This document shows, one piece after another, positions 1 through 39,846 of a stretch of 39,846 nucleotides of DNA. Position 1 is the stretch's first letter, and the number at the start of each line of letters is the position of its first letter. The stretch is taken from the NCBI GenBank assembly GCA_025356015.1, contig JANXYO010000076.1, forward strand, positions 1-39,846, read 5' to 3'. A program made the position numbers and the translations under genes. The DNA comes from Spirochaetaceae bacterium. Its GTDB lineage: Bacteria; Spirochaetota; Spirochaetia; Treponematales; Rectinemataceae. The notes under the pieces were generated by a model. The model was not told where the DNA came from. It ran no database searches and worked only from the letters and a program-made list of their open reading frames with translations.

Positions 1-512
1 GGGTTGCCGTCGCCGTAGGGGTGGGCCTCGTTCGCGTTCTCGCGGCAGGTGAAGCAGTAGTCCCCCAGGAATACCGTCTCCTGACCCTCTGGCATGGCCT
101 TTGTGAGCCAGAGCCAGCCGCCCCGGGAGCGCGGGTCGGAGGGGCGCTTGACCATGATCGTCAGCTGGACGGGGCCCTCGCCGAAAACGGGGTGGGCGTT
201 TGCGTAGACTTCCTTGACGATCACCGTGCCCTCGGGAAAGGTCCAGCGCAGCCTGTCCCCGTCCTTGGCCGTGGTAGCGAGGGAGCCAAGGGGGTTCATC
301 CGCGGTATGCGTAGGCCAGCCTGGTGGCCGGGGACGGGATAGTCGAGGACGAGGTCCACCGTCCTGCGCCAGTTCAGGTAGTCGGGGCCGGCGAAGGGGG
401 CCATGGTCTTGGCCGGACAGGCCAGGAGGAGGGCCAGGCTAAGGAGGCCCAGGCCGAGGAGGGCGGCGCCGGAGAGGACGCGGGCGGCCGGAGCCGAGAC
501 GCGCCGGCTCAC
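1..512 (-). CDS. Cytochrome P460-like lipoprotein (3' end beyond window)
   Basis: The reading frame begins with GTG at 512, overlapping the stop of the upstream cyclase gene (TGA at 511-509), so the two are translationally coupled. It runs off the window after about 170 residues. The N-terminus is a lipoprotein signal: positively charged, then a Leu/Ala-rich core ending in LLLAC with the lipobox Cys near residue 31. The mature part resembles the cytochrome P460 family: an extracytoplasmic domain that ends near a c-type haem motif. The motif here reads CFTCR followed by ENANEAHPYG, so the expected CxxCH histidine is an Arg, while a nearby His remains. In known P460 proteins the haem oxidises hydroxylamine or binds NO; whether this one holds haem is open. 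The cyclase partner has its own haem motif, which suggests a redox or NO sensing pair. Family call from remembered motifs. Confidence 0.6.
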   Translation of the reverse strand, partial: MSRRVSAPAARVLSGAALLGLGLLSLALLLACPAKTMAPFAGPDYLNWRRTVDLVLDYPVPGHQAGLRIPRMNPLGSLATTAKDGDRLRWTFPEGTVIVKEVYANAHPVFGEGPVQLTIMVKRPSDPRSRGGWLWLTKAMPEGQETVFLGDYCFTCRENANEAHPYGDGN

Positions 513-1945
513 GATTCGTCCCCCCTGCCCTCGAGGAGCCAGACCCTCTGGGCCTCGGCCTTGCCCTTGAGCTTCGCGGAGAAGGGCCCCTGGAACTTGA
601 AGGAGCTTCCCGCGTCCTCCTTCACGGCGGTGGCGAGGATCACCTGGCCGGGCTTGGCTATCGAGCAGAGCCTCGAGGCTATGTTCACCGAGTCGCCGAT
701 GACGGTGAAGTCGGCCCGCTTCTCCGAGCCGATCATGCCCCGGATCACCGAGCCCTTGGCTATGCCCACACCCACGGTGAGGCCATCGTAGTCGACAGCG
801 TTTGACGCGCAGTGCCTCACGATCTCGAGGGCTGCGCGGCAGGAGGCCTCGGCCCCGTCCTTGTGCATGAAGACGGCGAAGACGGCGTCGCCGACGAACT
901 TGTCGACGTCCCCTCCCCGCTCGTGGATGATCTCGGCCTGCTTCTCGAGGAGCTTGTTGAGCACGTGGACGACGCGCTCGGGATTGCGCGAGCCCGCGTA
1001 GGAGGTGAAGCCCCGCACATCGGTGAACAGGAGGCAGGCCTCGACCCGCTTTGGCTCCTGGCCGCCCGCTTTGAGTGCGCCTATCGTCCCCGCCGAGACG
1101 TACTTGGTGAGCTCGAGCCTCTCGTACAGGCCCTCGACCATCGTGTTCACCGTCTTCGCAAGATCGCCTATCTCGTCCCGTGCCCTCACCTCGACCCTGC
1201 CCTCGAAGCGGCCGGCCGTCACATCGGCGCAGACCTTGCCGATGGCCTGGACCGGGTCCAGGACCACGCGTCTGAGGAAGGAGCCGATGACCGTCACCAG
1301 AAGGCCCACGACGAGGAAGAAGCCCGTGCCCGCGAGGCCCAGGGTGGCGGTCTGGGTGCGCACGGTGGCGGTCACGTCGCTCTGTATGTCTATGACGCCC
1401 CTAATGGTGTGGCCAGAGCCGTGGCATACCGAGCACTTTGGCAGGTTGAGCAGGGGCCTGTAGGCCCTGAAGAAGGACTTGCCACCCTCCTCCTCCCTGA
1501 AGAAGACCTGACTCGGGGGAAGGGAGACGGCCTCCTGGAAACGGGGCTTCGCCGGCATCTTCATGGCGGTGGCGGGGCTGGAACGAGCCGCGAAACGCTG
1601 CTTCCCGAGGTTCGTGTTGACGGTGTCGATGGTGCTGTTGTCGCTGAAGGCCTGGTCGCCGTTGCTCCGGTACAGGAGGATCCTCGTGTCGGGTATCCTC
1701 TCTCCGACCTGGCCGATGAAGGTGACGGCCAGGGGGGCCTGGCCGGGGAGCATGAAGTTGGCGATCGAGGTGTACAGGATGTCCCCTTCCTGGTTCAGCC
1801 GATCCTGCTCCGAGCGGTCCCTCGCAGAGACGAGGGAGACGGTGAAGGCGGCCATCACGAGGCCGATGCCGATCGCGAGGGCGATCATGAGGATCGCGTT
1901 GACCTTTGAGGTCAGGGAACGGAAACGGGCTTTTTTCGCGCTCAC
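509..1945 (-). CDS. Membrane class III nucleotide cyclase with periplasmic c-haem sensor domain
   Basis: I chose the GTG at 1945 (protein starts VSAKKARFRS, 478 aa). The longer frame to 1999 only adds a repeat-encoded RPRRALRPRRA stretch. Order: TM1 about residues 20-42; an extracytoplasmic sensor domain with a single CSVCHGSGH haem-attachment motif (C171, C174, H175) like the Tll0287-type/DUF3365 haem domains; TM2 about 205-230; HAMP; then a class III adenylate/guanylate cyclase domain with the metal motif FTDVRGF, the segment DKFVGDAVFAVF and GDSVNIASRL. It should make cAMP or cGMP in the cytoplasm in response to redox, NO or another haem ligand outside the membrane; substrate choice is not resolved by eye. 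The following gene overlaps it and encodes a P460-like lipoprotein, a plausible partner. The product family is secure; the ligand is inferred. Confidence 0.88.
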   Translation of the reverse strand: MSAKKARFRSLTSKVNAILMIALAIGIGLVMAAFTVSLVSARDRSEQDRLNQEGDILYTSIANFMLPGQAPLAVTFIGQVGERIPDTRILLYRSNGDQAFSDNSTIDTVNTNLGKQRFAARSSPATAMKMPAKPRFQEAVSLPPSQVFFREEEGGKSFFRAYRPLLNLPKCSVCHGSGHTIRGVIDIQSDVTATVRTQTATLGLAGTGFFLVVGLLVTVIGSFLRRVVLDPVQAIGKVCADVTAGRFEGRVEVRARDEIGDLAKTVNTMVEGLYERLELTKYVSAGTIGALKAGGQEPKRVEACLLFTDVRGFTSYAGSRNPERVVHVLNKLLEKQAEIIHERGGDVDKFVGDAVFAVFMHKDGAEASCRAALEIVRHCASNAVDYDGLTVGVGIAKGSVIRGMIGSEKRADFTVIGDSVNIASRLCSIAKPGQVILATAVKEDAGSSFKFQGPFSAKLKGKAEAQRVWLLEGRGDES

Positions 1946-1967
1946 GGCTTTGAGGATATCCCCTGCG

Positions 1968-2003
1968 CGGCGCGGGCGCAAGGCTCGGCGCGGGCGCAAG
2001 GCT
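1968..2003. repeat. Two exact 18-bp tandem copies upstream of the cyclase
   Basis: Positions 1968-1985 and 1986-2003 are identical (unit begins CGGCGCGGGCGCAAGG). A partial related stretch, GCTCGGCGCG, follows at about 2012. The repeat lies between the nitroreductase stop and the preferred cyclase start, and would encode Arg/Pro repeats if the longer cyclase frame were translated, which argues for the downstream GTG. Function unknown. Confidence 0.85.
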
Positions 2004-2048
2004 TTGAGCGGGCTCGGCGCGTCCGCGAGGACTGCTTTCGAGTCTCAG

Positions 2049-2612
2049 CTATTCCGGCGGCAGCTTGTCATACTCCTCTCCATTCCAGACCCTCGTGTAG
2101 GAGTGCAATGCGAAGAGTTCCTCAGTCTTCTTCGAGGGCCGCAGGAGCTTGCCCAGGATGCCCATGACGTTGACCGCATCCTGGCTGTGCCCGAGGGCGA
2201 TGATCGCGATGGCCTTCATGGTCTCGGGGATCCCGAGAAGCTTCTTCACGAGCTTCTCGTCGAAGCTGCAGACCCAGCAGCTCCCCAGACCCTCGGCGGT
2301 GGCAGCGAGCACTACGTGTTCGAGGGCGATGCTCGTGTCGATGATGTAGCGGTCGGGCGCCGTCGCCGGATCGCCGACCCCGACAATTATGAGGGGGGAT
2401 TTCGACAGAAACTTGGCATAGCTGCCGCTCGCAGCGATCTGCTCCCTCTTCCCCTTGTCGGTGACCGCGACGAGCCTCCAGGGCTGTTTGTTGTTCGCGG
2501 AGGGGGCACGCCTCACTGCCTCTAGGATCCTCTCGAGGACGGGAAGCGGAATCGGGTCGGGCTTGTACGAGCGGATGGAACGCCGGGTAGCGATGACATC
2601 GTAGAAATCCAT
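2049..2612 (-). CDS. Nitroreductase family flavoprotein
   Basis: The start is ATG 2612, preceded by AGGAAGG and only 1 nt after the stop of the glycyl radical enzyme gene, so this is the last gene of that operon (187 aa). The N-terminus MDFYDVIATRRSIRSY is the classic nitroreductase opening with the FMN-phosphate-binding RRSIR. It is followed by SANNKQPW (FMN binding) and, late in the protein, EGLGSCWVCSF. The family are FMN-dependent NAD(P)H oxidoreductases acting on nitro compounds, quinones or enones, usually cytoplasmic dimers. Nothing in the sequence fixes the substrate. Its tight linkage to gntR, the activase and the glycyl radical enzyme suggests co-expression, perhaps as a reductase in the same catabolic route or as protection of radical chemistry; that is inference. 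Confidence 0.9.
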   Translation of the reverse strand: MDFYDVIATRRSIRSYKPDPIPLPVLERILEAVRRAPSANNKQPWRLVAVTDKGKREQIAASGSYAKFLSKSPLIIVGVGDPATAPDRYIIDTSIALEHVVLAATAEGLGSCWVCSFDEKLVKKLLGIPETMKAIAIIALGHSQDAVNVMGILGKLLRPSKKTEELFALHSYTRVWNGEEYDKLPPE

Positions 2613-2613
2613 G

Positions 2614-4971
2614 CTAGAAACCTTCCTGCGTTGTGCGGCTGATGATCTCTTCCTGGTGGTTCCTGTCGAGGTCGACGAAGTAGTCGGAATAGCCAGCGAC
2701 GCGCACGAGGAGGTTGCGGTAGTCCTCGGGCTTGGCCTGGGCGGCGCGCAGGGTGGCCGAGTCGACCACGTTGAACTGGACATGGTGGCCGCCGAGGCGG
2801 AAGTAGGTGCGCACGAAGGAAGCGAGCTTGTCGATGCCCTCCTCGCCCGCGAGTACGGCGGGAAGGAAGCGCTGGTTGAGGAGGGTGCCCCCCGTGCGAG
2901 CCTGGTCGAGCTTGGCGAGGGACTTGGCCACGGCGGTCGGGCCGCGGCGGTCGGCTCCGTGGCCCGGTGAGGTGCCGTCGGACTCCGGAGCCCTCGCCCT
3001 CCTCCCGTCGGGACTGGCCCCCGTCATGAGGCCGAAGTAGACGTGGCAGGTCGTCGAGAGCAGGTCGATGTGGTAGGTCCCGCCGCGGGGCGAGGGTCTT
3101 CCGTCTATCGCGCAAAAGAGGCTCTCGAAGACGCGTTTGGCGATGCAGTCGGCGTAGTCGTCGTCGTTGCCGAAACGCGGGGTCTTGTTCGCCAGAAGGA
3201 GGCGGAGGTCCTCCCTCCCCGCCCAGTCATTGGCCAGGGCGGCGAGGAGCTCCTTCCAAGAGACCTTGGCGTCCTCGTACACGTGCTTCTTCACAGCGGC
3301 GAGGGAGTCGGTGGCCGTCCCGAGGCCGCAGCACTGGATGTAGTCGGTGTTGTAGCGGGCCCCACCCGAGTAATAGTCCCTGCCCTTCTCGATGCAGTCT
3401 GCCATGAGGACAGAGAGGAAGGGGGCGGGGGCGTATTCGGAGAACATGCGGTCGAGGTAGTTGGAGACCCTCACCTTGATGTCGACGACGTAGCCGAGCT
3501 GGCGCTCGAAGGCCGAGTAGAACTCCTCGAAGCCCGAGAAGGACTCGGGCGAGCCCGTCCTGATTCCGATCGGCCTGCCGCTCAGGGGGTCGACCCCGTC
3601 GTTCAAGGTGAGCTCGATGATCTTGGGCACGTTGAGGTAGCCGTGGAGGAGGTAGGCCTCCTTCCCGAAGCATCCCGTCTCGACGCAGCCCGAGGTCCCT
3701 CCCTCGCGCGCGTCCTCGAGTCCCTTGCCCATGCCCACCTGGGCGGTGATGACCTCGTCGGCGTTGAACAGGGAGGGGTAGCCCGAGCCACGGCGTATGA
3801 CGGCGCAGGCGGCCTTGAGCAGGCGGTCGGGGCTCCTCGCGCTCAGCTGGAGGTTGGCCTGGGGCTGGAGGAGCTGGAGCTCGTCGAGGACCTCGAGCGC
3901 GATGTACGACACCTCGCTCGAGGCGTCGCTCCCGTCGCGCGCGAGGCCACCGAGGTTTATGTTGGTGAAATCGTTGTAGGTGCCGCTCTCCTTGGCCGTG
4001 ACGCCGACCTTAGGCGGGGCCGGGGTGTTGTTCACCTTGATCCAGAGGCAGGCGAGGAGCTCCTTGGCCTTCTCCCGGTCGAGGCTGCCCTCGGCGAGGC
4101 CGCTCTCGTAGAAGGGCCGAAGATGCTGGTCGAGGTGGCCGGGGCTCATGGCGTCCCAGCCGTTGAGCTCGGTGATCGTGCCGAGGTGGGCGAACCAGTA
4201 GGTCTGGAGGGCCTCGTGGAAGTCGCGGGGAGGCTCGGCGGGGACGCGGCGGCAGACCTCGGCTATGCGCCGCAGCTCGGCGGCCCGCACGGGACCGGCC
4301 TTCGCGGCCATCGTCTCGGCCAGCTCGGCGTGGCGGCGGGCGAAGATGAGGGCGGCCTCGCAGGCTATGTCCATCGCCTGGAGCTCCTCGTCCTTGGCGA
4401 GGGCCTCGCTGTCGTGGCCCCAGTCGATGAGGGCGCGGGAGGCCGCGATCCTCGCGCGGAAGCCATTCATGCCCAGCTTGTAGATCGTCCCGTCGAGAGA
4501 GGTGTGGCCGGGGGCCCTCTGCTCCATGAACTCGGTGAAGAGGCCGGCCGCGTAGAGCTCCTTCCAGTCCTGGGGAATCTCGGCGAAGGCCCTGTCCCTC
4601 ATCGATCTCCCGCGCCAGTAGGGTATGACCGTCTCGCGGTAGGCCAGGATGTCCTCCTCGGCCACGGTGTAGCTCGTCATGGGGCGGCTGTCCAGGATCC
4701 GCAGGTCCTCCTCCGAGTGGCAGTTGAGCTCGGGGAAGGAGGAGACCGCCTTGGGCCTGGGCCCGCGCTCGCCCACGAGGAGCTCAAGCGGACCTATGTA
4801 GATGGCTTTCTTCTCGCAGAGATTGCGGAAGTTCATGGCGCGGAGCACGGGGACAGAGACCTTGAGCGACCACTCCTTGTAGAACTCTGTGGTGAGGACG
4901 GCCCTCTCGGCCGAGAAGCTAGGGTGGGTCGAGAAGCTCTCCTTGCGGAGCGCTCTGATTCTCTCGTTCAT
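2614..4971 (-). CDS. hypD: Glycyl radical enzyme, HypD-type (trans-4-hydroxy-L-proline dehydratase family)
   Basis: The ATG at 4971 lies 8 nt after the activase stop, with GGAGG spanning the end of that gene (785 aa). The thiyl cysteine lies in GTSGCVETGCFGKEAY (C429, with E431) and the glycyl radical loop is RVAGYSDYF (G760). Compared from memory with C. difficile HypD, the active-site surroundings agree: MEQRAPGHT, KESGTYNDF, the Tyr 16 residues after the cysteine (Y445), GNDDDYAD, and the length (about 789 aa in HypD). HypD removes water from trans-4-hydroxy-L-proline to give 1-pyrroline-5-carboxylate in anaerobes. One visible difference is His two residues before Y445, where I recall Thr in HypD. 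No proC-like reductase is in the window. The glycyl radical class is certain; the substrate is a family inference. It lacks neighbouring shell genes, unlike the choline and propanediol glycyl radical compartments. Confidence 0.85.
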   Translation of the reverse strand: MNERIRALRKESFSTHPSFSAERAVLTTEFYKEWSLKVSVPVLRAMNFRNLCEKKAIYIGPLELLVGERGPRPKAVSSFPELNCHSEEDLRILDSRPMTSYTVAEEDILAYRETVIPYWRGRSMRDRAFAEIPQDWKELYAAGLFTEFMEQRAPGHTSLDGTIYKLGMNGFRARIAASRALIDWGHDSEALAKDEELQAMDIACEAALIFARRHAELAETMAAKAGPVRAAELRRIAEVCRRVPAEPPRDFHEALQTYWFAHLGTITELNGWDAMSPGHLDQHLRPFYESGLAEGSLDREKAKELLACLWIKVNNTPAPPKVGVTAKESGTYNDFTNINLGGLARDGSDASSEVSYIALEVLDELQLLQPQANLQLSARSPDRLLKAACAVIRRGSGYPSLFNADEVITAQVGMGKGLEDAREGGTSGCVETGCFGKEAYLLHGYLNVPKIIELTLNDGVDPLSGRPIGIRTGSPESFSGFEEFYSAFERQLGYVVDIKVRVSNYLDRMFSEYAPAPFLSVLMADCIEKGRDYYSGGARYNTDYIQCCGLGTATDSLAAVKKHVYEDAKVSWKELLAALANDWAGREDLRLLLANKTPRFGNDDDYADCIAKRVFESLFCAIDGRPSPRGGTYHIDLLSTTCHVYFGLMTGASPDGRRARAPESDGTSPGHGADRRGPTAVAKSLAKLDQARTGGTLLNQRFLPAVLAGEEGIDKLASFVRTYFRLGGHHVQFNVVDSATLRAAQAKPEDYRNLLVRVAGYSDYFVDLDRNHQEEIISRTTQEGF

Positions 4972-4979
4972 GTGTGTGT

Positions 4980-5927
4980 CTATCCTCCGATCTTCGCTGC
5001 GATGCCTTGGCAGGTGAACAGTTCGATGGCGGAGCGCATCCGTTCCGCGCTCGGCGCGCTTCGCTCCCCCAGGCGGTAGTGCATGCCCCACATCCTGTAC
5101 TTGGCCAGGGCCGAGTCGTGGTAGGGCAAGAGGTGGACAGGCCAGCCCGCGCGTAGGCCGCCGACGAAGCCAGCCATCGCGGCGAGGTCGGCATCCGAGT
5201 CGTTGATCCCCGTGATTATGGGCAGGCGGAGGGCCACGGCGGCGGTGCGTGGCTCCCTGTCGCCGCGCGCTATCCGCGCGAGCTCGCGCAGGTTCTCGAG
5301 GATCGGCTCAAGGGGCCCCCCCGTCTCGGCGAGGTGGCGGGCCGGGTCCATGAGCTTGAGGTCGAAGAGGATCAGGTCGGTCCGCCTCGCGATGTCCATG
5401 AAGATCTCGAACTCGGCGAAGCCCGAGGTGTCCACGGCCGTCGCGATGCCCTCGGCCCTGCAGGCGTCGAGGAGGGCCGCGAGGAACTCGCTCTGCTGGA
5501 GGGGCTCCCCGCCGGAGAAGGTCACCCCTCCCCCCGACTCCTCGTAGAAGGGCCTGTCCTCCCTGATCGTCGCCATGGTCTCCTGGACGCTCATGAAGCG
5601 CCCCACGAGCTGGAGGGCCTCTGGGGGGCAGGCGGTGGCGCACAGTCCGCAGAGGATGCAGTTGCGGGCGGCGACCGAGCCGCGGATAAAGGCCCGGCCC
5701 GTCGAGTCCCCGCTCGGGTCAAGGCCGCGGGGGCAGGCCTCGCGGCAGGCCCCGCAGTGGATGCAGCGATCGGCCCGCCTGAGAAGGGCAGGCTCGCTCT
5801 CGAGGCCCTCGGGGTTGTGGCACCAGGAGCAGCGCAGGGGGCAGCCCTTGAAGAAGACGGCCGTCCTTATGCCCGGCCCGTCGTGGATCGAGTACTTGCG
5901 GATGTCGAAGACCACGCCTGAGTTCAC
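4980..5927 (-). CDS. hypE: Glycyl radical enzyme activating enzyme (radical SAM, two extra 4Fe-4S clusters)
   Basis: Start GTG 5927 overlaps the stop of the GntR gene (GTGA); 315 aa. The N-terminus has the activase signature HDGPGIRTAVFFKGCPLRCSWC, in which the CxxxCxxC motif binds the radical SAM 4Fe-4S cluster. A ferredoxin-like insert follows with CIHCGACREACP and CILCGLCATACP, typical of activases outside the PflA group. SGGEPL is the SAM-binding GGE motif. The protein abstracts the glycine hydrogen to install the radical on the enzyme encoded directly downstream, 8 nt away. Pairing by adjacency makes it the dedicated activase of the HypD-like protein; the symbol follows that pairing. Confidence 0.92.
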   Translation of the reverse strand: MNSGVVFDIRKYSIHDGPGIRTAVFFKGCPLRCSWCHNPEGLESEPALLRRADRCIHCGACREACPRGLDPSGDSTGRAFIRGSVAARNCILCGLCATACPPEALQLVGRFMSVQETMATIREDRPFYEESGGGVTFSGGEPLQQSEFLAALLDACRAEGIATAVDTSGFAEFEIFMDIARRTDLILFDLKLMDPARHLAETGGPLEPILENLRELARIARGDREPRTAAVALRLPIITGINDSDADLAAMAGFVGGLRAGWPVHLLPYHDSALAKYRMWGMHYRLGERSAPSAERMRSAIELFTCQGIAAKIGG

Positions 5928-6625
5928 CTGTCGGCCCCCGTGGAGCCGCCAGAGGCGAAGTAGTACTTCCTGATGAAGCGTTCCTGGGCCTCGTAGGACC
6001 AGTGCACGTCGCGGATGCAGGTGGCCGCAGCCTGGAAGTCGGCGGCCCTGAACCTGGCCGCGATCTCCACATGCTCGGCAGCCGAGGCGAGCTCCCACTC
6101 CTTGACGAAGGAGGTCCTCCTGGGGAAGTCGTAGAGCCTTTCCTTGAGGGTCCTCACCGTCCTCACGAGGTCGCGGTTGTCCGAGAGGTCGAGGTAGACG
6201 TCGTGGAAGGCGAGGTTAGCCGCGTAGAAGTCGGCGAAATCATCGGAGGCGAGGGTCTTTTCCATGGTCGCGACAAGCTGGTCCATGCGGTCGGCGTCCT
6301 CGCTTCCAAAGCGGCCCTCGGCCTTGACCGCCGCCGAGGCCTCGAGAGCCCCGAGTATCTGGTATATGTCCCTGATGTCGGCGAGGTCGAGGGCCCGAAC
6401 CATGACGCCCCTGCGGGGATAGGCGCGGACAAAGCCCTCGAGCTCGAGGCGGATCAGGGCGTCGCGCAGGGGGGTTCGGCTCATGCCGAGCTCGCGGCCC
6501 AGGGCCGAGAGGTCGATGAACTGGCCCGGCCTGAGGCTCCCTTCATTGAGTCGGCGCTTGAGGTCCTCGTAGACGAGGGCCGAGAGCGAGCGCAGGTCGA
6601 GTTCGGTGGCGGTGTTGGTCTCCAT
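5924..6625 (-). CDS. GntR/FadR-type transcriptional regulator
   Basis: I chose ATG 6625 (METNTATELDLRSL, 233 aa); a TTG three codons earlier (6634) overlaps the -10 hexamer and is unlikely. Residues about 10-75 form the GntR winged helix (LSALGRELGMSRTPLRDALIRLELEGFV), and the rest is an all-helical FCD ligand-binding domain with the usual Asp/His metal-ligand pattern (NLAFHDVYLDLSDN; EHVEIAARF). It heads the gntR-activase-glycyl radical enzyme-nitroreductase operon, so it most likely senses the enzyme's substrate or product and represses the operon. A 12-bp perfect palindrome between its -35 and -10 elements is the probable operator. There is no Shine-Dalgarno sequence and the -10 is 8 nt from the ATG, so the mRNA is probably leaderless. 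Confidence 0.9.
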   Translation of the reverse strand: METNTATELDLRSLSALVYEDLKRRLNEGSLRPGQFIDLSALGRELGMSRTPLRDALIRLELEGFVRAYPRRGVMVRALDLADIRDIYQILGALEASAAVKAEGRFGSEDADRMDQLVATMEKTLASDDFADFYAANLAFHDVYLDLSDNRDLVRTVRTLKERLYDFPRRTSFVKEWELASAAEHVEIAARFRAADFQAAATCIRDVHWSYEAQERFIRKYYFASGGSTGADR

Positions 6626-6633
6626 CGGCTTCA

Positions 6634-6663
6634 ACTATAGCCCTGATATATCAGATCGCGCAA
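6634..6663 (-). promoter_or_regulatory. Promoter of the gntR-glycyl radical enzyme operon
   Basis: On the minus strand: TTGCGC (6663-6658), 18-nt spacer, TATAGT (6639-6634). The -10 ends 8 nt before the ATG at 6625, so the predicted transcript starts at or within two bases of the start codon. The palindrome at 6643-6654 sits inside the spacer. Confidence 0.65.
6643..6654. promoter_or_regulatory. Candidate GntR operator (12-bp palindrome)
   Basis: CTGATATATCAG is a perfect 12-bp palindrome lying between the -35 and -10 elements of the gntR promoter. Position and symmetry fit a dimeric GntR repressor blocking RNA polymerase and regulating its own operon. Binding is inferred. Confidence 0.6.
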
Positions 6664-6717
6664 GGGTTTCTCTGGGGAGAAGTGCCCTCGGGGCCAAGCA
6701 GGCTGAGGGCGGCCGGC

Positions 6718-7203
6718 CTAGCGGCGTTTCAGGAATTCCCTCAGGGCGGCGACGACAAGCTCGTGGTCCTCGGCCTGGGGCAGGCCCGAGACGGTCACAC
6801 TGCCCACGCTGCCCGTCCCTTTCAGGATTATGGGAAAGCAGCCGCCATGGGCCGAGTACTCCCTCGGATCGATGAAGAACTTCTCCGCCATGGTCGCCGC
6901 GTCACGCTCGAGCCTTCTGCCGATCAGAAAGGAGGAGCGTCCGAAGCGCGCCACCACCGCCTTCTTGCGCTCGATCCAGGCGTCGTTGTCTGCCGAGGAG
7001 CCCTCGAAGGCATAGTGGAAGAGACGCTGGCCGCCACGGGCGATGTCGATGGCGATGGGGGCGCCGCGCCGCCTGGCCATGTCGACGATCAGGAGACCGA
7101 GCTCGAGGGCGTCCTCGTTGGAAAAGGAGGCGAACTGGAGCTCGGCCTCCTGGGCCTCTATAGCGGCGATGAGGGCGATGAGGGCCTCGGGAGCGTCTGG
7201 CAT
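6718..7203 (-). CDS. HbpS-like / UPF0303 family protein (haem-degrading domain)
   Basis: ATG 7203 is preceded by GGAGG at good spacing (161 aa). The protein matches the UPF0303/DUF336 family, called HbpS-like after the Streptomyces haem-binding protein. Recognisable parts are the N-terminal LQFASFSNEDALELG, the core DIARGGQRLFHYAFEGSSADNDAWIERKKAVVARF, then FPIILKGTGSVGSVTVSGLPQAEDHELVVAAL. Members are small cytoplasmic or secreted proteins often annotated as haem-degrading; most have no proven function. There is no signal peptide. It is transcribed away from the histidine kinase and is probably monocistronic. The family call is good; the activity is not known. Confidence 0.82.
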   Translation of the reverse strand: MPDAPEALIALIAAIEAQEAELQFASFSNEDALELGLLIVDMARRRGAPIAIDIARGGQRLFHYAFEGSSADNDAWIERKKAVVARFGRSSFLIGRRLERDAATMAEKFFIDPREYSAHGGCFPIILKGTGSVGSVTVSGLPQAEDHELVVAALREFLKRR

Positions 7204-7323
7204 GGCTGTCCTCCGTCTCGGGCGGAAAGGGCGCCCGGCTAGCTTGCTGGTTTTCCAAGTCCCATCATAAGACAGGGGCCGGGGCATTGAAAGCGGGCAT
7301 GGCTTCTGGGAGTGACTTGGGGA

Positions 7324-7329
7324 TATAGT
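7324..7329 (+). promoter_or_regulatory. -10 element of the histidine kinase gene
   Basis: TATAGT ends 9 nt before the ATG at 7339 and no Shine-Dalgarno sequence is present, so transcription would begin at or near the start codon. No good -35 is visible upstream. Confidence 0.4.
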
Positions 7330-7338
7330 TGCCGCCAG

Positions 7339-8703
7339 ATGAAATTCTACGCGATCCTGCCCCTCCTCATGGCCTCGGTCTGCATCACCGTCGCCTTCTA
7401 CGAGCTGCTGATCTGGTCGCGGAGGAAAGGATCGAAGCGGGACATCGCGTTCACCATGACCTGCATCGGAGGGGCGGTCTATTGCCTCGCCTGCTCGGGC
7501 GAGTACAATGTCGACCTTCCCGCCCAGAGCCTTGTCTGGCTGCGGCTGCAGGGTTTCTCCATCGAGCTCACCGCCCTCGCCTTCCTCTGGTTTGTGGGCG
7601 AGGAGACGGGCTTGGTCCATCGCCCCGTCCTCATCGCGGCGATCGCGATCTACGGCAGCCTCGCCCTCAGCCAGGCCCTCGGCCTGGGCGACCTCACCTG
7701 GATCGCCACCAGGCCCTCGGTGAAGCAGGTCTTCCTCCCCTGGGGAGGAATTGTCACCTACAACGAGATCGAGTCTGGGCCCCTCACCGACTTCGGCAAC
7801 GCCTCGGGGATCGTCTTCCTCGTCTACCTGTTCTGGGTCGCGGAGAGACACCGCAGGCGAGCCGGCTGGAGACAGGCGCGGGCCCTCTTCGCCGTCCTCT
7901 CCATCGTGGCCGCGGCCTATCTCAACGATCTGGCCGTCAACGAGGGCCTATACTCCTTCGTATTCCTTGTGGAATACGCCTGGCTCGCCCTCATCGTCCT
8001 CATCGGCCTCAAGCGCTCGACCGAGGTCCTCGAGGCCGCCGTGGCAAAGCGGGCCCTCGAGGCGAGCGAGGTAAGGCTCCGCGCCACCCTCGACGAGAAG
8101 AGCCTTCTTCTCAAGGAGGTCCACCACCGCGTGAAGAACAACCTCCAGCTCGTGTCGAGCCTCCTCTTCCTCCAGGCAAACCGCGTGTCAGAGCCCGCCT
8201 TCAAGGCCATACTCCAGGAATGCAGGGGCCAGATCAACTCGATGGCCCTGATCCACGAGGACCTCTACCGCTCCCAGGATTTCAGCAGTATCGACTTCGG
8301 CTCCTACCTGCAATCCCTCGTCAAGCGCCTCCGGGCCTCCTTCCCGATGAGGGGAATCTGTTTCGCACACGAGACCGAAAGCCTCCGCCTGGGCATAGAC
8401 CAGGCCATACCCTGTGGCATAATCGTCAACGAGCTCTGCACCAACGCGATGAAGCACGCCTATCCGAGCGGTTTCGAGTGCCCGGCCCCCGAGATCAGGA
8501 TCGGTTTCAAGGCCCTTGAGGGGAACGAGGTCTCGGTAGTCGTGTGGGACAATGGGGTCGGTGTCCCCGAAGGCTTCGCTCTCGAGGGGGCCTCGTCTCT
8601 GGGCATGAAGATCGTATCGAGCCTCGCGACCCAGCTGGGCGGCCGCGCATGCGTCGAGTACCAGGGCGGGACGAGGGTCGAGCTGGTCTTTCCCCGGAAA
8701 TAG
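7339..8703 (+). CDS. Sensor histidine kinase, N-terminal 7TM region and HisKA_2/HATPase
   Basis: I prefer ATG 7339 (MKFYAILPLL, 454 aa); an in-frame GTG at 7312 lies upstream of the -10-like hexamer. Seven hydrophobic segments fill residues about 3-230, the last ending LALIVLIGLKR, matching the histidine-kinase N-terminal 7TM module. A short coiled segment leads to EVHHRVKNNLQLVSSLLFLQ, the HisKA_2 phosphoacceptor region (His262/263). The ATPase domain follows with NELCTNAMKHAY (N box), VWDNGVGVPEG (G1 box) and SLGMKIVSSLATQLGG (G2). It should autophosphorylate in response to a membrane or periplasmic signal. A response regulator gene follows 112 nt downstream with its own promoter, and is the natural partner. 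Confidence 0.92.
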   Translation: MKFYAILPLLMASVCITVAFYELLIWSRRKGSKRDIAFTMTCIGGAVYCLACSGEYNVDLPAQSLVWLRLQGFSIELTALAFLWFVGEETGLVHRPVLIAAIAIYGSLALSQALGLGDLTWIATRPSVKQVFLPWGGIVTYNEIESGPLTDFGNASGIVFLVYLFWVAERHRRRAGWRQARALFAVLSIVAAAYLNDLAVNEGLYSFVFLVEYAWLALIVLIGLKRSTEVLEAAVAKRALEASEVRLRATLDEKSLLLKEVHHRVKNNLQLVSSLLFLQANRVSEPAFKAILQECRGQINSMALIHEDLYRSQDFSSIDFGSYLQSLVKRLRASFPMRGICFAHETESLRLGIDQAIPCGIIVNELCTNAMKHAYPSGFECPAPEIRIGFKALEGNEVSVVVWDNGVGVPEGFALEGASSLGMKIVSSLATQLGGRACVEYQGGTRVELVFPRK

Positions 8704-8756
8704 CCTCAGGATCGAAGGGCGGCAGGGGGAGAATTCGCGCATTTTTCACCATTCGG

Positions 8757-8785
8757 GTGCAAGCGAGGGCTCCGCGTGTTATAGT
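8757..8785 (+). promoter_or_regulatory. Probable promoter of the REC-PAS response regulator
   Basis: TATAGT at 8780-8785 lies 17 nt after GTGCAA (8757-8762, weak -35). A GGAGG Shine-Dalgarno follows at 8803-8807. This would let the regulator be made independently of the kinase. Confidence 0.4.
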
Positions 8786-8815
8786 TTCAGAGTCATTTTG
8801 TCGGAGGTGCGCGTC

Positions 8816-9583
8816 TTGGCCAAAGCCCAGATCATGATCGTCGAGGACGAAGAGCTCGTCGGGATGGCGATCCAGGATTACCTCGAGAGCGTAGGATACT
8901 CCGTGCCTCTCCTGGCGAGCTCAGCCGACCAGGCGCTCCGTGGCTTCAAGGATTTCGAGCCCGACCTCGTCCTCATGGACATCCACCTCAAGGGAAGCAT
9001 GAGCGGGATCGAGGCGGCGAACATCATCAAGGAATCCTACCACGTCCCCGTGATATACCTAACCGCCTACTCCGATCCCGCGACCCTCGAGTTCGCCAAG
9101 GACACCGAGCCCTACGGCTATCTGGTGAAACCCTTCGACGAGCGATCCCTCCAGGCGACCATCGAGATGGCCCTCCGCACGGCCGAGATCAGGAAGCAGA
9201 AGGACTCGAGCAAGGACCAGCTCGAGACCATACTCTGCTCCCTGGGCGACGGCATCGTCGTCGCGGGCCTGACGGGCCTCGTCGAGTTCATAAACCCCGC
9301 GGCCGAGCAGATCCTGGGCCTCGACGCCCCCCTGCCTCCGCGCACCTCACTCTTCGCCCTGATCAAGCCCCTCGACCCTGAGACGGGCGAGGCCCTGCCC
9401 CTGGGCTTCGACAAGGCAGTGCTCGAGCGAACCGACCACCGTCTCGCCCGCTGCCGTCTCGAGGGCGGCAACGGCGTGGCCCAGGAGCTCGACCTCAGGA
9501 TCGAGCCCAGGAAGGACGAGCGCGGCGTCATACGAGGCGCCCTTGTGTCCCTCCGGCCCCTGCCGACTCCTGGCAAGAACTAG
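8816..9583 (+). CDS. Response regulator, REC plus PAS domain
   Basis: The best start is TTG 8816, placed 8 nt after GGAGG (8803-8807), giving LAKAQIMIVEDEE; in-frame TTG 8798 and GTG 8807 lie before or inside the ribosome site. The receiver domain (about residues 1-120) has the acidic pair EDEE, the phosphoacceptor Asp in DLVLMDIHLKG, Thr in IYLTAYSD and the lysine in LVKPFDE. After a linker, a PAS domain begins near LETILCSLGDGIVVAGLTGLVEFINPAAEQILG. There is no DNA-binding or catalytic output domain, so signalling is probably by protein contact or a further phosphotransfer. It most likely receives phosphate from the 7TM kinase upstream. 255 aa. Confidence 0.9.
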   Translation: MAKAQIMIVEDEELVGMAIQDYLESVGYSVPLLASSADQALRGFKDFEPDLVLMDIHLKGSMSGIEAANIIKESYHVPVIYLTAYSDPATLEFAKDTEPYGYLVKPFDERSLQATIEMALRTAEIRKQKDSSKDQLETILCSLGDGIVVAGLTGLVEFINPAAEQILGLDAPLPPRTSLFALIKPLDPETGEALPLGFDKAVLERTDHRLARCRLEGGNGVAQELDLRIEPRKDERGVIRGALVSLRPLPTPGKN

Positions 9584-9584
9584 A

Positions 9585-9637
9585 CAGGCCCCGGCCGCCG
9601 GCTAGGGCGCGCGGCCCCGGCCCCGCGAGGGGGCCTG
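9585..9637. terminator. GC-rich inverted repeat between convergent genes
   Basis: CAGGCCCC (9585-9592) pairs with GGGGCCTG (9630-9637) around a GC-rich interior, between the stops of the response regulator and the hybrid cluster protein gene. There is no T tract on either side, so it is only a weak candidate for a two-way terminator. Confidence 0.3.
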
Positions 9638-9658
9638 GGTCGGGTCTCGAAAGAGCGC

Positions 9659-11338
9659 CTACAAGCCCTTCATCATCGCCTCGACATCGGCCTGTGCCGT
9701 GCCGATCCCCTTGATCCCAAAGCTCTCGACGAGGACCTTGGCCACGCCGGGGGAGAGGAAGGCGGGGAGGCTCGGCCCCAGGCGTATGTTCCTGAATCCC
9801 AGATAGAGCAGGGCCAGGAGGACGAGGACGGCCTTCTGCTCGTACCAGGCGAGGTCGAAGGAGAGGGGGAGCTCGTTCACGTCGGCGAGCCCGAAGACCT
9901 CCTTGAGCTTCAAGGCGATGAGGGCGAGGGAATAGGAGTCGTTGCACTGCCCGGCGTCGAGGACCCTGGGTATCCCACCGATGTCGCCCAACGCGAGCTT
10001 GTTGTAGCGGTACTTGGCGCAGCCCGCGGTGAGGATCACCGCGTCCTTGGGCAGGGCCTCGGCGACCTCGGTGAAGTAGGAGCGGGAGTTCTGCCTCCCG
10101 TCGCAGCCTGCCATGACGACAAAGCGCTTGATCGCTCCCGTCTTCACCGCCTCGACGACCTTGTCGGCCAGGGCGAAGACCTGTGCGTGGCCGAAGCCTC
10201 CCACGATGCTGCCGGTGTGCCCCTTGGGCTCCTCGAGGAGCTTCGGGGCCGGGCAGGTTCTCGCCATCGCGATGATGCCCGAGAAGTCCTTCGCTCCGCC
10301 CGCCGGGCGCTCGGCGATGCGCGCGCAGCCGTCGAAACCGACGACACCGGTCGTGAATACTCTGCTTTTGTGGCTCTCCCTAGGGGGCACGAGGCAGTTC
10401 GAGGTGAAGAGCACGGGGCCGCCGAAGGCCTCTATGTCGTTGGCCTGGGACCACCAGGACCCACCGTAGTTGCCGTAGAGGTTGTCGTACTTCTCGAAGA
10501 AGGGGTAGTAATGGGCGGGAAGCATCTCTCCGTGGGTATAGACGTCGATCCCGCTCCCCTTGGTCTGCTCGAGGAGCTCGTGGAGGTCCTTGAGGTCGTG
10601 GCCCGAAATGAGGATGCCGGGTCTGTCCCTGACCCCAGTCTTCACCGTGGTGATCCGGGGCGAGCCGTAGCGGCCCGTGTTCGATGCGTCGAGGAGGGCC
10701 ATCGCGTCGACCCCGGACTTGCCAGTCTCAAGGACCAGGGCTGTCAGGGCCTCTGCCCCAAGGGAGTCGTCGGTGAGGGAGCCGAGGGCGCGGAGCATGA
10801 AGGCCTGGACGGCCGATGGATCGCCGTCAAGGTTCACGGCGTGCTCGACATAGGCGGCGATGCCCTTGAGGCCAAGGAGGACGAGGGAGCGGAGGCTGCG
10901 GATGTCCTCGTTTGTCGTCTCCATGAGGCCGCCCCGGCCCGAGGCCGCGGCAACCCTGATGGCGGCCTCGTCGGAGGGGGACCAGGTGGCGGCGTCAGGG
11001 AGGCCGACCGGAGTCCCGCCCGCCTTGGCTTCCGCCGCTTTCCGGAGCCTGTCGCGGTGGGCAAGGCCCTCGCTTATCCAGGCCACGAAGTCCGAGGCCG
11101 AGAAATTGGCGTTGGTGATGGTGGCAAAGAGGGCCTTCACTACAAAGGCCGAGGCCGCTGGATCGGCCTTGGCAGCCGCGTCGCCGGCTTTTATGATGCC
11201 GGCCCAGAAGCCGATCCCCTTGCAGACATGGAGCACGATGTCCTGGAGGCCCGATACCTCGTCGGTCTTGCCGCAGACCCCCCTCGCCGCCGCGCATCCT
11301 GAATTCTTCATGGTTTCCTGGCACTGGTTGCAGAACAT
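9659..11338 (-). CDS. hcp: Hydroxylamine reductase (hybrid cluster protein)
   Basis: The start is ATG 11338 (MFCNQCQET, 559 aa); the frame continues 8 codons upstream but the family begins at MFC. The N-terminal cysteines C3, C6, C15 and C22 bind the 4Fe cubane cluster. Hybrid-cluster ligands are recognisable in [13 protein letters not shown], in TSNCLVPP, in [12 protein letters not shown] and in AGCAKYRYN followed by [11 protein letters not shown]. Hcp proteins reduce hydroxylamine in vitro and act on nitric oxide in the cytoplasm of anaerobes, taking electrons from an Hcr or ferredoxin-type donor; no hcr gene is adjacent. The gene follows an Rrf2 regulator by 92 nt on the same strand, a common pairing for NO-responsive control. 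Confidence 0.95.
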
Positions 11339-11430
11339 GTCCTGTCCATCCTTCCCGCCCATCGGGCGGCCTTCGGACTGCGGGCTGCCTTTTATCCGAG
11401 GCCCCGAGTCACCCTTCCTTAGTCACATTG

Positions 11431-11856
11431 CTAGAGGCTTCGGGAAAGCTCCCCGATGCTCGTCGAGGCGAGGGTCTCGCGCACGAGGACCTCGACCTTC
11501 TGGCAGAGGGCCTTGAGGGCGCAGCCGCCCGTGGCGCAGACCGCCGCCCCGAAGAGACAGGCGCGGCTTGGCAGAGGACCCTCGAGGATCTCGATCACTT
11601 CCAGGGCGCTGATCCCCTCGGCCTCGCGCGCGAGGGAAAAGCCACCGGAGGCGCCCCGGGACGAGGCTACAAGCCCGGCGCGGGAGAGGCTCTGCAGGAC
11701 CTTGGCGAGGTAGCTCGACGAGACGCCGAGCTCGAGGGCCACCCTCCGCGCCGACTGGGAGGATCCGCCCTCCCCCCTGGCCTCGTTGCGCGCCGCCAGG
11801 GCCAGGGCATGGATCGCCGCGTTGGCCCGGTCAGAGACATTCAGGATCCTGTCCAC
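11431..11856 (-). CDS. Rrf2 family regulator (NsrR/IscR-like, three-cysteine cluster site)
   Basis: Start GTG 11856, with a G-rich ribosome site (141 aa). An N-terminal winged helix (VALELGVSSSYLAKVLQSLSRAGLV, then SSRGASGGFSLARE) is followed by the family's cysteine region ACLFGAAVCATGGCALKALC, where three Cys can hold an Fe-S cluster, with a fourth nearby. Upstream of hcp this most resembles an NO- or redox-sensing regulator of the hybrid cluster protein. A 19-bp inverted repeat in its own promoter region (11901-11919) is the likely operator. Whether it is NsrR-like or of another Rrf2 class cannot be fixed by eye. Confidence 0.9.
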   Translation of the reverse strand: MDRILNVSDRANAAIHALALAARNEARGEGGSSQSARRVALELGVSSSYLAKVLQSLSRAGLVASSRGASGGFSLAREAEGISALEVIEILEGPLPSRACLFGAAVCATGGCALKALCQKVEVLVRETLASTSIGELSRSL

Positions 11857-11900
11857 GGAAAAACCCCCGTCCTTGACGCCGTCTGTGGATTGATTATTCG

Positions 11901-11919
11901 GATATCGGAGTCCGATATC
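11901..11919. promoter_or_regulatory. Candidate Rrf2 operator (9-1-9 inverted repeat)
   Basis: GATATCGGA-G-TCCGATATC is a perfect 9-bp inverted repeat with one central base. It lies 45 nt before the Rrf2 start and about 65 nt before the divergent methyltransferase. The size and symmetry suit an Rrf2 dimer. It could control rrf2-hcp and possibly the methyltransferase. Confidence 0.65.
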
Positions 11920-11971
11920 TGTATATCAGGAATTCCGGGCCATAGTCAAGGCCGATTGAAGACAGGTCTCG

Positions 11972-11977
11972 TATACT
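11972..11977 (+). promoter_or_regulatory. -10 element of the methyltransferase gene
   Basis: TATACT ends 7 nt before the ATG at 11985 and there is no Shine-Dalgarno sequence, so the mRNA is predicted to be leaderless. No convincing -35 was seen. Confidence 0.45.
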
Positions 11978-11984
11978 GGTTGCC

Positions 11985-12773
11985 ATGGGTCTCTATGAAA
12001 GTCTCGCGAGCGTCTATGACGAGCTCTTCCCCCTGAACCAGGCCTGTCTGGCCTTTATCGACCGGCTCGCGGCGGGAGGGGAGCTTGATCGCCGCGTCCT
12101 TGATGTGGGCTCGGCTACAGGATCCCTGAGCCTCGCCCTCGCCTCCAGGTCCTGGGACACGGTGGCCGTCGAGCCATCGCCCTCGATGATGGCGCTCGCC
12201 AGGCACAAGGCGGGCGCGAAAGGAGCGGCGCCTCTCGAGTTCATCGAGGCCGACATGCTCTCGGCGGGGGCCTCCCTCGTGGAGGAAGGCAGGTCAGGCT
12301 TCGGCCTTGTGCTCTGCCTCGGCAACACCCTGCCCCACCTGGAAAACCTTGACGAGGTCGGGCGCTTCCTCGGGCTCTGCCGTCTCCTCATCGCTCCCCG
12401 GGGCGCCCTGGTGCTCCAGCTGCTTAACTTCTCCCTCATCGGAGCCGGCTTTGCCTTCCCCGACCTCTCTTCCTCGGACATGGTTTTCGGGCGGCGCTAT
12501 GCCGCCCTGCCCGGCTGGCAGCCAGACAGAAGGCTCTGCTTCCGCACCGAGCTATCCCCCCAGGCGGGCCAGGGGGCCGGCCACGCCTGGCCCCACGCCG
12601 GGGTCATGCTCGATGAGACGGCCATCACGCCCATCCCTCCCCCCTGGCTCCTCGGGGCAATAAAGGGGGCGGGCTTCGCCTCGGCCGAGGCCTTCTCGGC
12701 CTGGGACGCAGCGGCCTTCCAGGAAGCGCGGGACCCCTACCTCATCGTCGTGGCGCGAAGAGCGGCGAGCTAG
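11985..12773 (+). CDS. Class I SAM-dependent methyltransferase
   Basis: The 262-aa product begins [19 protein letters not shown], an opening common in small-molecule methyltransferases. SAM motif I is [16 protein letters not shown]; the acidic residue of motif II is in [17 protein letters not shown] and [12 protein letters not shown] follow as in class I enzymes. The C-terminal half carries a substrate-cap region without a feature I can tie to a substrate. It is transcribed divergently from rrf2-hcp, so the palindrome between them may also act on it, but a link with NO metabolism is not shown. Its stop codon shares two bases with the stop of the convergent MCP gene. Confidence 0.85.
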
Positions 12774-14707
12774 GCCCGGCCACCGGCCGGGGCTGGAAGT
12801 ATGGCCCTCGAGCCCCGCGGTCCCGCGAGGCTGAGCAAGGCCTGATCCCCGGGCTCGGGCTCGGGCCACTGCGGTTCCACAGCCAGCCTCGATCCGCCCT
12901 CGATCTTGAAGAAGGAGATCGCCTCCTGGAGGAGGGAGGCCTGGGAGGCCAGCTCCTCGGACGTGCTCGCCAGCTCCTCGGAGGCAGCCGAGTTCTGCTG
13001 GACGATGCTGTCCAGCTGGGTCACCGCCTTGGCGATCTGGTCAGAGCCGGCCGACTGCTCCCTGGTCGCCATCGCGATCTCCTCGGCAAGGTCGGCCGTC
13101 TTGCGGATGTCGGGGAGGAGGCCCTCGATGCGGCCGCCAGCCTCCTCGGCCCGGCTCACGCTCAGGGAAGCGAGCTGGGTGATCTCGCGGGCGGCGTCTG
13201 CGCTTCGTTCGGCGAGCTTGCGCACCTCGCTCGCCACGACGGCGAAACCCTTGCCCGCCTCGCCCGCTCGCGCAGCCTCGATGGCCGCGTTGAGCGCAAG
13301 CATGTTCGTCTGCCGGGCAATCTCCTCGACGATGACGATCCGCCCAGCGATGTCGCGCATGTGGCCCACTGTCTCCCTCACCGAGCTGCCCGAACCCTCG
13401 GCCTCGGCTCCCACCCTCTTGGCGAGGCTGTCTGCCCCCTGGGAGGAGTCGGCGTTCTGGCGGGCAGAGGAAGCGAGCTCCTCGGTGGAGGAGGAGAGCT
13501 GCTCGATGCCCGCCGCCTGCTCGGTCGCCCCCGACGAGATGCCCTCGGCGGTGCGGCTGAGCTCCTCGGCCCCGCCCGCGACCTGCTCGGCCGCGCTCGC
13601 GATCCGGACGACGATGTCCGAGAGGGTGGCCAGGGTGGTCTTTGTCGCGCGCACGGCCGATCCGATCTCGTCGCTCCTCGCGGCCGCCTTATCGAGGGCG
13701 GCCCTGCGTTCGCTCGGGATGCGGAGCTCGCCCACCGAGAGGGACTCGACGAGGCTGGCCATTAGCATGACCGGGGAGGTGATCGTCCGTGCGAGTATAG
13801 TCGAGGCGATGATCGAGACCACGAGGGCTGCGGCAAAGACATAGATGAGGTTGCTGACGACCATCCTGGCGGTCTCGCCCAGCTCGACCGAAGGCACCGT
13901 GATGCCAAGGCGCCAGACATCGATGCCCGGTATCGCGGAGGAGAAGGCGGTGATGTCGGTGCCGTCGGGCTTCTTGTAGGAGACCGTAGCCGTCGCCGAG
14001 CCGAGCATGAGCTTCCCCGCTGCCTCGAGCCCCTTGAAACCGTCCTTGTCCGAGTCGAGGAGGTTGAGCTTGAGGATGTAGTCGGGGTTCCTGTGGGCGA
14101 GGATCAGGCCTCGGTGGTCCATGAGGTAGCCGTAGCCGTTCTTGCCCATGGTGATGCCCGTGATGTAGCTGTTGAGGTAGTCGATCGAGGCCACCGCCGC
14201 GACGAGGCCGGAGGCCCTGCCATCCTCGCTCTTCAGGGCGCGGGCGAAGACTATCACCGGCTTGCCGTCGGCCTTCGAGATCACCGCGTCGGAGATCACC
14301 CGCGGGGCTCCGCCCATGATCGCCTTGAAATAGTCGCGGTCGGCAATGTTGCCCGGGGCGCCTTCGGAGGTGAGGAAACGGCCGCTCGGATCGGCCCTGA
14401 AGACATAGGCTATCGAGGGAGGGAGCCTCCCCTTGAAGGAGCGGACATAGGCATCCGCGGTCTTCTGGCTGCCGGCCATCGCGGCCTCTGTGGCCATGAT
14501 CGAGAGCTGGAGGTCAATCAGCTCTCCCATGCGCCCGAGCTCGGCCGAGCGCGAGGTGATGATGCATTCTGCGTCCCGCTTTGTCTGTGCGGTCGTCGTC
14601 TTGGTCACGATCACCGACACGAGGACAGCGGAGACGACGAGGATCAGTGCGACGAGGCCAGAGACGATCAGGGAAACGCTGGTGGCGAGATGGGTCTTCC
14701 GGGCCAT
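12770..14707 (-). CDS. Methyl-accepting chemotaxis protein with periplasmic Cache domain
   Basis: ATG 14707 follows AAAGGATGG (645 aa); the frame extends upstream without a ribosome site. TM1 is about residues 11-34, followed by a roughly 250-residue double-Cache (PDC) sensor domain ([39 protein letters not shown]). TM2 ([20 protein letters not shown]), a HAMP domain and the signalling domain follow. The kinase-contact hairpin reads [20 protein letters not shown] followed by [18 protein letters not shown]. dCache domains often bind amino acids, organic acids or nitrogen bases; the ligand here is unknown. No terminal receptor pentapeptide is seen. No other chemotaxis gene lies in the window. 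Confidence 0.95.
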
Positions 14708-14854
14708 GTTTCCATCCTTTACGGCGCATGCGCCATGGTGGAGCGGTGGGGAGTCCCTTGAGCCGGAAGCTGGGCAGCGAAAAACAGGGTGCAAATGCGG
14801 GCTTCGACGGGTTGCGGGCTCTTAAATTGTGTTACGCGCGAACGCTCTAGACCG

Positions 14855-14882
14855 AGTATAGCGTGTGGCTTTCGAGAATCAA
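14855..14882 (-). promoter_or_regulatory. Promoter of the MCP gene
   Basis: Minus strand: TTGATT (14882-14877), 16-nt spacer, TATACT (14860-14855). It predicts a leader of about 140 nt before the ATG at 14707. I found no recognisable riboswitch in that leader. Confidence 0.6.
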
Positions 14883-14945
14883 GAGATATCTATATCTTTA
14901 GCGAGAAAATAATATTTGGAGATTCTGGAAGCCATTTCGCAAGCT

Positions 14946-15740
14946 TCAGGCGCGGATGCGCTCCACCTTGAGACAGCGCCTGGTCTCGACGTCGATCTCG
15001 AAGATGGCTCCGGAGATCGAGGCCTCGCTTTCGGCAGTCTCCATCTTGATGGGCATCTGCGAGAGTCCCCTGCGGATGCAGATCTCGGGCTTCACCCCGA
15101 TGACCGAATCCTCGGGCCCGCTCATGCCAAGATCGGAGATGTAGCCGGTGCCCCCGGGAAGGATCCGCTCGTCGGCGGTCTGGACATGGGTGTGGGTACC
15201 GGCGAAGCCTGCCACCCTTCCTGCGAGGTAGAGGCCGAGGGCCTCCTTCTCCTCCACGGACTCTGCGTGGAAATCGACCAGAATGATCGCCTGCGGGTAC
15301 TGCTCGACGATGGCGGCAAGGACCTCGTCGGCCTTGCGGAAGGGGCAGTCTATGGCCGTCATGTTCTCGCGGCCCTGGAGGTTGACCACGGCCCAGGTCA
15401 GGCCATCCTTCTCGATGATGGTCCAGCCGGAGCCAGGCACGCCCGGGGCGTAGTTGGCCGGCCGCAGGAGGCGGGGGTTCGAGTCTAGGAGCTCGGTGGA
15501 GCCCTGCCGTTCCCAGACGTGGTTGCCCGAGGTGATCACATCGACGCCCATGGCGAGGAGCTTCGCCGTCTCGTCGGCCCCGATGCCGAATCCGCCCTGG
15601 GCGTTCTCTCCATTGGCGACCACGAGGGAGGCCTCGGTGGACCTTGCCAGGGGGCCGAGCCCGGCGAAGAGGGCCTTCATTCCCGGCTGTCCCACCACGT
15701 CGCCTATCATCAAGGCCTTCACTATCTTGGCCATCTCCAT
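14946..15740 (-). CDS. ymdB: TIGR00282 family metallophosphoesterase (YmdB-like)
   Basis: ATG 15740 is preceded by AAGGGAGC (264 aa). Metal-binding motifs of the family are clear: MIGDVVGQPG near the N-terminus, ANGENAQGG, TSGNHVWE, VDFHAESVEEKEA and GTHTHVQTADERI. These build a dinuclear metal site; YmdB of Bacillus hydrolyses 2',3'-cyclic nucleotides and affects RNA turnover, motility and biofilm genes. The gene lies downstream of rny on the same strand, a synteny seen in several phyla, but here a strong hairpin terminator separates them, so expression is partly independent. Cytoplasmic. Confidence 0.95.
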   Translation of the reverse strand: MEMAKIVKALMIGDVVGQPGMKALFAGLGPLARSTEASLVVANGENAQGGFGIGADETAKLLAMGVDVITSGNHVWERQGSTELLDSNPRLLRPANYAPGVPGSGWTIIEKDGLTWAVVNLQGRENMTAIDCPFRKADEVLAAIVEQYPQAIILVDFHAESVEEKEALGLYLAGRVAGFAGTHTHVQTADERILPGGTGYISDLGMSGPEDSVIGVKPEICIRRGLSQMPIKMETAESEASISGAIFEIDVETRRCLKVERIRA

Positions 15741-15809
15741 GCTCCCTTGGGGAGAGAAGGCCGCCCAACCTGGGATGTCCAGATTCTTGGTCCTTCGCCC
15801 CCTCCCATC

Positions 15810-15860
15810 TTTTCTCTTTCTCTCTCTTATCTCCGTGCCTCTGCGTCTCTGCGGTTCATG
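15810..15860. repeat. Intergenic element with CCGCAGAGACGCAGAG motif
   Basis: Read on the minus strand, 15860-15831 gives AACCGCAGAGACGCAGAGG then CACGGAG, followed by an AGAGAGAAAGAGAAAAG tract to about 15810. I recall very similar phrases in intergenic DNA of many unrelated bacteria and archaea. It lies between the rny terminator and ymdB. No gene or transposase is attached. Confidence 0.5.
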
Positions 15861-15892
15861 TCTTCTGATACTGCCCCAAGGGCAGGAAAATG

Positions 15893-15923
15893 AAAAGGCC
15901 GGCGGGATCGCCGCCGGCCTTTT
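15893..15923 (-). terminator. Rho-independent terminator of rny
   Basis: AAAAGGCCGGCGG (15893-15905), 5-nt loop, CCGCCGGCCTTTT (15911-15923). The 13-bp stem ends in a T run on both strands, so it can stop transcription from either side; it lies 19 nt after the rny stop. Confidence 0.85.
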
Positions 15924-15941
15924 GCTTGCAGTCTTCCGTTT

Positions 15942-17471
15942 CTAGCGCGCGTATTCCACGATCCGCGTCTCCCTGATGATGGTCACCTTGATGCGGCCGG
16001 GATAGCGTAGGTCGTTCTCGATCTTCTTGGCGATGCTCTTACAGAGGTCTTTGGCCTGATCATCCGAGACCTGCTCGTTGTTCACCAGGATCCGGAGCTC
16101 GCGGCCGGCCTGGATGGCGTAGGCCTTGTCGACTCCGGAGAAGCTCTCGGCGATGTTCTCGAGGTTCTCGAGGCGCTTGATGTAGTTGTCCAGGGTCTCG
16201 CGCCGGGCTCCGGGCCGCGCCGCCGAGATGGCGTCGGCGATCTGGACCAGGACGCTCTCGATGCAGATGGGCTCCACGTCGTTGTGGTGGGAACCGACAG
16301 CGTTGATCACGCGGGGGTCCTCGCCGAGCTTGCGCACGAGCTCCATGCCTATCTCGGCGTGGTTCTGGTCTCCGTCGGTCTCGATGCCCTTGCCGATGTC
16401 GTGGAGCAGGGCGCCGCGCTTGGCGATGTCCCGGTTGACCCCGATCTCGGCCGCGAGCATGCCGGCGATCACAGCGACTTCCTTGGAATGGGCGAGCACG
16501 TTCTGGCCGTAGCTGGTCCGGTAGTGGAGCCGGCCGAGGGCCTTGATGAGCTCGGGAGCCATGTTGTGGAGGCCGAGGTCGAAGACGACCTTCTCGCCCT
16601 CTTCGTAGATCTTCTGCGTGATCTCCCTTGTGACCTTCTGGACGATCTCCTCGATCCGCGCCGGGTGGATCCGGCCGTCGGCGATGAGGCGCTCCAGTGA
16701 GACCCGGGCGATCTCCCGCCTGACCGGGTCGAAACAGGAGATGACGACAGCCTCGGGCGTGTCGTCGATGATGACATCCACTCCCGTGAGGGTCTCAAGG
16801 GTGCGGATGTTCCGGCCCTCGCGGCCGATGATCCTTCCCTTCATCTCGTCTGAGGGCAGGCTCACGGAGGTGACCGTCACCTCGGTTGTGACCTCGGTGG
16901 CGAGACGCTGGATGGTCGTGACAAGGATGTCACGCGAGCGCTTCTCGGCCGAGAGCTGGGCTTCCTGCTCGATCTTGTTGACGATGAGCTGGGCGTCGCG
17001 CCGGGCCTCGTTCTCCAGGCCCTGGATGATGAGCTTCTTCGCCTCCTCGGCAGAGAGGCCGGAGATGCGTTCGAGTTCCTGCCGATAGCGCTCTTCCTGG
17101 CCGGCCAGGAATTCCTCTTTCTCGCCAGTGGCCTTCTCCCGTGATGCGAGAGTCTGCTCCTGCTTGTCTAGGGTCGCTATCTTTTTGTCGAGTGTCTCTT
17201 CTTTCTGCTGTACCCGGCGTTCATACCTCTGGAGTTCCGCTCTGCGTTCTCGAATTTCCCGTTCTTGCTGGTTGCGTTCCCGAATGAGCTGATCTTTCGC
17301 CTCTACCAGGATCTCTTTCTTCTGAGATTCGGCCTCTTTGACCGCGTCCTGCTTAATCCGCTCCGCCTTTTGCTCGGCGGCGGCGAGTTGGAATCTGGCA
17401 TAAAGCCAGCGGATCGTCCATCCAAGGATCACACCAGTAAGAGGAAGGGCAGCAAACCATAGTGCTGTCAT
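15942..17471 (-). CDS. rny: Ribonuclease Y
   Basis: ATG 17471 follows AGGAGGGACC (509 aa, the usual length). Order: one N-terminal membrane anchor (residues about 3-25), a long charged coiled coil (QKAERIKQDAVKEAESQKKE through ERYRQELERISGLS), a KH domain with GRIIGREGRNIRTLE, and an HD domain (VLAHSKEVAVIAGMLA, then LLHDIGKGIETDG). The HD pair binds metal and performs the endonucleolytic cut. RNase Y starts mRNA decay at the membrane in many bacteria that lack RNase E. It has an exact consensus promoter, is followed by a strong terminator, then ymdB. Confidence 0.98.
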   Translation of the reverse strand: MTALWFAALPLTGVILGWTIRWLYARFQLAAAEQKAERIKQDAVKEAESQKKEILVEAKDQLIRERNQQEREIRERRAELQRYERRVQQKEETLDKKIATLDKQEQTLASREKATGEKEEFLAGQEERYRQELERISGLSAEEAKKLIIQGLENEARRDAQLIVNKIEQEAQLSAEKRSRDILVTTIQRLATEVTTEVTVTSVSLPSDEMKGRIIGREGRNIRTLETLTGVDVIIDDTPEAVVISCFDPVRREIARVSLERLIADGRIHPARIEEIVQKVTREITQKIYEEGEKVVFDLGLHNMAPELIKALGRLHYRTSYGQNVLAHSKEVAVIAGMLAAEIGVNRDIAKRGALLHDIGKGIETDGDQNHAEIGMELVRKLGEDPRVINAVGSHHNDVEPICIESVLVQIADAISAARPGARRETLDNYIKRLENLENIAESFSGVDKAYAIQAGRELRILVNNEQVSDDQAKDLCKSIAKKIENDLRYPGRIKVTIIRETRIVEYAR

Positions 17472-17505
17472 GGTCCCTCCTACTCGAACAATGCTGTAGC
17501 TTTCG

Positions 17506-17533
17506 ATTATACGAAAGGGTGCCCATTTGTCAA
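17506..17533 (-). promoter_or_regulatory. Promoter of rny (exact sigma70 consensus)
   Basis: Minus strand: TTGACA (17533-17528), 16-nt spacer, TATAAT (17511-17506), both hexamers perfect. It predicts a leader of about 30 nt before the ribosome site at the rny start. Confidence 0.85.
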
Positions 17534-17569
17534 GGTTTGTGCCAATTTCATTGTTTCAATAGAAATAGA

Positions 17570-17598
17570 TTGACGGCGAAAGTGACGCATAATATAGT
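17570..17598 (+). promoter_or_regulatory. Promoter of the RRM protein gene
   Basis: TTGACG (17570-17575), 17-nt spacer, TATAGT (17593-17598). Predicted transcription start near 17605, about 350 nt before the start codon at 17959. Confidence 0.7.
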
Positions 17599-17713
17599 CC
17601 TACTGGGATTCCGGATGGAATTCCGCGTGTTTTCGGAGGGATGAGTTCGCCATCTTCGCTTTTAAGGTAGAAAACCGGGTCCGCATCGCTGTTCCTACTC
17701 GCATGCAGCGGCC

Positions 17714-17738
17714 CACGAGCCAGGCGGCCTGGCTAGTG
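17714..17738 (+). other. Stable hairpin in the RRM-gene leader
   Basis: CAC-G-AGCCAGG, loop CGG, CCTGGCT-A-GTG: ten base pairs with one internal G/A mismatch, followed by AAAAA. It lies in the presumed untranslated leader. There is no T tract on the plus strand, so it is not a terminator for that transcript. Confidence 0.5.
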
Positions 17739-17958
17739 AAAAACCGCGGTCCTCGACTAGCAGGTAAAGAAAGAGTGTTGCTCTCTCAAGCCTCGCCCGT
17801 TTTCCTCTCCTTGAAGTCAAAAGGGATCTCTGAACGGCTCTCCAGAAAGCCGCCGTACGTCCCGCCTGTGCCTTTGGCCCGGGCTGGGGCGCGTCTGCCT
17901 TAGGCGGACGGATCCGGCTACGGAGTACCACGCTTCGGGCCTATGAGGGTTTTCTCGC

Positions 17959-18240
17959 ATGTCCAAGAAGGTTTACGTCGGCAACATGAACTACGCGACC
18001 ACTGAGAACGGCCTCCGGGACCTCTTCACCCAGTACGGAGAGGTCGTATCGGTCAACATCATCGTCGACCGCTATACTGGCAAGGCCAAGGGATTCGGGT
18101 TCGTCGAGATGAACACCGAGGAAGAGGCCCGCTCTGCCATCGAGGCGCTCAACGGGTTCGAGTACATGGGCCGGCAGCTCCGCGTCAACGAGGCAGAGGA
18201 CAAGCCGAGGCGGGACAACTTCCGCCCGAGGCAGTACTAG
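17959..18240 (+). CDS. RRM-domain RNA-binding protein
   Basis: ATG 17959 has TGAGGG upstream (93 aa). It is a single RNA recognition motif: RNP2 is VYVGNM near the N-terminus and RNP1 is KGFGFVEM about residues 50-57, with the usual beta-alpha-beta-beta-alpha-beta order and a short basic C-terminal tail ending RRDNFRPRQY. Such bacterial RRM proteins bind single-stranded RNA and in cyanobacteria are often cold-induced, controlled through long leaders. This gene also has a long leader and lies divergent to rny, hinting at RNA metabolism. A hairpin terminator follows. Confidence 0.95.
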   Translation: MSKKVYVGNMNYATTENGLRDLFTQYGEVVSVNIIVDRYTGKAKGFGFVEMNTEEEARSAIEALNGFEYMGRQLRVNEAEDKPRRDNFRPRQY

Positions 18241-18317
18241 AGCAACCAAAGGCTGTCGGGCGGCCCCTCGCAGGGTCCGTGCCGCACAACGTTGTTTCCC
18301 GCCTCACGCGGGGAACC

Positions 18318-18349
18318 GAGCCGCGCGGCCGCCGCGCGGCTCGATAATT
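18318..18349 (+). terminator. Terminator after the RRM gene
   Basis: GAGCCGCGCGG (18318-18328), 3-nt loop, CCGCGCGGCTC (18332-18342), then GATAATTT. The 11-bp GC stem is perfect; the T run is short. It lies 78 nt after the stop. Confidence 0.7.
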
Positions 18350-18372
18350 TTGGGGGCGCCTGATCAGCGGGA

Positions 18373-20319
18373 TCAGCCGCCGGAGCCCAGCCAGACCCGC
18401 ATCTCGCCACCCGGCGCCCTGTTCCCCCAGAGGTGGTAGGGCACGGCGACTATGCCCACCCGCTTGAGCCCGCGTTTCCGCGCCGCATAGGGCGGGAAGC
18501 CTTCCCCTGTCTCGGGCCAGTCATCCTCCCGCCAGCCAGGGGCCAGGATGCGCACGCAGCCGCCCATGAGCTTGGGGTCGAAACTGGCCTCGGCGGGAGC
18601 CTCGAGATCGAGGACGAAGCGCTGGAGACCCACGCCGTTGTCCAGGGATTCCACGCAATAGACGAGGGGGCCGCGCTGGATCGCGAGCTTCCCGGCGAGC
18701 TCCGAGATGCGAGGATCGGCGCGCAGCATGAGGACGGGCATCTCGAGCTCGAGTTCGACCATGTCTCCAGGCATCCAGGTCCGCCGGATGGATATGTAGC
18801 CCCTGGATATGTCGGCGGCCTCGACCTTGCTGCCGTTGATCGAGCAGGCGAAGGACCGGCACCAGCCGGGGATCCGGAGCTTGAGGGTGAGTCCGAGCTC
18901 CCGATCGGGGTCGACGAATAGGGCGATGGAGCCTGACCAGGGATAGCCGGTCCTCTGGGAAACGCGCAATCTGATCCCCGAAACAAGAGTATCGGATTCG
19001 CTCTCGGCGTAATGGTGCACCCAGAGCTCGTCACCCGAAGATCCGTAGATGTAGGAGGCCATTGAGGCGACAAGGCGGGCGATATTCGGTGGGCAGCAGG
19101 CGCAGGCGTTCCACTTGACCCTCTGGCCTTGTACGTGCTCGTGGTCCTGTCTGCACGCGATCACGCTCGGTGTGACCTCGAGGGGATTCACATAGAAGTA
19201 GCGTGTGCCGTCCAGAGAGACCCCGCTCAGGGCGCCGTTGTAGACCACTCGCTCGAAGACATCGGCGTAGCTCGAGTCTCCCTCGATCCCGGTCATGCGC
19301 GCTGCCCAGAACGCGAGGCCTATGGCGGCGCAGGTCTCGGTATAGGCCGTATCGGGGGGCAGGTCATAGTCCGAGGTGAAGCGCTCACCCTGCGCCTGGG
19401 AGCCGATCCCTCCCGTGACGTACATGCGCCGCGAAACCAGACTCTCCCAGATGAGGCGCAGAGCGCGCAGCAGGTCCTCGTCTCCGGTCGCCGCGTATTC
19501 ATCGGCCATCGCGGCATAGAGGTAGACGGCTCGCACAGAGTGCCCGGTGGCGTCGGCCTGTTCCCGCACCCTCTCGTGGTTGAGGAAGTAGTCCCGCCCG
19601 AAGGCCTTGGTAGCGGGGATGTGGAAGCCCAGCGGTTCCTTGCCGTCGAAGGAGGCCGCATCCCGCCCGCGTTCCTCCAGGAAAAAGATCGCGAGGTTCC
19701 GGTACCGCTCTTCGCCGGTGGCCGCGAAAAGACGGAACAGAGCGAGCTCAATCTCGGGATGGCCGCAGACTCCACGGATCTTGCCGCCCCCGGGGCCGAA
19801 GACCCCATCGATGCAATCGGCGTAGCGCCTTGCCACGTCGAGAAGCGTGGTCTTTCCGGTCGCCGCGTTATGCGCCACCGCAGCCTCGAAAAGATGCCCC
19901 GCGCAGTAGAGCTCGTGACCCCAGGCGAGGTCGGCCCAGCGCTTGTCGGGCCGCGCGACTATGAAATAGGTGTTGACGTAGCCGTCGGGCCGCTGGGCCT
20001 TGGCGATGAGCCTGACGACCTCGTCGACCCGGGCCTCCAGGGCGGGGTCGGGGTGGTGGGAGAGGCTGTAGCTCGCGGCCTCTATCCACTTGGCCACGTC
20101 GCTGTCCTGGAAGATGTTGCCCTTGAACTCGCCACCAGCCTCGCCGGCGGCTATCCTGAAATTCTCAACGGCGTGGGAGGGCTCGGCTCCCGGGACCTCG
20201 TCGTTGAGTGCGAGCCATTGGTGTGGGAGCATTTCCCTCGCGACCGTTTCGATCTTCCTCGACCAGAAGCCCCCCGTGATATGGGCTTCCTCCAAGGCGA
20301 GCCTTCGTATGCTGACCAT
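18373..20319 (-). CDS. GH127 beta-L-arabinofuranosidase
   Basis: ATG 20319 follows AAGGAAG (648 aa). The fold is the GH127 (alpha/alpha)6 barrel plus beta-sandwich domains. The zinc and catalytic cysteine residues of the founding enzyme HypBA1 are present at the expected spacing: YTETCAAIG gives E328 and C330, and NACACCPPN gives C408 (nucleophile) and C409, an offset of about 10 from HypBA1 E338, C340, C417 and C418. It has no signal peptide, so it works in the cytoplasm on imported arabinofuranosyl oligosaccharides, releasing L-arabinose. It is the last gene of the ABC transporter cluster, with a 97-nt gap. Confidence 0.92.
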   Translation of the reverse strand: MVSIRRLALEEAHITGGFWSRKIETVAREMLPHQWLALNDEVPGAEPSHAVENFRIAAGEAGGEFKGNIFQDSDVAKWIEAASYSLSHHPDPALEARVDEVVRLIAKAQRPDGYVNTYFIVARPDKRWADLAWGHELYCAGHLFEAAVAHNAATGKTTLLDVARRYADCIDGVFGPGGGKIRGVCGHPEIELALFRLFAATGEERYRNLAIFFLEERGRDAASFDGKEPLGFHIPATKAFGRDYFLNHERVREQADATGHSVRAVYLYAAMADEYAATGDEDLLRALRLIWESLVSRRMYVTGGIGSQAQGERFTSDYDLPPDTAYTETCAAIGLAFWAARMTGIEGDSSYADVFERVVYNGALSGVSLDGTRYFYVNPLEVTPSVIACRQDHEHVQGQRVKWNACACCPPNIARLVASMASYIYGSSGDELWVHHYAESESDTLVSGIRLRVSQRTGYPWSGSIALFVDPDRELGLTLKLRIPGWCRSFACSINGSKVEAADISRGYISIRRTWMPGDMVELELEMPVLMLRADPRISELAGKLAIQRGPLVYCVESLDNGVGLQRFVLDLEAPAEASFDPKLMGGCVRILAPGWREDDWPETGEGFPPYAARKRGLKRVGIVAVPYHLWGNRAPGGEMRVWLGSGG

Positions 20320-20416
20320 CGTTTCTTCCTTGCCCCGCGCCCTGTGGCTCGGGCTATGTTATTGTTCCCTATCGGTGCCGCCTGCGCGCGGCCATGTCAT
20401 GAGGCCCGATGGCTCT

Positions 20417-21250
20417 TTAGGATTTCAATCCTGTCATGACAATGCCTTCGACGAAATATCTCTGCCCGACCAGGTAGAAGACCACGCCCGGGACGAAGGA
20501 CATGCAGGTGGCGCACATTATTTTCGACCAGTCGGACTGGAGAGAACCCTTGAACTGCGAAAGGCCGAGGGCTATCGTGAAGTTCTTCCCCGAGTTGATG
20601 TAGATCATCTGCTGCAGCAGGTCGTTCCACAAGCCAATGAAAAGCAACAGGGCGACAACGATCATCGCGGACTTGATGCTCGGGACGATGATGCTTGCCA
20701 GAATGCGGAACGGGCCTGCGCCGTCAATCATCGCCGCCTCGTCAAGCTCGCGTGGAATCGTTCTTATGAACTGGCGGATGAGGAAGATGTTGAACGCCCC
20801 ACCGCCGCAGAAGAACGGAAGAATCAGGGGCCAGTAGCTGTCGGTGAGGCCCAGTCCCCTTGACCATGCGATGTACAGGGGAATCAGAGTGACCATCGTG
20901 GGCAGGAGCATGGATCCGATGCAGAGCATGAAAAGGATGTCCTTCCCGGGGAAGCGCAGCCTGGCAAATGCATAGCCCGCGAGCGTGGCGGTGAGCGTTC
21001 CCCCGACGACGGAAGGAATGATGATCGTCATCGTGTTCCGGAAATATATCCAGAAGGGGAAATTCTCCAGGGTGGCCCGATAGTTGCCGAAGCGCCAGAC
21101 GGAAGGTGCCAGGGGTGGCGGATAGGCGAATAGTTCCGCGTTCGTCATCAGGCTCGAACGGAACATCCACCAGATGGGCAGCATGACGAGGGCGGCAAGC
21201 GCGGCCAAAATCAGGGTCGCCAGCCTGTCTCCCGTTTTTGATTCACGCAT
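20417..21250 (-). CDS. ABC sugar transporter permease (MalG type)
   Basis: The start ATG 21250 shares one base with the stop of the preceding permease (277 aa). Six hydrophobic segments are visible, starting LATLILAALAALVMLPIWWM, and the cytoplasmic EAA loop reads RELDEAAMIDGAGPFRILASII, which contacts the ATPase. It is a CUT1-type inner-membrane permease for oligosaccharides. No ATPase (MsmK/MalK) is in the window, so a shared ATPase encoded elsewhere probably energises it. Neighbours with GH127 and GH51 genes suggest arabino-oligosaccharides as cargo. Confidence 0.93.
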   Translation of the reverse strand: MRESKTGDRLATLILAALAALVMLPIWWMFRSSLMTNAELFAYPPPLAPSVWRFGNYRATLENFPFWIYFRNTMTIIIPSVVGGTLTATLAGYAFARLRFPGKDILFMLCIGSMLLPTMVTLIPLYIAWSRGLGLTDSYWPLILPFFCGGGAFNIFLIRQFIRTIPRELDEAAMIDGAGPFRILASIIVPSIKSAMIVVALLLFIGLWNDLLQQMIYINSGKNFTIALGLSQFKGSLQSDWSKIMCATCMSFVPGVVFYLVGQRYFVEGIVMTGLKS

Positions 21251-22146
21251 TATTTGCCGTCTCCTTCATAGAATACCCAGTTCCTGCTCGTGAGGAAAAG
21301 TATCACGGTGAATATCGCGATGATCACAAAGAACACTGTCGAGACCGAACTGCCATAGCCCAGGTGGTTGTTTATGAATGCGCTTTGGTACATCAGGTAG
21401 GTTATGAAGCGCGACTCGTTTCCCGGCCCCCCGTTCGTGAGGGCGAGTGCGGGAGTGACAATCTGCATGTTGTTGATCAGCGCCATGAGCAGGTTGTAGA
21501 AGATGATCGGCGTCATGCAAGGGATCGTGACGTGACGGAATCTCTGAAAACTGTTCGCTCCGTCGATCAATGCCGCTTCGTGATACACCCGGGGAACATT
21601 CTGCAGGCCAGCGAGGAATATGACTATGAGGTTGCCCGAGAGCCAGACGCCGATGAGCGCCAGCGAGGGCACGACGAGTCTCCCGTCGGCGATGAATTTC
21701 ATCTTCTCCGCACCCAGGAGCGAGAGGAAATAGTTGAACAGGCCGAAGTTCGCCTCATACAGCCATGACCAGCCGATGTACACGGCCATCGAGGGCAGCA
21801 CGTAGGGGAGGTAAAACACCGCGCGTAGGAAACCGCGGGCGGGGATTTTCCGGTTCAATAGCATGGCGATGAACAGCGAGTAGATCATGGAGCCGATGAC
21901 GGTGAGAACTGCAAATACGACGGTTACCCTCAGCGAATCGAGGAAGTAGGGATCGGTCGTGAAAAGGCGCACATAGTTGTCAAGGCCGATGAATTTCGGG
22001 TCCGGAGCACCGCTTCCCCAATTGAAGAAACTCAAGGCGAATACGCTGAGCAGCGGGAGATAGGTAATGAAGATCAGGCCGATGATTGACGGAATCAGGC
22101 ACAAGTATGCTGCTGTCGCTTCCTTCCTCTTTCTCTTATTGGGCAT
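21250..22146 (-). CDS. ABC sugar transporter permease (MalF type)
   Basis: ATG 22146 (MPNKRKRKEATAAYL, 298 aa) follows GGAGGATCGCCC; the longer frame to 22197 lacks a ribosome site. It has six membrane segments, a periplasmic loop after the first, and the EAA loop VYHEAALIDGANSFQRFRHV. It pairs with the MalG-type permease, whose start overlaps this stop by a single base. A 107-nt gap with a small hairpin separates it from the binding-protein gene, typical where the binding protein is made in excess. Confidence 0.93.
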   Translation of the reverse strand: MPNKRKRKEATAAYLCLIPSIIGLIFITYLPLLSVFALSFFNWGSGAPDPKFIGLDNYVRLFTTDPYFLDSLRVTVVFAVLTVIGSMIYSLFIAMLLNRKIPARGFLRAVFYLPYVLPSMAVYIGWSWLYEANFGLFNYFLSLLGAEKMKFIADGRLVVPSLALIGVWLSGNLIVIFLAGLQNVPRVYHEAALIDGANSFQRFRHVTIPCMTPIIFYNLLMALINNMQIVTPALALTNGGPGNESRFITYLMYQSAFINNHLGYGSSVSTVFFVIIAIFTVILFLTSRNWVFYEGDGK

Positions 22147-22227
22147 GGGCGATCCTCCGAAACTGCGGACATAGATGAGGGAAACGCCCGCTGACAAATA
22201 TGCCGAACATTTCCCCCATGCTCATTC

Positions 22228-22248
22228 TTCCAAAGGACCTTCCTGGAA
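22228..22248 (-). other. Hairpin between binding-protein and permease genes
   Basis: On the minus strand TTCCAGGA, AGG, TCCTTTGGAA can form a stem with a two-base bulge, 5 nt after the binding-protein stop. Such hairpins often protect the upstream message and lower permease expression. There is no T tract. Confidence 0.35.
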
Positions 22249-22253
22249 ACGCT

Positions 22254-23582
22254 TCAGTTGCTGCCCTTGCATGCTGCTACAAGGCTTGCATAGCCCTTCG
22301 TGATGACATCCTTCGCGGTCTTGTTGCCGGTCCAGACTTCGCCGAGCAGTGAACCGAGGAGGGTGTTGAAGTCGTTCGTGTTGTTCACATAGTACCAGGA
22401 TGCTGGCTTGGCGTATTTCATGGCATAGTCGACAACCGCGCTCTTGTACTGGGCATAGGGCGGGAAATTGTGATTCCCTGCCCACTTCTGGGTAAGCTTG
22501 TCGTCGGTGTACCATTTCTTGAGGACAGGCATCCAGATGCCAGACTCGATCAGGCCCCAGCTATTTTCTTCCTGGGCATACCACTTGACCCATTCCATGG
22601 CTTCCGCCGGGTGTTTGGACTGGCTGAATACCACGTTTGGTCCGCCCGTGTTGATCGTCACTTTTTCCTTCATGAAGGGAAGGACCGCGACGCCGTAATC
22701 GACGATGCCCTGGTCGCGGGCCGAGGCCAGGCAGGTCCCGATATTCCACTGACCGCCGGTTCCCATTGCGCAGGTTCCCGCGATGATCGAGCGCTGCATG
22801 GCGTCGTCGGTCATTCCGGTGGACAGGGGCGCGACGTGATGGACGAGGTTCAGATCCGCGATCTTCTGGATCGCGTCGATCGCGGCGGGATCGTTGATCG
22901 TTACCTTGGAGCCATCCTTGCTGTAGAAGCCGCTGCCGTTGCTGAGCGCCCATACCTCGAGCTGCCAGGTCAGGTTTTCCACCATCGCGCCGTACTGCAC
23001 GATGTTTTTCGCGTCGAACTTGGGCGAGGCCGCGTTGTTGCCGTTCTTGTCGAGGGTGAGCAGTTTCGCGGTGGCGACGAACTGGTCCCAGTTCCATGCC
23101 TTCGCGGCGTCCGCGGGCGGATAGGCCACGCCCGCCTTGTCGAACATCTTCTTGTTGTAGTACAGGAGCAGGATTTCATTGGCCGTGGAGTAGGCTATGG
23201 GTGCCCCTTTGTACTTGAAGGTGAGGCTATCGAGGGGCTTGGAGTCCTTGGCCCCATACATCTTGGACACATCGGCGAGCAAGCCGTTCGACGCGAACTG
23301 AAGAACGCCAGCCTCGCTCATGATGCCGCAGTCGGGCAAGGTCTTCGCCGTCGCCATCGTATTGAGCTTCGTGACGTAGGAGTCGTGCGGAATCGCCATG
23401 ACCTCGACCGAAATGCGGCTCTGCGAAGCGTTGAACTTGTCGGCCTGCGCCTGGACGACCTTCGCTTCGTCGGGCGTGCCCCAGAAAGAGTAGGTGATGA
23501 GCACTTTCTCGTTGGTGGCGGCCATGAGGCCCGGAACCAGCATTGCGCAAAGCAGCAAACCGAATAGCACCCTTTTCATCAT
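22254..23582 (-). CDS. ABC transporter sugar-binding protein (CUT1)
   Basis: ATG 23582 or the adjacent ATG 23579 follows AAAGGGGGAACG (442 aa). A signal peptide covers about residues 1-22 (MMKRVLFGLLLCAMLVPGLMAA), with no lipobox in good position, so the product is probably a periplasmic soluble protein. The mature sequence follows the family-1 solute-binding pattern: ITYSFWGTPDEAKVVQAQADKFN, then NEILLLYYNKKMFDKAG and GTGGQWNIG. It should deliver an oligosaccharide to the two permeases downstream; arabinofuranosides are likely from context. Confidence 0.93.
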   Translation of the reverse strand: MMKRVLFGLLLCAMLVPGLMAATNEKVLITYSFWGTPDEAKVVQAQADKFNASQSRISVEVMAIPHDSYVTKLNTMATAKTLPDCGIMSEAGVLQFASNGLLADVSKMYGAKDSKPLDSLTFKYKGAPIAYSTANEILLLYYNKKMFDKAGVAYPPADAAKAWNWDQFVATAKLLTLDKNGNNAASPKFDAKNIVQYGAMVENLTWQLEVWALSNGSGFYSKDGSKVTINDPAAIDAIQKIADLNLVHHVAPLSTGMTDDAMQRSIIAGTCAMGTGGQWNIGTCLASARDQGIVDYGVAVLPFMKEKVTINTGGPNVVFSQSKHPAEAMEWVKWYAQEENSWGLIESGIWMPVLKKWYTDDKLTQKWAGNHNFPPYAQYKSAVVDYAMKYAKPASWYYVNNTNDFNTLLGSLLGEVWTGNKTAKDVITKGYASLVAACKGSN

Positions 23583-23616
23583 GATACGTTCCCCCTTTCA
23601 CTTCCGCAAGATTGTC

Positions 23617-23637
23617 ATACAACTGCACGAGTTGTAT
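23617..23637. promoter_or_regulatory. Candidate operator upstream of the sugar transport operon
   Basis: ATACAACT-GCACG-AGTTGTAT is a perfect 8-bp inverted repeat with a 5-bp spacer, lying 35-55 nt before the binding-protein start and just downstream of the regulator gene. It is a good candidate site for the AraR-like repressor encoded next to it. Confidence 0.6.
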
Positions 23638-23675
23638 CTTACCGATCTTCTATAGACCGACCATTTTCCAGACGG

Positions 23676-24827
23676 TCATTTCCCCCGGTTCTTCACCTCC
23701 TTGCAAGATTCGCGGACGATCAAGTCGATGGGATATTCCAGTCTCACGGCGGGCAGGGCCCCGCCGTCGATGCGCTCGAGCACGCGCTTCACGGCGGAAC
23801 GGGCAATGTCCCGCGAGTAGATCCTCATGGTCGTGAGCGGCGGGGAGGAGTGCCGCGCCAGCTCGGAATCGTCGAAGCCCACGACGCTAATGTCCTCCGG
23901 TACGCGCAGGCGGTGCTTGGCCAGCGCGGATAGGGCGCCGACGGCGATGAGGTCGTTGGCGCAAAAGAAGGCTGTCACATCGGGCCTGCGCCCGATCAGG
24001 GCGTCCACGGCGGCGTAGCCGGCCTCGGCCGACCAGCCGTCGCCGCCACAAGCGAGGCTCTCGTCGCACCGCATCTCCTCCTTCCACGCGGCGAAACGAA
24101 CCCGCGCGGATTCGTTGCCCAAGGGGCCGTTCACGATGCCGATGCGCTCGTGGCCCAGACCCCTCATGAAGCGGAGGGCCTTGCGCACGCCCGCGCCGAT
24201 GTCCATGGTCACGCAATCGAGGCGCTCGTGGGTGGCCGTGGGCGCGAGCAAGGCGATGGGCACGCCCGACCGCTCCAGCTGGTCGAGGAAGGCCGGGTCG
24301 CGGGCTTCCTCGACTACGAGACCGTCCACCTTGTCCAGGAAGCTCCTGAAGGCCGCGACCTCCTCGGCGTTGCCCTCATCCAGATAGGTGAAGAGCATGT
24401 GGCGGCCCGAGCGCACCGTCTCCTCCTCGATCCCGGCGAAGACATCGAAATAGAAGGCTTCGGAGGAGATCGGCTTTCGCGCCGAGCGCTCCTTGCAGAT
24501 GACATAGCCGAGGGTGCCCTTTGATGGCCTCGGGCCGGCCTGGCTCACCGGACTGCGCAGCACAAAGGTGCCCTGGCCTATCTTCCGGTCGAAGATCCCC
24601 CTGGTGCCCAAGGCCTGGATGGCGTTGCGGACCGTGGTGCGGCTGACCTCGAGCTTTATCGACAGGTCGCGCTCCGAGGGGATCTTCTCTCCGACAGGCC
24701 ACTCGCCCGCCTCGATCTTGCCCAGGATAAAGCTCTCGACCTGGCTCTGCATCGAATCCTGGACATTCCGCTTAATGGTCTCCAGTGGTTCGGAGGAGTC
24801 CAGATCGCTCGGATTGGTTGATACCAT
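23676..24827 (-). CDS. AraR-like regulator: GntR winged helix fused to a LacI-type sugar-binding domain
   Basis: ATG 24827 (383 aa). Residues about 20-90 form a GntR winged helix (EKIPSERDLSIKLEVSRTTVRNAIQALGTRGIF), and residues about 105-375 a periplasmic-binding-protein fold of LacI type (LGYVICKERSA; DGLVVEEA; GHERIGIVNGP; FFCANDLIAVGALSALAKH; DISVVGFDDSELARHSSPPLTT). This is the architecture of Bacillus AraR, an L-arabinose-responsive repressor. It lies between the transport/GH127 operon and the divergent GH51 gene, so arabinose is the likely inducer. No Shine-Dalgarno sequence precedes the ATG, and its -10 is 8 nt away, so the message is probably leaderless. Confidence 0.9.
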   Translation of the reverse strand: MVSTNPSDLDSSEPLETIKRNVQDSMQSQVESFILGKIEAGEWPVGEKIPSERDLSIKLEVSRTTVRNAIQALGTRGIFDRKIGQGTFVLRSPVSQAGPRPSKGTLGYVICKERSARKPISSEAFYFDVFAGIEEETVRSGRHMLFTYLDEGNAEEVAAFRSFLDKVDGLVVEEARDPAFLDQLERSGVPIALLAPTATHERLDCVTMDIGAGVRKALRFMRGLGHERIGIVNGPLGNESARVRFAAWKEEMRCDESLACGGDGWSAEAGYAAVDALIGRRPDVTAFFCANDLIAVGALSALAKHRLRVPEDISVVGFDDSELARHSSPPLTTMRIYSRDIARSAVKRVLERIDGGALPAVRLEYPIDLIVRESCKEVKNRGK

Positions 24828-24838
24828 ATGATACCATT
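24821..24838. promoter_or_regulatory. Direct repeat over the AraR-like gene start (possible autoregulatory site)
   Basis: Minus strand: TGGTATCA-TA-TGGTATCA, two copies with a 10-bp period, one helical turn, overlapping the -10 and start codon. A related half site (TACCAGTGGTA) lies in the GH51 promoter at 24969-24979. Binding by the regulator is inferred. Confidence 0.4.
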
Positions 24839-24863
24839 ATTCCCCCATCTCCCGGATTGTCAA
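24836..24863 (-). promoter_or_regulatory. Promoter of the AraR-like regulator
   Basis: Minus strand: TTGACA (24863-24858), 16-nt spacer, AATAAT (24841-24836), ending 8 nt before the ATG. Confidence 0.6.
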
Positions 24864-24956
24864 GAAGAAGATTTGGGATTTTCACCACCCAGGCCATTAC
24901 GGCGCGGGTCAGACAGCGGGATCGGGATATTCCGCTGGACAAAGCGTCAATCCTCG

Positions 24957-24983
24957 CTGACAATTGGTTACCAGTGGTATTAT
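24957..24983 (+). promoter_or_regulatory. Possible promoter of the GH51 gene
   Basis: CTGACA (24957-24962), a short 15-nt spacer, and TATTAT (24978-24983), with the imperfect palindrome TACCAGTGGTA in between. The spacer is suboptimal, so the call is tentative. Confidence 0.35.
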
Positions 24984-25005
24984 GCACTTGGCATGGGGGG
25001 TGCGG

Positions 25006-26505
25006 ATGAAGGCTCGTCTGAGGCTCGATAGGGACTTCGTGGTCGGACAGGTCGATCCCCGGCTCTTTGGCTCCTTTGTCGAGCACCTTGGCCGTGCCGT
25101 CTATGGCGGCCTTTACGATCCCGGACACCCCGCCGCCGACGCTCGGGGCTTCAGGCGCGACGTGATCGAGCTCGTCAGGGAGCTCGGGGTCCCCCTCGTG
25201 CGCTATCCTGGCGGCAATTTCGTCTGCTCCTTCGACTGGGAGGACTCGGTCGGCCCGGCCGGGGAGCGCCCCACCAGGCTCGACCTCGCCTGGAGGTCGA
25301 TCGAGCCGAACAGCTTCGGCCTCAACGAGTTCATGCTGTGGGCAAGGGAGGCCTCGGTCGCGCCGATGATGGCGCTCAACCTCGGCACAAGGGGGCTGAG
25401 GGAGGCAGTGAACCTGGTGGAATACTGCAATCACCCGGGGGGAAGCCGCTGGTCCGACCTGCGCAGGAGCCATGGCTTTGGCGAGCCCCACGCCATCAAG
25501 CTCTGGTGCCTGGGCAACGAGATGGACGGGCCATGGCAGGTCGGCCAGAAGGGGGCGGATGAGTATGCCGCCCTCGCCGCCGAGACGGCCAAGGCCCTGC
25601 GCCTCATTGATCCATCCATCGAGCTTGTCGCCTGCGGCTCGTCCTTCGCCGCGATGCCGAGCTTCCCCGAATGGGAGGCGACAGTCCTGGACCGCTGCTA
25701 TGACTCGGTCGACTATCTCTCCCTCCACTCCTACTACGGCAACGAGGCCGATGATCTCGGCGAGTACCTCGCCCAGTCCGTGGCGATGGAGAGCTTCATC
25801 GACTCGGTGACGGCGACCTGCGACTTCGTCAAGGCGAAGAAGAGGAGCACGAAGACGATGATGCTCTCCTTCGACGAATGGAACGTCTGGTTCCACTCGA
25901 AGGCCGATGACCGCCACGCGCAACCCTGGACGGTGGGCCCTAGGCTCCTCGAGGAGGCCTATACCTTCGAGGACGCCCTCGTCGTCGGCTGTCTCCTCAT
26001 CGCCCTCTTGAAGCACTCAGACCGGGTGAGGATCGCCTGCCTCGCCCAGCTCGTCAACGCGATCGCCCCCATCATGACCGAGAGGGGAGGTCCAGCCTGG
26101 AGGCAGACTACCTTCTACCCCTTCCTCCATGCCTCGGCCCATGGCCGCGGCAGGGTCCTCGATCTCAGGGTCAATTCTCCGTCATACGAGAGCGCCAGCC
26201 TCGGACCGGTTCCCTTCCTCGAGGCGACCGCCGTCGAAAACGAGGAGGGCATCGCCATCTTCGCGGTGAACAGGTCCCCGACCGAGGCCTTCGAGCTCGA
26301 GCTCGAGCTCGGCGGCTTCAAAGGCCTCGAGGCGGCGGAGCACTCTGTCCTCCACCATGATGATCCCAAGGCGGTGAACACGGCTGCCGATCCCTTCCGC
26401 GTCGTCCCGCGCCGCCTCCGGGAACTGCCCACCGAGGAGGGGGGCCACTGGGGCCTCGCCCTCCCGGCCCTATCCTGGAACCTTGTGCGTTTCGTGCGGC
26501 CCTAA
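25006..26505 (+). CDS. abfA: GH51 alpha-L-arabinofuranosidase
   Basis: ATG 25006 (MKARLRLDRDFVVG, 499 aa) follows GGGGGG 5 nt upstream; the frame continues 14 codons further but the family starts here. The sequence has FGSFVEHLGRAVYGGLYDP, RYPGGNF, the acid/base Glu in LGNEMDGPW (E172) and the nucleophile Glu in SFDEWNVW (E291), close to E175 and E294 of the Geobacillus enzyme. A C-terminal beta-sandwich follows. It is cytoplasmic (no signal peptide) and removes alpha-L-arabinofuranosyl groups from oligosaccharides. It is divergent from the AraR-like gene; with GH127 it would clear both alpha and beta linkages. Confidence 0.96.
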   Translation: MKARLRLDRDFVVGQVDPRLFGSFVEHLGRAVYGGLYDPGHPAADARGFRRDVIELVRELGVPLVRYPGGNFVCSFDWEDSVGPAGERPTRLDLAWRSIEPNSFGLNEFMLWAREASVAPMMALNLGTRGLREAVNLVEYCNHPGGSRWSDLRRSHGFGEPHAIKLWCLGNEMDGPWQVGQKGADEYAALAAETAKALRLIDPSIELVACGSSFAAMPSFPEWEATVLDRCYDSVDYLSLHSYYGNEADDLGEYLAQSVAMESFIDSVTATCDFVKAKKRSTKTMMLSFDEWNVWFHSKADDRHAQPWTVGPRLLEEAYTFEDALVVGCLLIALLKHSDRVRIACLAQLVNAIAPIMTERGGPAWRQTTFYPFLHASAHGRGRVLDLRVNSPSYESASLGPVPFLEATAVENEEGIAIFAVNRSPTEAFELELELGGFKGLEAAEHSVLHHDDPKAVNTAADPFRVVPRRLRELPTEEGGHWGLALPALSWNLVRFVRP

Positions 26506-27617
26506 GAGCCGACGGCTCCGCCCGCCTCGCCACCAGCCTCCCCTGCCTGGCCGAACTGCCGCCTGAGTTCCGCGACGAGCTGTTTGACGCGCGGGGGCAC
26601 TGTGGCCCTGAAGAGGGATGCCTCGGCCTGGCCGGGCAGGGTGATCCTGAGGCGGTGGGCGTGGAGCATGAGGCTCGCCTCGGGGAAGCGAGGATCGCGG
26701 GAGCCATAGATCGGGTCGCCCAGGATGGGAGTGCCGAGGCCGGCCATGTGGACGCGAAGCTGGTGGGTCCTACCCGTCCTGGGCCGCAGAGAGACCAGGG
26801 CGTAGCCCGAGTCCCTGCCTTGGGCCGGGGCTCCGGAGGGCCGCCATGAGGCCATCACCTTGTAGTCGGTGATCGCGACCCTGCCTCCCGTTTCAAGCCT
26901 CGCGAAACGCTTGCGGTCCCTCCTGTCCCGACCGAGCTGGTCTGAGATCCTTCCCTCGGGCGGCCGGGGAATCCCCCTCGTGATGGCCAGGTACTCCTTC
27001 TTCGTGAGCCGGTCCTTGAACTGGGCGGCGAGGAAGGCCTGCGCGGCGGCGTCCTTGGCCGCGATGATGACTCCGGAGGTGTCCTTGTCCAGCCTGTGGA
27101 CTATGCCGGCACGGGGAACTGCCGACGGAGCCGCGTTCCAGTCCCCGGCCCCGGAGGCCGGTGGCCTGGCCCCTCCGGTGCCGAGGAGCCTGCCAAGGAG
27201 GGCGTTGGCGAGTGTCCCGCGGCGATTGCCATGGCCGGGATGGGTCACCATGCCCTGGGCCTTGTCCACGACGATGCTGTGGCTGTCCTCGTAGATGATC
27301 TCGAGGGGGATATCCTCGGCCTCGAGGTCGGGGGATGCCTCCTCGAGCCATTCCACCTCGACCCTGTCCCCGGCCTTTACGCCCCGAGCGGGCTTCACCG
27401 CCTTGCCGTTGACCCTTATCACGGCCCCGCGGGCCTTGATTTGGGACCTGGTGAGGAGGCCCGATCGCTCCGAGACAAAGCTGTCGGCGCGTTCGCAAGG
27501 GGCCGCGGCCACGGCTGACCATCGCCTCGGGGGCGGGCCCGTGGCGGGGACGGGAAGGCTGGGAAGGGCATCCTCTGGGGCCTGAACCGATCGCGCATCG
27601 CGCCTAGCCTTCTTCAT
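26502..27617 (-). CDS. RluA/RluD family 23S rRNA pseudouridine synthase
   Basis: ATG 27617 (371 aa). After a 45-residue Pro/Ala-rich N-terminal extension comes an S4 RNA-binding domain (RSGLLTRSQIKARGAVIRVNGK) and the catalytic domain with IVHRLDKDTSGVIIAAK, which holds the catalytic Asp, then RTGRTHQLRVHMAGLGTPILGDPIYG. The family isomerises uridines in 23S rRNA (1911/1915/1917 for RluD) or tRNA; which site is not resolvable by eye. A start within the extension is possible. The stop overlaps the stop of the convergent GH51 gene. Confidence 0.93.
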   Translation of the reverse strand: MKKARRDARSVQAPEDALPSLPVPATGPPPRRWSAVAAAPCERADSFVSERSGLLTRSQIKARGAVIRVNGKAVKPARGVKAGDRVEVEWLEEASPDLEAEDIPLEIIYEDSHSIVVDKAQGMVTHPGHGNRRGTLANALLGRLLGTGGARPPASGAGDWNAAPSAVPRAGIVHRLDKDTSGVIIAAKDAAAQAFLAAQFKDRLTKKEYLAITRGIPRPPEGRISDQLGRDRRDRKRFARLETGGRVAITDYKVMASWRPSGAPAQGRDSGYALVSLRPRTGRTHQLRVHMAGLGTPILGDPIYGSRDPRFPEASLMLHAHRLRITLPGQAEASLFRATVPPRVKQLVAELRRQFGQAGEAGGEAGGAVGS

Positions 27618-27648
27618 GCCCGTCCTTTCGCGTGAATTTCGTCCATGC

Positions 27649-27654
27649 TAGACT
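27649..27654 (+). promoter_or_regulatory. Extended -10 element of the MscS gene
   Basis: TGCTAGACT contains TG-n-TAGACT, an extended -10; the hexamer ends 7 nt before ATG 27662 and there is no ribosome-binding site. A leaderless message is predicted. Confidence 0.4.
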
Positions 27655-27661
27655 GCCGACC

Positions 27662-28639
27662 ATGGATCTTCAAGCGGCCCAGGGCGGACCGAACGGCCTC
27701 GCCGACATACTCAGGCACTACCTGACCCTGGCCAGCCTCCAGCGCGTGGTGACTGTCGCCCTCATCCTGGTCCTCGGCTTCGCCGCCTTGAGGCTCATCA
27801 TCGCCGCGGTGCGCAGGATAGCCAAGCGGCGCCTCGGCCAGCGCGCGGCCGACATAGCCGACAAGCTGGTGAAGTACGGCGGGGCTACCGTCATCCTGGT
27901 CAACGCCTCGAACGCGGCGGGCATCGACCTCTCGGCGGCCATCGGGGCGGCGGGCATCGTGGGCATCGCCATCGGCTTCGCGGCCCAGACCTCGGTCTCG
28001 AACATCATCTCCGGCCTCTTCCTGTTCTCCGAGAAGGCCTTCGAGCCGGGGGACGTCGTCCAGGTCGAGTCCATGCTGGGCTCGATCGAATCGGTCGACA
28101 TGCTCTCGGTCAAGATACGCACCTTCGACAACCGCCTCGTGCGCGTGCCCAACGAGACCATGATCAAGTCGAACCTGATCAATGTCACCCGCTGGCCGGA
28201 ACGTCGCCTCGACGTCAACATCACCCTGCCCTACGGCTCAGATCTTGTCAGGGCCGAGGCCCTGCTCCGCGAAACGGCCTCTCTGAACCCCCTAGTCCTG
28301 GCTAGCCCTGAGCCCTTCTTCCTCATCGACTCCCTGGGCCCCAACGGGGCGGCACTGATCTTCGGAGTCTGGTTCAAGAAGGACGACTTCATAGCCCTCA
28401 AAAACAGCCTTGTCCCCGGGATCCTCGCGAGGCTGGATAAGGCCGGCCTGCGCCCCTCGGCCCAGCTCGTCGCCCTCCTTCCCCCTCCTCCCCACCCCAC
28501 CCCCGCGGCGAAGGCCGCCGCCCCAAAGACCGCCGCCGCAAGGGCCGCGGCAAGGAAAGCCCCCGCCCCCGCGGCGAAAGCCGCAGCGAAAACCGCGGCG
28601 AAACCCCTCGGGCCAGCCAGGATGCGCAGGGCCAAATAG
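27662..28639 (+). CDS. MscS family small-conductance mechanosensitive channel
   Basis: I prefer ATG 27662 (MDLQAAQGGPNG, 325 aa) over GTG 27632. Membrane segments: about residues 28-52, then the region ADIADKLVKYGGATVILVNA, and the pore helix region AAIGAAGIVGIAIGFAAQTSVSNIISGLFLF. The Gly/Ala packing helix and the GFAAQ.SVSNIISG motif are the MscS signature. The cytoplasmic vestibule follows (PGDVVQVESMLGSIESVDMLSVKIRTFDNRLVRVPN). The last 50 residues are a low-complexity Ala/Lys/Pro tail. It should release solutes on osmotic downshock at the inner membrane. There are three membrane segments, as in E. coli MscS. Confidence 0.95.
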   Translation: MDLQAAQGGPNGLADILRHYLTLASLQRVVTVALILVLGFAALRLIIAAVRRIAKRRLGQRAADIADKLVKYGGATVILVNASNAAGIDLSAAIGAAGIVGIAIGFAAQTSVSNIISGLFLFSEKAFEPGDVVQVESMLGSIESVDMLSVKIRTFDNRLVRVPNETMIKSNLINVTRWPERRLDVNITLPYGSDLVRAEALLRETASLNPLVLASPEPFFLIDSLGPNGAALIFGVWFKKDDFIALKNSLVPGILARLDKAGLRPSAQLVALLPPPPHPTPAAKAAAPKTAAARAAARKAPAPAAKAAAKTAAKPLGPARMRRAK

Positions 28640-28768
28640 GGCCGTTGGGCGATTTAAGCCTCCCTCCCGGTTGCTTCTGACCCCATGCCTTACTATTTTC
28701 CTAATATAAGCTGAGCAATCGCTCCGGCCAGGGGCTTCCAGCCACCTGCGACGGAAGAGGAGGATTCA

Positions 28769-29377
<609 letters not shown>

Positions 29378-29383
29378 GCGGTC

Positions 29384-30895
29384 CTAGGCTCTGCGATGGG
29401 CTCCGCGGCGCAGGTAGGAGCCCGCGGGCCCCTGTGAGTCCTTTCCCGGCTCGTGCACGAAACCGCCCTTGATCACGAGCTCGGGCCAGCCCGAGAGACT
29501 CTCGCCCTCGTGGAGGGCGAAGTCCGAGCGCGAGGCCGCGCGGTCTGGGCTGACCAGGGCCTTTTTCGTCAGATCCAGCATCACGATGTCGGCGTCGGCC
29601 CCCGGCAGGAGGCTGCCCTTCTTGGGGTAGAGGCCGAAGATCTCGGCAGGACGCTTGGTGATCTTGTCGACAAGGAGCTCAAGGGGGAAGCCCGATTTCA
29701 GGGCCGCGTCGACGAGGGATGGCAGGTGGGTGCCGATGGCCGGATAGCCCAGGAGGGCCTCGGGGTAGCCAGATCCGAGCCGCTTCTGGGCAGCGGTCAG
29801 GGGGGTGTGGTCGGTGCCGACGGTGTCGATCGTCCCCTCAAGCAGTCCCTTCCAGAGGGTCTCCCTGTCGGCCCCGCCCCTGACCGGGGGAGCCATGAGG
29901 GTCCGGCTGTCCCGGCCCGAGCCTGGCTCGAGGGTGAGGAAGGGCGAGGTGGTCTCGGCCAGGATCCTCCGTCCCGCGGCTTTGAGCTCGCGCAGGGCCG
30001 CCACCCCGTCGGCCGAGGAGACGTGGACGATGTAGACACGCGCTCCCGCCTTGCGCGCCAGGAACTCCACCCGCCTGATCGCCTCCTCCTCGACATAGGA
30101 GGGGCGGGAGGCGAGCCAGGCACCGGCGTCGAGGCCCGAGGGCCTCATCTCAAGACCGAGGGCTATCGAGCGGTCGACGAGGCTCTGGTTCTCGGCGTGG
30201 ACGCAGAGGATGGCCCCTTCGCCCAGGGCGGCCACCGCCTCCATGACGTCGAAGAGGAAGGCGTCGTCGGCCGCCGGGATGATGCCGGGGATCCCGCACA
30301 TGTAGACCTTGAAGGACATGATCCCGTAGCGCGAGGCGTAGATCGGGATCTCCTCGAGCTGGTCGCGGGTGAAGATGGGCAGGTGTATGAAGATGTCGCT
30401 GCGCGAGAGCCTTTCGATGTCGCCTATCGTGGCGTCGAGGGTCCTGAGGTAGGGCTCGGTGCCTCCCGCGTAGAGGCCGAAGCAGGTCACGCCGTTCCCG
30501 AGGGCCGAGCGGGTCTCGGTCTCGAGCTCGGTGCGGAAGTCCCCGTAGATGCCAAGGTGGACATGGGGGTCGACGATGCCCGGGATGAGGAGGCGGCCCT
30601 CGGCGCCCAGCACCCGTGCCCCCGCGCTCTCAAGACCGCGGCCGATCGCCTGAATCCGCCCGTCCTTGACCGAGAGATCGGCCTCGACGATGCCCTGGCC
30701 CGGAAGGAGGATCTTCCCCCCCCGGAACAGAAGCGCCTCGGCCCCCTCGCCCCCGTGGGCCCCGCGGCCGCCTCCCGGACCCGGGGCGCCGGCGGCCTTG
30801 ACCCAAGGCGGGAGGAAGGCTCCGCCCTGGGCGCTGGCGACGCGCGGGCCATGGTCCGAGGCCCACCCGGGCCTGAAGGGAGGACGGCCAGCCAT
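29384..30895 (-). CDS. Cyclic amidohydrolase (hydantoinase/dihydropyrimidinase/allantoinase family) in BMC operon
   Basis: ATG 30895 lies 3 nt after the BMC-T stop (503 aa). A complete binuclear metal site is present: DPHVHLG (H111, H113), SFKVYM (carboxylated K196), CVHAEN (H233), YIVHVSS (H291) and GTDHTPL (D362). The enzymes of this family open cyclic amides such as dihydropyrimidines, hydantoins or allantoin. Which ring is used cannot be told from motifs. The first 55 residues are unusual: rich in Gly, Pro and Ala, with a short AFLPPWVKAAG segment, before the normal start of the fold at ALLFRGGKILLPG. Position in a shell operon makes this a probable cargo enzyme, and the extension a possible targeting segment. 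Confidence 0.88.
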   Translation of the reverse strand: MAGRPPFRPGWASDHGPRVASAQGGAFLPPWVKAAGAPGPGGGRGAHGGEGAEALLFRGGKILLPGQGIVEADLSVKDGRIQAIGRGLESAGARVLGAEGRLLIPGIVDPHVHLGIYGDFRTELETETRSALGNGVTCFGLYAGGTEPYLRTLDATIGDIERLSRSDIFIHLPIFTRDQLEEIPIYASRYGIMSFKVYMCGIPGIIPAADDAFLFDVMEAVAALGEGAILCVHAENQSLVDRSIALGLEMRPSGLDAGAWLASRPSYVEEEAIRRVEFLARKAGARVYIVHVSSADGVAALRELKAAGRRILAETTSPFLTLEPGSGRDSRTLMAPPVRGGADRETLWKGLLEGTIDTVGTDHTPLTAAQKRLGSGYPEALLGYPAIGTHLPSLVDAALKSGFPLELLVDKITKRPAEIFGLYPKKGSLLPGADADIVMLDLTKKALVSPDRAASRSDFALHEGESLSGWPELVIKGGFVHEPGKDSQGPAGSYLRRGAHRRA

Positions 30896-30898
30896 GGC

Positions 30899-31513
30899 CT
30901 AGAGCCGCCCCATGGCCTCGGTCGCCGCATCCTGGGCGACCTTTATGTCGGTCTCGCTACCCGAGAGGAAGAGGCGACCGAAGCGACCGAAGGGGTTGAA
31001 GTGGACCAGTGATATGTCGGCTGCCTTCTCGGCGGCGTTGGCCGCCTGCACGACATAGGCAGCGGGCTCAACCTCCATGACAAGGAGGCAGCGCCCGGGG
31101 ATAAGGAGGTTGCCCTTGCGGTTCTTGTTGATCTGCTGGGCCTGGTAAGGATTCACCTTGTGGATCACTTTGGCCGAGAGGACCTGGGGCTTGAGACGCT
31201 CGCCCTCGGAGAGGCCGCAGGCGTTCAGGATGGTCCTGCCGGCGTCCTTCACCGAGTCCACGGACTCGGAGTGGAGCTCGATGATGCCAAACTCGCGCTC
31301 GACCATCTGGAGGCCCGGCCTCGCCCCCGTCGTCTTGAGGGCGGCGTCCAGGAGGTTGTAGACCTCGCTGCCCGGGGACAGCTCGAGCCAGAGCTCGGCC
31401 ATCCCCGCGAGGGGGACGTCTCCGTCGAGCTCGGAGCCGAGGAAGGCCGCGTACTGCGGCTGCATCGAGTCGAGGAAGGCGTAGGTGCGAAGCTGGAAAG
31501 CCGAAGCGGCCAT
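30899..31513 (-). CDS. Tandem-domain microcompartment shell protein (BMC-T)
   Basis: ATG 31513 follows GAGGCCTGAAC (204 aa). Two BMC repeats are seen, about residues 1-105 and 106-204. In each, the helix-containing half (AELWLELSPGSEVYNLLDAA; CLLVMEVEPAAYVVQAANAA) comes after strands that are C-terminal in ordinary BMC-H proteins, so the domains look circularly permuted as in EutL and CsoS1D. Such proteins form trimers that fill hexamer positions and often have a gated central pore for larger metabolites. It is the only BMC-T in the window. The subclass is my reading of the strand order. Confidence 0.85.
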   Translation of the reverse strand: MAASAFQLRTYAFLDSMQPQYAAFLGSELDGDVPLAGMAELWLELSPGSEVYNLLDAALKTTGARPGLQMVEREFGIIELHSESVDSVKDAGRTILNACGLSEGERLKPQVLSAKVIHKVNPYQAQQINKNRKGNLLIPGRCLLVMEVEPAAYVVQAANAAEKAADISLVHFNPFGRFGRLFLSGSETDIKVAQDAATEAMGRL

Positions 31514-31530
31514 GTTCAGGCCTCTTCGCT

Positions 31531-31818
31531 TTAGGCGAGCTTCAGCTTGAGGAGCTCGTTGAGCACCTTCACCGTGTCGTCGTTGGGCCTCGAGATGATG
31601 TGGACGGCGACGATCTCGCCGACCTGCTTGGCCGAGGCCGCCCCGGCGTCGATGGCTGCCTTGATGGCCCCGACCTCGCCCTGGACGTAGACGGACACGA
31701 GACCCCCGCCGATCTCCTTGATGCCGAGGACCTGGACCTCGGCCGACTTGGACATGGAATCGGTGGCCTCGATGGCCGCGACCAATCCCCTGGTTTCGAT
31801 CATTCCCAATGCCTTCAT
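31531..31818 (-). CDS. Hexameric microcompartment shell protein (BMC-H)
   Basis: ATG 31818 follows GGAGGAGAG and overlaps the BMC-P stop (ATGA); 95 aa. It is a canonical single BMC domain: ALGMIETRGLVAAIEATDSM, the pore loop KEIGGGLVSVYVQG, then GAIKAAIDAGAASAKQVGEI and IISRPNDDTVKVL, as in EutM and PduA. These proteins tile the facets of the shell. The pore triplet is Gly-Gly-Gly (many paralogues have GSG). It is the sole BMC-H here, suggesting a simple shell or further shell genes elsewhere. Confidence 0.97.
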   Translation of the reverse strand: MKALGMIETRGLVAAIEATDSMSKSAEVQVLGIKEIGGGLVSVYVQGEVGAIKAAIDAGAASAKQVGEIVAVHIISRPNDDTVKVLNELLKLKLA

Positions 31819-32117
31819 TTTCTCTCCTCCTCGCGCGAGTAGCTTGCCTTGCCTTCGATGATGACGCTGTCCAGTATCGCGACCACGACAGCGTCCAGGG
31901 GGGCATCGCTCGGGCCGACGGCCCGGGCCGCTGCCCCGCCAGTGCACACTGCCACGGTCTCTCCCTCTCCCGCCCCGACCGCGTCGACGGCCAGGAAGGG
32001 CGCGCCCGAGCTTCCGGTCTTGGCGTCGAAGTCCCTGAGGACGAGGAGCCTCGATCCCTCAAGGCTGCGGTGCTTGACCGTGGCCTGGGCCTTGCCGATT
32101 ACCCGGCAAATCCTCAT
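31815..32117 (-). CDS. Pentameric microcompartment vertex protein (BMC-P, EutN/CcmL family)
   Basis: ATG 32117 lies 8 nt after the PLP-enzyme stop (100 aa). The sequence MRICRVIGKAQATVKHRSL, then LLVLRDF, FLAVDAVGAGEGETVAVCTG and DAVVVAILDSVII, is the EutN/CcmL beta-barrel pattern. Pentamers cap the icosahedral vertices and so close the compartment. It overlaps the BMC-H gene by 4 nt. Having pentamer, hexamer and tandem proteins in one operon supports a genuine shell. Confidence 0.96.
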   Translation of the reverse strand: MRICRVIGKAQATVKHRSLEGSRLLVLRDFDAKTGSSGAPFLAVDAVGAGEGETVAVCTGGAAARAVGPSDAPLDAVVVAILDSVIIEGKASYSREEERK

Positions 32118-32125
32118 ACCGCCTC

Positions 32126-33547
32126 CTATCGCCGCTTGAGCACCTTCTCCAGGGAGTCGAGGACATAGTCGATGTCCTCGAGACGCGTGAAGAAGTGCGG
32201 TGCGATGCGTATTACGTCGCCCCGTGCCGAGGCGATGATTCCGGCCTCGCGCAGGGCGAGCTCGACGTGGTGGGAATCCTTCCCCACCCTGATGGCCGTC
32301 GTTGGGGCCTTGCGCGCGATGTCCAGGGGACTGGCCACGTCCATGCCGCGGGCCAGGGCCCCGTCGATGCAGCGCTTGGACAGGATGTCGGTCCAGTCCT
32401 GGATCGCCTGTGGGCCGACCTCGTTGATGATGCCCATGCCAGCCCGGGCGATGTAGGCCGTGAGCACCGGCGGGGTGCCGTTGTCGAAGCGGCGGGCGTC
32501 GGTGGCATAGTCGAGGTCGAGCTTGAAGGCGAAGGGGTTCTTCTGGCCGAACCATCCCGTGAAGGCCGGCTCCATGTAGGGGACGAGCTCCTCCTTCACA
32601 TAGAGGAAGGCGACGCCCGGGATGCCGCAGAGGTATTTGAGGTTGCCCGTCGACAGCATGTCGATGTCGAGGGCCTTCACGTCGATGGGATGGGAGCCGA
32701 TGCCCTGATAGGCGTCGACATAGGCAAGGGCCCCGACGGCGTGGATCTTGGGGATGATGGCCGCGAGATCCTGCTTGAAGCCGTTGTAATAGTAGACATC
32801 GAAAATCGAGGCTATGAGGGTGCGCTCGTCGAGGACCCTGTCGTACTCGGCTAGGTCCACCACCCCGTTCTTGACCCGCACGAACTCAGGTTGGAAGTCG
32901 AACTTGCGGAAGGCGTTCCAGATGTTCCCGACAGTGGGGAACTCGGCCTCGGTGGTGACCACCTTCATGCGGCCCGTGCCCAGGGGAAGGGCGCTTCCTA
33001 TGGTGCTTGTGAGCTCGGAGACCGAGGTGCCGATCGCTATCTCCGAGGGCTTGGCGTTGAGGAGCTTGGCGAACTCGGCCTTGGCGAGGGCGATCTCCTC
33101 CATCCAGCGGCCCCAGTCCATGCCCATGCCGTCCCAGTTGTCGAGATAGGCCATGGCCGCCGCCCTGGTGGCGTCGCTCTGGGGAGACTGGGAGCAGTTC
33201 GCGACATGGACTGCCTTCTTGAGGATGGGGAACTTCTTGCGCCAGGCGTCGATGTCATAGGAGGGGCGGCCGGCGACATGGGCTGTGGCCGGGCCCTGGC
33301 CGCGTGCGGCCTGGTTGTGGCCGCCGGCGAAATTGGGCATGAAGACCCTGCCCTGAGCTCCGGGCGAGGCATGCCCTGTCTGGGAAGCGGCGCTTCCAGA
33401 ACCCGCGCCAAGCACGATGCGGAGGCCGAGCTTCTCGGCGCGCTCGCGGGCTATGCCCGTGATGACAGCCTCGGGGCCAACGACAAGCTCTGCCTGCCCC
33501 GCCCTGTGCGCGGCGTCTATATCAGTTCCGGTGACGATCTCTCTCAT
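32126..33547 (-). CDS. Class V aminotransferase-fold PLP enzyme with EutQ-like N-terminal segment
   Basis: ATG 33547 has GAGG 8 nt upstream (473 aa). Residues 1-45 (REIVTGTDIDAAHRAG, then VITGIARERAEKLGLRI) align by eye with the first 45 residues of EutQ (ITANDIRAAH; IITPEAREVADLLGFTI). Residues about 48-90 form a Gly/Ala/Ser-rich linker, then a fold-type I PLP domain begins at PSYDIDAWRKKFPIL. The PLP lysine is in STGNLKYLCGIPG (K304), as in the kynureninase/isopenicillin N epimerase branch of class V. The reaction could be transamination, elimination or desulfuration; the sequence does not decide. First gene of the shell operon, so probable compartment cargo. Confidence 0.88.
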   Translation of the reverse strand: MREIVTGTDIDAAHRAGQAELVVGPEAVITGIARERAEKLGLRIVLGAGSGSAASQTGHASPGAQGRVFMPNFAGGHNQAARGQGPATAHVAGRPSYDIDAWRKKFPILKKAVHVANCSQSPQSDATRAAAMAYLDNWDGMGMDWGRWMEEIALAKAEFAKLLNAKPSEIAIGTSVSELTSTIGSALPLGTGRMKVVTTEAEFPTVGNIWNAFRKFDFQPEFVRVKNGVVDLAEYDRVLDERTLIASIFDVYYYNGFKQDLAAIIPKIHAVGALAYVDAYQGIGSHPIDVKALDIDMLSTGNLKYLCGIPGVAFLYVKEELVPYMEPAFTGWFGQKNPFAFKLDLDYATDARRFDNGTPPVLTAYIARAGMGIINEVGPQAIQDWTDILSKRCIDGALARGMDVASPLDIARKAPTTAIRVGKDSHHVELALREAGIIASARGDVIRIAPHFFTRLEDIDYVLDSLEKVLKRR

Positions 33548-33581
33548 GCACCCCACCTCGCTCTCGAACCATGACTCGCAG

Positions 33582-33609
33582 AGTATACGACAGGACAGCG
33601 AAAACGCAA
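33582..33609 (-). promoter_or_regulatory. Probable promoter of the microcompartment operon
   Basis: Minus strand: TTGCGT (33609-33604), 16-nt spacer, TATACT (33587-33582). It gives a leader of about 30 nt with a ribosome site. The 162-nt gap after the Lrp gene supports a separate promoter. Confidence 0.5.
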
Positions 33610-33709
33610 GTGCGATTTCCCCTGACTTTACAATACGAAGGCAAAGTGGCTCCTATGCCTTATTTTTGTCGAGGATCCCCCTGGGCAGGCTCCGGTTTCT
33701 CCCCTCCGG

Positions 33710-34216
33710 CTAGACAAGGAGCATGCGGTCGGCCTTATAGCGCTTGAACAGGAACTCCGAGGCTATGCCCTGGACGCCGGGAATCCTCGAGACGAAGGAA
33801 TTGACGAAGATCGAGACCTCGTCGATGTCTTTGAAGAAGCCGTGGACATGGAGGGCGTTGATCCCGCTCATCTGATAGACAATCACGATGTCGGGGTGGG
33901 CCGATATCTCGAGGGCTGCGGCCTCAAGGAGGTCGGGCTGGAATTTCAGGTCGAAGAAGACCGGCAGGGGCTTGCCGATGTGCTTTGCCGGTATCTGTAT
34001 GGTAAAGCGCTCGATCACCCCCCGGCGCTTGAGCTCGTTCACCCTTTCCTTGACGCTTACCCGGGACAGGCCGACCATTTCCGCGAGGGTTGAATAGGGG
34101 GTCCTGGCGTCGACCTCGAGGATCCCGAGGATCTTCATGTCGATCTCGTCGAGGTTGGTATCCTCGAGCTTGACATTCCTCCTCCCCGTCGGAACGTGGC
34201 TGCCTTCTTCTGACAT
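33710..34216 (-). CDS. Lrp/AsnC family transcriptional regulator
   Basis: ATG 34216 follows AAGGAGCAC (168 aa). A 20-residue polar lead is followed by the Lrp winged helix (LDEIDMKILGILEVDARTPYSTLAEMVGLSRVSVKERVNELKRRGVIE) and the RAM ligand domain with its typical HPDIVIVYQMSGINALHVHGFF. The family usually senses amino acids or related small molecules. It lies just upstream of the shell operon on the same strand and divergent from the oxidoreductase operon, so it is well placed to control both. The 250-nt divergent region holds the oxidoreductase promoter. Confidence 0.93.
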   Translation of the reverse strand: MSEEGSHVPTGRRNVKLEDTNLDEIDMKILGILEVDARTPYSTLAEMVGLSRVSVKERVNELKRRGVIERFTIQIPAKHIGKPLPVFFDLKFQPDLLEAAALEISAHPDIVIVYQMSGINALHVHGFFKDIDEVSIFVNSFVSRIPGVQGIASEFLFKRYKADRMLLV

Positions 34217-34396
34217 TTTGTGCTCCTTCGCCCGACAAGGGGGGCATTCCCGCAGGATAACCCGCAGGTGGCGGTTCGGACCAGCGGCCCTCGGTCTCCC
34301 CGGCCCGGTCAGCTTAGGGGCCAGACGAGCCCTCCCACTGACAATCAGCATAGCATTCTAAACCTTTTCCCGCCTTTTTGAAAGGAAAAATCAAGA

Positions 34397-34425
34397 TTGA
34401 CTTATCACTTTGGACGGTCTATAGT
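34397..34425 (+). promoter_or_regulatory. Promoter of the oxidoreductase/acyl-CoA synthetase operon
   Basis: TTGACT (34397-34402), 17-nt spacer, TATAGT (34420-34425). The start codon at 34467 has GGAGG 8 nt upstream. Confidence 0.75.
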
Positions 34426-34466
34426 GGATTACTCTTACGGTACTGAATCATCCGGAGGTGCGTTCG

Positions 34467-35006
34467 ATGAAAGAGATCCGACTTCACGGACGCGGTGGAA
34501 TGGGCACCGTCAAGGCGGCCGAGGTCATTGTCCACGCGATGGTGGCCCAGGGCGGCTTTGGCAACTCGATCCCCTTTTTTGGCTTTGAGCGCCAGGGGGC
34601 CCCCGTCACCTCGTTCATCAGGCTCGACGCGAAGCCGATCAGGCCCAAGACCCAGGTCTACGAACCCGACTGTATCATCGTCCTCGACAGGAGCCTGCAG
34701 ACCGCTGTCGACGTGTTCGTGGGAGTCCGCGAGAACGCCTTCCTGATCGTCAATTCCGCTGAGCCGCCCGAGTCCATCGAGGCCCCGAAACGCGTCACGA
34801 CCATCGCCACGGTGGATGCCAACGAGATATCAATCAGGAAGATCGGGAAGCCGATCCCCAACACCGCCATGCTCGGGGCCTTCGTGAAATGTACTGGCTG
34901 GGTGGAGATCGATGCCGTGGTGGACAAGGTCGCCGCCCTCTGGGGCGACGCGAACGCCTCCATCGTCCGCGAGGCCTACGACTCAACCCTGATACTCCGC
35001 CGATAA
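34467..35006 (+). CDS. porC: 2-oxoacid:ferredoxin oxidoreductase, gamma subunit
   Basis: ATG 34467 (MKEIRLHGRGGMG, 179 aa) fits the GGAGG at 34454-34458; an upstream GTG overlaps that site. The glycine-rich start RLHGRGGMGTVKAAEVI, then FGNSIPFFGFERQGAPVTSFIRLD and PNTAMLGAFVK, is the POR/KOR gamma pattern. The subunit helps bind coenzyme A within the heterotetramer that oxidises a 2-oxo acid to an acyl-CoA and CO2 while reducing ferredoxin. First of four subunit genes in the order gamma-delta-alpha-beta. The symbol is for the family; the substrate need not be pyruvate. Confidence 0.92.
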   Translation: MKEIRLHGRGGMGTVKAAEVIVHAMVAQGGFGNSIPFFGFERQGAPVTSFIRLDAKPIRPKTQVYEPDCIIVLDRSLQTAVDVFVGVRENAFLIVNSAEPPESIEAPKRVTTIATVDANEISIRKIGKPIPNTAMLGAFVKCTGWVEIDAVVDKVAALWGDANASIVREAYDSTLILRR

Positions 35007-35022
35007 CAGGCGTGGAGGAGAA

Positions 35023-35283
35023 ATGAGCAAGGAATACATCGGCCCCGTCGGCGAGGGCCTCTACGCGGTCCGGACCGGTGACTGGCGGACCCGCCGGCCC
35101 CTGATGGACCAGAAGACCTGCCGCCGCTGCGGCATCTGCCTCATGTACTGCCCGGTGAACGCGATCTCCCGCGGCGCCGACGAGGCCTATTCGATCGGCC
35201 TCGAGTACTGCAAGGGCTGCGGCGTCTGCGCGGCGGAGTGCCCCGCCAAGGCCATCGCGATGGAGAAGGAGGGGGCCAAATGA
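35023..35283 (+). CDS. porD: 2-oxoacid:ferredoxin oxidoreductase, delta (ferredoxin-like) subunit
   Basis: ATG 35023 follows GGAGGAGAA (86 aa). It has two 4Fe-4S motifs, CRRCGICLMYCP and CKGCGVCAAECP, in a bacterial ferredoxin fold with a short N-terminal extension (GDWRTRRPLMDQKTC) typical of POR delta. It passes electrons from the TPP centre in the beta subunit to free ferredoxin. The stop overlaps the start of the alpha gene (ATGA). Confidence 0.95.
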   Translation: MSKEYIGPVGEGLYAVRTGDWRTRRPLMDQKTCRRCGICLMYCPVNAISRGADEAYSIGLEYCKGCGVCAAECPAKAIAMEKEGAK

Positions 35284-36473
35284 GCAGGGTCGATGTCCTG
35301 AACGGCAATCTCGCCGCGGCCCACGCCGCCCGGCTCTCGCGGCCCGAGGTCATCGCCGCCTACCCCATCACGCCCCAGACCCCCGTGGTCGAGTACCTGA
35401 CCCAGTTCCACGCCGACGGCAGTTTGCCCTGCCAGATGAGCGAGGTGGAGTCGGAGCACAGCGCCATGTCCATACTAACGGGCGCCTCCCTCACGGGAGT
35501 CCGCTGCTACACGGCCACCTCCTCCCAGGGCCTCGCCCTGATGTACGAGCCCTATTTCCGCGCCTCGACCCTGCGCCTTCCCATAGTGATGAACATCGTC
35601 AACCGGGAGATGATCAGCCCCCAGACCGTCTGGGGCGGCCCCCAGGACTCCATGACCCTGCGCGACGCGGGCTGGCTCCAGATCTATGTCGAAGACAACC
35701 AGGAGATCCTGGACACGACAATCCAGGCCTTCAAGGTGGCCGAGAGCGCCGAGGTCCTCCTTCCCATCAACGTGTGCTACGACGGCTTCTATCTCTCGCA
35801 CATGACCGAGCGGGTCGAGATTCCCTCCCAGGAGGAGGTCGACGCCTTCCTGCCGCCCTACCGATCGAGACACATCATCCTCGACCCCGAGACCCCGATG
35901 GCCGTCGACCCCCTGACCAACGGCCGGCTCCTCATGGAGTACCGCCGCAAGCACATGGCAGCCCAGCAGGCAGCCTTGGTGGCGATCGAGAAGGCCGACG
36001 CCGAATACGCGCGGCGCTTTGGCCGCTCCTGGGGCGGGGTCATCGACGAGTACAGGACCGAGGACGCCGAGTACCTCATGGTCAGCCTCGGCTCGGTCTG
36101 CGGGGCCCTGCGCGAGTGCATCGACGACGCGAGGGCCAGGGGAGTGCGCGTGGGTCTCCTCAAGATCCGCTCGTTGCGTCCCTTCCCCCGGGCGCGGGTG
36201 ATCGAGGCACTGGCGGGCAAGAAGGGCTTCGGGGTCATCGACCGCAACGTCTCCTTCGGGACCAACACGGGCATCCTCTTCCAGGAGATCCGCGCCGCCC
36301 TGTACTCGGCGGGCAGCCGCTACCCGGCTGCCTCCTTCATCGGCGGCCTCGGGGGCGAGGACCTTACCCTCGAGATCGTCGCCGGAGCCATCAAGAGCAC
36401 CATAGAGACCGTCGACGCCGGCAAGATCGACAACGAGGCGAGCTGGCTCGTTCGGCCGGAGAGGAAGGCATAG
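35280..36473 (+). CDS. porA: 2-oxoacid:ferredoxin oxidoreductase, alpha subunit
   Basis: ATG 35280 overlaps the porD stop (397 aa, the usual size). YPITPQTPVVEYL and TATSSQGLALMYEPYFRASTLRLP are the family's substrate-channel and PP-domain motifs, followed by IVMNIVNREMISPQTVWGGPQDSM. The alpha subunit carries the substrate-facing pyrimidine domain of the TPP site. The sequence looks like the pyruvate/2-oxoisovalerate group, but I cannot tell which keto acid. Context suggests an oxo acid derived from an amine or ureide. Confidence 0.94.
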   Translation: MSRVDVLNGNLAAAHAARLSRPEVIAAYPITPQTPVVEYLTQFHADGSLPCQMSEVESEHSAMSILTGASLTGVRCYTATSSQGLALMYEPYFRASTLRLPIVMNIVNREMISPQTVWGGPQDSMTLRDAGWLQIYVEDNQEILDTTIQAFKVAESAEVLLPINVCYDGFYLSHMTERVEIPSQEEVDAFLPPYRSRHIILDPETPMAVDPLTNGRLLMEYRRKHMAAQQAALVAIEKADAEYARRFGRSWGGVIDEYRTEDAEYLMVSLGSVCGALRECIDDARARGVRVGLLKIRSLRPFPRARVIEALAGKKGFGVIDRNVSFGTNTGILFQEIRAALYSAGSRYPAASFIGGLGGEDLTLEIVAGAIKSTIETVDAGKIDNEASWLVRPERKA

Positions 36474-36475
36474 CC

Positions 36476-37405
36476 ATGACAGCCCTGGACACACTCGCGA
36501 CCCGCGAGGACCAGATATCGCCCGGAATCTCAGCCTGCGTGGGCTGCAACGTCGAGCTCACCTTGAGGACAGTCCTCAAGGTCCTCGGGCCGAACACCAT
36601 CCTCGCCATCCCCCCGGGATGCATGGGCGGGGTCGGCGTCGTGGGCTGGGACAAGATGTCGGGAGCCAAGGTCCCCGTCTTCTTCCCCCTCCTTGACAAT
36701 TCCGCGAGCATGCTCGCGGGCATACGCCTGGGCCTCAAGGCCCGCGGCCGCGAGGCCAACGTCGTGGCCTTCGCCGGTGACGGAGCCACCGTCGACGCCG
36801 GCTTCCAGGCCCTCTCGGGCGCCGCCGAGCGAGGCGACAAGATCATCTACATCTGTTACGACAACGAAGGCTACATGAACACGGGCTACCAGAGGTCCTC
36901 CTCGACCTCGAAGGGTTCCTGGACCAGCACCACCCCGGTCTCCAAAGAGGGCTCGGGCGGCAAGCCCCAGCACCGCAAGGACTTCCCCCTCATCATGGCC
37001 ATGCACGACCTTCCCTACGTGGCCACGGCCTCCCCCGCCTACATCCCCGACCTGGTGAAGAAGGTGGAGCGTGCGATGGAGGTGAAGGAAGGCCTGGCGT
37101 ACATCCACATCTACAACCCCTGCCTCACCGGCTGGGGCATCAAGTCAGACGACTCCATCGCGATCTCCCGCCTCTCGGTCCAGAGCCGCTTCTTCCCCCT
37201 CTGGGAGGCCCACGGCCGCAGGCTCCAGTTCACGGTCCGGGTGCCCAAGCCCGTTCCTGTCGCCGACTACGTCCGCCGCATCGGCAAATTCCGCCACCTC
37301 GACGAGGCGCGAATCGCCGAGCTCCAGGCCATCACCGACGAGCGCTACAGCTTCCTCGAGGCCATGGACAGGATGGGCGGGGGTGCCAATGCCCCGGGCG
37401 CTTGA
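36476..37405 (+). CDS. porB: 2-oxoacid:ferredoxin oxidoreductase, beta (TPP) subunit
   Basis: ATG 36476 is 2 nt after the alpha stop (309 aa). The TPP-binding stretch reads FAGDGATVDAGFQAL, then YDNEGYMNTGYQRSS. Cysteines for the proximal 4Fe-4S cluster are in CVGCNVELTLR, PPGCMGG and NPCLTGW. The entry motif is CVGCN rather than the CAGCG I expect in typical pyruvate enzymes, a hint of a different substrate. It ends 17 nt into the acyl-CoA synthetase gene, so the two steps are translationally linked. Confidence 0.93.
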   Translation: MTALDTLATREDQISPGISACVGCNVELTLRTVLKVLGPNTILAIPPGCMGGVGVVGWDKMSGAKVPVFFPLLDNSASMLAGIRLGLKARGREANVVAFAGDGATVDAGFQALSGAAERGDKIIYICYDNEGYMNTGYQRSSSTSKGSWTSTTPVSKEGSGGKPQHRKDFPLIMAMHDLPYVATASPAYIPDLVKKVERAMEVKEGLAYIHIYNPCLTGWGIKSDDSIAISRLSVQSRFFPLWEAHGRRLQFTVRVPKPVPVADYVRRIGKFRHLDEARIAELQAITDERYSFLEAMDRMGGGANAPGA

Positions 37406-38822
37406 GGAGCTCTTCGGGGCCAGGGGCTGCGCCGTGGTCGGCGCCTCCCAGGCGCCGAAGAAGGCAGGACACCAGATAGTCGCCAACATGCTGGCAGCGG
37501 GCTACAAGGACGGCCTGTATCCGATAAACCCGGCAGGGGGGGAGATCCTCGGCTGCCCCTGCTACCCCACGGTGGCCTCGATCCCGAACGAGGTCCAGCT
37601 CGTCATCCTCTCGGCCCCCTCCCGCGCCACCGCCTCGATCGTAGAGGACCTGCGAAAGCGGATGGACGAGAAGGGCGACCTCATCGGCGTCGTCTGCGCC
37701 GCCGCCGGCTTCGCCGAGGTGGGGACAGACGAGGGCCGCTCCCAGCAGGAGCTCCTCGCATCCTTCTGCCGCGAGCGCAAAATCCGCCTGATCGGCCCCA
37801 ACTGCGTGGGCATCATCGACACCGCCTCCCGCGTGGACACGACCTTCATCGCCGGCATCGTCCATGCCCCGGGCGGCATCTCCATCGCCTCCCAGAGCGG
37901 GGCACTCGGAGCCTGGCTACTCATGGACTGGAGCTCGACGCCCGCCGGCAGAGTGGGCTTCCGCCGCTTCATCACCGTGGGGAACATGGCCGATGTCGAC
38001 ATCATCGAGGGCATCGCGAACCTTGGGGCCGACCCGGGGACCAAGGTCCTCGGCGTCTACATCGAGGGCTCCCCGAAGGCCCGCGACCTCGCCTACGCTA
38101 TCGGCCTCGCCGCATCACGCAAGCCCGTCCTCGCCATAAAGGTGGGGCGCAGCACCGAGGGTGCGAGGGCCGCCAAGTCCCACACTGGATCCATGGCTGG
38201 CGCGGACGCACTCTACGACGGCGTCTTCCACCAGCTCGGCATCCTGCGCGTGAGAAGCCCACGCGAGCTCTCCGACGGCTTGCGCGCCTTCGACTCCCTG
38301 CCAAGCCCGCGCGGCGGGCGCACCTTCATCCTCACCCAGGCCGGGGGCCCCGGCATCATCTGCGTCGACGAGTGCTCGGCCTCGGGCAACATCGTATCGG
38401 CCCTTGTCTCCGACGCGACCAAGGCCGCCATCCGCGCCGTGGTGCCCGAGATCGCCTCGGTCTGCGAGCCCGAGGGGCACGCCGACATCACCGCGGCCGC
38501 CGACGCCGGCAACCACGTCGACGCCCTCGAGGCGGTGCTGCGCGACGAAGGCGTCGACGCGGTCATCCTCATCACCGTGGCGACCCTCTTCCTCGACCTC
38601 GAGGGCATGGCGCGCTCGATGGTCGAGCGCCTCGCCGCCTTGCGGGCAGAGGGCATCAACAAGCCCATCTTCCCGGTCATCCTCTCGGGCGAATGGGTGA
38701 TGCCCTGCAGACGGGTGCTCGAGGAGGGCGGCCTGCCCACCTGGGACGCCCCCGACCGCGCTGTGCGCGCCCTCTCCCTGATGATCGAGCACGCCGAGCG
38801 GTCGAAACGGAGCAAGCCATGA
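37389..38822 (+). CDS. ADP-forming acyl-CoA synthetase, alpha subunit
   Basis: ATG 37389 (MPRALEELFGARG, 477 aa) overlaps the porB end; GTG 37383 is an alternative. The CoA-binding Rossmann domain (CAVVGASQAPKKAGHQIV; IRLIGPNCVGIIDT), the succinyl-CoA-ligase-like domains (SIASQSGALGAWLL) and the phosphohistidine loop AKSHTGSMAGADALYDG (H265) are in the order known for archaeal ACD alpha subunits. The enzyme converts acyl-CoA, ADP and phosphate to the acid, CoA and ATP. Next to the 2-oxoacid oxidoreductase it would capture the thioester energy and recycle CoA. Confidence 0.93.
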   Translation: MPRALEELFGARGCAVVGASQAPKKAGHQIVANMLAAGYKDGLYPINPAGGEILGCPCYPTVASIPNEVQLVILSAPSRATASIVEDLRKRMDEKGDLIGVVCAAAGFAEVGTDEGRSQQELLASFCRERKIRLIGPNCVGIIDTASRVDTTFIAGIVHAPGGISIASQSGALGAWLLMDWSSTPAGRVGFRRFITVGNMADVDIIEGIANLGADPGTKVLGVYIEGSPKARDLAYAIGLAASRKPVLAIKVGRSTEGARAAKSHTGSMAGADALYDGVFHQLGILRVRSPRELSDGLRAFDSLPSPRGGRTFILTQAGGPGIICVDECSASGNIVSALVSDATKAAIRAVVPEIASVCEPEGHADITAAADAGNHVDALEAVLRDEGVDAVILITVATLFLDLEGMARSMVERLAALRAEGINKPIFPVILSGEWVMPCRRVLEEGGLPTWDAPDRAVRALSLMIEHAERSKRSKP

Positions 38823-39466
38823 AGGTCCTCGATGAATATGCGGCCCGGGAATACCTCGCAGGAAAGGGGCCAAGGATGGCCAAGGCCATCCTCGCCCGCA
38901 GCTCAGACGCGGCAGTAGCCGCGGCCGAGGCCATAGGCTGGCCGGTCGTCGCCAAGGCCTCGGTCGACGGAGTGGGGCACAAAAGCGACTTCAAGGGTGT
39001 CGAGCTCGACCTCGCCGGGCCCGATGCCCTCGTGGCGGCCTTCGCCCGGCTCTCCGCGGCCGCGGCTGCCGCCGGCTTCGCCTCCGCCTTCCGCGGCATC
39101 CTCGTCGAGGAAAGGCTCAAGGGGGCTGAGTTCATAATCGGCGCACTGCGCGATGAGGCCTTCGGCCCCGTGGTCATGGTAGGCTCGGGGGGAGTCCTCG
39201 CCGAGCTCTTCAAGGACGCGGTGTTCCGCATGGCGCCGATAAACGCCGCCGAGGCCGAGAGGGCCATACGCGAGACCCGCGCCTCCCGCTTCCTGGAGGG
39301 CTTCCGCGGCTCCCCTCCCCTTCCGATCCGCCCCCTCGCCGAGGCCGTGGCCGCGGCGAGCCTCATCATCGCGGAGGACCCCGCCGTGGTCGAGCTCGAC
39401 CTCAACCCCTTCATCCTCGGGCCATCGGGCGGAGCGGCTGCCGACCTCCTGATCAGACTCGCATAA
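38819..39466 (+). CDS. ADP-forming acyl-CoA synthetase, beta (ATP-grasp) subunit
   Basis: ATG 38819 overlaps the alpha stop (ATGA); 215 aa, near the usual 230. It is an ATP-grasp domain: YAAREYLAGKG, GWPVVAKASVDGVGHKSDFKGVELDL, EERLKGAEFIIGALRDEAFGPVVMVGSGG and VELDLNPFILG. It forms the nucleotide site of the ADP-forming synthetase with the alpha subunit just upstream. Separate alpha and beta genes resemble archaeal ACD rather than the fused bacterial form. Last gene of the operon; a terminator lies 176 nt on. Confidence 0.94.
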   Translation: MKVLDEYAAREYLAGKGPRMAKAILARSSDAAVAAAEAIGWPVVAKASVDGVGHKSDFKGVELDLAGPDALVAAFARLSAAAAAAGFASAFRGILVEERLKGAEFIIGALRDEAFGPVVMVGSGGVLAELFKDAVFRMAPINAAEAERAIRETRASRFLEGFRGSPPLPIRPLAEAVAAASLIIAEDPAVVELDLNPFILGPSGGAAADLLIRLA

Positions 39467-39493
39467 CTCGACCGCAGGGAGGCAGACCTCAGG

Positions 39494-39524
39494 CTGATCT
39501 GAGCGCGGAGAGCGCGGAGATCAG
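39494..39524. repeat. Inverted repeat in the 3' intergenic region
   Basis: GCTGATCT is followed by a GAGCGCGGAGAGCGCGG stretch (itself a short tandem) and then AGATCAGC, making an 8-bp stem with a 17-nt loop. No T tract follows. The rest of 39467-39641 shows no gene. Confidence 0.5.
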
Positions 39525-39641
39525 CGCAAGATGGGCGAAAAGAGAGTGCTGAAGAGAAGCAGGATCGCAGGGCCGACCGATGGCGCGAGCGTCTCGGCGC
39601 CTTCACGGTGGCAATGCTGCGCTTAGTCGGCTCAAACTATG

Positions 39642-39668
39642 GCCCGGTCCGCGTGGACCGGGCTTTTT
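39642..39668 (+). terminator. Rho-independent terminator between convergent genes
   Basis: GCCCGGTCC (39642-39650), loop GCGT, GGACCGGGC (39655-39663), then TTTTT. It ends the acyl-CoA synthetase operon and lies directly before the stop of the minus-strand aldo/keto reductase fragment. Confidence 0.85.
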
Positions 39669-39669
39669 G

Positions 39670-39846
39670 TCAGCACGCCGATCGCTCGTCCTGTGGGCGG
39701 CGGCGCAGGCTGGCCTGGATAAGGGCCGGTGGCACATAGTTGGCCGCATCGATGCCGAGGTCGGTTCCGGGGGGAACGATCCCGTCGATCTGGTCCAGGA
39801 CTTCATCATCAAGAACGACACCGGCGCCTGCAAGCAGATCATCGAG
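39670..39846 (-). CDS. Aldo/keto reductase, C-terminal 58 residues (5' end beyond window)
   Basis: Open from the window edge to TGA at 39672-39670. The translated end VLDDEVLDQIDGIVPPGTDL, then AANYVPPALIQASLRRR, matches the C-terminus of aldo/keto reductases of the YajO/Tas-like group, where VPPGT and a P-A-L...LRRR tail are common. The N-terminal catalytic tetrad is outside the window, so the substrate cannot be inferred. It converges on the acyl-CoA synthetase operon and is probably unrelated to it. Confidence 0.75.
   Translation of the reverse strand, partial: LDDLLAGAGVVLDDEVLDQIDGIVPPGTDLGIDAANYVPPALIQASLRRRPQDERSAC

Follow-up and report, generated by a model that had tools for sequence, protein, structure and literature searches.

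Complementary hairpin tips suggest that the two ends of an RRM-protein mRNA pair with each other

Introduction

A gene for a small RNA-binding protein, made up of a single RRM domain, lies behind a long stretch of untranslated RNA in the window (the whole stretch of 39,846 nucleotides analysed here), and the question raised by this locus is what this RNA does. A sequence-only reading of the window had proposed that a promoter of the form TTGACG-17-TATAGT gives about 350 nt of untranslated RNA ahead of the 93-aa RRM gene, that this RNA carries two hairpins, and that it is either a responsive leader of the RRM message or a separate small RNA. Here we show, by comparing related genomes, support for the leader and for a hairpin in it as well as a hairpin at the 3′ end of the message. 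The tips of these two hairpins match base for base and show matching changes in relatives, which makes pairing between both ends of the RRM message probable.

Results

The positions of the promoter and of the RRM start codon (Table 1) give a predicted leader of about 354 nt. Both the promoter and the untranslated RNA of the sequence-only reading were borne out by the comparison, the RNA being noncoding, structured and conserved. In a pattern search, a -35/-10 pair was found 283-372 nt 5′ of the start codon in 25 of the 28 orthologous loci, the window included, with G019, G020 and G025 departing from the pattern. Within 16800-18900 there are two promoter-like sites compared with 0.4 in shuffles, the second of them being the promoter of rny. 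This rny promoter (17506-17533, minus strand) has the perfect consensus TTGACA-16-TATAAT, and the -35 boxes of the rny and RRM promoters, on opposite strands, are 36 bases apart. The RRM gene had also been described as divergent from rny, and this arrangement recurs 5′ of the RRM gene in 26 of the 28 loci, with no rny found for G012 and G026. In G026 (locus L058), no rny match was found 5′ of the RRM promoter, where the sequence is unlike that of its near relatives, and promoter and leader are retained. YmdB comes after RNase Y at the divergent side of the locus.

Table 1. Features of the RRM locus, in coordinates of the window
Feature	Position	Strand	Basis or remark
rny (RNase Y)	15942-17471	-	divergent neighbour, outside the RNA; synteny in relatives
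Promoter of sigma-70 type, TTGACG-17-TATAGT	17570-17598	+	10 of 12 matches; equivalent at similar distance in 25 of 28 loci
Structured noncoding leader	17605-17958	+	kept in relatives; no codon-position bias; covarying structure; start at about 17605 predicted
Hairpin at the extreme 5′ end of the leader	17605-17624	+	5 of 8 pairs changed on both sides
Candidate kissing hairpin of the leader	17714-17738	+	predicted fold; covariation in relatives
Candidate leader kissing heptamer, GGCGGCC	17723-17729	+	tip of hairpin 17714-17738; outer two bases on each side can self-pair
Conserved 3′ hairpin of the leader	17892-17910	+	also before short-leader RRM genes of the sister family
Shine-Dalgarno sequence GAGGG	17945-17949	+	sequence; start codon 17959
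RRM RNA-binding protein, 93 aa	17959-18240	+	Pfam RRM_1, E 8.4e-25
3′ terminator hairpin bearing the partner heptamer	18317-18343	+	one prediction: 12 pairs, 3-base loop
Candidate 3′ kissing heptamer, GGCCGCC	18327-18333	+	exact reverse complement of GGCGGCC at 17723-17729

Next to the promoter, the leader itself is kept. A blastn search with the leader in 58 genomes, that of the window included, gave matches in 10 of the 57 others (E 2.5e-9 or better, 67-82% identity), and comparison of coordinates places all ten 5′ of the RRM ortholog. Leaders of comparable length, preceded by a promoter of this type, are also present before other orthologs of the family and at four loci of the sister family. 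The window's family is represented by 30 genomes in the collection, of which 28 have an RRM match; G015 and G027, with no RRM match, and G021 and G029, with weaker RRM matches only, were left uncounted. Furthermore, a covariance model of the leader domain finds one copy each in 11 of the 194 genomes of the order and recovers G014, a genome absent from the building of the model. Across 247 genomes of the phylum, it finds only G000, G009 and a weak match in G394 (E 0.0036). Because this model misses the leaders of the other subgroup, the assignment of those leaders rests on RRM orthology, promoter and position. Rfam 15 at gathering score gave no match in the 39846 bases on either strand, and a permissive Rfam search of 17480-18400 gave three matches, at E 0.54 or worse.

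In the genome of the window the leader is single-copy, the next best match being at E 0.149 and none convincing. Of the two readings offered earlier, the long structured leader is upheld; a separate small RNA is less likely, because the leader is single-copy and sits 5′ of the RRM gene wherever it is found by DNA match or model, and because no conserved terminator was seen inside it when the alignments were inspected by eye.

We also considered a coding function of the leader. The frame of the longest open reading frame, at 17703-17903, is mostly open in ten loci, yet shows no codon-position bias: the mean pairwise difference per codon position is 0.318, 0.320 and 0.339 (17703-17880), whereas the RRM gene has 0.068, 0.033 and 0.290. 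With a synonymous fraction of 0.276 against 0.269 expected, we rejected a leader peptide. A tRNA-Stop call by ARAGORN at 17867-17944 recurs in none of the 19 other loci and is thus a chance call.

Regarding its structure, the window's leader folds only mildly better than shuffled sequences when taken alone (z -1.83, 3 of 100 shuffles as good), and the strength of the case is conservation rather than the single-sequence fold. Among ten close leaders, the consensus structure comprises 84 pairs, and double changes are seen in 22 of these. The covariation in related genomes that the sequence-only reading had proposed as a check is present, with conserved structure and covarying hairpins. Its strong hairpin at 17714-17738 is predicted with a pair probability of 1.0 in the whole transcript, as is the 3′ hairpin of the same message, and changes on both sides are seen among the ten close leaders in 9 of the 11 pairs of its consensus, with several pairs broken in some rows. 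Its second hairpin, expected at about 17890-17908, was located at 17892-17910 and covaries in five of eight pairs over 27 loci. The consensus structure of all 27 loci retains one hairpin only, and the middle of the leader is hard to align between the two subgroups.

The tip of the strong leader hairpin, 230 nt 5′ of the start codon in the window, presents a heptamer whose exact reverse complement is found in the terminator hairpin behind the RRM gene, which reads CGAGCCGCGC-GGCCGCC-GCGCGGCTCG. This partner lies beyond 17599-17958, the region of the sequence-only observation. Folding programs draw both tips of the window as three-base loops closed by two G-C pairs within each heptamer, and seven-base kissing must therefore open these inner pairs; the 3′ loop is larger and open in many relatives. 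Over 26 loci, the pair probability falls below 0.8 for the leader hairpin in 13 and below 0.85 for the 3′ hairpin in 4. The isolated heptamer duplex has a computed energy of -12 to -15 kcal/mol, and pairing of these seven G-C-rich bases is predicted to be strong.

At least six contiguous pairs, counted over the loop and two stem bases on each side, can form in 24 of 27 loci, that is 21 of 23 in the family and 3 of 4 in the sister family, where the site was chosen by hand. Of the remaining three, G024 and G026 show a match only when a 17-base loop is chosen by hand, and were added after the automatic search had missed both, and the sister-family locus G059 has no tip match. The counts are made without G020, in which leader and 3′ region have gaps, G010, whose leader is absent, and G014, whose 3′ end is absent, and G012, which is identical to G022, was omitted from one comparison. 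Stems differ widely between relatives and the tips remain complementary: GGCGGUC with GACCGCC in G002, G012 and G022, CGCGGUCG with CGACCGCG in G005, GGCGGCCGG with CCGGCCGCC in G004, GGCGGCA with UGCCGCC in G023, and a different heptamer pair, CGACGGC/GCCGUCG, in one genus of the sister family (G032, G037, G074). Between genera, mean identity is 0.81 in the 3′ heptamer compared with 0.37 in its flanks, a count in which G004 is mis-anchored, and 0.83 in the leader heptamer compared with 0.29 in its flanks. In G019, G025 and G028, the 3′ heptamer is carried on a hairpin of its own ahead of the U-tailed terminator, and contact and termination can therefore be separate.

The variable position of the heptamer pair is paired in 21 of 21 loci, as C-G in 15, U-A in 5 and U-G in 1, with no mismatches. 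Among 280 variable columns of the leader, this position shows the strongest association with the state of the 3′ loop (Fisher test, p value = 1.8e-4, 23 loci). On a tree built without the hairpin, five changes are needed in the leader and four in the 3′ loop. A tree-aware test with four independent pairs found three going the same way, none against and one tie (p value = 0.25), a test that cannot reach 0.05 because the independent pairs are too few.

We found that over 22 distinct rows, 94.2% of the cells are paired, a level reached by none of 500 shuffles, which give 89.6%; when the two sites are slid out of register, 22-61% are paired. The covariation score of 0.159 compares with 0.100 in shuffles and was equalled by 2 of 500. 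There was no excess of further pair types over shuffles (233 of 500 as high), and the observed count of pairs with double changes was reached in 34 of 500, in a test where only three of the seven pairs can testify because four never vary. When partners were permuted between genera, the observed sum was reached in 1.2% of draws. Furthermore, when the 3′ loop is matched against the leader, the heptamer site is the sole top hit in 18 of 27 loci and ranks first or second in 26 of 27.

Discussion

We hypothesize that the RRM gene is transcribed into an mRNA with a folded leader of about 354 nt, in which a hairpin some 120 nt from the 5′ end would present GGCGGYC and a hairpin at the 3′ end the complementary GRCCGCC. 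Under this hypothesis, the tips would kiss and the mRNA would be closed, or two copies of it joined. We consider this hypothesis likely: pairing of the tips is well supported by the comparison, and the contact would most likely act by setting message stability or translation, and through it the level of the RNA-binding protein. That the contact is made in cis we infer, and for its effect on stability or translation we draw on what is reported for icaR and hbs (PMC3868564, PMC7821165). Such a contact would mark full-length messages, because the 3′ tip is made last and is present only once transcription is complete or nearly so. A more elaborate model, which we put forward tentatively, is that the terminator doubles as a dedicated kissing partner, that only finished messages close, that the closed form is translated, stored or protected, and that the RRM protein reads or opens it.

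Alternatively, the tips may pair in trans, with a processed leader or 3′ hairpin, or another copy of the mRNA, acting as an sRNA-like or dimerising system. Cis and trans pairing look alike in sequence comparison, trans RNA pairing commonly uses loop-loop contacts, and the separation of the 3′ kissing hairpin from the terminator in G019, G025 and G028 would suit such a system. We nevertheless regard pairing in trans as unlikely, given a leader that is single-copy, that lies 5′ of the RRM gene where it is found, and in which a conserved internal terminator was not seen by eye.

Next, the leader may be autoregulatory or temperature-responsive, acting through the RRM protein or the ribosome-binding site alone, with the loop match being secondary. 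In one subgroup (L043-L045, L047-L049, L052, L054 and L056-L060), 13 of 13 loci have a leader segment, UUCGGAAAGACC, that can pair over 10-14 bases with the region of the ribosome-binding site at an equivalent position. This pairing is equalled in 0-7 of 200 shuffles and is shifted onto the start codon in G011, and it is possibly an on/off switch. Moreover, the rbpB mRNA of B. thetaiotaomicron is reported to bear an RbpB site, which makes autoregulation possible there and is a precedent for it here (PMC11697453), and a candidate structured RNA named for RRM genes, Chlorobi-RRM (RF01697), has been described (PMC2864571). Putative autoregulation by the RRM protein is plausible as such. As an explanation in place of the kissing contact, however, we find it quite improbable: among the ten loci of the subgroup to which the window belongs, pairing of leader segments with the ribosome-binding site does not exceed that in shuffles (64-173 of 200 as good), so that we rejected sequestration of this site there, and the covariation favours the loop pair.

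The two sites may also be one motif, bound by a protein as DNA or RNA in opposite orientation and without base pairing, since they are reverse complements with the invariant core CGG/CCG. This is very improbable, as both sites are at or near hairpin tips in all 26 matching loci and as the series C-G, U-A and U-G consists of changes permitted by RNA pairing.

Lastly, GC-rich terminator loops may often fit GC-rich leader loops. In 199 kb of the window's own genome, 24 of 1421 hairpins of any kind match the leader loop equally well, and loop-loop matches of score 20 are found in 3 of 13 RRM paralogs, compared with 3.8% of mismatched pairs, at unrelated positions. Chance is nonetheless scarcely credible, as only 2 of 44 U-tailed hairpins in a background of 398 kb from six genomes fit the leader loop of their genome to the degree that the real partner does, against a pair in 24 of 27 orthologous loci, and as the two loops change together.

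In a scan of RRM genes from many phyla at score 20, a match was found at the site in 11 and anywhere in 13 of the 19 loci of this kind, which are largely from the same genomes as the main comparison, and anywhere in 2 of 52 other loci; 6 of the 77 loci were too short to score, among them L139, which is of this kind but truncated. Score 20 is reached by 3 of 33 further RRM genes of the order, and all three belong to the 13 paralogs from the genomes of these families. In one paralog, L170 of G013, the loop of a U-tailed terminator shows a match of nine pairs, counting G-U, with a hairpin 29 nt 5′ of the start codon; score 20 is likewise reached in L167 and L176, through 3′ hairpins without a U-tail. 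The terminator stems of paralogs L166, L168 and L170 carry ACCGCC..GGCGGT, like the kissing heptamers. In a MAG of the Spirochaetales (L087), a leader hairpin 30 nt before the RRM gene and a 3′ hairpin show an eight-base loop-loop match, ATTAAATC with GATTTAAT, which may represent another, independent instance or be due to chance.

Three RRM genes of the sister family have short leaders that can be aligned over their entire length with the final ~85 nt of the leader studied here; in these short leaders, no kissing heptamers were seen by eye. Because this 3′ element aligns with short leaders and the UUCGGAAAGACC segment is confined to one subgroup, RRM leaders look modular, with a short 3′ element, a long domain bearing the kissing hairpin, and in some a segment directed against the ribosome-binding site. 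Leaders of other types were also observed: two RRM paralogs in the window's genome (L168, L169) have a common leader, ..AAGCGAACAAAATACCTACAGTC.., unlike the one studied here, and RRM genes of another family, f5 (L154-L157, L182, L183), have long leaders of their own that are similar to one another by eye and end in GAAGGATTTTTCTC or GAAGGAATTTTCTC ahead of the start codon.

Comparison with known systems

At the level of sequence comparison, the RRM mRNA shows what a 5′-3′ UTR interaction would leave behind, namely complementary hairpin tips that covary and are predicted to pair. Under the more elaborate model, in which only finished messages close, the RRM mRNA would parallel the closed-loop mRNA of eukaryotes without the need for proteins, and selection would have kept it across genera. 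The short and defined heptamer pair, together with its natural variants, makes the closure of a bacterial mRNA directly testable and ties it to a bacterial RRM protein.

The hok mRNA is alike in that the full-length message folds its 3′ end back onto its 5′ end, and differs in being the message of a toxin gene controlled by an antisense RNA. To our knowledge, the hok fold-back is not a loop-loop contact of the kind proposed for the RRM mRNA. The Chlorobi-RRM motif, in turn, is situated upstream of RRM genes. It is a candidate structured RNA whose name points to these genes (RF01697; PMC2864571), and its covariance model gave no match over the cut-off in the 58 genomes and none in the window. 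Among the titles and abstract openings listed in searches of the open-access literature, neither this RNA nor a loop-loop 5′-3′ contact in a bacterial mRNA was described.

RNAIII/hld resembles the RRM mRNA in having a long-range contact of seven bases that joins both ends of one RNA, and is unlike it in being described as a dual-function regulatory RNA (PMC7821165). In B. subtilis hbs, 5′ and 3′ UTRs pair over 14 nt, and this pairing is reported to protect the mRNA from RNase Y (PMC7821165). The RRM mRNA shares with hbs the pairing between 5′ and 3′ ends, whereas the hbs contact is longer and, in the account given there, is not described as loop-loop (PMC7821165).

The RRM mRNA also resembles S. 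aureus icaR, whose 3′ UTR pairs over about seven bases with its own 5′ UTR and controls expression, so that in both cases the two UTRs of one mRNA would pair over about seven bases (PMC3868564, PMC7821165). The icaR pairing is directed at the Shine-Dalgarno region, whereas the RRM contact would join two hairpin tips, and we rejected control of the icaR type, the matching site being at 17723-17729 and the Shine-Dalgarno sequence at 17945-17949. Furthermore, S. epidermidis is reported to be without the icaR motif, whereas the match found here is retained across genera. RNAIII, icaR and hbs are the cases named in a 2021 review, according to which extension to other genes needs further work (PMC7821165). 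Few bacterial mRNAs with paired ends are known, and the RRM mRNA adds to them a case with comparative evidence.
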